Assembly: GCA_002009975.1 (NCBI GenBank)
Contig: MTLP01000032.1
Span: 1 to 64,000 of the forward strand
Direction of reading: 5' to 3'
DNA length: 64,000 nt
Source of the DNA: Thermococcus sp. JdFR-02
Lineage (GTDB): Archaea; Methanobacteriota_B; Thermococci; Thermococcales; Thermococcaceae
Below the pieces are notes generated by a model. The model searched no databases and was not told the DNA's origin. It was given only the letters and a program-made list of their open reading frames with translations. A program made the translations under genes and the position numbers. Shown here piece after piece: positions 1-64,000 of this stretch (position 1 is the stretch's first letter; each line of letters starts with the position of its first letter).

Positions 1-104
1 GAAGGGTTTCCGACCGCTTTAGCCTGCCGCTCCCAATTGCCCGAGGTTCTTGCCCCGAAGTAGGGGCTGGACATTTGACAGGCAGACCAACCTACGCACG
101 GTCC
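1..104 (-). ncRNA. Probable structured RNA, partial at left edge
   Basis: This stretch is far richer in G+C than the rest of the window and has no convincing reading frame. Read on the minus strand from about 104 it starts GGACCG and can pair with CGGUC near its far end. A second helix pairs GCCUG with CAGGC, and an inner hairpin is closed by GCCCC/GGGGC around 51-66. A TATA-like TTAATTAAAAGG (complement of about 121-133) lies roughly 25 bases upstream of position 104, where an archaeal promoter should be. In AT-rich hyperthermophiles G+C islands are classic markers of stable RNA genes. I could not match it to RNase P RNA, SRP RNA, 5S rRNA or tRNA. The gene continues beyond the window. The opposite strand cannot be excluded. 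Confidence 0.5.
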
Positions 105-120
105 AAAAATTCTTCAAAAA

Positions 121-133
121 CCTTTTAATTAAA
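121..133. promoter_or_regulatory. Shared TATA-like element between the left-edge RNA and the first plus-strand gene
   Basis: The near-palindromic CCTTTTAATTAAA lies 17-28 bases from position 104 on one side and about 30 bases before the ATG at 162 on the other. It could place TBP for transcription in either direction. This is inferred from position and base composition only. Confidence 0.35.
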
Positions 134-161
134 GCTGTTAACTTTTATTCGGTGGAGTTTT

Positions 162-1658
162 ATGAATATATTCACTCTTTTGCAAGAGCTACGAGAGAAA
201 GGACCTTTAACACCAGATGAAAGAGTCAAAAAATTTTTGAAAAAGTTACAATCACATAAAATTGGAGACTTCATTGAATTAGACGGCTTTTTATTATTAA
301 GCAAACCCCCAAATCCTCCCACTCATGGTGTTTATTATTTACTCTCTCCCCTTTCTCCTTCAGAGATTAAAGCATCAACTATAAAGACGTATGTGGTCTT
401 AAAATTTAAGGAAACAACTAAAATCGTTGGTAAGCTTGAAAGTGGCTCTTACGTAACAGTTTCTGGAATTTTAGAAGCTTATCCCTATGGAAACATGCGT
501 ATGATTATAGTTGATAAAATTGAAACTGAGAACTACCTCAAATACTGGACAGATTATAAAGAGTACTCCTTAAATAAGAGAGAAATTTCTGAAATGTTCT
601 CTAATACATTCTATTCAGATGCAGAGATAATAGATAGCTTAATTTACTCACTTTTCTCCTCTCCAAACATAGCAAATTTTGAATGGAATGGCAACTTCAT
701 TTTTGGGAGCTTAACCTTAGAACGAAGTGAAAAGGTCTTAAAATCTGTAATTGGAGCTTTCTCATATGTTTATCGTCTACTCCCAAAAGAATTTCGACTA
801 AGGGCTAAATGTGAAAAGTTCCCTTATATAGACGATGACATGGACATTGACTTTTTACTCACCTATCCAGAGAGCAGTTACAAAATATATGCTTCAACAA
901 GTAAAAGGTATTTAAATTCCGACATTCCCTTGCCCAAATGGACATTGAAACACTTCAAGAATAGAGATGCAATTTTCCTAATTCCAAAACCCTCAAAAAT
1001 TAGTCCAAAGGACTTTTTAGCATACTCATCAGAGACCCCTTGGATACTAAGAGAACCAATAGGTGTTGAGCAGAACAGGGAATTCGAACAATTATTTCCA
1101 AATCTGCTTGTTACAGTTTTAACATCTCAAATGAAGCTCGGAACTTTGCTTGAGCCTCCTCAAGAGTTTAGATACAGTTACATAAACTTCATTGAAAAAG
1201 CTCGTCAAGAACATGGCGAGATTATAGATGCTTTGCTTTCTAAAGGGATGCTCTTTGAGGTTAATAGACGCTATTTATTGACAGCAGACCTGTTCGGTGC
1301 AATGACAAGATTTGAAGGTAAAATGAAAAAATCCGCTATTAAAGAGTCTATTTGGTTGACAGAAGAAATTCTTGACAGATGGATAAATGAGCTAAGTGCT
1401 GAAGTCAAGTTAAAACTACTTAAGGAATATAGAGATTTCATGCCAAAAAGAGCAAGGAGAGCTGAGCAAGCATTAAAAATATTTGAAGATTTAGAGGCTA
1501 CATCACCAAAAGGAGAAGTATTGAAAGAAGAGTTTTATAATGCACTTGTAAAATTTGGCTTCTCAAGTAAGCAAAGCAGGGAGTTAATTGAAAGGCTGAA
1601 AGCTGAAGGCTTTCTATTAGAACCAAGGAAGGGAGTGCTAAAATTAATAAGGCTGTAA
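162..1658 (+). CDS. Uncharacterised protein with OB-fold-like N-terminus and MCM-like winged-helix C-terminus
   Basis: A 498-residue protein I cannot name. The ATG follows GGTGGAG at 151-157, a normal ribosome binding site. Residues about 30-125 are beta-rich with glycine/valine patterns suggestive of an OB-fold. The last 60 residues (GEVLKEEFYNALVKFGF ... GFLLEP) resemble the winged helix at the C-terminus of archaeal MCM helicases. The middle is mixed alpha/beta with no Walker A motif, so it is not an ATPase. It may bind single-stranded nucleic acid, which is inference. It heads a plus-strand run with the DUF2139, phosphatase and DUF366 genes, only a few bases from the next gene. Confidence 0.6.
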   Translation: MNIFTLLQELREKGPLTPDERVKKFLKKLQSHKIGDFIELDGFLLLSKPPNPPTHGVYYLLSPLSPSEIKASTIKTYVVLKFKETTKIVGKLESGSYVTVSGILEAYPYGNMRMIIVDKIETENYLKYWTDYKEYSLNKREISEMFSNTFYSDAEIIDSLIYSLFSSPNIANFEWNGNFIFGSLTLERSEKVLKSVIGAFSYVYRLLPKEFRLRAKCEKFPYIDDDMDIDFLLTYPESSYKIYASTSKRYLNSDIPLPKWTLKHFKNRDAIFLIPKPSKISPKDFLAYSSETPWILREPIGVEQNREFEQLFPNLLVTVLTSQMKLGTLLEPPQEFRYSYINFIEKARQEHGEIIDALLSKGMLFEVNRRYLLTADLFGAMTRFEGKMKKSAIKESIWLTEEILDRWINELSAEVKLKLLKEYRDFMPKRARRAEQALKIFEDLEATSPKGEVLKEEFYNALVKFGFSSKQSRELIERLKAEGFLLEPRKGVLKLIRL

Positions 1659-1681
1659 TGTAAATGAATTTTGGTGGTTAT

Positions 1682-3157
1682 ATGACAGTTTGGAGTAGAT
1701 TATATCGCTTTCCACCAAGATATGGTCCAGAATGGGGAAGTGGAGGGATCTTTGGGCTTAGATACCACAAAGACGTTTTATACTTCACAGTTGCCTTTGA
1801 GGGAGAAGCGCACTTTGTACGGGAAAACGATGAAAGAATCTACGAGTTCGAGCTTGTTGGTGAAAAACCAACTTCAGGCGGAGATACATATAATGCTGTT
1901 GATGTCGTTGATGAGTTCATATATTTTGGTGGTTGGGTTCATGCTCCAGCAATCTATAACGGCAAAGGCGAAAGCTCAACGATAAGCTTTGTTAACAAAT
2001 ATTCCCATATACACGAATATGATGTAGAAAACGATGAAATAAGGCTTGTTTGGAAAGATTCTATACATCATCTAACGGATTGGGCAGGTGAAGTTAGTGA
2101 CATAATCTATGATCCAGTTAATGACAGACTTTTAATTCCAAGAGAAGATGGGCATCAAAATCTGGGGATATATGCAATAGATAGAAAAACAGGAAAAGCT
2201 GAGCTTTTGAATCCTACGAGAAGCTTAAAAGGAACAATTTTGCATGACAATGCCTGTTTTGGAGTTGGACTTAACTTTGCCAATGGATTGGAGGGAATTC
2301 ACTGCTTGGATTTAGTGACTCAAAAATGGGAAAAGTTTCCTCTCGACAGCTCGATTGATGATAACTCTATCATGAGACCGATTTTAGGAGACATTGCAAG
2401 TGCGTACAACAGATTATTCGCCTTTGTTAGAGGAGGTCTCTTTGTTGGAAATCCTTTAAATGATGAAACAATGAAATTTGCGCGTCTATTTGAATTTTAC
2501 ACAGCGTATGGACCAATAAGAACAAATGCTTTATCAATTGGAGGAGGAGTTTTAATAGCCTACAACTCAATTCACGATGCATTCTACAAGCCAAGAACTG
2601 AGCAAGAGATAAAGCTTGCAAAATTCACAAACACAATAGTTGGTCCAAGTGTTCTGCTTTACATAACACCTCCAATGGCTAAAATTGTAGGAGCTTTTGG
2701 AGCTAGAATTACGAGCATAGAAAAAGTTGGAGGAAAGATTTTACTTGGAACTAACACAACCCCAAACACTGGGGCATTAGATGCGACCCCACATGATACA
2801 GGGAACAAAGATATCGTTGTCTTAGACGAGAAAATACTACAAGAGAAACCACCAGAAGTTAGCTTTTCCTTACCTTTAGCGTTCCCATCAATGGCAATGC
2901 AATTTGGCGCTGGAACTTTTGGAGGAATTCCTCTCGAAGGCTACAAAGAACCAAGATTAATAATCTATTCAAGTAAAGACAATGAGCTGACAATTTATGA
3001 GTATGACTTGAGTTTACCACTAATGCAAGCCTATCAAGATCGTCTTGATCTCAAGAAAGGAAGAAACGTTATCGATTTAAGCTCCTTTAGCGGAATTGTT
3101 TCCTTCAAACTTAAAGAACCAGAGTTCAACGGAAAAGCAAGAATCGAACTGAAGTGA
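1682..3157 (+). CDS. DUF2139 family protein, probable beta-propeller
   Basis: A protein of about 491 residues matching the archaeal DUF2139 family by overall pattern. It has repeated beta-hairpin blocks with aromatic and glycine-rich turns (for example GGDTYNAVDVVDEFIYFGGW) typical of a propeller. An upstream ATG exists at 1664, but GGTGG at 1673-1677 sits just before the ATG at 1682, so 1682 is the better start. There is no signal peptide, so it is likely cytoplasmic. The gap to the preceding gene is about 23 bases, suggesting co-transcription. Function is unknown. A role in ligand or sugar binding is only a guess from the fold. Confidence 0.75.
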   Translation: MTVWSRLYRFPPRYGPEWGSGGIFGLRYHKDVLYFTVAFEGEAHFVRENDERIYEFELVGEKPTSGGDTYNAVDVVDEFIYFGGWVHAPAIYNGKGESSTISFVNKYSHIHEYDVENDEIRLVWKDSIHHLTDWAGEVSDIIYDPVNDRLLIPREDGHQNLGIYAIDRKTGKAELLNPTRSLKGTILHDNACFGVGLNFANGLEGIHCLDLVTQKWEKFPLDSSIDDNSIMRPILGDIASAYNRLFAFVRGGLFVGNPLNDETMKFARLFEFYTAYGPIRTNALSIGGGVLIAYNSIHDAFYKPRTEQEIKLAKFTNTIVGPSVLLYITPPMAKIVGAFGARITSIEKVGGKILLGTNTTPNTGALDATPHDTGNKDIVVLDEKILQEKPPEVSFSLPLAFPSMAMQFGAGTFGGIPLEGYKEPRLIIYSSKDNELTIYEYDLSLPLMQAYQDRLDLKKGRNVIDLSSFSGIVSFKLKEPEFNGKARIELK

Positions 3158-3199
3158 TCTTTATAAGTTCCTCCTTTACAATTTCTTTAGGTGGTTTAA

Positions 3200-3673
3200 A
3201 TGAGGCTTTTAGTTCTCGATTTAGACGGAACTCTATGGAATCATGAAGATGCTTCCCAATTGGTTCCCCCTTATAAAGCTGAGGGAAATAAAGTTATTGA
3301 TGCTTATGAGAGAGAACTCGAGTTGTTTGAAGGGGTTAGAGAATTTTTAGAATGGGCAGAGAAAAAGTTCGTTCTTTCAATAGCGAGCTGGAATATGGAG
3401 GAAGTTGTAAAACCGATTTTAGAGATCTTAGATATCTGGAAGTACTTTAAGTTTCCAAAGATTGAGTATCATCCAAATAAAGCGAGTATGATTAAAAGAA
3501 CAGTTGAGCAACTTAGAAACATTGGTTATGAAATCGATGAAATAATTTACATTGATGATAGAACGCTCCATGTAGAAGAGGTAAAGAGAGAAATTCCAAA
3601 GATTAAATTCATCCATATGTGGGTTGATGTTAAAAGCTTTGAAGAATTAAAAAGAGTTTTGGAGGGTTTATGA
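3200..3673 (+). CDS. Magnesium-dependent phosphatase-1 family HAD hydrolase
   Basis: A 157-residue HAD phosphatase. Motif I is LVLDLDGTLWNH at residues 4-15, motif II is the serine in SIASWN, and motif III/IV is the IYIDDRTLH block. The short cap, total length and DGTLWNH signature match the MDP-1 family, which dephosphorylates small phosphates or protein tyrosines with Mg2+. GGTGG lies just upstream of the ATG. Its stop overlaps the start of the DUF366 gene (ATGATGG), implying translational coupling. The physiological substrate cannot be read from the sequence. Confidence 0.85.
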   Translation: MRLLVLDLDGTLWNHEDASQLVPPYKAEGNKVIDAYERELELFEGVREFLEWAEKKFVLSIASWNMEEVVKPILEILDIWKYFKFPKIEYHPNKASMIKRTVEQLRNIGYEIDEIIYIDDRTLHVEEVKREIPKIKFIHMWVDVKSFEELKRVLEGL

Positions 3674-4239
3674 TGGAACTTTTGATTGTTAAAGACAAAC
3701 GAATTGACTATGATGGGAGTGCAATAAAAAGCCATTGGGCTTACAGAAACTTTGGAATATTGGGAAACTCGATAGTTGTTTTTAGGGGAAGGTGTGATGT
3801 TAAAGTAGAAGAGATGATTGATATCGAAGATTTAAGAGCAAACAAAGAGATAAAAAGTGACGACATGGTTCATTATATTATTGAGATTTTTGACTTTCCC
3901 AGCGTTCTTCTCGCTTCAGCACTTCAAAAGCTCTTTATAGCCAAGCTTTGTGAAGTTTTAGGCAATTATGACATAAAAACATTTAGAAAAGGTGATGACA
4001 TTTACGTTAATAATAAAAAGCTCAGCATTTCGATTGCTACTGTCTCTCCAGTTAGCATGAAGATTCATATTGGAATTAATGTCGAAGCAAAAGGAATTCC
4101 AGTCGATGTAAATGCAGTTGGATTAAAAGAGATTGGAATTAAAAACATTGAAAAATTTATGGAAGAAAGCGGGAATGCACTAAAGGCGGAATTTGAGAAG
4201 GTAAAGAAAGATTCTTTAAAGGTTAGATGGACAGAGTAA
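3670..4239 (+). CDS. DUF366 family protein
   Basis: A 189-residue protein with the DUF366 pattern: N-terminal MELLIVKDKRIDYDGSAI, an acidic DDMVHYIIEIFD block near residue 60, and a C-terminal half repeating INVEAKGIPVDVNAVGLKEI-like strands. The start overlaps the stop of the preceding phosphatase gene. Either the ATG at 3670 or the one at 3673 could be used. Function is unknown. The conserved pairing with a phosphatase suggests a shared small-molecule role, which is inference. Confidence 0.8.
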   Translation: MMELLIVKDKRIDYDGSAIKSHWAYRNFGILGNSIVVFRGRCDVKVEEMIDIEDLRANKEIKSDDMVHYIIEIFDFPSVLLASALQKLFIAKLCEVLGNYDIKTFRKGDDIYVNNKKLSISIATVSPVSMKIHIGINVEAKGIPVDVNAVGLKEIGIKNIEKFMEESGNALKAEFEKVKKDSLKVRWTE

Positions 4240-4240
4240 A

Positions 4241-4257
4241 TCTTTTTACCTTTTTTT
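4241..4257 (+). terminator. Oligo-T terminator after the DUF366 gene
   Basis: TCTTTTTACCTTTTTTT directly follows the TAA of the DUF366 gene. Runs of T without a strong hairpin are the usual intrinsic termination signal for archaeal RNA polymerase. Termination may be partial, because another plus-strand gene begins 24 bases later. Confidence 0.5.
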
Positions 4258-4280
4258 GATAAATTGTTTCTGGTGATAAT

Positions 4281-4457
4281 ATGCAAAGGCAAACTTTAAA
4301 ATGTCCTCTCTGTGGAGGGAGTGACTTTCAAGTCGAAGAAGGCAAGTTAGATAGCAAATGGGGTTTTACTGCACACAAAGTTAAGATAGTGATTTGTAGA
4401 AATTGTGGATATGTTATGATGTTTTACAAGGGAAGGACAATCTGGGACTTCGATTAA
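4281..4457 (+). CDS. Small zinc-ribbon protein
   Basis: A 58-residue protein with two CxxC knuckles, CPLCGG near residue 9 and CRNCGY near residue 40. This is the classic zinc-ribbon layout, ending in an aromatic strand (MMFYKGRTIWDFD). The start follows GGTGATAAT, a good ribosome binding site. Similar tiny ribbon proteins are widespread in Thermococcales with no assigned role. They could bind nucleic acid or a protein partner. It converges on the minus-strand gene ending at 4466, leaving only eight bases between stops. Confidence 0.75.
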   Translation: MQRQTLKCPLCGGSDFQVEEGKLDSKWGFTAHKVKIVICRNCGYVMMFYKGRTIWDFD

Positions 4458-4465
4458 AAAGAGAT

Positions 4466-5368
4466 CTAAGAACTAAAAACATTCCTGACACTCAAGAGAG
4501 CTGAATAAAAGTCATCTACTCTTACAACTATTTCCTGCTTTTCAATATTGCTTAAAGTTCCCCTTGACTTTCCAACAAGTTCACCATAAAGCCCGTTTAT
4601 CTTGATTTTAGGCGAGTCTGAAGTAAGCTTTAGGAATATTCTGCTTGGTTTCCCATTTTTCCAAGTTAAACCAATCCTAAGCCCTGCTTTTGTCTTTTTC
4701 TCTTTTCTTAGTCCAAGCTTTAAAAATCTCAAAATATCCTCTTTGATGCCATTTTCTTTAGCTTTCTGCCTAAAATACTCCTTTGCCAGCTTCAAAGAAC
4801 CAAGATTTAAATTATAACTCAAAACTGGAATTCCCAAGTCTCTATAAAATCTCCCTTTATACGCATAGATGGCAATTTCTTTCCCATTTTTCTTGTTCTC
4901 AGCTGCTATAGGTAACTCTAAGGATTTTTCGATGAATTTCTCAAGTTTTCTAGTCAAATCCTCAAAATGCTCAAAGTTTAGATAAAAGGTTACCCAGCTT
5001 CTCCAGAGTCGTGGAGGAACCGATGTAAAGATCAATCTCTCTAGATGATAAGTGGGAAGTGCAAATGCCAAGCTTAAATATTTGTCATTATAGACGCTCA
5101 TGTTCAAAAATGCTTCCTCCTTAGGTAAAATGCAGAAATCACCATCTTCTTCAAATTTATTAGCCAGTAATAATCTTTTCTTTTGAATTTTCATCTCTCT
5201 GTTGAAAGCACAGACAACAGGTATCGGAGTCTCTATTTTGCTTTCTTTGTCATAAGGAACTCTAAAACCTGCTTTCAAAAGCTCTTCTTGGATTTCTAAC
5301 GAAGCTGGAAAGAATATCTGAAGACTTTCTAATGGATAGCTTCCCAAAGTTTTTATATTTCCCTCCAT
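4466..5368 (-). CDS. Uncharacterised protein, Thermococcales type
   Basis: A 300-residue protein I do not recognise. An upstream GTG at 5383 exists, but the ATG at 5368 is preceded by GGAAGTGATAG, so the shorter form is preferred. It is mixed alpha/beta and lysine-rich, with no membrane segments, no P-loop and no zinc pairs. The C-terminal quarter is beta-rich (IGLTWKNGKPSRIFLKLT and following). It stands alone on the minus strand between the zinc-ribbon gene and lysS, so context gives no hint of function. Confidence 0.6.
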   Translation of the reverse strand: MEGNIKTLGSYPLESLQIFFPASLEIQEELLKAGFRVPYDKESKIETPIPVVCAFNREMKIQKKRLLLANKFEEDGDFCILPKEEAFLNMSVYNDKYLSLAFALPTYHLERLIFTSVPPRLWRSWVTFYLNFEHFEDLTRKLEKFIEKSLELPIAAENKKNGKEIAIYAYKGRFYRDLGIPVLSYNLNLGSLKLAKEYFRQKAKENGIKEDILRFLKLGLRKEKKTKAGLRIGLTWKNGKPSRIFLKLTSDSPKIKINGLYGELVGKSRGTLSNIEKQEIVVRVDDFYSALLSVRNVFSS

Positions 5369-5459
5369 ACTATCACTTCCCACTACTTACCATTGTTTAA
5401 ATTACAACTCAATAAGGTTAGATAATAAAAACTTTATAAAGTTTTCGATGAAAGTTCCC

Positions 5460-5471
5460 AAAGCTTAAAAA
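5460..5471 (+). promoter_or_regulatory. Likely TATA element for lysS
   Basis: AAGCTTAAAAAC lies about 45 bases before the lysS ATG, preceded by purine-rich bases that could serve as the BRE. A start of transcription near 5495 would give a short leader containing GGTGG. Confidence 0.4.
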
Positions 5472-5513
5472 CACTTTTGCTAATTTATTCTCAGCAAAGA
5501 AAAGGTGGTTAAA

Positions 5514-7091
5514 ATGCACTGGGCTGATTATGTTGCTGAAAAAATAATTAAAGAAAGAGGGGATAAAGAGGAATATGTTGTTGAAAGCGGTATTAGTCCG
5601 AGTGGATATGTGCATATAGGCAATTTTAGAGAGCTTTTCACAGCTTATATTGTTGGAAAAGCTTTGAGAGATAAAGGAAAGAAAGTCAGGCATATCCATA
5701 TGTGGGATGATTACGATTATTTTAGAAAGGTTCCCAAGAATATTCCAAAAGAGTGGGCTCAATATTTAAAAATCCCCCTTAGCGAAGTTCCTGATCCTTG
5801 GGGATGTCATAAAAGTTATGGGCACCACTTTATGGATCTTTTTGAAGAGGAAGTCGCTAAATTAGGCATTGAAGTTGAGTTTTTACACGCGGCAGAGCTC
5901 TATAAAAGTGGAGAATATGCCAATGAAGTAAGACTTGCTTTAGAAAGAAGGAATAAGATAATAGAGGTGTTGAACAAATACCGCGACATAGCAAAGCAAC
6001 CGCACTTAGAAGAAAGCTGGCAGCCAGTCCAAATCTATTGTCCAAAGTGCAGAAAAGAGGCAGAGTTCGTAGAATGGGATGGAGAATGGAGGATTAAATA
6101 TAAATGCCAAAATTGTGGAAGTGAAGATTGGACAGATATTAGAGATGGCAACGTTAAGCTTAGATGGAGAGTAGATTGGCCCATGCGTTGGGCACACTTT
6201 AATGTAGATTTTGAACCAGCTGGAAAAGATCACATGGCAGCTGGTAGCTCATGGGATACCGGGCAAGATATAATAAAAGAAGTCTTTGAAAAAGAGGGAC
6301 CAATCGGCTTAATGTATGAATTTGTTGGGATTAAAGGGCAAAAAGGAAAGATGAGCGGTTCAAAGGGCAACGTTATTTTACTGAGCGATCTCTATGAAGT
6401 TTTAGAGCCAGGGGTCATTCGCTTTATTTATGCAAAGCACAGAGCAAACAAAGAAATTAAAATAGACCTTGGTTTAGATTTACTCAACATCTATGACGAG
6501 TTTGATAAGGTTGAACGCATCTACTTTGGTGTTGAAAAGGTAAAGAATGAAGAGGAAGAACAAGAGCTTAAGAGAACTTATGAATTATCAATGCCAAAAG
6601 TTCCTGAAAAATTACCAGCTCAAGCACCATTTAGATTTTTAGCTGTATTAGTTCAAATGCCCCACATAGATGACGAAAAAATAATTGAGATTCTGCAAAG
6701 GCAAGGACATGTCCCAAAGGAGATTGATGAAAAAGATACTGCCAGAATTAAACTCAGAATCCAATTAGCCAAGAACTGGGTTAAAAAATATGCACCAGAG
6801 CAGGTTAAGTTTGCTATTCAAAAAGAGCTCCCCAAAATTGAGATTAGCGAACAAATAAAGGAAGCTTTGAGGGAATTGGCAGACTATATTGAAAGCAAAG
6901 AAGATATAGACGTCAATGAACTCAACTTCAACATCTATGAAGTTGCAAAGAAAAGAGGAATTCCAAGCAAAGAGTATTTCAAAATACTCTACAAGCTCTT
7001 CATTGGAAAAGAGAGGGGACCAAGAATGGCTGGATTTTTAGCTTCGCTTGATAAAGAGTTCGTTGTTAAAAGGCTTAGATTAGAGAGTTAG
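5514..7091 (+). CDS. lysS: Lysyl-tRNA synthetase, class I
   Basis: A 525-residue class I aminoacyl-tRNA synthetase that charges tRNA-Lys with lysine using ATP. The HIGH-type signature appears as HIGN at residues 34-37 after SGISPSGYV, and the KMSKS-type loop as KMSGSKGN. A zinc-binding insertion carries CPKC and CQNC. The C-terminal third is the helical anticodon-binding cage. Class I LysRS is typical of euryarchaea, in contrast to the class II enzyme of most other organisms. A GTG at 5505 is possible, but it lies inside the GGTGG ribosome binding site, so the ATG at 5514 is chosen. A T-rich terminator follows. Confidence 0.96.
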
Positions 7092-7103
7092 TTTTTCTTT
7101 TTT
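7092..7103 (+). terminator. Oligo-T terminator after lysS
   Basis: TTTTTCTTTTTT follows the lysS stop codon immediately, the standard archaeal intrinsic terminator form. The next gene has its own upstream A/T-rich promoter region. Confidence 0.55.
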
Positions 7104-7153
7104 CATCAACCTTTAAAAATGTCAAAGAGAATTATTTTTTGGTGGTGAAAACT

Positions 7154-7738
7154 ATGGAGTTCAATCTAATCATCACTGGCGTCGGTGGTCAAGGTGGATT
7201 AACCCTCTCAAGAATTATAGGAAATGCTGCGATGAAAGAGGGCTACAATGTTAGAATTGGAGAAACCCTTGGAATGAGCCAGAGATATGGGAGTGTTCTA
7301 TCTTATCTCCGTTTTGGTAATGAAGTTTATTCACCACTTATAGAAGAAGGCGAAGCTGACTTAATGCTCGCATTAGAACCTGCTGAAGCTTTAAGAAATG
7401 CACGCTTTTTGAGCAGTAAAAGCTATGTGATCGCAAACGCTTATCCAATTCACACAGCAACAACATTAGTTGGCAAAGAGAAGTATCCAGATTTAGAAGA
7501 AATTAAAAACGCTCTCTCCAAAATATGCCCAACAGATATGCTGAACTTCTATGAAGTAGCTGAAAAGATTAACCCAAGGACTTTAGGTGTTTTAATGCTC
7601 GGCTATGCTTACGGTAAAGGATTGATACCATTAAAAAAGGAATCAGTTGAAAAAGGGATTAAAGAAACTTTAAAGCCAAAATTGTGGGATATAAATCTGG
7701 AGGCATTTGAGGAGGGAATAAAGTTAGCAAAAATATAA
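7154..7738 (+). CDS. iorB: Indolepyruvate ferredoxin oxidoreductase beta subunit-like protein
   Basis: A 194-residue gamma-domain protein of the 2-oxoacid:ferredoxin oxidoreductase superfamily. The signature GVGGQGGLTLSRIIGNAA lies at residues 8-25, followed by the conserved GETLGMSQRYGSV block. IorB pairs with the TPP-binding IorA subunit to oxidise aryl-pyruvates to aryl-acetyl-CoA during aromatic amino acid breakdown. GGTGGTG sits 8-14 bases before the ATG at 7154, which rules out the upstream TTG. No iorA lies within the window, so the partner must be elsewhere or this is a stand-alone paralog. Confidence 0.8.
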   Translation: MEFNLIITGVGGQGGLTLSRIIGNAAMKEGYNVRIGETLGMSQRYGSVLSYLRFGNEVYSPLIEEGEADLMLALEPAEALRNARFLSSKSYVIANAYPIHTATTLVGKEKYPDLEEIKNALSKICPTDMLNFYEVAEKINPRTLGVLMLGYAYGKGLIPLKKESVEKGIKETLKPKLWDINLEAFEEGIKLAKI

Positions 7739-7766
7739 AATTTTTAATCTCTCCTTTGATTGCACA

Positions 7767-7780
7767 AACTTTATATTCTC
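7767..7780 (+). promoter_or_regulatory. Likely TATA element for the PhoU-like regulator gene
   Basis: AACTTTATATTCTC lies about 45 bases before the chosen ATG at 7823, giving a predicted transcription start near 7800 and a short leader with GGTGAT. Confidence 0.4.
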
Positions 7781-7822
7781 TTTGGAATATCTATAAATGT
7801 CTATATAGTCATGGTGATGTCT

Positions 7823-8737
7823 ATGGAGTTTAGGAAAATTCAATTTACCGGACGAAGCTCATACATAATTTCACTTCCAAAAAAGTGGATAGTTGAAAAT
7901 AACTTGAAGCAGGGAGACGTAGTGCCACTACTATTGAACCCTAATGGCTCAATAACAATCTTCCCAAAGAAACCTAAAGAGATAAGTGAAAGAAAGGAGT
8001 TGACAATAACAAGAGAAGTTTCTCCTGATATGGCAGTTAGATTGGTTATATCAGCATATATACAAGGGTACGACATTTTAGAGATACACTTTAAAGATGA
8101 GCTTCCCCAATACAAAGTAAAGATAAGGAAAGTAATTCAAAGCCTGCCAGGAATGGAGATTATACTAGATCAGCCAACGAGAATAGTTGCAAAGAGCCTT
8201 CTAGCGGATGAAGAAATAGACTTGTGGGAAATTCTCGAGAGAATTAATTCTATAGTAATCTCAATGCTCGAAGACTTAGAGCTAGTAAGACAAGTCGAAG
8301 ACAAAGCGTTAATAAAGGACATCTATGACCTTGAGAATGAGCTCGACAGATTTTATTTCCTAACAATAAGAGCAGTGAGTAAAATACTTTCCAATCCTTC
8401 TCTGGTCAGTGAAAGCGAGATCATAAAAAAGGATTTTGATTTAATGGGGACTCTCTTTATAGTACGCAATATAGAAAGGATCGGGGATCACCTTGTAAGG
8501 ATAGCAGAGAACTTTGACAACAAAATTGATACAAGATACATAAAGGAAATGTTTTCTGAGATAATAAAACAAATAACTACAAAAGACCTTAAGAAGATAG
8601 ACAAAATAATGCTGGAATTGTCTAAAAAAGCAAAACAAATAGATTATAGGGAGTCTCCAGCAATGGATAGCTATAGAAGAATCTTGGAGTATCTCGAGAA
8701 TATTGGCGAGACAATAATAAACATGGCTTTGAGTTAG
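7823..8737 (+). CDS. AbrB-PhoU family phosphate uptake regulator
   Basis: A 304-residue protein with an N-terminal SpoVT/AbrB-like swapped-hairpin domain (FRKIQFTGRSSYIISLPKKW, residues 3-22) followed by a helical PhoU domain. The PhoU part has the usual pattern, with IYDLENELDRFYFLTIRAV in the middle and the metal-binding style NIERIGDHLVRIAEN nearer the C-terminus. PhoU proteins tune phosphate ABC transport, and the AbrB fusion suggests direct DNA binding in archaea. No pst genes are nearby. In-frame starts exist upstream, but GGTGAT at 7813-7818 places translation at 7823. Confidence 0.85.
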   Translation: MEFRKIQFTGRSSYIISLPKKWIVENNLKQGDVVPLLLNPNGSITIFPKKPKEISERKELTITREVSPDMAVRLVISAYIQGYDILEIHFKDELPQYKVKIRKVIQSLPGMEIILDQPTRIVAKSLLADEEIDLWEILERINSIVISMLEDLELVRQVEDKALIKDIYDLENELDRFYFLTIRAVSKILSNPSLVSESEIIKKDFDLMGTLFIVRNIERIGDHLVRIAENFDNKIDTRYIKEMFSEIIKQITTKDLKKIDKIMLELSKKAKQIDYRESPAMDSYRRILEYLENIGETIINMALS

Positions 8738-8850
8738 AGGTCTGAATCAAGAAAAGATCAAATAAAGAGAGAAAGTACTTATAAAACATCTCTCTTCTCG
8801 CTTCCACAATATTTTTAACCTTTTGCATTCATTAAATAGTGGTGATCCCG

Positions 8851-9768
8851 ATGGTAGCGATTATCGTTCATGGAGGAGCTGGGACTATTAAAAAAGAGGA
8901 AAGAATCCCAAAGGTCTTGCAAGGAGTAAGAGAAGCCGTTTTGACAGGATGGAAAGAACTAAGAAGAGGTTCTGCTTTGGATGCTGTAGAAGAGGCAATA
9001 AAGGCTTTGGAAGATAATCCAATTTTTAATGCTGGAACTGGAAGTGTTTTAACTATTGACGGCAAGGTTGAAATGGATGCGGCAATAATGCGTAGTAACT
9101 TAAATGCAGGTGCTGTTGCAAGCATTTGGGGAGTGAAAAATCCAATAAGTGTTGCGAGAAAGGTTATGGAGAAGACTGATCATGTTTTATTAGCAGGTGA
9201 AGGGGCAGTGAGATTCGCTCGCCTAATGGGATTTGATGAATATGACCCAACAACCGAAGAAAGAGTAGAACAGTGGAAAGAACTCAGGGAAAAGCTCCTT
9301 AAAGAGGGGAATATAACACACTGGAAGAAAATCAGCAAACTAATTAAAGAATATCCAGAGGTTTTGAGAAGTACCGTTGGGGCAGTAGCTTTTGATGGCG
9401 AAGAAATTGTTGCTGGAACTTCGACAGGTGGAGTTTTTCTAAAGATGTTTGGTAGGGTTGGTGACACACCAATTATTGGGGGAGGAACTTATGCTAATGA
9501 GTTTGCTGGTGCTTCATGTACTGGCTTAGGAGAGGTTGCAATAAAATTAGCCTTAGCTAAAACCGCTGTTGATTTTGTTAGGCTAGGATTAAATGCACAA
9601 AAAGCAAGTGAAGCAGCAATAGAGCTAGCTACAAAGTATTTTGGAAATGACACTATGGGAATAATCATGGTTGATCGTGAGGGGAACATCGGTTTTGAAA
9701 AGAACACCAAACACATGAGCGTTGCATACATGAAAAAAGGAATGAAAAAGCCTTTTACAGGTATCTAA
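8851..9768 (+). CDS. Plant-type L-asparaginase / isoaspartyl peptidase (Ntn hydrolase)
   Basis: A 305-residue precursor of the N-terminal-nucleophile asparaginase family, which hydrolyses L-asparagine and beta-aspartyl dipeptides. The family matures by autocleavage before a threonine, here Thr175 in RSTVGAVA. The first glycine of the usual GTVGA motif is a serine. HGGAG at residues 7-11 and GTSTGG and GGGTYAN downstream complete the active site. GGTGAT at 8841-8846 decides the ATG at 8851. The MFS gene starts 17 bases after its stop. The order asparaginase, MFS, radical SAM recalls the T. kodakarensis TK2246-TK2248 region as I remember it. Confidence 0.9.
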   Translation: MVAIIVHGGAGTIKKEERIPKVLQGVREAVLTGWKELRRGSALDAVEEAIKALEDNPIFNAGTGSVLTIDGKVEMDAAIMRSNLNAGAVASIWGVKNPISVARKVMEKTDHVLLAGEGAVRFARLMGFDEYDPTTEERVEQWKELREKLLKEGNITHWKKISKLIKEYPEVLRSTVGAVAFDGEEIVAGTSTGGVFLKMFGRVGDTPIIGGGTYANEFAGASCTGLGEVAIKLALAKTAVDFVRLGLNAQKASEAAIELATKYFGNDTMGIIMVDREGNIGFEKNTKHMSVAYMKKGMKKPFTGI

Positions 9769-9785
9769 CCCTACAGGGGAAAGAT

Positions 9786-10949
9786 ATGGAAGAGAGAGCA
9801 AAAGATATTTGGCTTCTCCACTTTGCAACTTTCTTCTTCTTTATGGGATTAATCTCTATAAACCCCCTAATCTCACCCCTTGCAATAATATTTGGGGCTA
9901 CACCATTAATAGTTGGGAGCTTAGCTTCCATATCTTCTGCAGTTTCATTGATATTTAAACCAATATCCGGGATTATAAGCGATAGGGGATTTAAGTTTGA
10001 AGTAATGCTCTTGGGAACTTTCTTAGCTGCTTTGTCTGGGATTATCTACATTGCATCTACACTGGTGCAGAGCATAACCATCTTTGCCATTGGAAGAGCT
10101 TTACATGGATTAGCTATGGCAATGTTCTTCCCAGCATCACTTTCAACTGCTGTTGATTTAGCTCCCCCAGGTAGGGTTGGAGAAACATTGGGATGGAGAA
10201 GCACAATGTTTGGAATTAGCCAACTATTTGGACCAGCCTTTGGGGGATTTATTGCGGATATGTATGGATTTACAATAGCTTTCCTCTTAACGGTTGTCTT
10301 TTCATTGATTGGGTTCATTCTCGTTTTTATTCCCTACAGAAAAAATAAAATGCTTGTAAAAAAGAGAGAGAAGGGCAAAGGTTTCAAAATTAAATCCCTC
10401 ACCAATATAGCCTTTTTGATAGCTTCAATTGGAGTTTTTATGAATGCCTTCGCATATAGCAATGTGATAACGTTCCTCCCAGCTCTTTACAAAAGTATTG
10501 GGCTTGGAACAAGTGCTTTTGGGATTTATGCTAGTGTGGTCGGAGGTTTTAGCATTTTCACAAGGATCTTTGGTGGAAGAGAAGCAGACAAAAGAGGTCC
10601 AGCTTTGGTAGCATCCGTAGGATTTGGATTAATGGCTGGCGGGTTCATCCTTTTGAATTCATTTACAACCCCTCCATTATCATATTTAAGTGCAGTTCTT
10701 CTTGGTATGGGGCTTGGTTTTGTCGTTCCCGCGCTACAATTTTTAGCCCTAGGTAATCTTCCCAAAGAAGTTAGGGGATTTGGAGCAAGTATATACACAA
10801 TGTTCTTCGATTTGGGCTTTATGAGTGGTCCGGTTCTCTTAGGCTATTATATCCAACTTAAAGGAAGTTATGAAGCTGTTTTTCCACTATTACCCATAAT
10901 TACAATTTTTGCCCTAATAACTGTGCAAGTCGCAAGAATGAAAAAGTAA
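9786..10949 (+). CDS. MFS transporter
   Basis: A 387-residue, twelve-helix major facilitator superfamily permease. Long hydrophobic segments run end to end. A charged loop between helices 2 and 3 carries ISDRGFKFE, a degenerate MFS motif A, and GGREADKRGP is its counterpart in the second half. A basic central loop (RKNKMLVKKREKGKG) separates the six-helix halves. The substrate cannot be inferred. It directly follows the asparaginase gene and precedes the radical SAM gene, so an amino acid or cofactor precursor is possible. Confidence 0.85.
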   Translation: MEERAKDIWLLHFATFFFFMGLISINPLISPLAIIFGATPLIVGSLASISSAVSLIFKPISGIISDRGFKFEVMLLGTFLAALSGIIYIASTLVQSITIFAIGRALHGLAMAMFFPASLSTAVDLAPPGRVGETLGWRSTMFGISQLFGPAFGGFIADMYGFTIAFLLTVVFSLIGFILVFIPYRKNKMLVKKREKGKGFKIKSLTNIAFLIASIGVFMNAFAYSNVITFLPALYKSIGLGTSAFGIYASVVGGFSIFTRIFGGREADKRGPALVASVGFGLMAGGFILLNSFTTPPLSYLSAVLLGMGLGFVVPALQFLALGNLPKEVRGFGASIYTMFFDLGFMSGPVLLGYYIQLKGSYEAVFPLLPIITIFALITVQVARMKK

Positions 10950-10995
10950 TGAAAGTGTTTTTATACTTAAATCCAAAAGTGAAGATGGTGATAGC

Positions 10996-11943
10996 ATGCT
11001 CATCCGTGTTTCATATGGAACTGCAATAGCGATGGGGTTAATAAAAGCCAAAATGCTTGCGAGACCAACTACCGCTTATTTGATGATATATCATGAGGGG
11101 AGATGCATAAACAACTGTGCTTTTTGTCCTCAAGCTAGAGAGAGCAAAGCTGATTTAGCCAAACTTTCAAGGGTAATCTGGCCCGCATTTGAGCTTAAAG
11201 AAGTTGTTAACAAAATAAAAGATGGAAACTTTGCAAGGATATGTCTACAAACGATTGATTATCAAGGGCTGGAAGAAGATGTATTAACATTATTGGGAGC
11301 ACTTTATCCCCTTGATTTGCCTATTTCACTATCAATAACCCCTGTTGATAAAACTTATCTGAAAAAATTCAAAGAACTAGGTGTCGATTACGTTGGAGTG
11401 GGATTAGATGTTGCAAGTGAGAGGTTATATAACACATTAAAGGAGTCACTTTATTCTTGGGACGAAATGTGGAAATTTGCAAAAGAGATAATTAATATCT
11501 TTGGTGAGAAAAAAGCTTTTGTCCATATAATCATCGGGCTTGGAGAGACAGATAAGGAAGTGTTAGAAGTAATCCAAAGAGCCTACGACTTAAAAGCAGA
11601 GGTCTCAACTTTTGCCTTTACTCCAATAAAAGGAACTCGCCTAGAAAAATCAAAACCCCCAAGTCTTGAAAGATACAGAAAAATACAGATAGCCCACTAT
11701 TTGATTAAAGAGAGCATTAAGAGAGTTGAAGATTTTGAATTTGATAATGAGGAGAACTTAACAAGCTTTGGGATTGGTGAAGAGGAACTTTTAAAGCTCC
11801 TAAAGGAACATGCCCTCATGACCCATGGTTGCCCCGGCTGTAACAGACCGTACTACAATGAAAAACCGGGCAAAGAGCCCTATAATTATCCACTAAAACC
11901 AAGAAAGGAGGACTTAAAAAAGATTCTTAAAAGCCTTATATAA
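10996..11943 (+). CDS. Radical SAM protein, biotin-synthase-related; candidate lipoyl synthase subunit (LipS type)
   Basis: A 315-residue radical SAM enzyme. The 4Fe-4S/SAM-binding cysteines are C37, C41 and C44 in CINNCAFC, and a second cluster-like CPGC lies near the C-terminus (HGCPGCNRPYYN), as in sulfur-inserting enzymes. Thermococcus kodakarensis uses two such biotin-synthase-like proteins as a split lipoyl synthase. From memory one is TK2248, two genes after the plant-type asparaginase, exactly the order here. The specific function therefore rests on family and synteny, not on sequence comparison. The start follows GGTGATAGC. The partner subunit is not in the window. Confidence 0.7.
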   Translation: MLIRVSYGTAIAMGLIKAKMLARPTTAYLMIYHEGRCINNCAFCPQARESKADLAKLSRVIWPAFELKEVVNKIKDGNFARICLQTIDYQGLEEDVLTLLGALYPLDLPISLSITPVDKTYLKKFKELGVDYVGVGLDVASERLYNTLKESLYSWDEMWKFAKEIINIFGEKKAFVHIIIGLGETDKEVLEVIQRAYDLKAEVSTFAFTPIKGTRLEKSKPPSLERYRKIQIAHYLIKESIKRVEDFEFDNEENLTSFGIGEEELLKLLKEHALMTHGCPGCNRPYYNEKPGKEPYNYPLKPRKEDLKKILKSLI

Positions 11944-12733
11944 AGTTAAATTCTCTTTTTAACAATGATATTTCCTTCTCTGTATGAACATCCTTAGAAA
12001 TTGGAACTATCACTACAGAATTATTCAAAATTGCATGATCTTTTAATGTAGTCAAAAACTTAAAGACAGCATCAAAACCATTCTCAATAACCAAATATTC
12101 AAACCCATCAATCAATATTGCTTTTTCTTTATCCTCTTTATTTATGAACTCCACCAAAATATGAAGGAAATAAGGCAATCTTGTGGGATAAATAGACACA
12201 TTTGAGTCAACTTTTGTTATCCATAGAATTGGGATTTTTGTGATGTTTAAGTTTTTCTTAATAAACTCTGGATGCTTTCGAGAAATAACAAGCCCAGCAT
12301 AGTTAGATCTTAAAAGATTCAAAAAAGCAGAATATGCCTCTTCCAAATTTGAATAAAAGTAAACCCCCGGAGAAACTGTGGTATTTACATTTTTCTCTTT
12401 AAATTCCATAACCAGGGGTATAGCCTTGTATCTTGTTATTAAAGAGTGAACAAGCCCAACATATCCCGTTACAAATAAAACACTCCCCATAAGCATTAAA
12501 AGATTCGATATGAATTCATTCAGCATTTGAGTGAAGTGCTTGAAGAGTAAATAATCGATGTTTATAAGTTCAACAGCAACAAAAGTTATCATAAACAGTA
12601 AAACAAAATCATAGAACCTTCTGAGTTTTGGATAAGAACTCAAGAATTTATCCCTAAATCGCAAAGTGATTAAAGAACCCGTAAGCATTATTATTAACAA
12701 AGCTACTTCTATAGCAGAGATTAAACCTATCAT
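11936..12733 (-). CDS. Membrane protein with DUF835 domain
   Basis: A 265-residue protein with about three hydrophobic helices in the first 100 residues, then a cytosolic DUF835 domain. The domain resembles a RecA-like fold, with VSPGVYFYSNLEEAYSAFLN at the start and KAILIDGFEYLVIENGFDAV as the conserved Walker-B-like strand. DUF835 is an archaeal domain found with signalling modules; its function is not established. The ATG at 12733 is preceded by GGGGATAATA and is preferred to an upstream TTG. It ends 8 bases inside the radical SAM gene on the other strand. Confidence 0.75.
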   Translation of the reverse strand: MIGLISAIEVALLIIMLTGSLITLRFRDKFLSSYPKLRRFYDFVLLFMITFVAVELINIDYLLFKHFTQMLNEFISNLLMLMGSVLFVTGYVGLVHSLITRYKAIPLVMEFKEKNVNTTVSPGVYFYSNLEEAYSAFLNLLRSNYAGLVISRKHPEFIKKNLNITKIPILWITKVDSNVSIYPTRLPYFLHILVEFINKEDKEKAILIDGFEYLVIENGFDAVFKFLTTLKDHAILNNSVVIVPISKDVHTEKEISLLKREFNFI

Positions 12734-12779
12734 TATTATCCCCAAATAATCTGCACTTTATAGATTAAAAATTTAATTA

Positions 12780-13307
12780 TTATAAACCAACCAACATTTC
12801 AAGAACTTGCCTGAGTTCAGGGGTTCTTATATCTTTGGAAAACTCTTTTACCCTTTCCATATTACCTCTTGCAAGCTCTATCAAGGCTTGAGTGAAGGCA
12901 TAAAGTTCTTCGTCATCCTTTAACAAACTTAAAATCGACTCCATATTCTCCTTCAACACATCGAGCTTTCTTCGTTCCTTTAGGATAAAGAGCAGGTCTC
13001 TGACCCTTGTGACACCAAGAAGATAATGATCCCTTGTTGGAGCATTATATAATGCTTTTAACGCACATTTTATACCTCCTCTATAGTTGCTCTCATCAAA
13101 AAACACCTCGGCAATTCTAAAACAACATTCAAAATATATCTCTGGAAGCTCATCCTTTGAAAGCTCCAATATCTCATCAAACCTCTTTTTCGTCGCCTCA
13201 AGATTTCCCACATTTTGAGCCTCTAGGGCTTCTCTAAAAAGCTGGGCAATCTTTCTTCTCTTCTCCCAACTTTCAAAATTTTTTAGGAATCTTGGCTCCT
13301 CATCCAT
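12780..13307 (-). CDS. Helical-repeat (TPR-like) protein
   Basis: A 175-residue, almost entirely helical protein with repeated pairs such as AQLFREALEAQNVGN, FRIAEVFFDESNYRGGIKCALKAL and FTQALIELARGNMERVKEF. Their spacing resembles TPR or SEL1-type repeats. It has no transmembrane segment or catalytic motif. It lies 37 bases after the RIO2 kinase gene on the same strand and could be co-transcribed, which would fit a ribosome-assembly or scaffolding role. That function is inference. Confidence 0.65.
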   Translation of the reverse strand: MDEEPRFLKNFESWEKRRKIAQLFREALEAQNVGNLEATKKRFDEILELSKDELPEIYFECCFRIAEVFFDESNYRGGIKCALKALYNAPTRDHYLLGVTRVRDLLFILKERRKLDVLKENMESILSLLKDDEELYAFTQALIELARGNMERVKEFSKDIRTPELRQVLEMLVGL

Positions 13308-13344
13308 ACAAAATCACGCAATAAAATTTAGCTCCTTAAACCTT

Positions 13345-14271
13345 TTATTTTTTTCCTCCCCTGCTCTTTAGATAGGCTTCATAGAATTCCTCCCAGATTT
13401 CTTCAAAATCCTTTTTAACACGCCATCTTCTATGAAAAGCATTTAAAATCACTTGTATGTCTCTCTTTAAATATTCAAGACTCTCTGGATAAGCGGTGGG
13501 TAAGTACTGGGGCCAATCAATTATCAAAATGTCCCCGTCGTCCTTTAAAACAATATTAAATTCACTCATATCTGAATGAACTATCCCAAACTCAACAATC
13601 TTTTTGTACTCTGTAAGGACTTTGTTTAAAATTTCCTCTGCTTCTTCTTTTGTCAAATCTGTATCCCTAAGCTCTGAAAGTTCAACTCCATCAATAAACT
13701 CCATAACAACAACATGCCTATTCCAAGAAATTGGCTTTGGAACCTTAGCGATTGGAGAAAGTAATTGCAATGCCTCATATTCTCTCTCAGCTACTAAACG
13801 AGACACATAAAGCCAAGAAATATGACGCTTGTTCATAAAGTCCCTTCTATAAAGCTTAATCCTTGTAAAGCTCGTTCTCCCTATTCTATTAAACTTCACT
13901 GCTACTTTTTCTCCTTGAGGAGTCACCCCAACGTAAATATCTGCTTCCTTCCCAACCCCAATTTGGGTAGAGCTTATAGCCTCAATAACGCCTCTTCTGG
14001 CAAAGGTTCTAATTGCTAAAGTATCATATCCATGGATCGTGAGCTGATAACCTATATATCCAATATCTCCCCTCCTAAGTACTAGACCCCAGTTATCGAG
14101 CTTCCCTAATCTGTGAGAAGCGCTTTCAACATCAGTTCTCGCAAATTTTGCTATTACCTCTAAAGGAACCCACTCATAATAACGCATATTCAGCTCTACA
14201 CCTCTCAATATCCTAAAGTCAATGTCCTTCAGCTTTGGATAAACTTCAAGAGCAATCAGTTTACTAACCAT
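13345..14271 (-). CDS. rio2: RIO2-type serine/threonine protein kinase
   Basis: A 308-residue RIO2 kinase. The N-terminal winged helix spans residues about 1-90 (VSKLIALEVYPKLKDIDFRI start). The kinase domain follows, with the flexible loop STQIGVGKEADIYVG, the lysine in KVAVKFNRIG, the catalytic loop HSDMSEFNIVL and the metal-binding aspartate in IIDWPQ. RIO2 acts in late small-subunit ribosome maturation. A Thermococcales-type GGTGA motif precedes the start. The TPR-like gene follows downstream on the same strand. Confidence 0.93.
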   Translation of the reverse strand: MVSKLIALEVYPKLKDIDFRILRGVELNMRYYEWVPLEVIAKFARTDVESASHRLGKLDNWGLVLRRGDIGYIGYQLTIHGYDTLAIRTFARRGVIEAISSTQIGVGKEADIYVGVTPQGEKVAVKFNRIGRTSFTRIKLYRRDFMNKRHISWLYVSRLVAEREYEALQLLSPIAKVPKPISWNRHVVVMEFIDGVELSELRDTDLTKEEAEEILNKVLTEYKKIVEFGIVHSDMSEFNIVLKDDGDILIIDWPQYLPTAYPESLEYLKRDIQVILNAFHRRWRVKKDFEEIWEEFYEAYLKSRGGKK

Positions 14272-14365
14272 TTCACCACCGTGCTTAGCTTTGAAACAAA
14301 GACTTTAAATTGTTGTGGTACAGAGTCAGATAAATTTTTAAACGCTTAATTTTTTATCTCAAAGC

Positions 14366-15490
14366 ATGAAGCGAAGAAACACTTTGTTGCTAGCATTGCT
14401 CTCATTAGGATGGATATTCAATTATGCTCATAGAATGGCAATTCCCCCTCTAATTCCAATAATAAAATCAGAATTGGGTATCACCAATGCCCAGGCTGGT
14501 CTTTTAATGACATCCCTTCTTCTACCTTACGCTCTAATTCAAGTACCTGCTGGCTATTTTGGTGATAGATTAGGGAGAAAAAAGCTTGTTGTCATCAGTA
14601 TTCTTGGATATTCTTTAGCAAGCTCTTTTATGATATTGGCAAAGGAATATTGGCAGCTTTTAAGTGTTAGGGCTTTATATGGAATTTTTGCAGGACTTTA
14701 TTATGCTCCATCCACTGCTTTAATCAGCGATATCTTTAGAGAAAAGAAGGGCTCCGCTTTAGGAATCTTCATGATAGGACCTCCAATTGGAACCGCAATA
14801 GCTCCTCTAATAGTCATACCAATAGCGTTAACCTTCGAATGGAGGATTTCTTTTGTAGTTTTGTCTTTAATGAGTGCCTTAATTGGGCTTTCCTTACTTT
14901 TTGCTATAAAAGGCGAAGTTCATGAAGTTGAAGGTCCCAAATTTCATATCCCAAAGCATATTTTCACTCTGAGCATTTCAAACTTTCTCGCTCTAATGGC
15001 ATTTTTTGGAATGCTAACATTTCTTCCAGATTTCTTGGTAAGCAAAGGAGAAAACATTAGCAAAGCTTCCTTTTACTTTTCAATTCTCTCTGTAATTGGT
15101 ATAGCTGGTTCAATTTTTGGAGGAATCTTCTACGATAAATTAAAGAGAACGAGCATTTTCATAGTTTTAGCCTTTAACGCCATCCTATCATTCATTCTAA
15201 TTAGATTCACCTTACTTGTCATAATGCCTTTGTTGGGTCTTTTCTTCTATTCAGTTGGTCCAATTATTACAGCATACACTGCAGAATTAGCCAATAATGA
15301 AAACAAAGGTTCTGTTATGGGTTTTGTGAATATGATGGGATTTTTTGGAGCAACTGCAGGTCCTTACTTAATTGGCTTATTGATAGACATGCTGAGCTAT
15401 GAAAAAGCCCTATACACAATACCCCTTTTATATATAATCTCCGCAATAATACTCACAACAGAAAAGAAAAATAAAATCAGCCATACATAA
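14366..15490 (+). CDS. MFS transporter
   Basis: A 374-residue major facilitator permease with about twelve hydrophobic helices. MFS motif A is clear as [12 protein letters not shown] between helices 2 and 3, with a weaker copy [12 protein letters not shown] in the second half. The substrate is unknown. It is transcribed alone from a promoter shared with the divergent rio2 gene and converges on the proteasome-activating nucleotidase gene, overlapping its 3' end by 14 bases. Confidence 0.85.
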
Positions 15491-16673
15491 CTTCATGCAT
15501 AGCTATTTGTTGAGCCAAGCGTTGTTCAGCGCCAAGCACCTTCTCCACTGCTCTGATGAAGTCTTCATGAGTTATATAGCTCCTTCTTTCCCTAATTGCA
15601 AACATTCCAGCTTCTGTTGCAATTGCCTTTAAATCTGCACCGCTTGCTCCCTCTGTCATTTCTGCTATAACCCTTAATTCCACACCCTTGAGATTCATCT
15701 TCCTTGTATGAACCTTAAGAATTTCTAATCTTCCCTCAAAATTAGGTAATGGAACTTCTATTAGTCTGTCAAATCTCCCCGGTCTTAAGAGGGCTGGATC
15801 TAAGATATCTGGTCTGTTTGTTGCTGCAATGACTTTTACATTTCCTCTTGGATCAAATCCATCAAGCTCTGCTAAAAGCTGCATTAAAGTTCTGTTTACT
15901 TCTCTCTCTCCACCTGTCGTTTCATCCAAACGTTTTGCACCTATTGCATCAATTTCGTCAATGAATATTATAGTTGGAGCTTTCTCTCTTGCCATTTCAA
16001 AGAGTTCACTAACCAAACGAGCACCTTCTCCTATGTATTTCCTAACTAACTCGCTTCCGATTACCCTGATAAATGTAGCATTAACTTCATTTGCTATAGC
16101 CTTCGCCATTAGAGTCTTACCACATCCAGGTGGACCATAAAGCAGTACTCCCTTGGGAGGTTCAATTCCAACGTTTTCAAAGAGATCTGGATGTTTTAAA
16201 GGTAATTCAACAGCTTCTCTAAGCTCTTGAAGCTGCTTCTTCAGACCTCCAATATCTTTATAAGTTACAGCAGGTCTGTCAATAACCTCGAATCCAAGCA
16301 CTGACGGATCCTTTGGAGTTGGTAAAATTTCAACAACAGCCATTGTTCTTTGATCTAAGGCTACCCTTATTCCAGGCTTTAACTTCTCTCTTTCAATCCA
16401 AGGTGCAACTCTCACAACAAATCTTGGACCATTGTAGTTTTGGACTATTGCTCTATCATCATCTAAAAGTTCCAGCAAAGTTCCAGCAAAAGCTGGAGGC
16501 TGCCTTAACCTAGACATCTCCATACGTAAGCGTGAGAGTTCTCTCTCCAATCTCTCCTTATCAGCCTCTAAAGTTCTCACTTGCAACTCAAGCTGTCTTA
16601 TTCTACGTTTTAAGTAAATAATATAATCATCGTACTCTTCTGAAGTTCCAAATTTAGTCTCGTCAAATCCCAT
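15477..16673 (-). CDS. pan: Proteasome-activating nucleotidase (PAN)
   Basis: A 398-residue AAA+ ATPase that unfolds substrates and opens the 20S proteasome gate. An N-terminal coiled coil (about residues 12-57) is followed by an OB ring domain (60-120), Walker A GPPGCGKT at 180-187, Walker [10 protein letters not shown], the arginine-finger region RPGRFDR, and a C-terminal MYG. That tail fits the HbYX motif that docks into the 20S ring. GGGGTG precedes the ATG at 16673, so an upstream in-frame start is rejected. It is a single gene, divergent from cas6. Confidence 0.97.
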
Positions 16674-16973
16674 ATTGTCACCCCTCAATAATAACTCTGC
16701 AAGAAAGACTTTTAACACTATCTCTTAAGAACTGCCCCCATTAGGTTCGCCTAAGATAAGTTACTCATAGGGATTTATAAAGTTTTGGCAAAGGGCAAAA
16801 ATGAACGAAGTAACAAAGCATCACATAAGATTTCATCAACACCAAAACCCTACCTAATGCCTATATAACCAATTTTTACACTTCACCACTTCTCATAAGT
16901 ACAAAAGTTTACTCGAAATTTTTATTAACAATGAATGCATAAATTGTAATGCTTAACCAAGGAGGGTTATTTA
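16674..16973. other. Intergenic region between pan and cas6
   Basis: This divergent gap of 300 bases is A/T-rich and should hold two promoters. GGATTTATAAAG near 16768-16779 is a TATA candidate, and AAGGAGGG just before 16974 is the cas6 ribosome binding site. I looked for CRISPR repeats or a leader here and saw none. No open frame with a good start is visible. Confidence 0.5.
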
Positions 16974-17744
16974 ATGAGGATAGAAATCAAGCTCAAGCCT
17001 GAAAATAAAGAGACTATTCTACCCTTTAATTATAACTATGATGTATATACTCAGCTCCTCCAAAAAATTTCCCTCTCATCTCCAGAAATTGCTGAATTGC
17101 TTGAATCAACACATAAGGATTACTTCACATTCTCAAGAATTATGGTCAGAAAGAGAGAACTACTGCCAGATAAAGGTATAAAGATATTATCAGAGGATGT
17201 ATGCTTATACGTATCTTCATCATTGATTGATATTATAAAAGCAATCGTTGAAGGTTTTATGGATAATCCCGTGTTAAGCATAGAAGGCTCAAGATTTATC
17301 ATGGATGGAATTAAAGTTTTAAGAGAGCCAGATATTAGGGAAGGAACGCTATTTTCAACTTTAAGCCCAATTATGGTTAGAACAGTCAAATTTGAAGACA
17401 ATAGGATGAAGATATGGGATTTATACCCAAACGAAGAGACGTTTCATGAAAAGCTAAGGAAAATCATGTTGATGAGGTTTTCAGAGATAGAGGATAGAAT
17501 GCCGGAAGATAAGGAGTTCCATATAGATGTGATAAAGTTCAAGCCCGTTAGAATAAAAATAAAAGACTCCTACTATCGTGGTTCTTTAATGGTCTTCCGC
17601 TACTATGGTTCTATTGAAATAGCAAGGTTTGCCTATGAAAATGGATTTGGAGAAAAGACAAGATATGGCTTTGGAATGGTCAAAGTAATTGATGAAGGAG
17701 AAAAGCACCTAAGCCGAGAAGAAATTCAATCATCCACACTATAG
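16974..17744 (+). CDS. cas6: Stand-alone Cas6-family CRISPR RNA endonuclease homolog
   Basis: A 256-residue repeat-associated RAMP protein. Two ferredoxin-like halves end in the Cas6 glycine-rich signature GFGEKTRYGFGMVKV, and KVLREPDIREG and TLSPIMV match the Cas6 core. Cas6 normally cuts CRISPR precursor RNA within the repeat. Aligned by eye with remembered P. furiosus Cas6, the catalytic Tyr31 falls on a leucine and His46 on a glutamate, with a nearby His47/Lys48 that might substitute. No other cas gene or array is in the window. AAGGAGGG precedes the ATG. Its last 65 bases overlap the convergent transferase gene. Confidence 0.85.
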   Translation: MRIEIKLKPENKETILPFNYNYDVYTQLLQKISLSSPEIAELLESTHKDYFTFSRIMVRKRELLPDKGIKILSEDVCLYVSSSLIDIIKAIVEGFMDNPVLSIEGSRFIMDGIKVLREPDIREGTLFSTLSPIMVRTVKFEDNRMKIWDLYPNEETFHEKLRKIMLMRFSEIEDRMPEDKEFHIDVIKFKPVRIKIKDSYYRGSLMVFRYYGSIEIARFAYENGFGEKTRYGFGMVKVIDEGEKHLSREEIQSSTL

Positions 17745-18585
17745 CAACAAGTTCCCACTCCTTAACCTTTTTTATCCTCATTATCAAGCCTAAGAAGCTT
17801 AAATATGGAGGAGCTTTTAAAGTTCCATCTTTTAAAACCTCTGTTTTTCCTAATGGACGACCTTTGAATCTTATTTTTGTCTTTAAAAGGAAGTCAATTG
17901 CATGAGGTATTAAAAGAATTGCAGCAAATATCTCTACTTTTCCAATTATCCCAATCAATCCTATCAATGCCCCCAAGCTTAATGTTCCAGTATCACCAGG
18001 AAACACTTTAGCGGGATATTTATTCCACCATAGAAAGCCCAAACACACAAAGAAGCCAACCAAAGCTAAGCTTTTTGCACTTCCTTCTGCTATTAAACTT
18101 AAGAAAAACAGGGCTATTGCAGATGTTCCTACCTCTAGTCCATTGAAACCAGCTAAAAGGTTTATCAAATTAGCTGAGCCCGTTATGAAGAGTATTGCGA
18201 ATAAATAATACAAGATCCCCAAATTAAATGAGAACAATATCAAATTAAGTTCTCCATCAAAATGCATGCTCACAATAGGCAGGGAAACAATTAAGCTCAG
18301 CAAAACCTTATGCAATTGCCTTAACTTTGTCAGGTCATCCAGTATTCCAATTAAACCAAAGAGCAGGAAAACTATTAGCGCTCTTGCTATGAAATAATCC
18401 TTTATCAAAATTGAAGCTAAAGAGAGGCTTATTAAAATAGCTAATCCACCCATTTCAGCCACTTCTGGTTTTTCTCGCTTATGAATGTCTCTTCCAACTA
18501 TACCAGCCTTTTTCATCAAGTTAGCTATGTAAGGCGTAAGTGTTAAAGATAGCAATAATCCTATAAATGCCGAGACTAAAATCAT
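17680..18585 (-). CDS. GlcNAc-1-phosphate transferase-like membrane enzyme (GPT/MraY/WecA superfamily)
   Basis: A 301-residue polytopic membrane protein of about nine or ten helices. Superfamily landmarks are GRDIHKREKPEVAEMGG near residue 35, the metal-binding GILDDLTKLR, NLLAGFNGLEVG, and FPGDTGTLSLG. These enzymes move a sugar-1-phosphate from a nucleotide sugar onto dolichyl phosphate, the first step of lipid-linked oligosaccharide synthesis for protein N-glycosylation. The divergent HAD-GT2 fusion and DUF2304 genes fit the same pathway. The sugar cannot be told from sequence. Confidence 0.88.
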   Translation of the reverse strand: MILVSAFIGLLLSLTLTPYIANLMKKAGIVGRDIHKREKPEVAEMGGLAILISLSLASILIKDYFIARALIVFLLFGLIGILDDLTKLRQLHKVLLSLIVSLPIVSMHFDGELNLILFSFNLGILYYLFAILFITGSANLINLLAGFNGLEVGTSAIALFFLSLIAEGSAKSLALVGFFVCLGFLWWNKYPAKVFPGDTGTLSLGALIGLIGIIGKVEIFAAILLIPHAIDFLLKTKIRFKGRPLGKTEVLKDGTLKAPPYLSFLGLIMRIKKVKEWELVAIVWMIEFLLGLGAFLLHQLL

Positions 18586-18642
18586 CTACATCCCCTTACA
18601 AAAGAAAAGAGCTTGAATAAAATAAAGCCTTCGGTGAAAATT

Positions 18643-19965
18643 ATGGACATTAAACTGGCAATATTTGATTTAGATGGAACACTGGTAGGTTCACCCATTA
18701 ATTTTCAAGAAATCAAAAAGAGATTAAGAGAAAGATTAATCGAGTATGGAATCCCAGAGGAAATTGTCGGAGACTTAACACCAATGTATGAGAGCCTGTT
18801 TAGAATTGCAGATGAAGCCAAGGTTGACGTTGAAGAACTCAAAAAAATGCTTGAAGAGCTTGAAGTTGAAAGAATTAGAAAAAGCTTTATTTTTGACGGA
18901 GTTAAGGAACTCTTAGAGTTTCTAAGAGAAAGGGACATTAAATTGGCAATATTCACAAGGAACTGCAGAAGGGCAACTGAGCTTGCTTTAAGTATGCATG
19001 GCATAAATAGTTACTTTGACGCAATAATTACAAGAGATGATCTTCCCTGGAAAGAGATAAAACCCAATGGAGAGCATGTGAAGAAAATCTTGGAACATTT
19101 CAAAACCCCCCCAAGTAAGGCAATAGTAATAGGGGATCATGGATATGATATAATTGCAGGAAAAAGGGCTGGAACATTGACCATGCTAATAACATCTCAC
19201 GAAAGCGGAAGAATGAGCTTTAGTGTAGAAGAGAGCGCACATTTTGAGATACCAACGATAAAAGATGCCCTGTTAGTATTTAAAAGGTTATTGAAGACCT
19301 TTGTAGTAGTTCCAGCATACAACGAAGAAATAACCATAGGAAAAGTTTTAGATGAACTACTGGCTTATTTTAATGCTGAGCATATAGTAGTAATCAACGA
19401 TGGCAGCAGGGACAACACTAAGAGAATAGCAAAAGAAAAGGGAGTTCATGTCTTAACGCACTTAATAAACAGAGGACTTGGTGGAGCATTGGGAACTGGG
19501 ATAAGCTATGCGCTAAAAAAAGGAGCTGAGATAATAATCACTTTTGATGCAGATGGACAACATTTAGTTAGCGATGCACTAAAAGTTATGAAGCCAGTTG
19601 TAGAAGGGAAAGCGGATTTAGCCATAGGTTCTCGGCTAATGGGTGATATTAGTGAAATGCCATTTGTAAAAAGGTTGGGCAATTTTATTTTAGATGCTAT
19701 AACCGCTGTGTTTGCAAGAAAGTATGTTAGTGATTCCCAGAGTGGCTTGAGATGTCTTAATAAAGAATGTGCATCAAAAATTAAGATCACATGCGACAGG
19801 TATGCTGTGTCAAGTGAAATCATAATAGAAGCAAGTAAAAATGGGTGCAGAATTGTTGAAGTGCCTATAAAAGCAGTCTATACATCTTACTCAAAGAAAA
19901 AAGGAACAAATGTTATGGAAGGCATAAAAATCGCTGTGCAATTGCTTTTAGATAAATTGAGGTGA
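18643..19965 (+). CDS. HAD phosphatase-GT2 glycosyltransferase fusion protein
   Basis: A 440-residue two-domain protein. Residues 1-210 are a HAD phosphatase of the phosphoglycolate/beta-phosphoglucomutase type, with FDLDGTLVG at 8-16, FTRNCRR as motif II and IGDHGYDI as motif IV. Residues about 220-440 are a GT2 glycosyltransferase of the dolichol-phosphate mannosyltransferase type, with VVPAYNEEITIGKV, INDGSRDN and the DXD-like FDADGQH. The frame is open throughout, so the fusion is real in this sequence. GGTGA at 18634-18638 sets the start at 18643. It probably makes a polyprenyl-phosphate sugar while hydrolysing a phosphate by-product, which is inference. DUF2304 follows directly. Confidence 0.88.
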   Translation: MDIKLAIFDLDGTLVGSPINFQEIKKRLRERLIEYGIPEEIVGDLTPMYESLFRIADEAKVDVEELKKMLEELEVERIRKSFIFDGVKELLEFLRERDIKLAIFTRNCRRATELALSMHGINSYFDAIITRDDLPWKEIKPNGEHVKKILEHFKTPPSKAIVIGDHGYDIIAGKRAGTLTMLITSHESGRMSFSVEESAHFEIPTIKDALLVFKRLLKTFVVVPAYNEEITIGKVLDELLAYFNAEHIVVINDGSRDNTKRIAKEKGVHVLTHLINRGLGGALGTGISYALKKGAEIIITFDADGQHLVSDALKVMKPVVEGKADLAIGSRLMGDISEMPFVKRLGNFILDAITAVFARKYVSDSQSGLRCLNKECASKIKITCDRYAVSSEIIIEASKNGCRIVEVPIKAVYTSYSKKKGTNVMEGIKIAVQLLLDKLR

Positions 19966-19970
19966 AAGCT

Positions 19971-20336
19971 ATGTTGACGGTTCAGTATATAGCTATCGTA
20001 GTAACGGCTGGATTGATGATATATATCTTGGGTGAATATGGAAGAAAGAAAATTGAGTGGAGAGAGCTAATTTTTTGGGAAATTCTACTTTCAATACTCT
20101 TCATAATCGCATTGAAGCCTGAGGAAATTTCAATACTAATTAAGAACATCCTAGGAGTTGGAAGAGGTTTAGATGCTCTGTTCATCTTGGCTATAGGGCT
20201 TTCCTACCTAATGCTCTTTAGAATTCATCTACAGATTGACAGAGTGGAAAGAGAGATTACAGATCTTACAAGAAAGATAGCAATTGAACTTGAAGAGATA
20301 AATGAAAAACTAGAGAGAATTGAGAAGAAAGGCTAA
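19971..20336 (+). CDS. DUF2304 family small membrane protein
   Basis: A 121-residue protein with three hydrophobic helices and a C-terminal coiled coil (REITDLTRKIAIELEEINEKLERI). This matches DUF2304, a family typically encoded beside GT2 glycosyltransferases. GGTGAAAGCT at the end of the fusion gene serves as its ribosome binding site, so translation is coupled to the enzyme upstream. It likely anchors or partners the glycosyltransferase at the membrane, an inference from gene pairing. Confidence 0.82.
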   Translation: MLTVQYIAIVVTAGLMIYILGEYGRKKIEWRELIFWEILLSILFIIALKPEEISILIKNILGVGRGLDALFILAIGLSYLMLFRIHLQIDRVEREITDLTRKIAIELEEINEKLERIEKKG

Positions 20337-20887
20337 CCCTCTTCCACTTTTTCACAAAACTCATTCCCAAATAACTCCTCCAAAAAAAGCTTAACCCTTT
20401 TCCTTGGTAACTTAAACTGCCTTATTTTCACAATCCCCTTTTCTTGAGCTTCTTTTAGCAAAATCTCTGTAGCTTCATTTGGATATATTTCCTCATAAAC
20501 GATTTCTTTGATTCCAGCATTTATGACAAGCTTAAAGCAGGTATCACAGGGAAAGTGTGTGACGTAAAGAGTAGCACCTTCCAAGCTTATTCCCTTGCGA
20601 GCAGCCATTGCAATAACGTTTTGTTCTGCGTGAACAGCCCTATGACAATGCCCATCAACTATTAAACATCCAACATCAATACAGTGTTCCATACCCCTTG
20701 GGGCTCCATTATATCCAGTGGCTAGGATATAGCCATCCTTAACGGCAACTGCTCCTACTCTTAAGCGAGGACAAGTAGCTCTTAAGCCAACGAGCTTTGC
20801 TATTAGCATGAAATACTCGTCCTTTGTGGGTCTTATCTTTTTTATCCTTTCTGCCTTTTCTTTGTCTAAGAAGATTTCAACAACCAC
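20333..20887 (-). CDS. Deoxycytidylate deaminase family protein
   Basis: A 184-residue zinc-dependent deaminase converting dCMP to dUMP for thymidylate synthesis. The catalytic HAE occurs in CHRAVHAEQNVIA and the zinc cysteines in HFPCDTCFK. ATGYNGAPRGMEHC is the substrate-binding loop typical of dCMP deaminase rather than tRNA or cytosine deaminases. Extra Cys/His residues near residues 70-80 could bind a structural zinc, as in known dCMP deaminases. Translation probably starts at GTG, since GAGGTGAG lies six bases upstream. It overlaps the DUF2304 stop by four bases. Confidence 0.88.
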   Translation of the reverse strand: MVVEIFLDKEKAERIKKIRPTKDEYFMLIAKLVGLRATCPRLRVGAVAVKDGYILATGYNGAPRGMEHCIDVGCLIVDGHCHRAVHAEQNVIAMAARKGISLEGATLYVTHFPCDTCFKLVINAGIKEIVYEEIYPNEATEILLKEAQEKGIVKIRQFKLPRKRVKLFLEELFGNEFCEKVEEG

Positions 20888-20942
20888 TTTCTCACCTCAA
20901 GAAGTTAGCATTACAACATTTATAGAATTTTTGGAACATAAT

Positions 20943-21722
20943 TCACTTCAAGTTATCCAGCAACTCCACGGCTTCAATCTCTACTAAAATTCTCAAGATC
21001 CTTTCATCATAACTTGGATGTGTAGTCATGAAACTTTTCTTCTGCTTTCTTTCAATGTTTGGCTCGATTCCCGGTAATGCACTTTCTTTAACAGTTATTC
21101 TCAAATCTTCGTAATATTTAAGCTCCTCAAGGGCATCTTTAAGATTGAATGGTCTGTCAAGTAAATAAAGCGCAGTTTCATCAGCCCTAAACTCCCTCTT
21201 TTTGAAGAAATTAACTCTTTCAATCTCATAGAGCACATAAAGAATTAATGAAACAAAAATAGCAAATTTGTGGTGGGAAAATAGAGAAGTTACAGCAACT
21301 AAAAACAGCATTAAGTATCTCCCATAAGCTACCATTGGGAATAAAATGGTGTCCCCATTCTTTATGTGTCCAATTTCATGTGCAGCGACTCCCAATATTT
21401 CATTCTCACTGAGAACTTCAAAAAGACCAAGGGATAAAACCAGTGAATTTCTAAATGAATAGGCATTTGGGATATAATCGTCTAGGATATATATGTTGGG
21501 CATGCTAATTCCCGCTCTATATGACATCTTTGCCACTGCATCATAGAGCCAAGGCATTTCCTCCCATTTAAGCTTTGAATAGTTTTTCTTAAGGCTGTTT
21601 TTTGTAATCCAAAGATATATTATAACAAGAGCTATACTTAAGCCTAATGTAACGAATAATCCCCATTTACCGAGGTATAAAATCGCTATCAGCACTTGGG
21701 CTAAAACAATAAATTTTAACAT
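20943..21722 (-). CDS. M48-family membrane metallopeptidase
   Basis: A 259-residue HtpX-like protease. Two N-terminal helices are followed by the zinc motif AAHEIGHIKNG (H115, E116, H119), then two further hydrophobic helices and EFRADETALYLLD, which supplies the third zinc ligand. M48 enzymes degrade damaged membrane proteins. The partner immediately upstream is a BlaI-type repressor, six bases away, an arrangement like bacterial repressor-protease sensors. That makes a signalling role plausible but unproven. Confidence 0.88.
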   Translation of the reverse strand: MLKFIVLAQVLIAILYLGKWGLFVTLGLSIALVIIYLWITKNSLKKNYSKLKWEEMPWLYDAVAKMSYRAGISMPNIYILDDYIPNAYSFRNSLVLSLGLFEVLSENEILGVAAHEIGHIKNGDTILFPMVAYGRYLMLFLVAVTSLFSHHKFAIFVSLILYVLYEIERVNFFKKREFRADETALYLLDRPFNLKDALEELKYYEDLRITVKESALPGIEPNIERKQKKSFMTTHPSYDERILRILVEIEAVELLDNLK

Positions 21723-21728
21723 AATCTA

Positions 21729-22094
21729 TCACTTCTTTATCTTAGAGAGATATGCAAATGTCGCCTCCTTAAAGTTGCTCATTAAGGCATTCAAAATGCT
21801 CTCGACAATCTTCTTCTCAAAATCCTCCCTTGTTGTTGTAATGCTGTAAACGTATCTCATTCCTCCCCTTCCTGTTTCCACACTCCTCTCTAAAAGCCCC
21901 CTTTCACATAGACGATTCATTAATATGCTGACTGTAGAGCGCCTTAAATCCTTATGGTTCTTCTTCAACTGTTCATAAACTTCTCCAGCTGTTGCAACTT
22001 TTACCTTCCACATATACTCCATAATCTCAGCTTCTAATGGGGGCAACACAGCTTTAAGACCTTCCGCATTAAGCTTAAATTCATGAGGTTCCAT
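21729..22094 (-). CDS. BlaI/MecI/CopY-family transcriptional regulator
   Basis: A 121-residue winged-helix repressor. The family pattern is visible in LPPLEAEIMEYMWKVKVATAG, the recognition region RRSTVSILMNRLCERGLLER, and the wing with RGGMRYVYS. BlaI proteins repress divergent or own operons and are inactivated by proteolysis from a membrane metalloprotease. The very next gene is an M48 membrane protease. AGGAGCGTGAT precedes the ATG. The promoter zone (22095-22187) holds GTGCTTATAGTGAT, a possible operator. Confidence 0.87.
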   Translation of the reverse strand: MEPHEFKLNAEGLKAVLPPLEAEIMEYMWKVKVATAGEVYEQLKKNHKDLRRSTVSILMNRLCERGLLERSVETGRGGMRYVYSITTTREDFEKKIVESILNALMSNFKEATFAYLSKIKK

Positions 22095-22187
22095 AGCTTA
22101 TCACGCTCCTAAAGTTTGTTTTGCAATGAAATTAAATAAGTTTTGTGCTTATAGTGATATTCCAAAAAAGTTTGTCATTTTGTCAAT

Positions 22188-22275
22188 TGGTGCGGGGGGC
22201 GGGATTTGAACCCGCGAACCGCTACCGGACGGGACCCTGAATCCCGCGCCTTTGACCAGGCTCGGCAACCCCCGC
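22188..22275 (-). tRNA. tRNA-Leu (CAG anticodon)
   Basis: Read on the minus strand, an 88-base tRNA. The acceptor GCGGGGG (22275 side) pairs with CCCCCGC. There is a D-arm, an anticodon stem CGGGA/TCCCG around a seven-base loop with CAG, a long variable arm as in leucine tRNAs, and a T-arm with GGTTCAAATCC. The 3' CCA is encoded (complement of TGG at 22188-22190). There is no intron. It is transcribed against galK, whose promoter lies just beyond. Confidence 0.95.
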
Positions 22276-22317
22276 TCGAAATTAAATGCTACCCGTTGAT
22301 TATTTAAGGTTTACTAA

Positions 22318-23424
<1,107 letters not shown>

Positions 23425-23433
23425 GGTGATTTT

Positions 23434-24513
23434 ATGCATGCTTTAATATTCCACGCGAACTTGCAGTATGCTGAAATTCCAAAAAGTGAAATTTCACGGG
23501 TGATTGACAAATCATACACCCCAACCATTAATAAGCTCTTAAAGAATGAAGTGCCGTTTGCCTTGAACATAACAGGGTTCTCCCTTCAATTTCTGCCAAA
23601 TTCGTTAATAGAAACGATAAAAGAAGGAATAGAGAGCAATTTGATCGAGATTACTGGAACAGCTTTTACACATGCAATTTTGCCCCTTTTGCCTTTAGAG
23701 AGGATTGAAGCTCAAATTGTTAAGGACAGAGAGACAAAGGAAGGAGTTCTCGAAGTATCTCCAAAGAATTTTTGGCTTCCAGAGTTAGCTTACGATCCAG
23801 TAATTCCTGCTATTTTGAAGGATAACGGTTACGATGAAGTATTTATTGACGGAGAAGCTATACTCTTCTCAAACATTCCAAACACCGCTATAAAAACCAT
23901 CAAACCTCTCTATCCCCACTTGATAAAAGCTCAAAGGGGTAAAAAGCCGATTTATTTAAACTATCTTTTGGGCTTAAGAGAGCTCAAAAATGCCATAAAA
24001 CTGGTATTTGAAGGGAAGATTATTCTTGAGGGAGTTAAAGAGATAGTCGGAATTCCTGTGTGGGTGGCTATAAACACGGCTGTCATGCTCGGAGTTGGTG
24101 GCTTTCCATTAATGAGCATCAAAAAAGTAGCGAACTGGATTAAAGGACTGGACAATATTATCCTCTATGGCACAGATTTAGAGTTTTATGGATATAGAGA
24201 TATTGCAGGCTATATTTTAAAAATTGAGAGACTTTTGAAGCTTATAGAGGAGCTTAATGCTGAGATAGTTTTCCCAAGCAAATTAAAACTCAACAAAAAG
24301 CGTTTTTATTTAAAAACCTGTAGCTGGGCACCGGATAAAAGCTTAGACCTCTGGAGGAAAGATGAAGATAATAGAAGGTTAAATGAGCTTTCTTGGGAAA
24401 TACACTCTTTCTTAGCTGAAAATAGTGATGCCCGAGGATGGGAGCCTTTACATGAGCGTAGATTAGATGCTTTTAAAGCCATTTATAAAGCTTGGAGGGA
24501 GAAAAATGGATAA
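23434..24513 (+). CDS. galA: GH57 alpha-galactosidase
   Basis: A 359-residue glycoside hydrolase family 57 protein of the short P. furiosus GalA type, which hydrolyses alpha-galactosides at high temperature. The likely catalytic nucleophile is the glutamate in FWLPELAY (around residue 117). The C-terminal WAPDKSLDLWRKD is also family-typical. In P. furiosus the same enzyme is encoded beside galactokinase, as here, and this supports the assignment. Its stop overlaps the start of the MFS gene by eight bases. Confidence 0.9.
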   Translation: MHALIFHANLQYAEIPKSEISRVIDKSYTPTINKLLKNEVPFALNITGFSLQFLPNSLIETIKEGIESNLIEITGTAFTHAILPLLPLERIEAQIVKDRETKEGVLEVSPKNFWLPELAYDPVIPAILKDNGYDEVFIDGEAILFSNIPNTAIKTIKPLYPHLIKAQRGKKPIYLNYLLGLRELKNAIKLVFEGKIILEGVKEIVGIPVWVAINTAVMLGVGGFPLMSIKKVANWIKGLDNIILYGTDLEFYGYRDIAGYILKIERLLKLIEELNAEIVFPSKLKLNKKRFYLKTCSWAPDKSLDLWRKDEDNRRLNELSWEIHSFLAENSDARGWEPLHERRLDAFKAIYKAWREKNG

Positions 24514-25849
24514 ACTAAGGAGAAAATTCTCCATAGTTTTGTTAGTTTTGATGGCTGCTTTTTTAATGGCTGACCAAAATCTTTTACCTCCAAATTACCA
24601 GCAGATAATGCAAGAATTCGGGATCAGCGAAACTCAAATGGGTTTTGTTTCCACAATTTTTGTCGCTACGAGTGCTTTGATAACACTAATTTGGGGCTTT
24701 CTCTCTGATATTGGAAGGAGAAAAAAGCTACTTGTCATTGGAGTCCTTATTGGAGAAATACCCTGCTTTTTAACCGCTTTTGTCCAAAACTATTGGCAGC
24801 TTTTACTTATGCGCTTTTTCACTGGAATTGGCGTTGGTTCAATAATCCCAATTGGATATTCCCTCATAGCAGATATGTTTGAGGAAGAAAAGCGTGGAAG
24901 AGGATACGCATACATACAAACAGCTTTTGGTTTTGGAACGCTCTTTGGAATGATAATAGCGGGATTAATTGTAAGCTGGAGACCTCCCTTCATAATAGCA
25001 TCGGTTCCAAACTTTATATTGGCTCCCCTATTCTACATTATAGCTGAAGAGCCTAAAAGAGGAGAGGGAGAAAAAGTTCTAAGAGAGGTTCTTGAAAAGG
25101 GCTATGAATACACATACAAGCTTTCACGCGAAGCCGTTAAAAAATCCTTTCAAACCAAAACCAACATTCTAATTTTTATTCAGGGACTCTTTGGAACGGT
25201 CCCTTGGGGAGTTTTGCTTTACTGGCTCGTTTCCTTTTTAATTGTTGCTAGAGGAATGGCAAAAGATACAGCAACCTTTGTTTTATTGATACTTGGTATA
25301 GCAACCATAGTTGGCACTCTCGTTGGAGGCTTTGCTGGAGATTATTTTGAAAAGAAAATGAAAGGAGGAAGAGCAGTTTTAACAGGTTTGGCAATATTCT
25401 TAGGAATGCTGGCAGCAATTGGGATTGTAGTTTATCCTCTACCAAGCACTTTAAGTCTTAGGGGTTGGATAGTGCTAACTTTGTACTCAATACTCTTCCT
25501 TCAACTTGTAACATTTGCAGGACCTAACGTTACCGCCATCATATCCCAAGTAAACCTGCCAGAAGATAGAGGAACAGTTTTTGGAGTCTTCAATATCCTA
25601 GACAACGTTGGAAAAGCTCTGGGACCCTTATTTGGAGGATTTTTAATTGAAGCACTGAGAAATTCTGGCTATCCAAACACATTAGCCTATGAATATGCAT
25701 TAATAATAGGCTCTCTCTTCTGGATACCATGTGCATTAGTTTGGGTCTGGCTTAGAAAGCAGTATCCTGAGGATAGGAGCAAGATTCAGGAAATTTTGAA
25801 AGAAAGGGCGGAAAAGATTTTGAGGGGTGAGAAAAATGATGCCCTTTGA
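24506..25849 (+). CDS. MFS transporter in the galactoside operon
   Basis: A 447-residue, twelve-helix permease with MFS motif A as GFLSDIGRRKKL and a second-half copy GGFAGDYFEKK. GGAGGG at 24494-24499 sets the ATG at 24506, overlapping the galA stop. Enclosed by galK/galA and the deacetylase and GH4 genes, it is the likely importer of galactose, galactosides or an amino-sugar disaccharide. The substrate is inferred from context only. Its 3' end overlaps the deacetylase start by 14 bases. Confidence 0.87.
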   Translation: MDKLRRKFSIVLLVLMAAFLMADQNLLPPNYQQIMQEFGISETQMGFVSTIFVATSALITLIWGFLSDIGRRKKLLVIGVLIGEIPCFLTAFVQNYWQLLLMRFFTGIGVGSIIPIGYSLIADMFEEEKRGRGYAYIQTAFGFGTLFGMIIAGLIVSWRPPFIIASVPNFILAPLFYIIAEEPKRGEGEKVLREVLEKGYEYTYKLSREAVKKSFQTKTNILIFIQGLFGTVPWGVLLYWLVSFLIVARGMAKDTATFVLLILGIATIVGTLVGGFAGDYFEKKMKGGRAVLTGLAIFLGMLAAIGIVVYPLPSTLSLRGWIVLTLYSILFLQLVTFAGPNVTAIISQVNLPEDRGTVFGVFNILDNVGKALGPLFGGFLIEALRNSGYPNTLAYEYALIIGSLFWIPCALVWVWLRKQYPEDRSKIQEILKERAEKILRGEKNDAL

Positions 25850-26660
25850 GATGTTCAACAAAATGCTCGGAAGCTTAAATGAGAGAGATGCGCTTAGAGT
25901 GTTAATTCAAAAGTTTCTAGGAGTTGATCTAAACGAACCATTTAAAGATGTTAAAAAGATCCTCTGTATTCAACCTCATCCAGATGATTGTGAAGTAGCT
26001 ATAGGCGGGATGTTAGCCAAGCTTTCCTTCGAAGGTAAAGAAATAGTTTATTTAACTCTAACAGATGGCTCCATGGGAACCCACAATTTAGACTTTTCTC
26101 CGCAAGAGCTTGCAAAGATTAGGAAAGAAGAACAGGAAAGAGCTGCAAAGGTCATTGGAGTTAAAAAGCTCTTATGGTTTGACTATAAGGATACAGAGCT
26201 GCCTTATTCCTTAGAGGTTAGAAACAAGATAATAAGCGTAATTAGAGAAGAAAAACCAGATATTGTTTTAGCACCCGATCCTTGGCTTTCCTATGAAGTT
26301 CATCCTGATCATAAAAATGCTGGATTGTTAGCTTTGGAAGCATCTTTCTTTGCTTCATTTCCTCACATAAATAGAGAAGACTTGGAAAAGGGGCTTTTAC
26401 CCTATGATGTCCCTCTTGTCGGTCTTTACTACACCTCGAAACCCAATTACATAGAAGATGTCACAGACTTTTTCGATATTAAGCTCAAAGCTCTAAGAGA
26501 GCATAAAAGCCAATTTGAAAAGAATTGGCAGCAATGGGAAGTTTTCTTTAAAACCGTTGCAATGTTCTATGGGAAAAAGATAAATGCTTTCTATGGAGAG
26601 GGGATCAAGATTCTTCCCAAACTTTTGATTCACGTAACCCCATTTGCAGAGGTGATTTAA
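25836..26660 (+). CDS. PIG-L family N-acetylglucosaminyl deacetylase (diacetylchitobiose deacetylase-like)
   Basis: A 274-residue zinc deacetylase. The metal and catalytic residues lie in QPHPDDCEVAIGG and VHPDHKNAG, and the length and N-terminal extension match archaeal diacetylchitobiose deacetylases. Those enzymes remove one acetyl group from chitobiose or GlcNAc. Here the gene sits inside a galactoside operon rather than with chitinases, so the natural substrate may be another acetylated sugar. GGGGTGAG precedes the ATG at 25836. The stop and next ATG share one base (TAATG). Confidence 0.88.
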   Translation: MMPFEMFNKMLGSLNERDALRVLIQKFLGVDLNEPFKDVKKILCIQPHPDDCEVAIGGMLAKLSFEGKEIVYLTLTDGSMGTHNLDFSPQELAKIRKEEQERAAKVIGVKKLLWFDYKDTELPYSLEVRNKIISVIREEKPDIVLAPDPWLSYEVHPDHKNAGLLALEASFFASFPHINREDLEKGLLPYDVPLVGLYYTSKPNYIEDVTDFFDIKLKALREHKSQFEKNWQQWEVFFKTVAMFYGKKINAFYGEGIKILPKLLIHVTPFAEVI

Positions 26661-27970
26661 TGAGAATAGCCTTCATAGGTGCTGGAAGCATTTTTACACC
26701 TCTAGCCTTATACACCATTTCCACAAGCGAAATTCTTTCTAAAGCAGAAATTTATCTAATTGATGTTAACGAGGAAAGGTTAAAGTTTATTGAAGCCGTT
26801 GGAAAGAAAATAGCCAAAACTTTCAAAAAAGAGCTTAAAATTGAGACTTTTCAAGATGTTAAAGCACTTAACAAGATGGGTGTTGATTATGCTGTGATCT
26901 CAGTTGAAAAAGAAAGATATAAGCGATGGAAGTTAGACTTTGAAATTCCGCACAAATATGGAATCAAACAGGTTTTAGGTGAAAATGGAGGTTTAGGTGG
27001 ACTAAGTCACACTTTGAGAGTTGTTCCTTTAGTTTTAGACGTTGCAAAAGCTATTGAAGATGCTGACAAAGATGCCCATGTTTTCATCTACTCAAATCCA
27101 GAACCGAGAGTTGCTTATGCCGTAAATGAATACACAAAACTTAAGCACGTTTATGGGCTTTGCACTGGTTATTTAGAGAGGAAAGAAAGCTTAGCAGGGC
27201 TTTTTGGAGTCAAGCAAGATGAAATAAGCTTTATCGCCGCTGGACTGAATCATTTTACTTGGATTAAAGAATTGAAAGTCAAAGATAAAGATGGTTATCT
27301 CCTGCTTGAGGAGAAACTTAAGGAAAAGCCAGATTTTGAACCACTATCACAGCTTCTTTACAAGGTTTTTAACTTATATCCCTCACCAAGCGATAATCAT
27401 GTCGGTGAATATCTGCCCTTTGCTTGGGAATTAGTACCTGAAGAAAAGAAAGGCTTGAAATGGATTGAGCGGACAAAAAAGGAAGGTGAGACCATTAGAA
27501 AACTATTGAAAGGATTTTTAAAAGGAATTATACCAAAATTTGCCTTCCAAAAGTTCATTCAAAATCCAGATGTGGCTATGAGCATAATTGAGGGGCTTGA
27601 AGGAAAAGAGAAGTTCCAAGAGGCAATAAATGTCCCAAATGATGGTTTAATTGAAGGTTTGCCAAGAGAAGCAATAGTAGAGATTCCAGCCAAAGTATCG
27701 CCCAAAGGGATAAAGCCAATTAAAGTTGAGCTTCCAAAAGAGATTACAGCTCTCCTGAGAGTTCAAGCTGAAATTCAGATGCTATCAAGTGAAGCCGCTG
27801 TAGAAGGGAGCATAGAAAAAGTTGCAAAAGCTGTTCTCTTAGACCCTGTGATGAACAATGCTAAAAATGGGCTTTTAGCAATGGCTGAGCTGATGAAAGT
27901 TCACTCAGATGCTTTACCTCAATTTAAAGAGAGCGATGTGGGAGAGCTTGAAAGATTATCCAATATTTAG
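26660..27970 (+). CDS. Glycoside hydrolase family 4 enzyme (NAD- and metal-dependent)
   Basis: A 436-residue GH4 protein. These use NAD+ and Mn2+ to cleave alpha- or beta-glycosides by an oxidation-elimination route. The Rossmann start is IAFIGAGSIFTPLAL. SNPEPRV contains the conserved Asn-Pro. The metal ligands are probably the cysteine in GLCTGY and the histidine in GLNHFTW. Family members include alpha-glucosidases and alpha-galactosidases (MelA-like), and the operon points to the latter. Translation is coupled to the deacetylase gene by a one-base overlap. Confidence 0.87.
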   Translation: MRIAFIGAGSIFTPLALYTISTSEILSKAEIYLIDVNEERLKFIEAVGKKIAKTFKKELKIETFQDVKALNKMGVDYAVISVEKERYKRWKLDFEIPHKYGIKQVLGENGGLGGLSHTLRVVPLVLDVAKAIEDADKDAHVFIYSNPEPRVAYAVNEYTKLKHVYGLCTGYLERKESLAGLFGVKQDEISFIAAGLNHFTWIKELKVKDKDGYLLLEEKLKEKPDFEPLSQLLYKVFNLYPSPSDNHVGEYLPFAWELVPEEKKGLKWIERTKKEGETIRKLLKGFLKGIIPKFAFQKFIQNPDVAMSIIEGLEGKEKFQEAINVPNDGLIEGLPREAIVEIPAKVSPKGIKPIKVELPKEITALLRVQAEIQMLSSEAAVEGSIEKVAKAVLLDPVMNNAKNGLLAMAELMKVHSDALPQFKESDVGELERLSNI

Positions 27971-28000
27971 GAGCCATCTCCAAATGGGCACAAACTGAAT

Positions 28001-28098
28001 TTACCTTCCATTGATTTTTTCTTTTATTTCTTCAAGCTCTACACTCTCACCAATGTGTCTTATTGGACTAAGACATATTCAAGAATTTTTGTCTTAGT
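28001..28098. repeat. Inverted repeats and short relic frame between convergent glycosidase genes
   Basis: The GH4/GH1 convergent gap (27971-28157) contains ACTAAGACA at 28067-28075 and its exact complement TGTCTTAGT at 28090-28098, with a 14-base loop. Adjacent is CCAAT/ATTGG at 28050-28066. The hairpin could terminate both transcripts. On the minus strand a frame of about 25 codons (containing IRHIGESVELEEIKEK) ends at TAA 28001-28003 and may be a decayed gene end. Confidence 0.4.
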
Positions 28099-28157
28099 TG
28101 AGTGGGACACTTTGTAGCAGAGTTGCTGTTCAAAAAGTTAAAGAGAACCTTCTTAGA

Positions 28158-29420
28158 TTATAGTTCCAATCCATACCTCCCAACCAGTTCATCGCTTATT
28201 ATTTTTCTCTCTGCTATTTCCCCATAAACGTGAGCACTCTTTCTTGGTTTTCTCTCAAAGGTTTCAAAGTTGACCTCAACCAATCCAAATCTCGGCTCAA
28301 ATCCTTCAGCCCATTCAAAGTTGTCCATGAAAGACCAATAGAAATAACCTCTAACGTCATAGCCCTCACTTAAGGCTTTATGAACGTACTGCAAATGCTG
28401 AATTATAAACTCTATTCTCCATTCATCGTCAAGAGTTGCTATTCCGTTTTCCGTTATATAAATCGGCTTTTCATAGCGGTCTTGAACCCTTGTTACTGCT
28501 TCATAAATTCCCTTAGGATAGACACTCCAGCCCATTAACGTTTTTCTCTTACTTAGATCAGCTAAGCTTACTTCTAAAAAGAGGTTAAATGGATTCCAAG
28601 AGTGCTTAATCTCATGAACTGTATAATAGTTAATCCCAATAAAATCAACATCACTCTTAGGAACTTTGTAAGTTTTTATAGGCGTCCTAACTTTGCCGCT
28701 CCAGATTGCATCTAAAAAGTACCAGTTGAAAAGGTTGTCTGCTTTTTCCTTAGCTTTAATATCTGCTTTGCTTTCACTTGCAGGTTTCATAATTGGAATA
28801 TTCTTCACAATACCAACTTGAACTTTTTTGGACTTTAAGATCTCGTAAGCAATCGCATGTGCCCTTAAAAGATTTGCCTCAATTTTGCCAGCCCTTAAGG
28901 GATTCCTAATGAAAGGGGGCCAGTAACCTTGAATATATCCTGTAGTTACATAAACCATTGGCTCGTTAAAAGTTGCAAAGAGATTAACACCTTTTAGCTC
29001 TGCGATGCTTTCAACATATTTCTCCCAATACTTCAAGTTCTCCTCCTTTGCAAAGCCCCCTTTTTTCATAAACCACAGCGGGCTCGTAAAATGATGTAAA
29101 GTGATCATTGGAACAATATTATTCTCGTTAAGCAAATTAACGATTTCTTGATACCTTTGTATTGCTTCTTCGTTTATTTCGTTCTCTCTCGGAAAAATTC
29201 TGCTCCACTCAATAGAAAAGCGGTAAGCATTGTAGTTGAGCTCTGTCATAAGCTTAATATCCTCCCTATAAAGCTCCCAGTGATTGCAGGCTTTTCCAGA
29301 TTTGTACTTTAATTTTCCGCTTTGCTCATAGAACCACCAGTCGTTGTGAATGTTGTCCCCCTCAACTTGGTGTGAAGATGTTGCAGTACCAAAGAGAAAG
29401 TTATCTGGAAACTTAAGCAT
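28158..29420 (-). CDS. GH1 beta-glycosidase (beta-galactosidase/beta-glucosidase)
   Basis: A 420-residue family 1 glycoside hydrolase. The acid/base glutamate is in ATFNEPMVY and the nucleophile in YITENGIATL, with the family start FPDNFLFGTATSSHQVEG. The length is close to the 423-residue P. horikoshii beta-glycosidase and shorter than the 470-510-residue CelB/LacS enzymes. It has no signal peptide. It converges on the GH4 gene and diverges from galT (52-base gap), so it would supply intracellular galactose or glucose from beta-linked sugars. Confidence 0.92.
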   Translation of the reverse strand: MLKFPDNFLFGTATSSHQVEGDNIHNDWWFYEQSGKLKYKSGKACNHWELYREDIKLMTELNYNAYRFSIEWSRIFPRENEINEEAIQRYQEIVNLLNENNIVPMITLHHFTSPLWFMKKGGFAKEENLKYWEKYVESIAELKGVNLFATFNEPMVYVTTGYIQGYWPPFIRNPLRAGKIEANLLRAHAIAYEILKSKKVQVGIVKNIPIMKPASESKADIKAKEKADNLFNWYFLDAIWSGKVRTPIKTYKVPKSDVDFIGINYYTVHEIKHSWNPFNLFLEVSLADLSKRKTLMGWSVYPKGIYEAVTRVQDRYEKPIYITENGIATLDDEWRIEFIIQHLQYVHKALSEGYDVRGYFYWSFMDNFEWAEGFEPRFGLVEVNFETFERKPRKSAHVYGEIAERKIISDELVGRYGLEL

Positions 29421-29472
29421 TTAAGACACCAAGTCTTATATTACTTTAGCTCCAAATTAAAGTTGTGGTAAT

Positions 29473-30456
29473 ATGAGAGAGCTTCGCTATAATCCCCTAA
29501 CAGGTCAATGGATAATGGTTTCAGCTGTTAGGAAGAAAAGACCATGGCGACCAAAAAATTTTTGTCCTTTTTGCCCAGGAAGCGAAGAAACCGGTTATGG
29601 CTGGGAAGTTTTAATTTTACCTAATAAGTTCCCAATGCTTGATTTTAAAGCTAAAAGACCTGAAAGTGATAAATTTTACAAAAAAGCTAGAGCAATTGGA
29701 CAGTGTAGTGTGATTGTAGAAACGCCAGAACACGATTTGAATGATTTAGATGAGCTGTCTCTAGAGCAGATGATTAAGGTTGTGAAGCTTTGGAGAGACA
29801 TAACTCAAAAGTTCATTGAGAATGAGAAAATAGCCTATTTAGCGATTTTCAGAAATAAAGGTGAAGAAATTGGAGTTAGCTTAACCCATCCACACGGACA
29901 GCTCTATGCTTTGCCTTTCATTCCTTTAAAAGCTCGACTAAAGATTGAGAACTCAAGGAAGTACTTTAAGCGATTTAAAGAGTGTCTTTTCTGCAGCATT
30001 TTAGAAGAAGAAAAGAAAGAAAGTGAGCGAATGATTTACGAAAACAGAGGTTTTGTTCTTTTCATGCCCTTCTTCGCAAACTGGACATTTGAGATCCATG
30101 TATACCCAAAAAGACATATCCAGTGGTTCACCCAACTAAATGAGAGAGAGCTTGAAGATCTGGCTGATATTTTAAGAGTGACAACTGGAACCCTAAATGC
30201 CCTTTTCAATGAGCAGATGCCATACGTTATGAACGTCTATCAAGCACCATTTAAGGGAAAATACGATTTCTATCATTTGCATATTGAGTTCTATCCTCTT
30301 TTGAGAGAGAAGGACAAACTAAAGTACGCTGCAGGAATTGAAATGGGAACTTGGGATTTCACATATGACGGTAATCCAGAAGAAAATGCTCAAAAGCTTA
30401 GAGAAGCCTGCAGAAAAATAGTAAAGAGACTAAAAACAAAGGGGAAATGTTACTAA
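29473..30456 (+). CDS. galT: Galactose-1-phosphate uridylyltransferase
   Basis: A 327-residue HIT-superfamily transferase exchanging UMP between UDP-glucose and galactose-1-phosphate. The active site HPHGQLYALPF carries the nucleophilic histidine. Zinc pairs CPFC near residue 31 and CLFC near residue 175, and a late HLHIEFYP motif are typical. GTGGT precedes the ATG. Together with galK it completes the two transfer steps of the Leloir pathway. The epimerase galE is not in the window. Its stop overlaps the convergent C69 peptidase gene by four bases. Confidence 0.94.
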   Translation: MRELRYNPLTGQWIMVSAVRKKRPWRPKNFCPFCPGSEETGYGWEVLILPNKFPMLDFKAKRPESDKFYKKARAIGQCSVIVETPEHDLNDLDELSLEQMIKVVKLWRDITQKFIENEKIAYLAIFRNKGEEIGVSLTHPHGQLYALPFIPLKARLKIENSRKYFKRFKECLFCSILEEEKKESERMIYENRGFVLFMPFFANWTFEIHVYPKRHIQWFTQLNERELEDLADILRVTTGTLNALFNEQMPYVMNVYQAPFKGKYDFYHLHIEFYPLLREKDKLKYAAGIEMGTWDFTYDGNPEENAQKLREACRKIVKRLKTKGKCY

Positions 30457-31748
30457 AACTTCAATCCTGCGCTCTCATTAACTTTTTTCCAATTTCTACC
30501 ATAGAGAAAAGATAACTTTCTAGGCTTTATCTTAGCATTCCACCTCTCTAAGAGATTCTTCTCTTTTTCAAATGCCCATTTTGTTAAGCTGGAGAGTTCT
30601 TCTTTTGCTGCTTCACCTTTTAGGTATCTGTCCCTAACATCGCGCTCCTTTTCAATGATCTTCTTCTGCAATGCATCTCTCTCTTTTGAGAACTCTTCAA
30701 TGTAAGCTCTATAATTCGTTTGGAACTTTCTGTGAAAAGCTTCAAATTGCCACCAGTAGGTGTTGGGATCATACTTGTTTGTGGCTTTTTCTCCCAAATT
30801 TAGCGGTGCTTCGAAATAGAAGGGTTTGAAGATGCTTAAGCACGGAATGGAAGTTCCAGTGAACCAGTGAACTTGAAAGTTCTCAGTTAGCTCAGAAATT
30901 TGTGATGAAGCAGTTTGAGATGGTCTCGTTAAGCCTCCAAAGTGCATGCATATGTCTCGCATTGAACCTTTTTCCGGGTTAAATGGTTCTACTTGATGAG
31001 AGCGTAGAATTTCCATCATATATTCCAAGCTTATCTCTCCTTCCTTCTCCTTAAGTTTCTGGTAGGTAAAAGCCCTCCTTTCCCTTCCATAGGCAAAATG
31101 AGTGTAGAATCTATCGGAAAAATATTTTGCAAAGTTAAAATCTCTCTTCTCCTTAGCTAATTTTTCAACACCCTTAGAAGCTAAATCCCAATTATTGCCA
31201 ATTGTTAAAGCATTGGAAATGCTGTACACGTCTTTAATTTTCTTTGTTACCCAATATTTTCCAGCGGTTTCTAAGACCCATGCTTCCTTAGGATCAGCGA
31301 TTATGAAAGAGTTGTGATAGTAGAGCTTATGCTCGTAACTTCCATTTCCACCTTGCCCATATTCTTCAATAATTGAGATTATGAAATCTAAAGCCTCTTT
31401 TGCCGTCTTCGTTCTCTCTAAAGCCAATCTTATCATGTCCATTCCCAAAATTCCAACCTTTTCATATGGCTCTTTCGTAAAAACAGCAGTATTTCCAATT
31501 ACTAAGCCAAACTCGTTAGCACCCATTTCTGCTCCCCACATCCACCAAGGGCGTGAGAGAATTACTGCATAGGTTTCCTTAACTTGAGGGAATTCAATGT
31601 AAGTGAGCTTAACTTTTTCTTCACTATGCTCTTTTCTTGGAATGAACTCTAAAATTTGGGCTTCATTTGGATCTCTATCACTGTTCTTGGCAAAAATCAT
31701 CTCTCCATTTTCCGTAGCTTTAGGGGTTGCAATAAGAACATCACACAT
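30453..31748 (-). CDS. C69-family (secernin-like) Ntn hydrolase / dipeptidase
   Basis: A 431-residue protein beginning MCDVLIATP, with the N-terminal-nucleophile cysteine at position 2, exposed after removal of the initiator methionine. The family signatures FAKNSDRDPNEAQ, SRPWWMWGAEMGANEFGL and HNSFIIADPKEAWVLETAG place it in peptidase family C69 (dipeptidase U34/secernin). It probably cleaves dipeptides or related amide bonds in the cytoplasm. The C-terminal 100 residues form a charged coiled coil. Substrate unknown. Confidence 0.88.
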   Translation of the reverse strand: MCDVLIATPKATENGEMIFAKNSDRDPNEAQILEFIPRKEHSEEKVKLTYIEFPQVKETYAVILSRPWWMWGAEMGANEFGLVIGNTAVFTKEPYEKVGILGMDMIRLALERTKTAKEALDFIISIIEEYGQGGNGSYEHKLYYHNSFIIADPKEAWVLETAGKYWVTKKIKDVYSISNALTIGNNWDLASKGVEKLAKEKRDFNFAKYFSDRFYTHFAYGRERRAFTYQKLKEKEGEISLEYMMEILRSHQVEPFNPEKGSMRDICMHFGGLTRPSQTASSQISELTENFQVHWFTGTSIPCLSIFKPFYFEAPLNLGEKATNKYDPNTYWWQFEAFHRKFQTNYRAYIEEFSKERDALQKKIIEKERDVRDRYLKGEAAKEELSSLTKWAFEKEKNLLERWNAKIKPRKLSFLYGRNWKKVNESAGLKF

Positions 31749-31795
31749 AAGTCACACCAAAGAAAATAGGAAAAACTAAGAAATAATGTTTTCTA

Positions 31796-33115
31796 TCATC
31801 TAAACCTTCTCAAAGCCATCTCTGCGGCTATGGTTATTGGATCTATAGTTGGACTTATCGGTGGAGCATAAGCAGTTTCTCCATAGGCTATATCCTCAAC
31901 AGTTGCGTTCTTTTGAGCAGCAAAGCTTAATGTCATTATCCTTCCCCAAACTCTTTCGCCACCAACTATTTGTGCCCCTATAAGCTTTTTATCGCTTTTC
32001 TTAAAGATTAATTTAACGCTTATTGGCTTTCCACCAGGGTAATATTCGGGCTTTGTTGAACCTTTAAATTTTCCAACAACAATGTCCAAGCCTTCCCTCT
32101 TAGCCCTCTCTTCTGTCATTCCAAATGTGCCAATTTCAAGCTCAAATAACTCTGTAATTGCAGTATTAAAGACTGGTCTAAACTTAACGCTGCCACCTAA
32201 GGCATTAATCGCCGCTACTTTTGCCATTCTAACAGCTGTTGTTCCCAATTGACTTAGTATCCTTTGTCCAGTTACTGCATCAATGACTTCAGCACAGTCA
32301 CCAAGTGCATAAATATCCTTATCGCTTGTCCTCAAGTATTCATCAACTACTATTCCCCTGCTAACTTCCAAGCCTGCTTGCTTTGCTAAATCAACATTAG
32401 CCCTAACTCCAGTGGCAACTAAAACTAAATCTGCTTCAATCTCTTCCTCTCCAATCTTTACCCTCTCAACTGGACTACCAATTATTTCACTAACTCCAAC
32501 ACCAAACTTAAATTGAATTCCCTTTTCTTCCAGGTGCTTTTGAACAATTGAAGCCATGTCCTTATCAAGCATCGTAGGCAATAAATGCTCCAAAAGCTCA
32601 ACGACTAAAACCTCTAAACCAAGCTCTTTAAAGGCAACTGCACCTTCAAGCCCAATTAATCCAGCACCGATTACAACAGCTTTCTTTGGTTTCCTCTTTT
32701 CAAGATATTCTTTGATCTTGACAACATCATCCATCTTCTTTAGTGTGAAAACGCCTTCATTTTCAACCCCCTTTATTGGAGGGACAAATGCTCTTGAACC
32801 TACAGCTAAAATTAGTTTATCATAAGGGACTTCTCCTTTATCGGTAATGACAACCCTCCTTTCCCTATCAATTGCCTTAGCCTCTGTTTCAAGCATTAAC
32901 TTAATTTTCTGTCTTTCATAAAAGCTATTTGGAAAAACTACTATATCTTCAAGCTTTGGAATTTTGCCGCTCAAAACAAATGGCAATGCGCAAGGTGAAT
33001 ATTGCATCGTCTTTTCCTTCCCAATGACAATGATCTCCGCTTTTCTGTCGATTTTTCTTGCAAAAAGGGCAAAATTACTCCCAGCAGTCCCAGAACCTAC
33101 GACCACTATACGCAT
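31796..33115 (-). CDS. CoA-disulfide reductase / NAD(P)H:sulfur oxidoreductase family flavoprotein
   Basis: A 439-residue FAD-dependent pyridine nucleotide-disulfide oxidoreductase. The FAD motif is VVVGSGTAGSNFAL, the single redox cysteine is Cys42 in YSPCALPFVLSG, the NAD motif is VVIGAGLIGLEGAV, and the second FAD motif is IYALGDCAEV. In Thermococcales this family includes CoA-disulfide reductase and the CoA-dependent NAD(P)H:sulfur reductase (NSR) used in sulfur respiration. Sequence alone does not separate the two. GGTGGTG before 33115 fixes the start. Confidence 0.88.
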   Translation of the reverse strand: MRIVVVGSGTAGSNFALFARKIDRKAEIIVIGKEKTMQYSPCALPFVLSGKIPKLEDIVVFPNSFYERQKIKLMLETEAKAIDRERRVVITDKGEVPYDKLILAVGSRAFVPPIKGVENEGVFTLKKMDDVVKIKEYLEKRKPKKAVVIGAGLIGLEGAVAFKELGLEVLVVELLEHLLPTMLDKDMASIVQKHLEEKGIQFKFGVGVSEIIGSPVERVKIGEEEIEADLVLVATGVRANVDLAKQAGLEVSRGIVVDEYLRTSDKDIYALGDCAEVIDAVTGQRILSQLGTTAVRMAKVAAINALGGSVKFRPVFNTAITELFELEIGTFGMTEERAKREGLDIVVGKFKGSTKPEYYPGGKPISVKLIFKKSDKKLIGAQIVGGERVWGRIMTLSFAAQKNATVEDIAYGETAYAPPISPTIDPITIAAEMALRRFR

Positions 33116-33185
33116 CAGCACCACCAAAGAAATGGTCATTTAATAGGTATAAAAGGATATCCTTGAAAAGAAGGAAGGAGAAAAG

Positions 33186-33917
<732 letters not shown>

Positions 33918-33933
33918 TCAGTGAATGTAATGC

Positions 33934-34224
33934 TCACGTTTTTTGCTGAAGAGTCTCAGCTAAATTGAGACAAACATCATTAACAAGCCTTTTCCAGCTG
34001 TACTTTCTATGAAGCCATTGCTCAATCTTTAATTGCTCCTTTTCAAGAGATTTTTCAAGATCTTCATAGGTGAGATTGAGAAAAAGCAGAATGTCGCACC
34101 ATTCACATGTTCTCCATAAGTAGTCTGCTAGGTACTTAACGACATTCCTCCTCTTTGCAACCAATCTAACATTTGGTTCAGGAGGAGTAGGCAACTCAAA
34201 CAAGACAGCTTCCATAACTTCCAC
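33934..34224 (-). CDS. Hypothetical protein, small helical
   Basis: A 96-residue protein I do not recognise. It is basic and helical, with a CEWC pair near residue 41 and a tryptophan-rich tail (KIEQWLHRKYSWKRLVNDVC). The pattern of paired helices with charged ends is reminiscent of small HEPN-like or substrate-binding helical proteins, but no diagnostic motif is present. A weak TATATACTACTAAG element lies about 30 bases upstream. It sits between pyrH and the proline dehydrogenase operon on the same strand. Confidence 0.5.
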   Translation of the reverse strand: MEVMEAVLFELPTPPEPNVRLVAKRRNVVKYLADYLWRTCEWCDILLFLNLTYEDLEKSLEKEQLKIEQWLHRKYSWKRLVNDVCLNLAETLQQKT

Positions 34225-34288
34225 TGATTATTATTTTGACTTAGTAGTATATAACACTTGACAAATTTAAAAAAATAAGCAGAAGAAA

Positions 34289-35458
34289 CTACCCAATTTG
34301 GAAAGCAGCACTTCTTAGTTCTCCTCTTTCAAATCTATGGGGATCGTACCATTCAAGGTCTAATGGAACTTTTGTAACTCTTCCTTTTACTATGAGCTCT
34401 GCAATTCCCTCACCAACACCTGGAGCCATCATAAAGCCGTGACCGCTGAATCCAGCTGCTATGTAAAATCCATCTATATAGTTAATCTTTCCGATTGCTG
34501 GATTTTTATCTGGTGTCTTTGCATAGAATCCAGCCCATTGTCTAATTACGTGAACATACTTTAAAGCGGGGATTATTGTCGTAGCCCACTTTAAAACTTC
34601 TCTGAGGAACTCATAAGTTGGATTCATATCATAAGTGGGCCCATATTCAAGTCCAGTTCCACAGAGAACTCCTCCGTCTTCTCCATCTTGAAGTACATAG
34701 GAATCATTATAAGCAGGTGGACAGACCAGTGGCTCAATTTGTCCCGGTTCTATTGGCTCGGTTTTTACCAATTGATGCTTATAGGGCTTTATTGGGATTA
34801 ATTCCCTATCTAATCCGGCCATTTCATTTATTATCGGTGCCCAAGCGTTTGCTGCATTGACAACTATATTGGTCTTTATTGTCCCTTTCTCTGTCTTAAC
34901 TCCCCTAATTTCTCCGTTCTCAACGATTATTCCAGTGACTGGAGTGTATTCATAAATTTCAACACCCATCTCTCTTGCTTTCTTTGCAAAGGCAAAAACC
35001 GCTTTGAATGGACAGGCTTTTCCGTCAGTCGGGTTCCATGCTCCAGCAAGCACAAAATCGGTATTTAACGGTGGTACTATCTCCTTAGCTTCTTCTGGTG
35101 TTATTAGCCTTGTAGGAACACCAAATTTATTTTGAAGTTTTATGTTATTCTTAAAGGTCTCAACCTCCTCTTCACTTGTTGCCAAGAATAGGTATCCAGT
35201 TTGCTTAAAGTTTATATCGTACTCGAGTTCCTCACTTAGCTTTTTCCACCTTTCAATGTTGTATTTTTGAAGCTTTATGTTTGCTTCATCCGTGAACTGA
35301 GCTCTTATACCACTTGCACACCTAAACGTAGAACCGCTTCCTAAATAGCCCTTTTCCAATAGAACAACGTCTTCAACTCCCATCTTTGCCAAGTGATAGG
35401 CTATTGAGGTTCCAGTACTCCCTCCACCTATTATGACAACTTCCGCTCTACTCTTCAT
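34289..35458 (-). CDS. pdhB: Dye-linked L-proline dehydrogenase beta subunit (PdhB)
   Basis: A 389-residue DAO-family flavoprotein, the subunit that oxidises L-proline to pyrroline-5-carboxylate. It has the FAD motif VVIGGGSTGTSIAYHLAKMG, SGSTFRCASGIRAQF, and a C-terminal IAAGFSGHGFMMAPGVGEG block typical of sarcosine/proline oxidases. It is the last gene of an operon ordered A-F-X-B, the arrangement known for the heterotetrameric enzyme of Thermococcus profundus. Its start overlaps the pdhX stop by 11 bases. A 65-base stretch near 35091-35155 is almost identical to the paralog at 38595-38659. Confidence 0.88.
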   Translation of the reverse strand: MKSRAEVVIIGGGSTGTSIAYHLAKMGVEDVVLLEKGYLGSGSTFRCASGIRAQFTDEANIKLQKYNIERWKKLSEELEYDINFKQTGYLFLATSEEEVETFKNNIKLQNKFGVPTRLITPEEAKEIVPPLNTDFVLAGAWNPTDGKACPFKAVFAFAKKAREMGVEIYEYTPVTGIIVENGEIRGVKTEKGTIKTNIVVNAANAWAPIINEMAGLDRELIPIKPYKHQLVKTEPIEPGQIEPLVCPPAYNDSYVLQDGEDGGVLCGTGLEYGPTYDMNPTYEFLREVLKWATTIIPALKYVHVIRQWAGFYAKTPDKNPAIGKINYIDGFYIAAGFSGHGFMMAPGVGEGIAELIVKGRVTKVPLDLEWYDPHRFERGELRSAAFQIG

Positions 35459-35726
35459 CTATCTCACCCACCAAAATTCCTACGGGGACAGGTCTCACAG
35501 GAGTTCTAGTTGCAGGCAACTTAATTTCGTCTGGCTTTCTACCTGTTTTTCTTGCCAAAATGCTTATTATCATTGGCATGCACGTCCTACCTTGACATGG
35601 TCCCATCCCAACCCTTAAAATGCGCTTTATCATCTCTATATCCGTCACTCCCTGATCTATTAGGGCTTCAATTTCTTCTAATGTGACTTCATTACATCTA
35701 CAGATGATGATATCTTTTTTGCTCAT
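35448..35726 (-). CDS. pdhX: Proline dehydrogenase small iron-sulfur subunit (PdhX, BFD-like)
   Basis: A 92-residue protein with four cysteines in the BFD-like pattern: CRC near residue 9 and CQGRTC near residue 44. They flank helices (TLEEIEALIDQGVTDIEMIKR) and probably hold a 2Fe-2S cluster. In the Thermococcus proline dehydrogenase the small delta subunit bridges the alpha and beta flavoproteins for electron transfer. It overlaps its neighbours on both sides, indicating tight translational coupling. Confidence 0.85.
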   Translation of the reverse strand: MSKKDIIICRCNEVTLEEIEALIDQGVTDIEMIKRILRVGMGPCQGRTCMPMIISILARKTGRKPDEIKLPATRTPVRPVPVGILVGEIDEE

Positions 35727-36220
35727 TCTCTCACCACCTTAACAGCCCTAACATCCCAAGCAAGCTCTATCGGCATCTCAACTGTGATTACTGGCGTATC
35801 TCCTTTGCTCTTTTCTCTTGGAATTACTAAAACTACCTTTCCTTTTCCTACTTCCTCTCCAATTCTGTTTAGAAGGATAACCTCTTCCCCAATTTCTGGA
35901 ACTGGTAATAGCTCGTGAGGCATCGTTACCCTGGCTTTGTCGCCTTTGTAGTGAATCATGAAGAAAGCCAACCCAGGGCAAATCTGAACACAAAGAGAAC
36001 AGCCAACACATTTTTCATAATCAACGAGTGGAATTGCATTCGGGTTTTCCATGAGAACAGCTTCAGTCGGACAAATTTCTTTACACGGTGTACACGGTAT
36101 TTCTTGCGGGCATTCCGGAATTGCAACCGGTCTTTGTCTTAATCTCTCCTCACTTGGAAGCTCTCCCAATACTTCCTTTAGCTCCTCAATGGTAACATAG
36201 CCCTTTGAGAGGTAGTTCAT
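35723..36220 (-). CDS. pdhF: Ferredoxin-like subunit of proline dehydrogenase (PdhF)
   Basis: A 165-residue protein with two cysteine clusters, CPQEIPCTPCKEICP near residues 37-51 and CVGCSLCVQICP near 73-84, consistent with two 4Fe-4S centres. A beta-rich C-terminal domain (about 100-165) may mediate subunit contact. The gene is present in this operon but missing from the paralogous operon at 37.8-40.4 kb. Its start overlaps the pdhA stop (ATGA). Confidence 0.85.
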   Translation of the reverse strand: MNYLSKGYVTIEELKEVLGELPSEERLRQRPVAIPECPQEIPCTPCKEICPTEAVLMENPNAIPLVDYEKCVGCSLCVQICPGLAFFMIHYKGDKARVTMPHELLPVPEIGEEVILLNRIGEEVGKGKVVLVIPREKSKGDTPVITVEMPIELAWDVRAVKVVRE

Positions 36221-37653
36221 TCTACCACCACCTTTTCGAGACCCTTAAGAACCTTCCTTCCAAAGGGTCCACTCCTAAACTCATCCAACTCTTTTTGTGC
36301 TTTCTCAATCTCCTTTAACCACTCTGGAGAAGCAATGCCAGCACTTAAAGCTGCAGCAATTCCCGCAATTTTGCCTTCAAGCATTGCAGTGGTAGCTTCT
36401 TCAATTCCAGCACTATCGCCTGCAACAAAAATTCCTTTAATTGTAGTTTCTAAGCGCTTATCTCTAATTACAACATGTCCTCCAAGTTCTGGAGCGTATT
36501 TTATTTGACATCCAACTTGGTGTAAAAGCTCTATACTTGGTCTCAGACCTACAGCCAAGGCTATAACATCAACTTCAAAGACCTTCTCAGTTCCTGGAAT
36601 TGGCTTCCAATTCTCATCAATTTGCGCAACAATTGCCCTTTCAACTTTTTCTTTCCCCTCAGCCCTCAAAATTGTGTGTCTTGTCAAAATTGGAACACCT
36701 AAGCGTCTAACCTTAGCTGCGTGAACAAAATAACCACCAATCTTTGGCAGTGCCTCAACTATTGCCTTAACCTCAACTCCAGCTTGTATTAATTGATAGG
36801 CTAAAATTAGTCCAACGTTTCCAGCTCCTATTATCAATACTCTATCCCCTGGTTTTACGCCATAGGTATTCATCAAAGTTTGAATTGCTCCGGCTCCATA
36901 AATTCCGGGCAAATCATTGTTCTCAAATGGGATCATTCTTTCCATTGCCCCGGTTGCCACAATAACTGCTTTCCCTCTAAACTCAACAAGCTCTTTGTTC
37001 TTCCTAACGCCCACAACTAATTTTGTGTCATCTTCTTGGAGCAAAGCAATCGCAGAAGTTTCTAAGAAAACTTTGATATTTTCCCTCTTCTTGACTTCCT
37101 CCTCAAGTATGTCAGCAATTTTAACTCCTCTAACTCCTGCAAATTGCTCCCTCTTTCCAAAGAACTTATGAGTTTGCTTAACCAATTGACCGCCAAGCAT
37201 TGGATTTTCATCTAAAAGAGCAACTTTTGCACCTGCATCGCTTGCATAAATAGCCGCCATCAAACCCGCAGGTCCTCCCCCTATAATAACAATATCAGCA
37301 TCTATTTTCTCAGGATCTTTCCACTTCGGCGGTTTTGCTGTTGTCGGCAACTTCGGCTTTGCTTTTTGTTTGGTTATTTGCATCCCATCTTCAACCAAAG
37401 TTATACATGTTCTTACGTTTGGAATCCCATTTACGGTCATTAAACAAGAAGCACACTTCCCAATTGCACAGAAAAGCCCTCTTGGTCTATCCTTTTGGAA
37501 TGTATGTGCTAGAACCCTAATCCCAGCGGCATGTAATGCCATCACTATTGTTTCGCCTTCATAGGCTTCAATCGGCTGTCCCTCGAAATAAATTGTAACT
37601 TTTTTGCCCCGTCTTTCTTGAAAATTCAGAATAGGATGTTCAGTGAGGCGCAT
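36217..37653 (-). CDS. pdhA: Proline dehydrogenase alpha subunit (PdhA)
   Basis: A 478-residue flavoprotein. The N-terminal 100 residues form a plant-ferredoxin-like 2Fe-2S domain with cysteines in LFCAIGKCASCLMT. The rest is a two-dinucleotide-domain oxidoreductase with IVIIGGGPAGLMAAIYA (FAD), VLIIGAGNVGLILAYQL (NAD-type) and GIFVAGDSAGIEEAT. In the T. profundus enzyme this subunit accepts electrons from the proline-oxidising subunit and has NADH dehydrogenase activity. It is the first gene of the operon. GGTGAACCTACC precedes the ATG. Confidence 0.87.
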   Translation of the reverse strand: MRLTEHPILNFQERRGKKVTIYFEGQPIEAYEGETIVMALHAAGIRVLAHTFQKDRPRGLFCAIGKCASCLMTVNGIPNVRTCITLVEDGMQITKQKAKPKLPTTAKPPKWKDPEKIDADIVIIGGGPAGLMAAIYASDAGAKVALLDENPMLGGQLVKQTHKFFGKREQFAGVRGVKIADILEEEVKKRENIKVFLETSAIALLQEDDTKLVVGVRKNKELVEFRGKAVIVATGAMERMIPFENNDLPGIYGAGAIQTLMNTYGVKPGDRVLIIGAGNVGLILAYQLIQAGVEVKAIVEALPKIGGYFVHAAKVRRLGVPILTRHTILRAEGKEKVERAIVAQIDENWKPIPGTEKVFEVDVIALAVGLRPSIELLHQVGCQIKYAPELGGHVVIRDKRLETTIKGIFVAGDSAGIEEATTAMLEGKIAGIAAALSAGIASPEWLKEIEKAQKELDEFRSGPFGRKVLKGLEKVVVE

Positions 37654-37810
37654 GGTAGGTTCACCAATGCAAAATTTAGCTATTTTATGTATATGAAAAT
37701 TTCCTCAATGTTAAGTTTTTCACCTTTGGTTACAGCGCCAAAACATGCAGAATAGAAATTTGACAATTTAAACTTGTTAAAATACAAAAAAGAATTAAAC
37801 AAACAAAAAG

Positions 37811-38944
37811 CTATCCCATTTGTATAGCTTTACTTCTTAACTCTCCTCTTTCAAATCTATATGGGTCATACCACCAAAATGGCAAATTGGTTTTCCCCTT
37901 AGTTATTAGATCAGCGACACCTTCAGCAACTACTGGAGCCATCATGAAGCCATGTCCAGAAAAGCCAGCAACAATGTAATACTCATCAATTTCATTTATT
38001 CTTCCTATTGCTGGATTACTATCTGGCGTCTTAGCATAAAATCCAGCCCAAACTCTTAGTATCCTTAAATCCTTAAGAGCTGGAATTATTTGAATAAACT
38101 GCTTCGTAACTTCTTTTAAGAATTCATAGGTTGGTGTTAAATCGTAGCCATGCTCTTCAAGTCCAACTCCTCCTACAATACCTCCATGGGCTGTTTGAGT
38201 AAGATAAGCATCCCTGTGTTTAAAGGATATCACCATTGGATTAATTTGCCCCGATTTCATTGGTTGGGTAATAATAGCTTGATGCTTATATGGCTCAATT
38301 GGTATAGTAATCGGCACTTCTGCCATTGCATTTATAAGCTTAGCCCAAGCGTTTGTAGCATTTACAACTGTTCCGGTACTAAAGAAGCCCTTATTCGTCT
38401 TTACTCCCTTAATCTCACCGTTTTCCACAACTATATCTTTAACTTCTGTGTATTCATAAATTTTAGCCCCAAGCTCTTTAGCTTCTCTTGCAAATGCCAT
38501 AGTAGCTTTAAAAGGATCAGCCTTTCCATCAGTTGGATTCCATGAAGCCGCTAAAACATCTTCAATGTTCAAAAGGGGTACTATTTCCTTAGCCTCTTCT
38601 GGTGTTATCAGCCTTGTAGGAACACCAAATTTATTTTGAAGTTTTATGTTATTCTTAAAATCTTCAATTTCCTCTTCAGAGTAGAGTAGGAATAAGTAGC
38701 CGCTCTGTGTAAATGGAAAACCAAAATCTTCAGAGTACTTTTTCCAAAGTTCAACTGAGCGCTTCATAACTTGAATGTTTGCCTCATCTCCAAACTGCTG
38801 TCTTATTCCAGTTCCACACCTAAAGGTTGAGCCTGAGCCGATGAATCGCCTCTCTAAGACAGTAACTTCATATCCTCTCTTTGCAAGCTCATAGGCTAAA
38901 GCAACGCCAGTAATTCCACCACCTATGATCGTTACCTCACTCAT
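37811..38944 (-). CDS. Second proline dehydrogenase-type beta subunit (DAO flavoprotein)
   Basis: A 377-residue paralog of PdhB with the same layout: VTIIGGGITGVALAYELAKRG, SGSTFRCGTGIRQQFGDEAN, and IVAGFSGHGFMMAPVVAEG. It even shares the C-terminal FERGELRS block. Sequence between motifs has diverged, so it may act on a different imino acid such as hydroxyproline or D-proline, which would fit the racemase/epimerase and reductase genes next door. That is inference. It is the last gene of the A2-X2-B2 operon and overlaps X2 by eight bases. Confidence 0.82.
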   Translation of the reverse strand: MSEVTIIGGGITGVALAYELAKRGYEVTVLERRFIGSGSTFRCGTGIRQQFGDEANIQVMKRSVELWKKYSEDFGFPFTQSGYLFLLYSEEEIEDFKNNIKLQNKFGVPTRLITPEEAKEIVPLLNIEDVLAASWNPTDGKADPFKATMAFAREAKELGAKIYEYTEVKDIVVENGEIKGVKTNKGFFSTGTVVNATNAWAKLINAMAEVPITIPIEPYKHQAIITQPMKSGQINPMVISFKHRDAYLTQTAHGGIVGGVGLEEHGYDLTPTYEFLKEVTKQFIQIIPALKDLRILRVWAGFYAKTPDSNPAIGRINEIDEYYIVAGFSGHGFMMAPVVAEGVADLITKGKTNLPFWWYDPYRFERGELRSKAIQMG

Positions 38945-39218
38945 TGGCTATCACCTTTATCTTTACCGGCTTGATCGGTATCCTTGATGTCGGGAGCTTA
39001 ATTTCCTTCATATCCTTTCCAGTCTTTGCACTAATTACCTGAGCTGCTGTAACTATACAATATCTTCCCTGACAGAATCCCATTCCCACCCTCGTTAAAC
39101 GCTTTATTATCTCCAAATCTGTTATTCCCTCATCTAAAACATCTAAAATATCCTTTAGAGTTACGTCACAACCACAGATGAATGTCTTCTCAGGATCAAT
39201 CTTATCTAAGTTTATCAT
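38937..39218 (-). CDS. Second BFD-like iron-sulfur subunit
   Basis: A 93-residue paralog of PdhX. It keeps all four cysteines (CGC near residue 15, CQGRYC near 52) and the helix between them (ITDLEIIKRLTRVGMGF), so the 2Fe-2S site should be intact. The coupling to the flavoprotein genes on both sides mirrors the first operon. Confidence 0.82.
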   Translation of the reverse strand: MINLDKIDPEKTFICGCDVTLKDILDVLDEGITDLEIIKRLTRVGMGFCQGRYCIVTAAQVISAKTGKDMKEIKLPTSRIPIKPVKIKVIANE

Positions 39219-40453
39219 ATTACCACCTCCTTTAACAGCTCAGCTTTCTCCCCTATTGCCTTCAAAAACTCTTTTTTCAACTCCTCAGAACTATTTTCTA
39301 TTCCAAAAGACTCTAGAATGTAAGCTCCAACTAATCGTCCTTCTAAATAGTTTAGATAACTTCCCTTTATCCATGAAGCGTTTCCAGCAATATAAATACC
39401 CTCAATGATTTCATGTTTATCATTTCTAAGGGGCAGGTAACCACCAAGTTCCTCCACATAGGTTATCTCTGCTCCTACCTGCTGGGCTAAATTAATTTCC
39501 GGTCTAAAGCCATTGGACATAACTACTGCATCAACCTCATAGACATTTCCTTCTTCATCAATAACCCTTTCAACGCTGTCTTCACCTTCAACCCTAATAA
39601 TTGGCTTTTTAATGGTTATAAAATCTAAACCTGCCCACTCAAACTCTCTAGCAGCTTCTTCAGGATTCTTCCCCACTATTGCTATTTTGTTCCCAGGCTT
39701 TATTCCAAAAACATTGAGAACCTCTAGGGCAAAGTCTATACGAAATACTCCCGGCATGTCATTGTTTTCGAAGAGCATGAAATTTGGGATTGCACCAGTA
39801 GCTATAACTACTTTTTTAGCTCTGATCTCAATGAGTTTGCCTCCTCTCTCAGCTATAATTAAGAAGAAATTTCCATCCTTCAAAATCCCTAAAGCTGTTG
39901 TGCTGGTTAGTGTTCTAACATTCTTTAGCTTTTTTATCAGTTCATTCTTTATTTCCTTTGGAGATTTGCCATCAAACTCCTCTATCGGGACAGTCCTTTT
40001 CCTAAGTTCACCGCCGAGTTTGTCTTTTTCTTCAACGATTATCGCATCAAGTTTATCTTGAACCTCAAGTGCAACCGCTAATCCAGCTATCCCTCCTCCA
40101 ATTATCGCCACATCCGTCACATACAGCTCAGGCTTCTTCTTTCCTTCTTCTCTGGACTCAACTTCTTGTATTTCTTCTAAATACGTTTGTCTTTCAATTC
40201 TCATACCCTCTTTAACCTTGATTTTCCTCGCATCTTGATTCTTAATGCCATTTATCTTTACAAGTGCTGGTCCAAATGCAAAAGCTCCTCTTTTTCTCCC
40301 TATTCCACTTGTAGTTAGCCATCTTATTCCGTTTGCCAAAAGAGCTACTGCAACTTTTTCACCCTCGTAAGCTTCCAGCGGCTTTCCTTCAAAATAGATT
40401 GTAACCCTTTTACCTTCCTTTTTATAGAGATCGAGAGGTCTCATAGCCTTCAC
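39215..40453 (-). CDS. Second, shortened proline dehydrogenase-type alpha subunit
   Basis: A 412-residue paralog of PdhA, 66 residues shorter. The N-terminal ferredoxin-like domain survives (VTIYFEGKPLEAYEGEKVAV), but the cysteine loop has become RGAFAFGPALVKING, so the 2Fe-2S ligands are gone. The first FAD motif (VAIIGGGIAGLAVALEV) is intact, whereas the second dinucleotide site is altered to IAIVGKNPEEAAREF in place of GxGxxG. The subunit may be structural or use a simpler electron path. No pdhF copy accompanies it. Confidence 0.83.
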   Translation of the reverse strand: MKAMRPLDLYKKEGKRVTIYFEGKPLEAYEGEKVAVALLANGIRWLTTSGIGRKRGAFAFGPALVKINGIKNQDARKIKVKEGMRIERQTYLEEIQEVESREEGKKKPELYVTDVAIIGGGIAGLAVALEVQDKLDAIIVEEKDKLGGELRKRTVPIEEFDGKSPKEIKNELIKKLKNVRTLTSTTALGILKDGNFFLIIAERGGKLIEIRAKKVVIATGAIPNFMLFENNDMPGVFRIDFALEVLNVFGIKPGNKIAIVGKNPEEAAREFEWAGLDFITIKKPIIRVEGEDSVERVIDEEGNVYEVDAVVMSNGFRPEINLAQQVGAEITYVEELGGYLPLRNDKHEIIEGIYIAGNASWIKGSYLNYLEGRLVGAYILESFGIENSSEELKKEFLKAIGEKAELLKEVVI

Positions 40454-40603
40454 CTATGTAAGAATTTTCAATCAATAACAAACTATGGAACTCGCATAAT
40501 ATAAACTTTAGGTTTACAAATGATAGTGTAAAACAATAGGTTAAGAAAAAACAGAGAAGTTAGGTTTATTTAAACAATAAACTAAAAATTTATGGTGTTG
40601 ATT
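40454..40603. promoter_or_regulatory. Divergent promoter region with TAGGTT repeats and an inverted repeat
   Basis: The region separates the A2-X2-B2 operon from the reductase gene. ATATAAACTTTAGG around 40499-40512 can serve as a TATA box in either direction. TAGGTT occurs three times, at 40509, 40537 and 40561, spaced 28 and 24 bases. GTTTATT and AATAAAC form a 7-5-7 inverted repeat at 40564-40582. Together they could bind a regulator controlling both units. Confidence 0.45.
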
Positions 40604-41584
40604 ATGGTCCTAGTCCTAAAAAGAAAAGACTTAGAGAAAATATTGTGCATGAAAGAGGTCATAGATGCCGTGGAAAAGGCTTTTCTCGAGTTTTTTAATG
40701 GAACCGCAAAAGTGCCCTTGCGGACAATAATTGATGTTGAAAAGCACGAAGGAACTATGCTTTACATGCCCTGTTATCTTGAAGGAAACGATGCTTTGGC
40801 AATAAAGATTGTCTCCGTTTATGAGAAGAACCTCAAAAAAAGATTACCTACAATATTCGCGACTGTTCTTGTAAATGATCCTGAAACTGGAAAACCTTTG
40901 GCTATTATGGAAGGAGGTTATTTAACGGCTATGAGAACTGGAGCAACAAGTGGAGTTGCTACAAAATATCTAGCAAGAAAGGATTCCAAGGTTGTTGGAA
41001 TTATAGGTGCTGGAGTTCAGGCAAGAACCCAATTATGGGCAGTTTGTGAAGTAAGACATATTGAAAAGGCTCTTGTTTATGATGTAGATATTAAGAGGGC
41101 AAAGGTTTTTGCAGAAGAGATGAGCAAAAAACTTGGAATCGATATTGAAGTTGCAGAGAATAGTGAGAAAGTTGCCAAAAATTCAGATGTCTTAGTCCTA
41201 GCCACAACTGCAAAGGAACCTGTAATAAATGGAGAGTGGATAAAGGAAGGAACCCACATAACTTCAATTGGATGGGTAGGACCAAAGGGGAGGGAATTAG
41301 ACTCAAAGACTGTAAAGAAATCAAAACTAATTGTTGACTCAAAGGAAGCCGTTCTAAGTGAGTCAGGGGATATAATTATCCCGATAAAAGAGGGAATAAT
41401 TGATAAAAATCATGTCTATGCAGAATTGGGAGAAATAGTGAGCGGAATCAAAAAAGGCAGGGTTTCTGATGAAGAAATCACCCTATTCAAAAGCGTTGGC
41501 TTAGCAATAGAAGATGCCATAACAGCAAAATTAGCTTATGAAAAAGCACTTGAAAAGGGGATTGGCATAGAGATAGAACTTTGA
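40604..41584 (+). CDS. Ornithine cyclodeaminase/mu-crystallin family reductase (candidate pyrroline-2-carboxylate reductase)
   Basis: A 326-residue NAD(P)-dependent protein of the ornithine cyclodeaminase/mu-crystallin fold. [20 protein letters not shown] contains the family lysine, and [17 protein letters not shown] is the dinucleotide site. In T. litoralis a close relative beside the proline racemase gene reduces delta-1-pyrroline-2-carboxylate, a product of trans-3-hydroxyproline dehydration. True ornithine cyclodeaminase activity is less likely here. An ATG at 40592 exists, but GGTGTTGATT just before 40604 favours the shorter form. Confidence 0.82.
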
Positions 41585-41657
41585 GTATTTTCTTTTAACA
41601 TTTCTCCATAGATGCATTTATATAAAACAAGTGTTAATACGAATTTTGGTGACATTT

Positions 41658-42653
41658 ATGTTAGCCAAGAATATTTTATACGTTGTTGATACCCACACAG
41701 AAGGAGAACCCACAAGAATCGTTCTCTCTGGTGTAAGTGTTAAGGGAAAAGACATCCTCGAAAAGAGAAGGTATTTTATGGAAAACTACGATTGGGTAAG
41801 AACTGCTGTCTTGCAAGAGCCGAGAGGACATATAGATCAATTTGGAGCAATTGTTTTACCTTCAGATGTTGCAGACTTTGGGCTTTTCTTTATGGATACT
41901 CACGGCTATTTAGACATGTGTGGTCATGGAACTATTGGTGTTGCAACTGCTCTCATTGAGCTTGGAATTGTTGAACCTAAAGAACCTTACACAAATATAA
42001 AGTTTGAGACCCCTGCTGGATTTGTAGAAGCAAAGGTAAGGGTAGAAGATGAGAAAGTCAAAGAAGTCAGTGTAATAGATGTGCCGAGCTTTCATGTTGG
42101 GGAATTTGAAATTAATTATCCGGAAGTGGGAAAGATTAAGGTAGATGTTGCATTTGGCGGTAACTTTTATGTAATAACAGACGCAAGGAACTTTGGACTT
42201 AGAGTTAGAAAAGAATATATAACTAAGCTCATTCCAACAGCTTTAAAGTTAATAAAAGTTGCAAACGAGCAAATAAAAGTTCGTCATCCAAAAGAAGGGG
42301 TCGCAAATGAAATTAGATTAGCCATGCTTACGGACGAGCCTGAGAGAGAAGACGCGGATGGAAAGAATATTGTAATCTGGGGAAAAGGAAGCTTTGATAG
42401 AAGTCCTTGTGGAACGGGAAGTGCTTCAAGGGTGGCAACACTATTCTCCAAAGGGTTGTTGAAAGTTAGGGACACATTTGTTCACGAAAGCATAACAAAA
42501 ACCGTGTTTAGGATTAGAATAGTCGACACAACAAAGATTGGCGAATATAAAGCAATAGTTCCAGAGATAACGGGAAGTGCATACATAACACAAATTTCTC
42601 AAGTGATAATAGACAAAAGAGATCCACTTTGGAGGGGCTTTTTAATAAGATAA
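41658..42653 (+). CDS. Proline racemase family protein (proline racemase / 4-hydroxyproline 2-epimerase)
   Basis: A 331-residue protein with both catalytic cysteines of the racemase branch: Cys88 in DMCGHGTIG and Cys251 in SPCGTGSAS. Trans-3-hydroxyproline dehydratases replace one or both cysteines with Ser/Thr, so a racemase or epimerase is favoured. A T. litoralis homolog is known as a bifunctional proline racemase/hydroxyproline epimerase. GGTGACATTT sets the ATG at 41658 rather than an upstream GTG. It follows the reductase gene in the same direction and converges on the MetS-like gene. Confidence 0.9.
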
Positions 42654-42664
42654 AAAGAAAAAGG

Positions 42665-42784
42665 TCAAGCAGAGGCTTTTTCTTTTTCCTTCTCAAGGGC
42701 TAACTTAACAAAATAGATAGTTAGCCCCCAATAGAATCCCAACACAATTATCATTGTTGCTATAACTGAACCTTCCATCTTCAT
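42665..42784 (-). CDS. MetS-like small subunit of an NSS transporter
   Basis: A 39-residue single-helix membrane peptide (KMEGSVIATMIIVLGFYW then a charged EKEKEKASA tail). It starts within the transporter stop codon (ATGA overlap), the arrangement seen for bacterial MetP/MetS pairs in which a tiny subunit is needed for transport by a neurotransmitter:sodium symporter-type carrier. GGAGGG precedes the start. The match is by size, topology and gene position, since the sequence itself is too short to be decisive. Confidence 0.75.
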   Translation of the reverse strand: MKMEGSVIATMIIVLGFYWGLTIYFVKLALEKEKEKASA

Positions 42785-44262
42785 CCCTCCTCTGCAAGCC
42801 TTGCTTCAATCTTTGGCATAAATACCTTGCCAAAGAGCACATAGAGTATTATAAATGCTAGTATCCATTGGAATATTACCGTTCCAGCGCTAAATACTTC
42901 GGTTGGCTTCCACCATGTCTCTGGATACCATGAAATTGATTGCTTTAACCACCATAGTAGAACTATAGCTATGCTTATTGGAGAGACGTATCCAATCATT
43001 ATGTCCCACCACTTGCCTATCTTAATATCTGAACCCCTGTTTGCAGTTTCTCTGTTCTTCTCTAAGCCTGTCTTCCACATTATTATTGAGAACACTATTG
43101 CACTAATTAGCAATCCTACACCCCAAACCCAGTCTTGGTTGTTTAACCAATCAAGGCTTAATGCAGCTGGGATTCCTATTATGAAACCTGCTATTGAACC
43201 ATAGAGTGCTGCTTTTTCTCTTGGAATTCCAAAGTCCACGATGTTCTTAATCAAAACCTCTGCAATAGCAATCTGTGATGTAAATGCTGCAAAGAACAAT
43301 GCTAAGAAGAACAATGTTCCAATTAATGCACCAGCTGGTATCTTGGGGAACAGCTCAGTCAACCAGATGAATGTTAAACCAACGTTACCCTCAGCATATA
43401 CATCTAATGGGTTAAGACCTAACAATGGTGCGGTAACTGCAACTGTTGTGATAACACCTAGACCAGCCAATAGAGCAGCACTTGTATCACCGAATCCTGT
43501 AATGTGAGAGTTCAAGTTGATATCATCGTTCTTCTTTAAATAAGCACTATACGTCAGATAGATACCCCATCCAGCACCAGTACTCCACAGGACTTGACTG
43601 TAAGCTTGAAGCCATGCCTCAGCATTTGAAAGCTTTGAGGGATCTACCTTAAACATGTAAGTCAATCCAACACCTGCTCCTGGTAATGTAATAGCCCTAA
43701 TTGCAATTACAGCTAAGATAATGAACAATGATGGCACTAAGAGTCCGGTAACTTTCTCAATTCCTCTTGCACCCCTAGCTAATGTATACCATGTGAATAT
43801 CCATACAATAACTGCAAACAATAGAGGTTGATAGCTTGAGGTGAAGGCTTCCCATGTTTGCAGACCCTTACCTGCAACATAAGTTCCATATATTCCCGTC
43901 AAACCCTTTGTGAAGTAAGCTAATGCCCAACCACAAACAACAGCATAGTAAAACATAATTGCTATATTGACCCAAGCCACCCATGCTCCAAGCCAAGCAT
44001 ATTTCTTTCCAACGTACTTAGCAAATCCAAAGATTGTACTTTTACCCGTTTCTCTACCTATAACACCCTCTGCAATCAAAAGCGGTATTGCTACTGTAAA
44101 CAGGGCAATGGTATACGGGATTAAAAAAGCACCGCCGCCATACATTGCCATCATTCTTGGAAAACGCCAAATGTTACCACTGCCAACCATTGCACCAATA
44201 ATGGCAAAAATAAAACCAAGCCTAGTTGCCCAACTTTCTTCGGGTTTTTTAATCTCCTCCAT
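42781..44262 (-). CDS. Sodium-dependent NSS/SNF family amino acid transporter
   Basis: A 493-residue LeuT-fold transporter with about twelve helices. The family start is WATRLGFIFAIIGAMVGSGNIWRFPRM (split unwound helix 1 with the Na+/substrate site), followed by YYAVVCGWALAYF and GAGWGIYLTYSAYLKK. NSS proteins import amino acids with Na+. Next to the proline/hydroxyproline genes, it is the probable uptake route for proline, hydroxyproline or another neutral amino acid. GGTGAAGCC precedes the ATG. Its stop is coupled to the MetS-like gene. Confidence 0.92.
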   Translation of the reverse strand: MEEIKKPEESWATRLGFIFAIIGAMVGSGNIWRFPRMMAMYGGGAFLIPYTIALFTVAIPLLIAEGVIGRETGKSTIFGFAKYVGKKYAWLGAWVAWVNIAIMFYYAVVCGWALAYFTKGLTGIYGTYVAGKGLQTWEAFTSSYQPLLFAVIVWIFTWYTLARGARGIEKVTGLLVPSLFIILAVIAIRAITLPGAGVGLTYMFKVDPSKLSNAEAWLQAYSQVLWSTGAGWGIYLTYSAYLKKNDDINLNSHITGFGDTSAALLAGLGVITTVAVTAPLLGLNPLDVYAEGNVGLTFIWLTELFPKIPAGALIGTLFFLALFFAAFTSQIAIAEVLIKNIVDFGIPREKAALYGSIAGFIIGIPAALSLDWLNNQDWVWGVGLLISAIVFSIIMWKTGLEKNRETANRGSDIKIGKWWDIMIGYVSPISIAIVLLWWLKQSISWYPETWWKPTEVFSAGTVIFQWILAFIILYVLFGKVFMPKIEARLAEEG

Positions 44263-44473
44263 ATGGCTTCACCTATACATCTAAGTTTTAAAAAGTTCAT
44301 CGAAGTATAATATAGCAAAATGATGTATTAAATTTTAAGTATTTATAGTTTTCCATGCTGTTCATGAAAATCTGGCGAAACTTTGAACTTTAAAAAGCTT
44401 AAAATGTCGCAACAAAGCTCCACTAACAGTTAAAAAATATTTCATAAAATAATGTTTTATAGGTAAAAAATAG
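44263..44473. other. A/T-rich gap between NSS transporter and DRG-type GTPase genes
   Basis: The 211 bases are A/T-rich and non-coding. Read on the minus strand, AACTATAAATACTTAAAATTT near 44330-44350 contains plausible TATA elements for the NSS gene. I saw no RNA-like G+C island or repeat. Confidence 0.4.
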
Positions 44474-45637
44474 TCATTTGGTATGAATTTCTACAATATC
44501 GCCATCTTCAAGAACGTGATCCGCACCTACCCTTTGTCCAGGAAATTTCACACTTTTACCCCATACCCTCGCATATTTAAAGTTCTTGGCAAAATCTTTG
44601 TGAATCCTTTTTGCCACATCTATAACTGTTGAACCCCTCTTCATTGCAATAGGCGGATACGCTGGATCTTCACCGGGAGATTTTGTAAATACTCTCATAA
44701 CATCTGCCAACTCATACAACTCTTCCTTGAGTTTCTCTAGATTTATTCTTTTTGCTGCTGAGAGAGGTATTATCTTGAACTTGTCGTTATATCTCTGAAT
44801 TAATCTCTCATAATTCTCCCTACTCCCCGGTGCATCACCTTTATTCGCTATAATTATTGCCTTCTTATAGACCAAACTTTCATCTAATGCCTCTGCAAAG
44901 TCTTCTAGAGTTATTGGCTCCTTCACAGTTATTTCAGCACTGTGTATTCTTTCCTCTCTAAGCATTTTCATGACTTCACTTATTTCACCCTTTATCCAGT
45001 CTTGACCATTGATGATTATTCCCCCACTTGGAGTTCTCTTTATCTCCACATTGGGTCTTCTCTTGTTCACCTTTATTCCAGCCCTTTCAAACTCTCTTAA
45101 CAAAATCTTCATCTGCTTAATTGGATCATTGCTTAGGTCAACTATGATAGCAATTGCATCTGCATTTCTAATGACACCTAAAAGTTGCGTTCCCATTCCC
45201 TTTCCTAAAGATGCCCCTTCTATAAGACCCGGAACCTCTACAAGTTGAAGCTGAATGTCCTTATAGGTGAGCATTCCCGGAACCGGCTCAACGGTTGTAA
45301 AAGCATATTCCTCAATTTCAACGTCCACTCCAGTAAGAGCTTTTAGAATGGTGGACTTACCAACATTTGGCAAGCCAACCAGCACAATTTGTGCCGCTCC
45401 CTCCTTTTTAACACTAAAAGAATAGCCTCCCCCTTTTCTTAAGCTTTGTTGCTTTTCAAATTCCCTTCTAAGCTCTGCTAACCTTCTTTTGATTTGAAGC
45501 CTAAGCTTCTCTGTTCCCTTGTGCTTTGGAACTGTCGCATACATTTTTTCCAATGCCCTAATTTTTTCTGGAATAGTTTTGGCATTCCTATACTCTTCTT
45601 CAGCTGCCAAGTACTCCGCTGTTACGTTGGTAGGCAT
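44474..45637 (-). CDS. DRG/OBG-family GTPase with TGS domain
   Basis: A 387-residue translation-associated GTPase of the DRG type. A helical N-terminus is followed by G1 GLPNVGKST, G3-like VEVPGLIEGASLGKGMG, G4 NKGD and a C-terminal TGS domain from about residue 310 (ending GADHVLEDGDIVEIHTK). The helix-turn-helix insertion of DRG proteins lies between G1 and G4. DRG GTPases interact with ribosomes. TATA-like CTTTATAAAATTC lies upstream near 45700-45712. It is divergent from the FL11-like regulator gene. Confidence 0.93.
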   Translation of the reverse strand: MPTNVTAEYLAAEEEYRNAKTIPEKIRALEKMYATVPKHKGTEKLRLQIKRRLAELRREFEKQQSLRKGGGYSFSVKKEGAAQIVLVGLPNVGKSTILKALTGVDVEIEEYAFTTVEPVPGMLTYKDIQLQLVEVPGLIEGASLGKGMGTQLLGVIRNADAIAIIVDLSNDPIKQMKILLREFERAGIKVNKRRPNVEIKRTPSGGIIINGQDWIKGEISEVMKMLREERIHSAEITVKEPITLEDFAEALDESLVYKKAIIIANKGDAPGSRENYERLIQRYNDKFKIIPLSAAKRINLEKLKEELYELADVMRVFTKSPGEDPAYPPIAMKRGSTVIDVAKRIHKDFAKNFKYARVWGKSVKFPGQRVGADHVLEDGDIVEIHTK

Positions 45638-45751
45638 TTTATCACCCCACTCTCGCAGACCCTTTAGCTCTCGCCATTAGAACTTACATGATGAGAATTT
45701 TATAAAGATATGGTATCAGCAAACCTGAAATCTCTCTCAATTATCATCAAG

Positions 45752-45778
45752 TTTATATATTATTCCGAAAAATTTTAG
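45752..45778 (+). promoter_or_regulatory. Promoter and possible operator of the FL11-like regulator gene
   Basis: TTTATATAT at 45752-45760 is a clear TATA box. CGAAAAATTTTAG at 45766-45778 matches 10 of 13 positions of the TGAAAWWWTTTCA site known for the P. horikoshii regulator FL11, and it overlaps the expected transcription start. Repression of its own gene is plausible but untested. Confidence 0.5.
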
Positions 45779-45791
45779 ATAAGGTGAGAGG

Positions 45792-46244
45792 ATGAGAGCT
45801 GGCTTAGATGATACTGACAAAAAAATATTAAGGATATTACAAAAAAATAGCAGAACACCTTTAAGGGAGATTTCTAAGGTCGTAGGGCTTGCAGAGTCTA
45901 CAATTTATGAAAGAATTAAAAAGCTTAAGGAACATGGTGTAATCCAAAAGTTTACTGTGATTTTAAATCCTGAAGCACTTGGATTCACAATGCTCTCTTT
46001 TATTTTAATTAAAGCCAGAGCAGGAAAATATTCTTATGTCGCAAAAGAGCTCAGCAAATATCCGGAGATTATAGAGATTCATGAAACCACTGGAGACTAT
46101 GACATGGTAGTTAAGATAAGAACCAGAAGTAGTGAAGAACTTAACATGTTTTTAGATCAAATTGGAGAAATTGAAGGGGTTGTGGCAACTCACACAATGG
46201 TCGTTTTAAAAGTTCATAAAGAGACTACAGAGCTACCTCTATAG
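45792..46244 (+). CDS. Lrp/AsnC (feast/famine) transcription regulator, FL11-like
   Basis: A 150-residue Lrp-family regulator. The N-terminal helix-turn-helix LREISKVVGLAESTIYERIKKL is followed by a RAM ligand-binding domain (LSFILIKARAGKYSYVAKEL, then HETTGDYDMVVKIRT). It closely recalls P. horikoshii FL11, including PLREISK, LAESTI and the C-terminal HKETTELPL. That protein senses lysine and shuts down many promoters in nutrient-rich conditions. A binding-site-like sequence lies in its own promoter. GGTGAGAGG precedes the ATG. Confidence 0.87.
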   Translation: MRAGLDDTDKKILRILQKNSRTPLREISKVVGLAESTIYERIKKLKEHGVIQKFTVILNPEALGFTMLSFILIKARAGKYSYVAKELSKYPEIIEIHETTGDYDMVVKIRTRSSEELNMFLDQIGEIEGVVATHTMVVLKVHKETTELPL

Positions 46245-46337
46245 CGTTTTATTTCTCTTTTACCCATTTCTGTGAAGAAATGCTTATAAGCTTCCAATTT
46301 TAATATTTATCTAAACGTTTCAACTGAGGTGATTTAG

Positions 46338-46838
46338 ATGAAAGTTCTGTTTCTTTCTGCAGTCGATTTTGAAGATTTGGAATTAATATACCCCCTACAC
46401 AGAATAAAGGAAGAGGGACATGAAGTCTATATAGCGAGCTTTGAAAAAGGGCATATTACAGGAAAACACGGATATCAAGTTAAAGTTGATTTGACTTTTG
46501 ACGAGGTTAATCCAGAGGAATTTGATGCCTTAGTCCTACCCGGTGGAAAAGCCCCAGAGAGAGTTAGAATAAATGAGAAAGCTGTTGCAATAGCAAGAAA
46601 GATGTTTAAAGAAGGGAAGCCCGTAGCTTCAATATGTCATGGACCCCAAATACTCATTTCTGCAGGAGTGTTAAAGGGAAGAAAAGGAACGAGTACAATA
46701 ACAATTAAAGATGACATGATAAATGCTGGATGTGAATGGATAAACAGTGAAGTAGTTGTTGATGGAAACTGGGTAAGCTCAAGACATCCAGGAGATTTAT
46801 ACGCTTGGATGAGGGAATTTATTAAGTTGCTTAAATGA
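46338..46838 (+). CDS. pfpI: PfpI intracellular protease / DJ-1 family
   Basis: A 166-residue DJ-1/PfpI protein, exactly the length of the P. horikoshii and P. furiosus enzymes. The catalytic Cys100 and His101 sit in ASICHGPQ, and Glu74 in PGGKAPE is the residue contributed across the subunit interface. Members form hexameric rings with peptidase and, as more recently proposed, deglycase or glyoxalase activity. GAGGTGATTT precedes the ATG. Confidence 0.95.
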   Translation: MKVLFLSAVDFEDLELIYPLHRIKEEGHEVYIASFEKGHITGKHGYQVKVDLTFDEVNPEEFDALVLPGGKAPERVRINEKAVAIARKMFKEGKPVASICHGPQILISAGVLKGRKGTSTITIKDDMINAGCEWINSEVVVDGNWVSSRHPGDLYAWMREFIKLLK

Positions 46839-46881
46839 TTCCCATCTATTTTCCAACTTTTTTAACTTTTAACAATGGTAA

Positions 46882-46939
46882 TTCTTATATAGGTGCATTT
46901 CGAGATTCTGTTTTAGAATGAGCATCTAATATATAAGAA
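46882..46939. repeat. Long nested inverted repeat before the PspC operon
   Basis: TTCTTATATA (46882-46891) and TATATAAGAA (46930-46939) are perfect complements. Nested inside are GGTGC/GCATC (46892-46896 with 46922-46926, one wobble) and ATTCT/AGAAT (46905-46909 with 46915-46919). The element could be an operator, two facing TATA boxes or an RNA hairpin. It ends about 33 bases before the start of the PspC protein gene. Confidence 0.7.
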
Positions 46940-46972
46940 GTGAACACTAATACTTATTTGGGGGTGTTAATA

Positions 46973-47425
46973 TTGGGAAAAAGGCTTTACAGAAGTAGAG
47001 AAGACAAAATATTCCTTGGCGTTTTAGGAGGAATTGCAAAATATTTTGACGTTGATCCTACATTGGTTAGGATTGCTTTTATAATACTGTGCTTCCTAGA
47101 GCCCGTGTTCATATTAGTTTACTTTTTGATGGCAATTGTTATGCCAGAAGAGCATGAAGAAAAGATATCTATTGAAAAAATACCTGAAAAAGCTGAGAAA
47201 CTGGCAAAAGAAATTGAAGAAAGTGCAATGAGAATTAGTGAGAGGGTGGAGATTGAAACTACTAAGAAAGACAACTCAAAACTTTTTGCGGCTGCCTTGA
47301 TACTTATTGGTCTAATGTTAATCATAAGAAGAACCTTACCCTGGACATTCTGGTTTTTGAGTGGGGATGTAATCTTAGCTTCAATCTTAGTGTTAATAGG
47401 CATATATCTCTTGGTTAGGGGGTGA
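46973..47425 (+). CDS. PspC-domain membrane protein
   Basis: A protein of about 150 residues. The N-terminal PspC domain runs from KRLYRSREDKIFLGVLGG through FILVYFLMAIVMPEE, with one or two membrane helices, followed by a charged linker and two C-terminal helices. GGGGTGTTAATA places the start at TTG 46973. Earlier in-frame codons lack a ribosome binding site. PspC domains sense envelope stress in bacteria. The four-base gap to the next membrane gene implies an operon. Confidence 0.82.
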   Translation: MGKRLYRSREDKIFLGVLGGIAKYFDVDPTLVRIAFIILCFLEPVFILVYFLMAIVMPEEHEEKISIEKIPEKAEKLAKEIEESAMRISERVEIETTKKDNSKLFAAALILIGLMLIIRRTLPWTFWFLSGDVILASILVLIGIYLLVRG

Positions 47426-47429
47426 AAAT

Positions 47430-48314
47430 ATGGGAAGAATATTAGGAATGTTTTTCTTTTTCCTTGGAACGCTATTGCTGTTAAAAATCTTTTATCCTCA
47501 ATTTTCCTATTATCTTCTCCCTTATGCTTACTACATTAAGGAGGCATTCTTGGGAGTTGTATTAGTGTTCCTCGGCTTATATATTCTCTCAAAGAACAAA
47601 AATTGGAGAACAGCAGTTAGTATTGGATTTATCGCATACTTGGCACTTTTTCTTGTAATTCCAGACACAGATAACGAGTTTAACTTTGAATTTAGCTTTC
47701 CATTTAGAGAAAGAATAGAGGGTCAAACCACAGTAGTTGGAGAATTTGTCAACATATCACACATAGAGATGGATAGAGTGGTCGGCAATGTTAAAATAGT
47801 AAGTGTTGAGGGAGACACAATAAAAATAACGGCAAATTTTCCATTAAAAGCTGAAAAAAGAGGAGACATATTGGAAATTCAGTGTACAAGTGAATGTAAA
47901 ATTTACAAGAATAAAAGAGCTGTTATTGAAATAGGGAGAGAGCTAAACATTGAGAGAATTTCAATAAAAGAAAGTGTTGGAGATTATCTCTTAAAGATTG
48001 AAAACTCACTAAAAGAGTTAAACATGCAAAATGTGGTTGGTGCAATAGAGATTCATGAGATATCAAGTGACGAAATAAACATCTCAAACTTTGTTGGTGA
48101 CTTAAGCTTAGATGTTGAAAATTCAGAGAGCATAACACTTAGCGATGGAGTTGGGGATGTCACTATAACAGTTCTAGAGGACACAAAAGTGGAGCTTCAG
48201 CAAGGTTCCTCTCTATTGAAAATAAACACTGTAGGGGACATCTATGAAGGGTCAAAAACCTTGAAAATTTCTCTAAGCGACATTATTGGAACAATAACAA
48301 TTAAAAAGATCTAA
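47430..48314 (+). CDS. Membrane protein with DUF4097-like beta-repeat domain
   Basis: A 294-residue protein with three or four hydrophobic helices in the first 95 residues, then a long beta-repeat region. The repeats carry VVGNVKIV, SVGDYLLKI, VVGAIEIHE, FVGDLSLDV, GVGDVTITV, TVGDIYEG and IIGTITI, spaced 20-25 residues. The pattern resembles the beta-solenoid of DUF4097/LiaF-type proteins, which pair with PspC-domain proteins in bacterial envelope-stress systems. The soluble part probably faces outward, which is inference. Confidence 0.72.
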   Translation: MGRILGMFFFFLGTLLLLKIFYPQFSYYLLPYAYYIKEAFLGVVLVFLGLYILSKNKNWRTAVSIGFIAYLALFLVIPDTDNEFNFEFSFPFRERIEGQTTVVGEFVNISHIEMDRVVGNVKIVSVEGDTIKITANFPLKAEKRGDILEIQCTSECKIYKNKRAVIEIGRELNIERISIKESVGDYLLKIENSLKELNMQNVVGAIEIHEISSDEINISNFVGDLSLDVENSESITLSDGVGDVTITVLEDTKVELQQGSSLLKINTVGDIYEGSKTLKISLSDIIGTITIKKI

Positions 48315-48340
48315 AGAATCAATTAAACTCGTGAAAGATC

Positions 48341-49231
48341 ATGGAAACGTGGAAGATAATAAAATCTCTAACCTTAGGAGCACTGCTTGAAGCTACAATA
48401 CCAAAACCAGGAAATGTAAACCGCTTTAGAGACTTTTATGACCTAACTTTTTATCATTTTCTCTTTGCAGATATTTGGATTGTTGATATTCTCTATGAAG
48501 CGGTTAGGGTTGGTTATCTTATACGAAGAGGAAAGCTGAACCCCAATGAAGCCCGCATTGGGGAGCTAATCAAAAGAGCAGTTCAAAATTCAAGGCAAGT
48601 GCAAAACCATAATCCTAATTTTGGAATAATAACGTTGCAAATACCCTTAGCAATAGCCTTGGGATACTCAAGAGATATTAAAGAAGCGAGAGAAGTCGTT
48701 AAACGCTTGATAGATGAATCAACAGTAAACGACACCATAGAATTTTATAAAGCGATAAGAATTGCAAATCCAAAGGGCATTCCGAGCGGAGTGAAATACG
48801 ATGTGTATAATGAGAAGGTCTTTGATGAGCTTTTTAGAGATAAGATTAATTTAAAACGCTTAGCTGAAATCAGCTGCGAAAGGGAGTTAATATTTAAGGA
48901 ATGGTTAAACGGTTATGAGCTCAGCTACAAAACATTTCTAAGGCTTTTAGAACTCACAAAAGAATCTTCCCTTGAAGAAGCAACCATACGGACTTTTTTA
49001 GAGCTTCTTTCAGAAAACATGGACACGCTGATTATTAGGAAAGCGGGAGAAGAGGAGGCTAAACTTGTTAAAGAAAAAGCAAAAGAAGTATTAAAAGGAA
49101 AGCTTGAATTGGAGGAATTTGATAAATTTTTAAGAGAAAAAGGGGATTTAAGAAACCCTGGGAGTTTAGCAGATATAATGGCAATTGCTCTGGGTTTGTT
49201 GCTTCTAAAGGGATACACTCTTAATCTTTAA
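48341..49231 (+). CDS. CitG/MdcB-family protein (triphosphoribosyl-dephospho-CoA synthase-like)
   Basis: A 296-residue protein of the CitG family. Conserved blocks are EATIPKPGNVNR near residue 20, NPNFGIITLQIPLAIAL near 90, and the C-terminal NPGSLADIMAIAL. Bacterial CitG builds the phosphoribosyl-dephospho-CoA prosthetic group of citrate lyase from dephospho-CoA and ATP. No citrate or malonate enzyme genes are in the window, so the archaeal role is open. GTGAAAGATC precedes the ATG. Its 3' end overlaps the DUF1884 gene on the other strand by 11 bases. Confidence 0.83.
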   Translation: METWKIIKSLTLGALLEATIPKPGNVNRFRDFYDLTFYHFLFADIWIVDILYEAVRVGYLIRRGKLNPNEARIGELIKRAVQNSRQVQNHNPNFGIITLQIPLAIALGYSRDIKEAREVVKRLIDESTVNDTIEFYKAIRIANPKGIPSGVKYDVYNEKVFDELFRDKINLKRLAEISCERELIFKEWLNGYELSYKTFLRLLELTKESSLEEATIRTFLELLSENMDTLIIRKAGEEEAKLVKEKAKEVLKGKLELEEFDKFLREKGDLRNPGSLADIMAIALGLLLLKGYTLNL

Positions 49232-49505
49232 TCACCCTTATTCTCTTTGCTCCCCCCAATCCAATTCCAATTTGCTTTGTATCAAGGACAAGGGCATCTT
49301 CTCCAAGTTCTTCAAGGATTTTAACCTTTAAACCAGAAATCTCATTTACTCCCTCATCACCACCAAATTCTCCATCAACTTGAGCTTTGAAAAAGTCATA
49401 AGCCTCTTTACCAAACAAAACCAAATCTGGCTCAAAGCCTTCCATCTTAAGCTCGTTGGCTTTTTCCTCAACAGCACTTAAAACCCTTATCAGGTCTCCT
49501 CTCAT
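49221..49505 (-). CDS. DUF1884 family protein, related to family 4 (A-domain) encapsulins
   Basis: A 94-residue protein beginning MRGDLIRVLSAVEEKANELKM, with strands GLKVKILEELGEDALVLD and a C-terminal GGAKRIRVIKD. The length and pattern match DUF1884, whose P. furiosus member (PF0899, as I recall) has the A-domain of the HK97 phage capsid fold and has been grouped as a family 4 encapsulin. It could assemble or decorate a small compartment, but family function is not established. The gene follows the OsmC gene by about 70 bases on the same strand. Confidence 0.68.
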   Translation of the reverse strand: MRGDLIRVLSAVEEKANELKMEGFEPDLVLFGKEAYDFFKAQVDGEFGGDEGVNEISGLKVKILEELGEDALVLDTKQIGIGLGGAKRIRVIKD

Positions 49506-49576
49506 AGTATCACCTTAATAGTTCCTAGATCATGAAGAATACTTAAAACTTTTCATGAAAAAAGTAAGAGGAGAAC

Positions 49577-49972
49577 CTAATCCTTAATTATCTCATAGCT
49601 GTAAGTCACTTCCGTTCCGCTCAACTTCAAATGAGCTGAGGCAGAACAGTATTTATCTTGGCTTAATTTTATTGCCCTCTCAGCTTTTTCAGGCTTTACA
49701 TCACCATATATCTTGTAATGTATGTGGGCTTTTTTGTAAATTCTTGGATATTCCTCTCTTCTTTCCCCCTTTATTTCAATTTCTAAGCCTTCTATTGGCT
49801 CCTTCATCTTTTGGAGAATCATGACAACATCAATTGCCGTACATCCAGCTACCGATAAAAGCAAAGTCTTCATTGGGGAAATTCCGTTTTCACCGAAGAT
49901 TATCTTCCCTCCCTCTTCAACTTGAGCCTCAAATTTTCCGTTTCCTAACCATACTACCTTTCCACCTATCAT
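49577..49972 (-). CDS. OsmC/Ohr family protein
   Basis: A 131-residue OsmC-fold protein. The two redox cysteines appear in SVAGCTAIDVVMILQKM (near residue 44) and SQDKYCSASAHLK (near residue 108), the spacing of peroxidatic and resolving cysteines. OsmC/YhfA proteins reduce organic hydroperoxides with thiol donors. The gene is divergent from the SplB-like gene, and the DUF1884 gene follows it on the same strand. Confidence 0.87.
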   Translation of the reverse strand: MIGGKVVWLGNGKFEAQVEEGGKIIFGENGISPMKTLLLSVAGCTAIDVVMILQKMKEPIEGLEIEIKGERREEYPRIYKKAHIHYKIYGDVKPEKAERAIKLSQDKYCSASAHLKLSGTEVTYSYEIIKD

Positions 49973-50031
49973 CGAATCACCATATGATGTTCACAGTAAG
50001 TGTTTTTAATCACTTTGCTTTAGATGAGAGC

Positions 50032-50877
50032 ATGAGTTACATCAGACCTTTTGACCCATGGAAATCAAAGCTCTGCACATGCCCCTTCAAATACACTTTA
50101 AACGTTTATACCGGATGTGACCATGCTTGCATTTACTGTTATATAACCTCTTACATCCCTAAAGCCTTTAAGGTTAGAATTAAGGAGAATTTGCTCCTTG
50201 AAATTGAAAGAGAGCTTAGAAAGCTTAACAAGCGCTTTATTGTATCACTTTCATATTCCTCTGATCCATACCCCACAATAGAGAAACAATTAGGAATAAC
50301 AAGAAAAGCTCTCCAACTTTTTCAACAATACAACGTTAGATGCATGATTTTAACAAAGTCCGATATTTTTGAAAGAGATCTTGACATTTTAAAAAATTTA
50401 AAGTGTGCAGTTGGAATAACTGTCACAACACTAAATGAAGATATAGCAAAACAGCTTGAACCAAATGCCCCTTTGCCAGAAGATAGAATAAAAGCCCTTA
50501 AAAGTGCAAAAAAAGCGGGAATACCTATCTATGCAAGAATTGACCCGATAATTCCATATCTAACATGGGATGATTTTGAAGAGACAGTAAAAGCCCTAAG
50601 CTTTGTCTCTCACATAACTGTCTCAACTTTGAAACTTCGCCCAGATTCTTGGAAAAGAATGAAAGCAAAGTTCCCAGAGGTTATGGAGAAACTTGAGCCT
50701 TTGTATAAGAAAAATAAGCCAATTGGCGGTTATTATTACTTGCCAAAAGAACTTAGATTAAAAATACTAAAAGAAGCCGAGAATATAATAGAGAGCAAAG
50801 GGATAACCTTTGGTTCCTGCAGGGAAGGATATCACTCATATCCTACGTGTGATGGCTCTCATCTGGTTCCTCTGTAG
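50032..50877 (+). CDS. Radical SAM protein, SplB-like family
   Basis: A 281-residue radical SAM protein with the cluster cysteines C29, C33 and C36 in TGCDHACIYCY. It has FIVSLSYSSDPYPTIEKQL and YARIDPIIPYLTWDDFEE downstream, the layout of COG1533 proteins related to spore photoproduct lyase. The C-terminus carries two more cysteines (GSCREGYHSYPTC). The exact substrate is unknown. The longer frame upstream overlaps the OsmC gene and lacks a ribosome binding site, so the ATG at 50032 after GATGAGAG is chosen. Confidence 0.82.
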   Translation: MSYIRPFDPWKSKLCTCPFKYTLNVYTGCDHACIYCYITSYIPKAFKVRIKENLLLEIERELRKLNKRFIVSLSYSSDPYPTIEKQLGITRKALQLFQQYNVRCMILTKSDIFERDLDILKNLKCAVGITVTTLNEDIAKQLEPNAPLPEDRIKALKSAKKAGIPIYARIDPIIPYLTWDDFEETVKALSFVSHITVSTLKLRPDSWKRMKAKFPEVMEKLEPLYKKNKPIGGYYYLPKELRLKILKEAENIIESKGITFGSCREGYHSYPTCDGSHLVPL

Positions 50878-51628
50878 GAGTCTCTTCTACATTCTTCTCT
50901 TTGATTCTCTCAGCTTCTTTTACGAGACCCTCAAATAGAGGAAGCATATCTTTCAAATATTCTGCATGCCATTGGATTCCAATAACAAACTTATCCTGCA
51001 TTTCAATCGCTTCAATAATCCCATCACTTGCGTAGGCAACAGGTTTTAAACCGTTTCCTAACTTTTTAATCGCTTGATGATGAAAACTGTTAACCATCAA
51101 AAAGACCTCACTTGTACTCTCAACATCCAAGTTCTTTTTTAAGAGGTCAAAAAGCTTTGAGGTAGTCTTTATCCTAACCTCATGAACTCTGTAATCTGCA
51201 GGGACTAAATACTTCCCTTCCGCAAACCAATCATGTTTTATTGAGTGAGGTATATCAGCAGCTAAATCCTGATATAAACTACCACCTAAAGCAACATTTA
51301 TAACTTGTATGCCCCTACAAATGCCCAAAATTGGAATGTTGTTCTCTATGGCTTTTTTAACTAATGTAATCTCAAACTCATCCCTTAGAGGGGCTAAAGA
51401 TCTCAACTTAGCTGTAGCTTCCTCTCCATAGTATCTTGGATGAATATCCCCTCCTCCAGTAAGCAAAATCCCATCAACAATCGCTAAAACATCATCTACA
51501 TCTGCAATCGGAGGTAATAAAATAGGAATCCCGCCTGCTTCCTTGATCCTCTTAACATAAGCTTCTCTAACAAAGATTTTACCATCCTTCCAGTCATAAG
51601 CAGTAGTTATGCCTATAATCGGTTTCAT
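50843..51628 (-). CDS. Gamma-glutamyl-gamma-aminobutyrate hydrolase family (class I GATase-like)
   Basis: A 261-residue class I glutamine-amidotransferase-fold hydrolase of the PuuD/C26 group. The nucleophilic cysteine lies in PILGICRGIQVINVALGG, the start is IIGITTAY, and the catalytic histidine is in IGIQWHAEYL. These enzymes split gamma-glutamyl amides such as gamma-Glu-GABA. GGTGATAATT sets the ATG at 51628. It converges on the SplB-like gene with a 35-base overlap. The C-terminal acidic tail (EETPTEEPDESHH) is unusual. Confidence 0.88.
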   Translation of the reverse strand: MKPIIGITTAYDWKDGKIFVREAYVKRIKEAGGIPILLPPIADVDDVLAIVDGILLTGGGDIHPRYYGEEATAKLRSLAPLRDEFEITLVKKAIENNIPILGICRGIQVINVALGGSLYQDLAADIPHSIKHDWFAEGKYLVPADYRVHEVRIKTTSKLFDLLKKNLDVESTSEVFLMVNSFHHQAIKKLGNGLKPVAYASDGIIEAIEMQDKFVIGIQWHAEYLKDMLPLFEGLVKEAERIKEKNVEETPTEEPDESHHT

Positions 51629-51710
51629 AATTATCACCTTAGTCACATTCTCAAAGAACACTATAAAAATGTTAAGTTAAAAATCGAAGAGAAAGAACTT
51701 ACACTAATCT

Positions 51711-52925
51711 CTAAAACTTATCCTTATAAAGCTCTGCCAGTCTCTTAATGCCTTCAGCAATCTCTTCCTTGCTTGGTCTTGAGAAGTTTAGCCTTATTGC
51801 ATTTTTACCGCTCTCATCAGTGTAAAAGGGCTTTCCTGGAACAACCACAACATGATATTTTTCCATTAGCTCACTTGCAAAGCTCATTCCATCAGCCCCT
51901 TCTGGAAGGAATAGCATAACGAACATTCCAGCTATGGGTCTTGTGAACTTAGCATTAGGTAAGCTCTCTTCAAGAGCTTCTATCATCACATCCCTCTTTT
52001 CTTTGTATCCTTGGAGAGCCTTTGAGTGATATTCCTCAAAATATCCTCTCCTTAGGTATTCCAACGCTATAAATTGAGAAATCGTGGGAGCACAGAAATC
52101 AATGGGCTGCTTTTCCATCAGAACTTTATCTAAAATCTCTCCTTCTGCTATTATCCATCCAATTCTAAAGCCCGTACCAAGAACTTTGCTTAAAGTTCCA
52201 GCAACTAAGACTCTTCCTTCCCTATCAAGAGATTTCAGTGATGGAATTCCCTTCTCTTCATATTTCATGAAATTGTATGCAGTATCTTCTATTATAAGAA
52301 GATCATATTTTGATGCTATCTCTAAAAGTTCTTTTCTTCTTTCTTCACTCATAGTAACTCCCATTGGGTTTTGACCTGTTGGAATTGTGTAAATGAATTT
52401 TATTTTCTTTTTCTTGGCTTTAAGCTCTTTGATTTTCTCCTCGAGCAGATCTGTTCTCATGCCATCTTCATCAACCAAAACACCTTCTACGCTTGCCCCC
52501 AACTGCTCAAATGCCAATAGAGTATTTACATACGCTGGATTCTCTGAAATAACGACATCTCCAGGCTCAATGAGAACCCTTCCTAATAAGTCGAGGGCTT
52601 CAGAACCCCCAACTGTAACTACTATATTGTCTGATGAAACTTTTATTTTCTCATATTTTTCTAAAAACTTTGCCAATTCTTCCCTAAGCTCTGGTATTCC
52701 ATTTGTTGGCGTGTACATAACAGACTTTGGGTTATTTTCAAGTATTTCCTTTGCCAATTCAGCTAAAACCTTTCTTGGGATTAAATTAGGACCAGGATCT
52801 CCAGCGGCTAAGGAGATTAGTTTTATTCCCTGCCTTTGGAGTTGGGATGCCCTTTTCATAACCTCTGCCAAGGCAGAGCCTTTAATCCAATTTGCCCTGC
52901 CAGATATAAAACGTTCGTAGTTCAT
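51711..52925 (-). CDS. PLP-dependent aminotransferase, class I (2-aminoadipate/aromatic type)
   Basis: A 404-residue fold-type I aminotransferase. It has the start FISGRANWIKGSALAEVMKR, SLAAGDPGPNLIP, YIPTGQNPMGVTMS-like context (IYTIPTGQNPMG), the PLP lysine in GTLSKVLGTGFRIGW, and the arginine in IRLNFSRPS. In Pyrococcus/Thermococcus such enzymes use aromatic amino acids, kynurenine or 2-aminoadipate with 2-oxoglutarate. GGTGGTTTGT puts the start at 52925. It is a single gene. Confidence 0.9.
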   Translation of the reverse strand: MNYERFISGRANWIKGSALAEVMKRASQLQRQGIKLISLAAGDPGPNLIPRKVLAELAKEILENNPKSVMYTPTNGIPELREELAKFLEKYEKIKVSSDNIVVTVGGSEALDLLGRVLIEPGDVVISENPAYVNTLLAFEQLGASVEGVLVDEDGMRTDLLEEKIKELKAKKKKIKFIYTIPTGQNPMGVTMSEERRKELLEIASKYDLLIIEDTAYNFMKYEEKGIPSLKSLDREGRVLVAGTLSKVLGTGFRIGWIIAEGEILDKVLMEKQPIDFCAPTISQFIALEYLRRGYFEEYHSKALQGYKEKRDVMIEALEESLPNAKFTRPIAGMFVMLFLPEGADGMSFASELMEKYHVVVVPGKPFYTDESGKNAIRLNFSRPSKEEIAEGIKRLAELYKDKF

Positions 52926-53062
52926 ACAAACCACCCAAATCAACACTTTAGCATTTAGATGTTCATCATCATGATATTAATATTTATCTATGATGGAACA
53001 TCTTAAACTTTCCAAACGAAAAGTAAATTTATGCCCTTTCATAATTACATTTGGTGATTTGT

Positions 53063-53518
53063 ATGCCTAACATGGAAGTTAGAACTCACACCGCTCTTCA
53101 TGTTTTAAAAGGTGCAGTGGTTAAAGTTTTGGGAAATGAGGCTAAATGGACTGCAAGCGTTTATGTTGATGGAAATCATGGAAGATTAACCGTTAAATTT
53201 AATAGAAAGCCAAGTAATGAAGAGATAAAGGAAATAGAAGAACTAACTAATCGGAAAATTAGAGAAAATGTGCCGATTAAGATTTATGACCTTCCAAGAG
53301 AAGAAGCAGAGAAGAGGTTTGGTGAAGACATGTATGACCTTTTCCCAATCCCAGAGAGCATTAGAAATTTAAAAGTCGTTGTTATTGAAGATTGGAACGT
53401 TAACGCATGCAACAAAGAGCATACAGAATTTACTGGTGAAATTGGAGAGATAAAGATTAAAAAAGTGCGCTTTAGAAAAAGCAAGAATCTTTTAGAAATA
53501 AGTTTTGATGTTATTTAA
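53063..53518 (+). CDS. alaX: Alanyl-tRNA editing protein AlaX, short form
   Basis: A 151-residue trans-editing deacylase that hydrolyses Ser-tRNA-Ala. The zinc site is complete: H9xxxH13 in RTHTALH and C116xxxH120 in NACNKEH. The length matches the AlaX-S form with only the editing domain and no N-terminal beta-barrel. GGTGATTT precedes the ATG at 53063. It is monocistronic and converges on the cyclic-2,3-diphosphoglycerate-synthetase-like gene. Confidence 0.93.
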
Positions 53519-53542
53519 AAATAAAGTTTAAAAGAAGACGAA

Positions 53543-54892
53543 TCATTCTTTCTTTAGCTTTTCACACTTTTCGACAAATTCTTTGAGGATATCGTAGAGC
53601 TTTGGTTGTCCAATTTCTTCGAGTTCGTACCTAACCCTTACGGCTGGTTTGTTGAGCTTGAGGATTCTTCTTAGGTCGATTGGTGTCCCAATTACAACAA
53701 CATCAGCATCAGCCCTGTTTATAGTTTCTTCGAGCTCCTTAATCTGCTTCTCGCCATAGCCCATTGCTGGGAGGATAACCTCTAAGTGTGGGTACTTCTT
53801 GTATGTTTCCTTGATTGAACCAACTGCGTAGGGTCTTGGGTCGATGATTTCCTTAGCTCCGAACTTCTTAGCGGCAACGTAACCAGCACCGTACTTCATG
53901 CCACCGTGTGTAAGTGTTGGGCCATCTTCAACGACAAGAACTCTCTTTCCTTTAATTAGCTCTGGATCATCAACGAAGATTGGTGATGCAGCTTCAATAA
54001 CAATTGCATTTGGATTTGCTTTCTCAATGCTCTCTCTAACCTTTTGGACTCCCTCTGGATAAGCCGTCTCAACCTTGTTTATTATTATAACGTCTGCAGC
54101 CCTAAAGTTTGTTTCACCTGGGTGGTGTGTTAACTCATGTCCTGGCCTGTGTGGATCGGCAACAACGATCCATAGGTCTGGCTCATAGAATGGGAAGTCA
54201 TTATTTCCTCCATCCCACAAGATTATGTCAGCTTCTTTCTCGGCTTCCCTTAAAATCTTCTCATAATCGACACCAGCATAAACAATGTGTCCATGGTCAA
54301 TGTGTGGCTCATACTCTTCCCTCTCTTCAATTGTACATTCGTATTTGTCTAAGTCCTCATATGTGGCAAATCTTTGGACAATTTGCTTTCTTAAGTCACC
54401 GTATGGCATTGGGTGTCTAATTACCGCAACCTTGTATCCTAACTCTTTCAAAATCCTTGCAACCTTTCTTGAGGTTTGGCTCTTTCCAGAACCAGTTCTT
54501 ACAGCTGTAACTGCAACAACAGGCTTTGTTGATTTTAGCATGACACTCTTAGGTCCTAAGAGCCAAAAGTCTGCACCAGCAGCATGTGCTCTTGAAGCCA
54601 AGTGCATAACATGTTCATGAGAAACGTCTGAGTAAGCAAAAACAACTATATCAATGTCGTGCTCCTTAATTATCTTTTCTAAATCATCTTCACTCCAGAT
54701 TGGGATTCCATTTGGATAAAGCTCGCCTGCCAATTCTGGTGGGTAAATTCTACCCTCAATATCGGGAATTTGTGTTGCTGTAAAAGCTACAACTTCATAC
54801 TCTGGGTTGTTTCTAAAGAAGGTATTGAAGTTGTGGAAGTCTCTTCCGGCAGCGCCGAGAATCACAACTCTTCTTTTCTTTTTTTCGGTCAT
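53543..54892 (-). CDS. Cyclic 2,3-diphosphoglycerate synthetase-like GTPase/ATPase (COG2403)
   Basis: A 449-residue protein with an N-terminal Rossmann domain (VVILGAAGRDFHNFN), a P-loop VRTGSGKSQTSRK near residue 132, then LWDGGNNDFPF and VEDGPTLTHGGMKYGAG. The family is annotated as cyclic 2,3-diphosphoglycerate synthetase, making a thermoprotectant of hyperthermophiles, though not all members are proven. Codon use is more biased than its neighbours, a hint of high expression. GGTGAG precedes the ATG, and the promoter box lies near 54944-54954. Confidence 0.78.
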   Translation of the reverse strand: MTEKKKRRVVILGAAGRDFHNFNTFFRNNPEYEVVAFTATQIPDIEGRIYPPELAGELYPNGIPIWSEDDLEKIIKEHDIDIVVFAYSDVSHEHVMHLASRAHAAGADFWLLGPKSVMLKSTKPVVAVTAVRTGSGKSQTSRKVARILKELGYKVAVIRHPMPYGDLRKQIVQRFATYEDLDKYECTIEEREEYEPHIDHGHIVYAGVDYEKILREAEKEADIILWDGGNNDFPFYEPDLWIVVADPHRPGHELTHHPGETNFRAADVIIINKVETAYPEGVQKVRESIEKANPNAIVIEAASPIFVDDPELIKGKRVLVVEDGPTLTHGGMKYGAGYVAAKKFGAKEIIDPRPYAVGSIKETYKKYPHLEVILPAMGYGEKQIKELEETINRADADVVVIGTPIDLRRILKLNKPAVRVRYELEEIGQPKLYDILKEFVEKCEKLKKE

Positions 54893-54940
54893 TTAACTCA
54901 CCTCAAAACTATTTAATATGCAGAAAAGTGTATATTTGTA

Positions 54941-54960
54941 GCACCTTATAACCATTTTTG
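54941..54960 (-). promoter_or_regulatory. Promoter of the COG2403 gene
   Basis: On the minus strand AAAAATGGTTATAAGGTGC combines a purine-rich BRE-like start and a TATA box about 50-60 bases before the ATG at 54892. Beyond it, TGACA-AAATG-TGTCA (54969-54983) is a small perfect inverted repeat that could be an upstream operator. Confidence 0.45.
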
Positions 54961-55105
54961 TTGCTTAATGACAAAATGTGTCAAAAAATCTTTGAAAAAT
55001 ACTAGAAACAACAAAAAGTCTTTCAGAGAATGTATAACAATGTTTGAGTAGCTATGGAAAACTAACCTCCCCTTTGGTAGACTGCCTTATTCTTAAATTT
55101 CCTCT

Positions 55106-55780
55106 TCAGCATTTCTTGAACTTTTCACTAGTTAGCTCTCTAAGAGCATCTGAAGCTATCCATTTGGCACTTTTTGAATCTATCTTTTGAATCTCCTTTG
55201 CTGTTTCAATTGCAGCTTTATTTAGGCTAATATTACGCTTTCCAATTTGCCTCAACGCCCAATTGACGGCTTTTTTAACGTACTTTCTATCATCTTCTGC
55301 CTCTTTCTTTATTATGGACAGGAACTCTAGAAATTCTTCGTCTCCCGCTTTTTTATCATGAACAGCTAAAACTGCCATCAAGACAAATCCAGCCCTCTTA
55401 ACAAACTCTTCCTCTCTCGAACTCCATTCAACTGCCTTTTTATGAGCAAATCGGGTATACACAAAGAGATTATTACAACATTGATCGCATAAATCCCATG
55501 AATTAAAATCTCTAACCCAGTTTTCCATCTGCTCCTCTGTAACCATGTTCGGATCATCAATCATAGAAGCAAGTATGCGCGCCTCATGAATCCCTGAAGA
55601 CCAAAGCTGCTGAGCCAAAGTATGGTCCTTACCTATTTCCTTTGCCAATTTTCTTAAATTGGGAACTGATATTCCATATGCTTTTTCTGTATTAATCCCA
55701 AATCTTTTCATACCTTCTACTGCCTTTTGATTGGACATTACTTCAAGCTTCTTCATAATTTCTCCATATCTCACTAACAT
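55106..55780 (-). CDS. DNA alkylation repair protein, AlkD-like
   Basis: A protein of about 224 residues made of HEAT-like helix pairs. AlkD hallmarks are GISVPNLRKLAKEIGKD near residue 37, EARILASMIDDP, NSWDLCDQCC, and YVKKAVNWALRQIGKRN. AlkD glycosylases remove bulky cationic 3- or 7-alkylpurines. The start is uncertain. The ATG at 55780 is only two bases from GAGAGGAG, and GTG at 55774 would be better spaced. Two codons make little difference to the product. Confidence 0.85.
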   Translation of the reverse strand: MLVRYGEIMKKLEVMSNQKAVEGMKRFGINTEKAYGISVPNLRKLAKEIGKDHTLAQQLWSSGIHEARILASMIDDPNMVTEEQMENWVRDFNSWDLCDQCCNNLFVYTRFAHKKAVEWSSREEEFVKRAGFVLMAVLAVHDKKAGDEEFLEFLSIIKKEAEDDRKYVKKAVNWALRQIGKRNISLNKAAIETAKEIQKIDSKSAKWIASDALRELTSEKFKKC

Positions 55781-55992
55781 CTCCTCTCTTAACAGCTTCC
55801 ACAAGCCATTATATAATAGTTATTACTGAATCCACTAAATCACAAGTTATATAAGACAAGAAAAAAGAAAAGAATTGAGAAACTCGTTCTTTAAATAAGC
55901 ACACAGGAGATGACTGTTTAAAGAAACTAAAGGATCAAATTTTCACATATCTAAGAAAAGACCGTGATTATACTTCCTTGGAGGTATGAGAG

Positions 55993-56772
55993 GTGAGGAT
56001 TGAGATTAGAGAAGTTGATGAAACTAACATAGATGACATGATTTCAGTGTGCGATCCATCTACCATCAGTGAGGCATACAAAAAAGGAGTTGAGATTAAA
56101 AGAGCATGGCTTCTCGAGATGCTGAGAACGTATGAAGATGTTGGCTTTGTTGCGTATTTTAATGAAAAGCCTGCCGCTCAGCTCTTAACTTACCCTGAAA
56201 AAGCAGATCCAACGAGTTTAAGGAGGGAAAACGTTTTAGTTGTTAACTGTATCTACAATCCACTTTTAGAAGCTCAAAGAAAGGGAATAGCAAGGAGTAT
56301 GGTCGAGAAGCTCATTCAAAAAGCAAGAGGAAAATATGAATTTTTGATCACTCACGCATTTGATACTGGGGAGTTTCTGTCCCAAGCGGACTTCTTTAAG
56401 AAGATGGGCTTCAAAGAGATAACTAAAGAAGACCTTTACTACTCTTTCAGCGGAAGGGAACTTAAAGAACCCTATTCTGGCTTTTGGAAAGAGGGAGGAG
56501 AATATAGGAGGAGTGATGAAGATATCGGCAGAATCATGATATTCTATGAGCCAGTGTGTCCTTTTTCTTATCTCTGGGCATATAGAGCAAAAGAAATAGT
56601 GAAAGAAATCGCTCCTGAATTCAAAATAGAGGTTTTGAATGGATGGGAACATCCAGAAGAGTTTGTGTCCAGAGGACGGAACTGGATGTTGGTGAACGGC
56701 ATTCCAATAAAATCGCTCCCCATAGAAAGAGGGACGTTTAAGGAAGAAATTAAGAATGCGCTGGAAACTTAA
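55993..56772 (+). CDS. GNAT acetyltransferase with YoaP-like C-terminal domain
   Basis: A 259-residue protein. Residues 1-150 form a GNAT N-acetyltransferase with the acetyl-CoA loop EAQRKGIARSMVEKLIQ and FFKKMGFKEI. The last 90 residues resemble a YoaP-like thioredoxin-fold domain, with YEPVCPFSYLWAYRAKEIV (CPFS in place of CxxC) and GIPIKSLPIERGT. The start is GTG at 55993 after GGAGGTATGAGA. Substrate unknown. Confidence 0.8.
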   Translation: MRIEIREVDETNIDDMISVCDPSTISEAYKKGVEIKRAWLLEMLRTYEDVGFVAYFNEKPAAQLLTYPEKADPTSLRRENVLVVNCIYNPLLEAQRKGIARSMVEKLIQKARGKYEFLITHAFDTGEFLSQADFFKKMGFKEITKEDLYYSFSGRELKEPYSGFWKEGGEYRRSDEDIGRIMIFYEPVCPFSYLWAYRAKEIVKEIAPEFKIEVLNGWEHPEEFVSRGRNWMLVNGIPIKSLPIERGTFKEEIKNALET

Positions 56773-56810
56773 AATTATAGGGATAAATGTGAGAAAATTT
56801 GAAAAAGATG

Positions 56811-57980
56811 TCAAAGAGCATCTAGGGGGATTACTTTTCGCAGCTGGGCTTGGATGTCCTTCAGTTTTTCACTAACATCTTCCTTATCCAACTCCTTCCT
56901 CAAACCGTAGAGCTCATAGAAAACTGGCAGTATCTCCTTCTCCTCGATAATGCCAAGAGAAACTGCAGTTTCAATGGCATATATCAAATCAACGAAAGCT
57001 CTTTGAGGTTCTTGGAGGGGTTCAGTGAGAATTTGTTTTATGGATTCTTTCTGCTTTTGTCTTAGCCACTCGTCTTCTCTCTTAAAGAACTCATCAAGCT
57101 CATCTAAATCTTCTCTAGAAATCTTCCATCCGCTTGCTTCGACATTTTCTTCCAGATGTTCTACCGTTGAAGGTCCGGTTAGGGCACATATTACCCCTTC
57201 ATGGGCAAGAACCCAAGCGATGGCAACCTGCACTGGAGTTTTACCATATCTCTCTCCCAACTCCGCAAACTTTTTTGCTATTCTCAAGCCGTGCTGGAAG
57301 CGCTCCCTCTGAAAAAGTGGGTCTAAATAACGTATATCTCCGGGTTCAAACTTTTGATTTTCTTTAAATCTTCCTGTGAGTAAGCCTCTCCCCGTTGTGC
57401 TGAAAGCAATAATTCCCAAATTGTATTTCCGGTAAAGTGGCAAAAGCTTTTCATAAGATTCTCTTGCAACTGCACTAAACTCTGCAAGAGCTGAAAAGGG
57501 CTTTCCAAGCTTGCAGTATTCCTCCGCAACATCTAAAGGCAAGTGACCTACGCCGTAATATCGAATCTTCCCCTCTTCGATAAGATCTTCCAGCGCTTCA
57601 ATGGTTTCCTCTATTGGTGTGGTTGGGTCATGGAAGTGAACTTGGTAGAGGTCGATGTAATCGGTCTGCAGTCTCTTGAGACTTTCTTCGCAGGCGTTTT
57701 TGATGTAGTCTTTGGAGAGGTTTGGCTTTATACCGCTCCTAACTCCAACTTTCGTGGCTATATAAACCTCTTCACGGAAGGATTTTACAATCTCTCCCAA
57801 AATTTGTTCAGCGTTTCCATAGGCTTCCGCAGTGTCAAAGAAGTTAACCCCAAGTTCATAGGCACGGTAAATCATTCTCTTAAACTCTTCAAGATTTTTT
57901 ACTCCATAGACTCCACTTAAAGAATACGTCCCAATCCCTATCTCGGAAATCCGCAAACCCCTATGCTTTTGATATCTCAC
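56811..57980 (-). CDS. Aldo/keto reductase
   Basis: A 389-residue aldo/keto reductase with an extra C-terminal helical region. The catalytic tetrad sits in FFDTAEAYGNAEQIL (Asp, Tyr), ATKVGVR (Lys), and YQVHFHDP (His). GAITGPSTVEHL-like sequence (ICALTGPSTVEHLEENV) is the NADPH-binding segment. After about residue 300 a helical tail (KQILTEPLQEPQRAF onward) exceeds the usual 320 residues. Translation starts at GTG 57980 after GGAGGTTATATCC. Substrate unknown. Confidence 0.88.
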   Translation of the reverse strand: MRYQKHRGLRISEIGIGTYSLSGVYGVKNLEEFKRMIYRAYELGVNFFDTAEAYGNAEQILGEIVKSFREEVYIATKVGVRSGIKPNLSKDYIKNACEESLKRLQTDYIDLYQVHFHDPTTPIEETIEALEDLIEEGKIRYYGVGHLPLDVAEEYCKLGKPFSALAEFSAVARESYEKLLPLYRKYNLGIIAFSTTGRGLLTGRFKENQKFEPGDIRYLDPLFQRERFQHGLRIAKKFAELGERYGKTPVQVAIAWVLAHEGVICALTGPSTVEHLEENVEASGWKISREDLDELDEFFKREDEWLRQKQKESIKQILTEPLQEPQRAFVDLIYAIETAVSLGIIEEKEILPVFYELYGLRKELDKEDVSEKLKDIQAQLRKVIPLDAL

Positions 57981-58094
57981 GGATATAACCTCCTACAAGT
58001 TAGATTAAACTTATTTTAAGCTCTGAAAAATGCGTTCTTTTAACGCTTTATGTTCTATTACACTGTATTGTGCCTTTATTTCTGACCTATTTTG

Positions 58095-58110
58095 CAAAAA
58101 GTATATAAGG
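58095..58110 (+). promoter_or_regulatory. Promoter of the MBL-fold hydrolase gene
   Basis: CAAAAAGTATATAAGG is a strong BRE/TATA combination, about 75 bases before the ATG at 58171. The predicted leader carries GGAGGA at 58155-58160. Confidence 0.6.
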
Positions 58111-58170
58111 GTTTGTCAAAATTATGCTGACTATTTGAAAATAATCACAACTCTGGAGGAAGATTTTAAG

Positions 58171-58926
58171 ATGAACATTATAATACTTGGTTCTGGAGTG
58201 TATAGCGGAACCCCAAGACCTTTATGTGGTTGTGAGAACTGTTCAAGAGCTAGGAAATTTCCTTTATATAGAAGAACGCGCTTTTCAATGTACATTCCCA
58301 GGATTAGAGCGCTAATAGATCCCTCACCAGACTTACATTATCACTTAGAGCATATAAATGAAAAAATCGAGCATGTTTTCGTTACTCATGCTCACTTTGA
58401 CCACATAGGTGGCTTACCTGAACTCCAGATCTTTAAGCACATTAAGCTTTATGGACATACCACGACCCTTGAAGTGGCAAAATACTTGCAAAAGCGTTTT
58501 GTAGGGGAGAGCAAATGGAATTGGAAGTATTTTCCATTAGAATTTAACAAGTGGTACGACTTTAACTTTAAGATTTACCACTTTAAAGTTATTCACCAGC
58601 CAATAGAAGCTGCCGGAGGATTTATAATCCAAATTGAAAACAAAAAGATTGTGATTACCGGTGATACTGGACCAGAAATACTTAATGATAAAAGAACATT
58701 GAAGGAGATTAGAAATGCTGACTTGCTTGTTGCAGATATGACGCATAAACACTCAATTTCAAATGCCCATCTTGGAGTTGATGATGCAATAAAACTCGCT
58801 CAAACGGTTAAAGCAAGGAAGACAGTTTTTGCTCACATAAGTCATACAAATTATACGCATGATGAGCTTGAAGAGAAGACAAAACCCTATCTAGTGGCGA
58901 GAGATTTCATGCACATAAACATTTAA
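58171..58926 (+). CDS. MBL-fold metallohydrolase, PhnP-like
   Basis: A 251-residue metallo-beta-lactamase-fold hydrolase. The metal motif HAHFDHIGG begins at His73. A CGCENCSRAR cysteine cluster near residues 19-28 binds a structural zinc in PhnP phosphodiesterases. VITGDTGPE and FAHISHTN supply the remaining ligands. PhnP cleaves cyclic ribose phosphates, and related enzymes act on 2',5'-cyclic nucleotides. GGAGGA lies ten bases before the ATG at 58171, so the longer frame upstream is rejected. Confidence 0.85.
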   Translation: MNIIILGSGVYSGTPRPLCGCENCSRARKFPLYRRTRFSMYIPRIRALIDPSPDLHYHLEHINEKIEHVFVTHAHFDHIGGLPELQIFKHIKLYGHTTTLEVAKYLQKRFVGESKWNWKYFPLEFNKWYDFNFKIYHFKVIHQPIEAAGGFIIQIENKKIVITGDTGPEILNDKRTLKEIRNADLLVADMTHKHSISNAHLGVDDAIKLAQTVKARKTVFAHISHTNYTHDELEEKTKPYLVARDFMHINI

Positions 58927-58991
58927 TTTCGAAATGCTGTCCTTCATTAACATTATTAAAAAAGATGCCTTAATAATGGTGGTGTTGCATC

Positions 58992-60632
58992 ATGGTGATT
59001 TGTAAAGTTGTTGATATTGATGAGGCAATAAGTAAGATACCAGATAATGCAGTGATAGCGATTTCGGGCTTTAATATGCTCGTAGCTCCCGAATATTTGC
59101 TGCTTAAATTGTTTGAACGCTATGAAAAGACGGGACATCCTCAAAATGTATTCCTCGAAGTAAATCCTATACCTACCGCTCCAAACGGTGTTCTTGATAA
59201 GATTGCAAAGAAGATATATGAAGACTTAGACCAAAAATTCTTGTCCGGAATTTTAGTAACTTATCCCGGCTGGTCACCATACCTACAAAAACTTATCCAA
59301 GAGAATAGAATAGAAGGGTATACATGGTCTATAGGAACAGCTTCATGGTTTTTTAGGGAAGTTGCGAGAGGATTCCCTGGAGTAATAACAAAAGTTGGGA
59401 TGAGGACTTTCCTAGATGGGCGTGAAGATGCTGGCTATTTAAATGAGTTGGCAAGAGAAAAGAAGAGATGTAAAGTCAAGACCATTAAAATTGATGGGGA
59501 AGAGTATTTACTTTACAAAGCCCCAAAACCCAATGTAACCTTCATAAGGGGCACGACAAGCGATGAGATAGGAAACCTAACCACAGAAAGAGAAGGCTCT
59601 TTTACAGATATTTTGAATATGGCTCAAGCGGCTAAATCACAGCCAAATCCTGGCATTGTGATTGCACAAGTAGAAAGAGTAGCTAGATTTGGCTCTTTGC
59701 ATCCCCAAGATGTAAAAGTTCCAGGTCCTTTAATAGACTATGTTGTTATAGCTCCTCCTGAATACCATAAGCAGAGTGCAAACATACAATACGACCCAAG
59801 GATTTCTGGTGAGATAATACCTCCCACAAGCTTAGAATTGCTTTCAAAATCAGAGCTTAACACGAGAAAGGTCATTGCAAGAAGGATACTCTTAGAGATG
59901 GCAAAGCTGATAGAAGAGCTTGGAAGACCGATTCTTGTTAACCTTGGGATTGGAATTCCTTCAGAAGTTGCTGGGGTAGCAAATGAGGAGGGAATACAAG
60001 ATCTAGTGTTTACCACGGTAGAGTCGGGACCTTTTGGTGGGGTTGCCCTTTTAGGTCCAGACTTTGGAGCTTCAATAGGACCTTTTGCAATAATATCGAT
60101 GGCTGATCAGTTTGCTAACTATGAGGGTGGAATTATTGACGTGGCAAGCTTAGGCTTTATGCAAGTAGATGAGCAGGGAAATGTTAATCCCTCTATACTT
60201 CCAGGACGCTTACCGGGACCTGGTGGCTTTCCAGTGATTTCATATGGTTCCCCGAGAGTAATCTTTGCAGGTGGATTCACCGCAGGAAAAAGGGATATTA
60301 GAACAGAAAACGGTAAACTCAACATAGTGAAAGATGGTGACATAGCCAAATTTGTTAAGAAAGTCTATAAGGTAGTTTACAGTGGTCCAGTTGGTTTGGA
60401 GAAGGGACAAGAAGTTATCTATGTAACGGAGAGAGCAGTTTTTAGATTAACGAAAAAAGGGCTTGTTCTTGAAGAATACGCCCCGGGAATTGACATTGAA
60501 AAAGACATATTGAACAAGATGGAGTTTGAGCCAAAAATAAGTTCAAAACTAAGGGAGATGGAGAAAAGGCTTTTCCTACCAAGACCAATGGGTCTAAAAG
60601 AAGAAGTTGAGAGGGCAATTTGTCGAATTTAG
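58992..60632 (+). CDS. Acetate/propionate CoA-transferase family protein
   Basis: A 546-residue protein with the alpha and beta halves of a CoA-transferase fused in one chain, like propionate CoA-transferase or YdiF. The catalytic glutamate lies in TTVESGPFGG in the second half, after PILVNLGIGIPSEVAG. It moves CoA between acyl-CoA esters and short-chain acids. GGTGGTG precedes the ATG. No linked fatty-acid genes are present, so the acid substrate cannot be stated. Confidence 0.88.
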   Translation: MVICKVVDIDEAISKIPDNAVIAISGFNMLVAPEYLLLKLFERYEKTGHPQNVFLEVNPIPTAPNGVLDKIAKKIYEDLDQKFLSGILVTYPGWSPYLQKLIQENRIEGYTWSIGTASWFFREVARGFPGVITKVGMRTFLDGREDAGYLNELAREKKRCKVKTIKIDGEEYLLYKAPKPNVTFIRGTTSDEIGNLTTEREGSFTDILNMAQAAKSQPNPGIVIAQVERVARFGSLHPQDVKVPGPLIDYVVIAPPEYHKQSANIQYDPRISGEIIPPTSLELLSKSELNTRKVIARRILLEMAKLIEELGRPILVNLGIGIPSEVAGVANEEGIQDLVFTTVESGPFGGVALLGPDFGASIGPFAIISMADQFANYEGGIIDVASLGFMQVDEQGNVNPSILPGRLPGPGGFPVISYGSPRVIFAGGFTAGKRDIRTENGKLNIVKDGDIAKFVKKVYKVVYSGPVGLEKGQEVIYVTERAVFRLTKKGLVLEEYAPGIDIEKDILNKMEFEPKISSKLREMEKRLFLPRPMGLKEEVERAICRI

Positions 60633-61747
60633 TTTAAGCTCTTTATTGCTTTTAGCTCAACTTCGTTTCCTTTCATCTTTATTCTCACTATCATGTCTCC
60701 AACCTTATAATTCCCACCCTCTTTTACACCCTGCATTTCTGCAATTTGGATGAGAGCTTTATAAAATTCTTGAGCATCTGAAGAGGTTTCCCAAAGCGTT
60801 TTCCATATGAGAATCTTATGAGTGCTGTTATTCAATAGGACTACTTTATCTCCCTCCCATCCTTCAGCAACCTCATAAGCATTTTCAACCCCTAATTTGG
60901 TTGCCACTAAAACATAGACATAGAACTCACCAAGTCTATCTTCATGGATCAATTTGTAGTTCTTATCTACGCTTATTTCAACTTTTTTGGGAGCTTCTCC
61001 TTTCAAATATTTCTGTGGATGCATTATCTGTTCTGTCGAGCTTGGGAGATTTTTGTAAGCCTTATTTACGAGCTCCCAACCTCCTTGATCATAGAGGAAT
61101 TTAACAAATTTTTCTCCATAGACATAAGGAAAGCTGCGCAAAGCTATGTGTGGATCATAGAGAGGAAGTTTAGTTGTCTTAAATACTCTTAAATTATGTC
61201 TTTTTGAGTATTCATCGGCAACTAAATCCGCATCTCCTTCGATTAATGCACTTACTGCAAGCCTTTCATCAAAAATTTTTGGGGTTGGAGGGTCAAAATA
61301 CTCCTTTTGAAGCACATGTATAAGTTCGTGAGCGATCACCCTATAGGCTGTATCTCCGCTGTCCTTAAAGTTCTCTTCAATGATGTAAATCTTGTTTCCC
61401 ATTGTAGCGGCAATCCAAGAAGCCCTATATTGCGTTGCAGCCCTTACAATGTCATAATCTTGAGGAACGAGCATTGTTAGTTTGTATATCTCTTCCCAGG
61501 TTTCTAATTCTCGATTTGCCCTTGAAGAAGTTCTTTTAGTTGCCCATTCAATATCAACGACTATAAATTGGGGCTCTCCCTTAAAAGTCAAGTTCCTTAT
61601 CTCAGTGATTTCTTTGACAATTTCCATTGCTTGGGTTAAAATTTCCTCAGAATCACTTCGATGGGGTGTGTAATAGGTGGTTGATGCTAAAACTATCACC
61701 AAAATACTAACGATCACTGCTAAAGTGCTTCGGATTTGGATTTTCAA
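60629..61747 (-). CDS. Membrane-anchored zinc metallopeptidase, uncharacterised
   Basis: A 372-residue protein with one N-terminal hydrophobic segment (residues 8-25), probably a signal anchor placing the rest outside the cell. The zinc motif AHELIHVLQKE and the later ALIEGDADLVADEY (glutamate ligand) define a gluzincin-like active site. The family has no firm name to me. It overlaps the CoA-transferase stop by four bases and abuts the exonuclease gene stop, so it may be co-transcribed with it. Confidence 0.8.
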   Translation of the reverse strand: MKIQIRSTLAVIVSILVIVLASTTYYTPHRSDSEEILTQAMEIVKEITEIRNLTFKGEPQFIVVDIEWATKRTSSRANRELETWEEIYKLTMLVPQDYDIVRAATQYRASWIAATMGNKIYIIEENFKDSGDTAYRVIAHELIHVLQKEYFDPPTPKIFDERLAVSALIEGDADLVADEYSKRHNLRVFKTTKLPLYDPHIALRSFPYVYGEKFVKFLYDQGGWELVNKAYKNLPSSTEQIMHPQKYLKGEAPKKVEISVDKNYKLIHEDRLGEFYVYVLVATKLGVENAYEVAEGWEGDKVVLLNNSTHKILIWKTLWETSSDAQEFYKALIQIAEMQGVKEGGNYKVGDMIVRIKMKGNEVELKAIKSLN

Positions 61748-62719
61748 CTAATCACCCCCTATCTCTTCACAAAGTTTTGAAAAGAGCCTTGCAGTGGTTA
61801 TTAAATCTAATTTGTTGTGCTCGATTATAGGTATCAAAGGTCCCACGTTCTTAGTCTTCAAATAGACCTCATAGAACTCTGGAACTAAAGCACTTGGAAC
61901 GTCATCTTTCCTTTCTATGCCAAATACGTGTCTTTCCAAAGTGACCAGCCTGCAGTTAGGGAGCTTTTCTCTCCATAAGCGCCTTGAAAATAGGAATACA
62001 TCAAAGTTGGGCTTGTTAAGGTCTCCCCTCATTTTATGATAAGCTAATCTTTCTTCAATGTATGGCACATCAAACTTCCGCCCGTTGAATGTTACAAAAG
62101 CACTCTTATCCTTTAAATTGGGCAAAAATGCAGCTAAAAGAGCAGGTTCTTCTTCCAAATTCCTCGCAAAATATTGGTTTATCAATAATTTGTCGTTCAT
62201 AATCTCCGCAACTCCAATCAATATAACAGGCTTTGCATAGAGTCCTAAGGTCTCTATGTCCAAAATCATGAAATCTTCTTTTCTGTGAAAAGCGGATGCA
62301 TACAAAATTAGCGGATGAGATTTTTGAAATCTGCTGCTAATCCACTCAATAATACTATAGATATCGCGTTTATCTAAGAGTTCTAAAAACTTTGAAGCTT
62401 CACGACCAAATCGGGGATGCCTTGTAAGGTCTTCGATCGTTTTGTACCCCTTCTTTTTTAGCTTAGCCTCTGTTGCTTTTCCTATCCCATGGATTAGCTT
62501 TAAGTCTGACAGTATTTCCTCTCTCGCCTTTTTTGGGTCGATTGTTTTTAGGCTTATCCTTTCTTCGCTTCTTATGAGGTAACAAGTACCTTTCTCAGTC
62601 TCAAGCTCCTCTCCAGGAATTACATCTTCTAAGCTTTTCCCTCTATATTCTTTTAACAATCTCCGCTCTAATCTCTGAGCTTCCACATATCCCCAATCGT
62701 AAATGTCCATGTAAATCAT
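61748..62719 (-). CDS. YprB-like ribonuclease H-fold 3'-5' exonuclease
   Basis: A 323-residue protein. A helix-hairpin-helix region (LIHGIGKATEAKLKKKGYKTIEDL, residues about 94-118) precedes an RNase H-like exonuclease with acidic motifs ILDIETLG, TFNGRKFDVPYI and HNKLDLITTA. Such YprB-type enzymes probably trim DNA or RNA. The start is ATG 62719 after AGGAGGAC. The next gene downstream on the same strand, the metallopeptidase, starts at the base after the stop. Confidence 0.84.
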   Translation of the reverse strand: MIYMDIYDWGYVEAQRLERRLLKEYRGKSLEDVIPGEELETEKGTCYLIRSEERISLKTIDPKKAREEILSDLKLIHGIGKATEAKLKKKGYKTIEDLTRHPRFGREASKFLELLDKRDIYSIIEWISSRFQKSHPLILYASAFHRKEDFMILDIETLGLYAKPVILIGVAEIMNDKLLINQYFARNLEEEPALLAAFLPNLKDKSAFVTFNGRKFDVPYIEERLAYHKMRGDLNKPNFDVFLFSRRLWREKLPNCRLVTLERHVFGIERKDDVPSALVPEFYEVYLKTKNVGPLIPIIEHNKLDLITTARLFSKLCEEIGGD

Positions 62720-62764
62720 TATGTTTGTCCTCCTAGAATAGGTGTTTCAAGGTTAATTGTATAA

Positions 62765-62974
62765 ATTGTTTGTTGTTTTGATAGGAAGATTCTTTGGCTT
62801 TGCGAGAAGCACGGAATTGAGGATCCAGTCTTTCGTGAGTTTGAGAACATAGTATGGGTTAATTTAATAAGTATTGGAACATTTGCTGTTTCTTTGCAAA
62901 AATTAGAAAATCTTCAAAGAGCTTGTCTACGTCTTTTTCACACTTATCTCCGTGTTAAGGATTTTTGGGATTAA
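62765..62974 (+). pseudogene. Possible relic of a larger gene, C-terminal fragment
   Basis: A 70-codon open stretch with no ATG runs to TAA at 62972-62974. It includes ILWLCEKHGIEDPVF and later RLFHTYLRVKDFW. The first part recalls the C-terminal segment of AlbA_2-type (Schlafen-like) ATPase proteins (G..C...G...P.F). It ends inside the 3' part of the opposite-strand nucleotidyltransferase gene. It could be the remains of a gene lost when the AbiE-type genes arrived. It may also be a chance frame. Confidence 0.35.
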
Positions 62975-63880
62975 TCTCATTAAAAACACTCCCAAGCCAT
63001 CAATAAACCTCCAAAACTCTTTTTCTGGTTCTTTAGCAAACAGGACAAGCTCCTCTTTGAAAGCAATCTTATCTTTCAACCCCTCAAGTTCTCCCACGTT
63101 GTCTCTTATTATTTTTTCCACATTTGGATTATACTTTCCTGTGAACTCAACCTTTTCAAGTATCTCCTGTTCAAAATCCCTGTAATCATAGCCCACCTTT
63201 GAGAGCATGAACACATCATAAAAGTCCCTTGCTTTCTGGAACTTCCTTGTTAAAATTGCCCTTACCTTTTCCGTTAGAATCTCCCTTGGGTCATAAGCGA
63301 AGACCTCAACTGGTGAGTATTCTAGGAGTTCTTCTTCATAAAATGCTCTCTCCTCTGGTGAGAGTGAAGTCTCGCTAAGCAGAGTTCTCGCAGTAACAAT
63401 TTTGGGCTCAAAGAACAGTTTTTCAAAGAATATCACCTCAACCTTAATTATCTCCCCTTTCTCGGTTCTCAATTCAAAGAACACTATTTTGCGATTCTCA
63501 TTCCCCTCAAAATGAAGGAATTCATTGTCAAACTTCTTTCCCAAGTATGGCTCAAAAATTAGGCCTTGCTCTCCCGCTATCCTCTTCAGCAAATTAGCCA
63601 CGTATTTAACTTCCTTAGTTATTAGCTCCCTTCGCTTTGCCCTTGAGAGCCACTCACCTCTGTAGTAATACGTAAAGTCCAAATCGATGCTGAAGCGGTA
63701 GTAGCCGAGATAGCACTTAACTAAGCAAGTGCCACCCTTGAAAAGGTAGTTTTCCTTAAAGTGCTCGTCAGAGTAAAGTCTTCTCAAAATCATGTGAAGG
63801 AGAATGTCTCTCTCAATCAGCTCAAGACTTTTAACGCCTGTCTTCTTTGAGACAAAGGCTACAAGCTCCTTAAGGTTCAT
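62927..63880 (-). CDS. AbiEii/AbiGii-type nucleotidyltransferase (toxin family)
   Basis: A 317-residue nucleotidyltransferase of the AbiEii type. KGGTCLVKCYLGYYRFSIDLDFTY holds the GS-like (here GGTCL) loop and the DLD metal-binding aspartates; lysine/acid motifs KVRAILTRKFQKARDFYDVFML follow. AbiEii toxins add nucleotides to tRNA or otherwise arrest growth during phage attack and are paired with AbiEi antitoxins. The start overlaps the stop of an upstream partner gene by 11 bases. Confidence 0.85.
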   Translation of the reverse strand: MNLKELVAFVSKKTGVKSLELIERDILLHMILRRLYSDEHFKENYLFKGGTCLVKCYLGYYRFSIDLDFTYYYRGEWLSRAKRRELITKEVKYVANLLKRIAGEQGLIFEPYLGKKFDNEFLHFEGNENRKIVFFELRTEKGEIIKVEVIFFEKLFFEPKIVTARTLLSETSLSPEERAFYEEELLEYSPVEVFAYDPREILTEKVRAILTRKFQKARDFYDVFMLSKVGYDYRDFEQEILEKVEFTGKYNPNVEKIIRDNVGELEGLKDKIAFKEELVLFAKEPEKEFWRFIDGLGVFLMRLIPKILNTEISVKKT

Positions 63881-64000
63881 AAGCTTCCACCACCTTGAGA
63901 ACTGACCTAGGGTAATCTTTAACGTATCTTTTCAGCACCCTCTTGTCTGCACGTGGAAGATACTCTTTAAAGGTTTTTAAGGCAAGCTCCTTTGAAATAG
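63870..64000 (-). CDS. Truncated (by window edge) partner of the AbiEii-type protein
   Basis: Only the last 42 codons are inside the window, reading to TAA at 63870-63872 with KEYLPRADKRVLKRYVKDYP in the visible part. The helical, basic tail and the overlapping arrangement fit the antitoxin/regulator gene of an AbiE-type pair. The N-terminal helix-turn-helix that would prove this lies beyond the window. Confidence 0.55.
   Translation of the reverse strand, partial: ISKELALKTFKEYLPRADKRVLKRYVKDYPRSVLKVVEAYEP

Follow-up and report, generated by a model that had tools for sequence, protein, structure and literature searches.

The closest described relatives of the locus analyzed here are the Family 4 encapsulin-like proteins, which Andreas & Giessen (2021) defined from the Pfam family PF08967 (PMC8346489). 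OsmC represents one of four archaeal Family 4 operon types, often together with MarC, and in all of these the associated genes lie upstream of the A-domain gene (PMC8346489). A-domains make up the five-fold pores of encapsulins, and in Family 1 an N-terminal helix that helps to bind targeting peptides is also present (PMC8346489). The same paper describes the 2PK8 crystal as a dimer, and cites a proteomics study reporting that, in Pyrococcus furiosus, GAPDH is stably complexed with its A-domain protein. Our literature search found no experimental work on Family 4 later than this paper, and no publication in which the assembly, cargo or function of a 4A protein is tested. The view of an OsmC-4A pair as cargo and shell is already published there (PMC8346489) and is not new.

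We have examined a window of 64,000 nucleotides from Thermococcus sp. JdFR-02, in which an initial annotation had placed a DUF1884 gene after an OsmC gene on the same strand, had identified its product as an HK97 A-domain-like family 4 encapsulin, and had suggested that, were the pair conserved, OsmC could be cargo or a fused-function partner in a minimal shell. Our analysis adds that 4A belongs to the universal core of Thermococcaceae genes, that its neighbor varies, and that it has its own promoter-like signal.

The 4A gene and its immediate locus

The gene order is as initially annotated, with the DUF1884/ENCP4 gene (49221-49505) following the OsmC gene (49577-49972) on the minus strand across a gap of 71 bp. 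The former encodes a 94-residue, Family 4A A-domain encapsulin-like protein that exceeds the curated cut-offs of both Pfam PF08967 (ENCP4; 98.4 bits, cut-off 31.4) and NCBIfam NF041190 (encap_f4a; 149.5 bits, cut-off 90), and matches the 2pk8 sequence with an E-value of 9.4e-27. Although Pfam describes PF08967 as type 4B, the NCBIfam 4B model gives only 33.9 bits (cut-off 90) against the 149.5 for 4A, and we therefore regard the protein as 4A. Orthologues are present in 88 of 94 Thermococcaceae genomes at E<=1e-15, so this is no chance open reading frame, and the gene is single-copy in all 74 near-complete genomes of the family; PF08967 was matched in none of 21 genomes from other families of the phylum. 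In the source genome no classical Family 1 encapsulin was found, nor a 4B copy, the 4B query matching the 4A gene alone (E 0.1). A second, 4B copy is found in most relatives, but 49221-49505 is the sole copy in this genome; 4A likewise occurs without 4B in four near-complete, single-copy genomes (G074, G077, G079, and G088).

An AlphaFold2 model built on an alignment of 46 relatives (mean pLDDT 91.5) predicts a stand-alone HK97 A-domain, with two helices against a small beta sheet, and both the charged helix 1 and strand 70-74 are near-invariant among 4A proteins. Foldseek aligns the predicted model with 2PK8 at 52% identity and a TM score of 0.95 over 92 columns, and the matches that follow are mostly HK97-fold capsid proteins and encapsulins, with weak E-values (0.05 and up) and probabilities of up to 0.98. 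The fold comparison and the curated models thus bear out the family 4 identification, and the different fold that was named as a refuting outcome did not emerge. The protein also has the size and fold expected of 4A (about 100 residues with an HK97 A-domain fold), and the same-strand upstream enzyme gene of an operon type, here OsmC. At the sequence level, tblastn of phages returned only two records of one Vibrio phage (E about 3), and a PHROGs search gave no match. Foldseek additionally reports several stand-alone phage proteins of about 80-130 residues whose structural similarity extends across most of the A-domain model, including A0A068EMQ5 (Bacillus phage CP-51, 82 residues), A0A127AW84 (SP-15, 128 residues), F8WPQ2, A0A516KNT4, and A0A6J7VQR9; Family 4 could have its origin in a small phage protein as well as in a truncated capsid protein.

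The OsmC-family peroxidase-like protein is 131 residues long and belongs to OsmC/Ohr by its PF02566 domain (58.8 bits, cut-off 27.5) and by both expected catalytic cysteines, Cys44 and Cys109, which are conserved in all copies examined, whether linked to 4A or not; it falls below the NCBIfam PRK10738 equivalog cut-off, and the assignment holds at the PF02566 family level. Downstream, a CitG-like gene (PF01874, 195.1 bits; 48341-49231, plus strand) converges on the 4A gene and overlaps it by 11 bp, but its score is far below the NCBIfam CitG cut-off and CitG activity is not implied. On the other side, a radical SAM gene (50032-50877, plus strand; PF04055, 74.9 bits on 49987-50877) diverges from OsmC, with 50032 (MSYIRPFDPWK...) as the probable start, chosen by comparison with relatives. 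Because the CitG-like gene converges and the radical SAM gene diverges, OsmC and 4A form an isolated unit with no other immediate same-strand gene.

Linkage and predicted expression across Thermococcaceae

Among relatives the pair is kept in some genomes and separated in others. With adjacency defined as OsmC directly upstream across a gap of up to 260 bp, and linkage as the same strand within 4 kb, 73 near-complete genomes divide into 18 in which OsmC is adjacent to 4A, 32 in which it lies within 4 kb, 22 in which it is elsewhere, and one in which it was undetected. The genes are thus linked in 50 of the 73 and not in the remaining 23, and the source subfamily of OsmC itself is present in 72 of 74 near-complete genomes. 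A gene-order survey of 57 4A loci places OsmC within 4 kb in 38, of which 14 (g1, g5, and g6) are adjacent without exception, with gaps of about 22-71 bp, and 24 (g4, the Thermococcus type) are interrupted by the membrane protein gene marC and sometimes by additional genes. Elsewhere, the gene upstream of 4A encodes a [NiFe] hydrogenase subunit (the g3 genomes examined) or a DHH-family protein (G024 and G028), and in G073 the nearest upstream gene has the opposite orientation. At L042:4352-6577 (minus strand), and likewise in L043, 4A is preceded by a gene for a 741-residue protein that combines S1, OB-fold, and DHH domains, an arrangement outside the four published operon types.

The CitG-like neighbor is kept in all 49 surveyed loci outside g3, compared with 38 of 49 for OsmC, and the radical SAM gene is divergent from OsmC in most linked loci and also in most unlinked OsmC loci. 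Since the CitG-like gene outlasts OsmC and most unlinked OsmC genes keep their radical SAM neighbor, the linkage gives the impression of an ancestral gene block that was disrupted on several occasions. One OsmC copy in G002 (L140, G002:C1:1338386-1338772) is 88% identical to the source OsmC despite coming from a different genus, compared with 67% for its congener G001; the 4A of G002 is 77% identical to the source 4A and is located away from this copy, and OsmC may have moved there without 4A, possibly by horizontal transfer. In the same genome (L082), the peptide units ISILLKSYWN and FNTSKVLLE repeat in spurious open reading frames about 0.1-1.6 kb upstream of 4A, which suggests that a CRISPR-like repeat array separates 4A from MarC.

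The 71 bp intergenic region (49506-49576, minus strand) contains a BRE/TATA-like element, CATGAAAAGTTTTAAGT, and a ribosome-binding-site-like GGTGAT, and is likely to be the 4A gene's own promoter. The TATA of this element starts 43 nt before the 4A start codon, a position in agreement with published Thermococcus promoters, in which the TATA lies 23-27 nt upstream of the start site and leaders are short. Start-site maps are published for T. kodakarensis and T. onnurineus (PMC4247193, PMC5316973). A similar element usually occurs about 34-43 nt before the 4A ATG across genera, regardless of the preceding gene. Scoring of the 57 loci with the published consensus (TTWTAW plus an A-rich BRE) places the best TATA-like site at -50 to -30 in 35, relative to a mean of 12.5 and a maximum of 20 in 200 shuffles. 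In g5 the best-scoring site usually lies nearer the start codon, with another candidate located across the stop codon of OsmC. Regions upstream of MarC have the same TATA-like signal in 14 of 23 cases, so that genes with their own promoters may be frequent in the order, in which case the signal is little guide to the independence of 4A.

Possible roles of the 4A protein

Our preferred reading, to which we give a probability of about 0.5, is that 4A is an HK97 A-domain protein of the core gene set, probably expressed independently, that likely acts as an oligomerizing scaffold or enzyme-associated accessory, and not as an OsmC-dedicated nanocompartment. The protein would be expressed largely from its own promoter and would serve as a small oligomerizing scaffold, or as a docking or stabilizing protein, for soluble enzyme complexes, and would not enclose OsmC in a shell of its own. 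OsmC would itself be an ordinary peroxide-removing enzyme, its upstream position largely reflecting inherited gene order, and possibly one such partner in some lineages. The identity of 4A, its predicted fold, its universality, and its loose linkage to OsmC are all established computationally. The scaffold reading is supported by the curated 4A model and the fold match, by the presence of 4A in every near-complete Thermococcaceae genome, by the range of genes upstream of 4A (OsmC, MarC, a DHH-family protein, a [NiFe] hydrogenase subunit, or none on the same strand), by the looseness of the OsmC linkage, by the TATA-like sites, by the closer tracking of 4A with CitG, and by the P. furiosus GAPDH complex cited in PMC8346489. 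The oligomerization is conjectural, and 2PK8 crystallized as a dimer (PMC8346489). Against the scaffold reading stand the frequency of linkage and the unbroken adjacency in g1, g5, and g6, which fits a functional OsmC-4A pair in those lineages, as well as the TATA-like signal shared with MarC.

That pair could take the form of an open, non-shell complex in which A-domain dimers or pentamers dock on and stabilize OsmC where the genes are adjacent, a rather unlikely possibility to which the short gaps in all 14 g1, g5, and g6 loci, the linkage in 50 of 73 genomes, and the GAPDH-type complex reported in the study that PMC8346489 cites all lend weight. However, linkage has been lost repeatedly with both genes kept, and in most g4 loci the two are separated by MarC and further genes. 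Co-evolution is no more favorable, as in linked genomes 4A distances correlate more closely with those of CitG (r 0.81) than with those of OsmC (r 0.72), and with CitG controlled for, the partial 4A-OsmC correlation is no higher in linked genomes (0.37) than in unlinked ones, where it is 0.57 (the latter being 11 genomes only); the distance correlations thus show no excess 4A-OsmC co-evolution over CitG. Similarly unlikely, in our judgment, is that 4A has left structural work altogether and exists as a small soluble monomer or dimer, perhaps binding a ligand or regulating core metabolism. Its universal single copy irrespective of neighbor, the dimeric 2PK8 crystal as described in PMC8346489, and the near-invariant helix 1 and strand 70-74, which suggest one conserved surface, are consistent with this, although it has no known ligand or catalytic residues and the related capsid A-domains are structural.

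A true minimal nanocompartment, with 4A forming a closed shell around OsmC, as initially suggested and as one option in PMC8346489, is very improbable. Its HK97 A-domain fold and the five-fold pores that such domains form in encapsulins are in its favor, but two thirds of the HK97 fold have no counterpart in the 94 residues, among them the N-terminal helix that helps to bind targeting peptides in Family 1 (PMC8346489), and OsmC is separable from 4A. Targeting peptides on OsmC did not materialize, as comparison of both termini between 38 linked and 19 unlinked OsmC copies revealed no linkage-specific tail; the C-terminal tails are short and variable, with the longest in unlinked copies. OsmC is therefore not recognizable as dedicated cargo marked by a targeting sequence, be it peptide or domain, although an untypical loading mode is still conceivable. 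The shell-and-cargo reading is weak, since about a third of near-complete genomes retain both genes but not their pairing, and we find an OsmC-loaded dedicated nanocompartment unsupported in view of the loss of linkage, the intervening MarC, the missing tail, the lack of excess co-evolution, and the promoter-like signal of 4A. Taken together, the evidence makes a compartment loaded with OsmC, specifically, less likely.

Returning to the scaffold reading, a broader and more tentative proposal is that Family 4A is a universal, autonomously expressed core component of the Thermococcaceae, a viral capsid A-domain module that may organize or stabilize several cytoplasmic enzyme complexes instead of forming enzyme-specific shells. 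Whether very small Family 4 proteins assemble at all, and with what, is a question in the encapsulin field. Our gene-order survey speaks against OsmC as an obligatory partner; the search should be for a partner common to all lineages, or allow for there being none.

Comparison with known systems

The source gene is of a known kind in a known arrangement. It resembles the Family 4A OsmC operon type (PMC8346489; NF041190) in family, fold, and the order of OsmC followed by the A-domain gene, but differs in that there is no intervening MarC and the source genome has no usual 4B. The hydrogenase-type 4A protein PF0899 of P. furiosus (PDB 2PK8) is alike in sequence and predicted structure, at the 52% identity and TM score of 0.95 given above, whereas its gene adjoins [NiFe] hydrogenase genes (PMC8346489) and the source 4A adjoins OsmC. 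With HK97 capsids and Family 1 and 2 encapsulins the likeness is confined to the A-domain, which the 94 residues match at TM scores of about 0.4-0.6 (by query length). The remainder of the HK97 fold is missing from the protein, and the searches of phages and PHROGs detected no sequence-level similarity to phage proteins.
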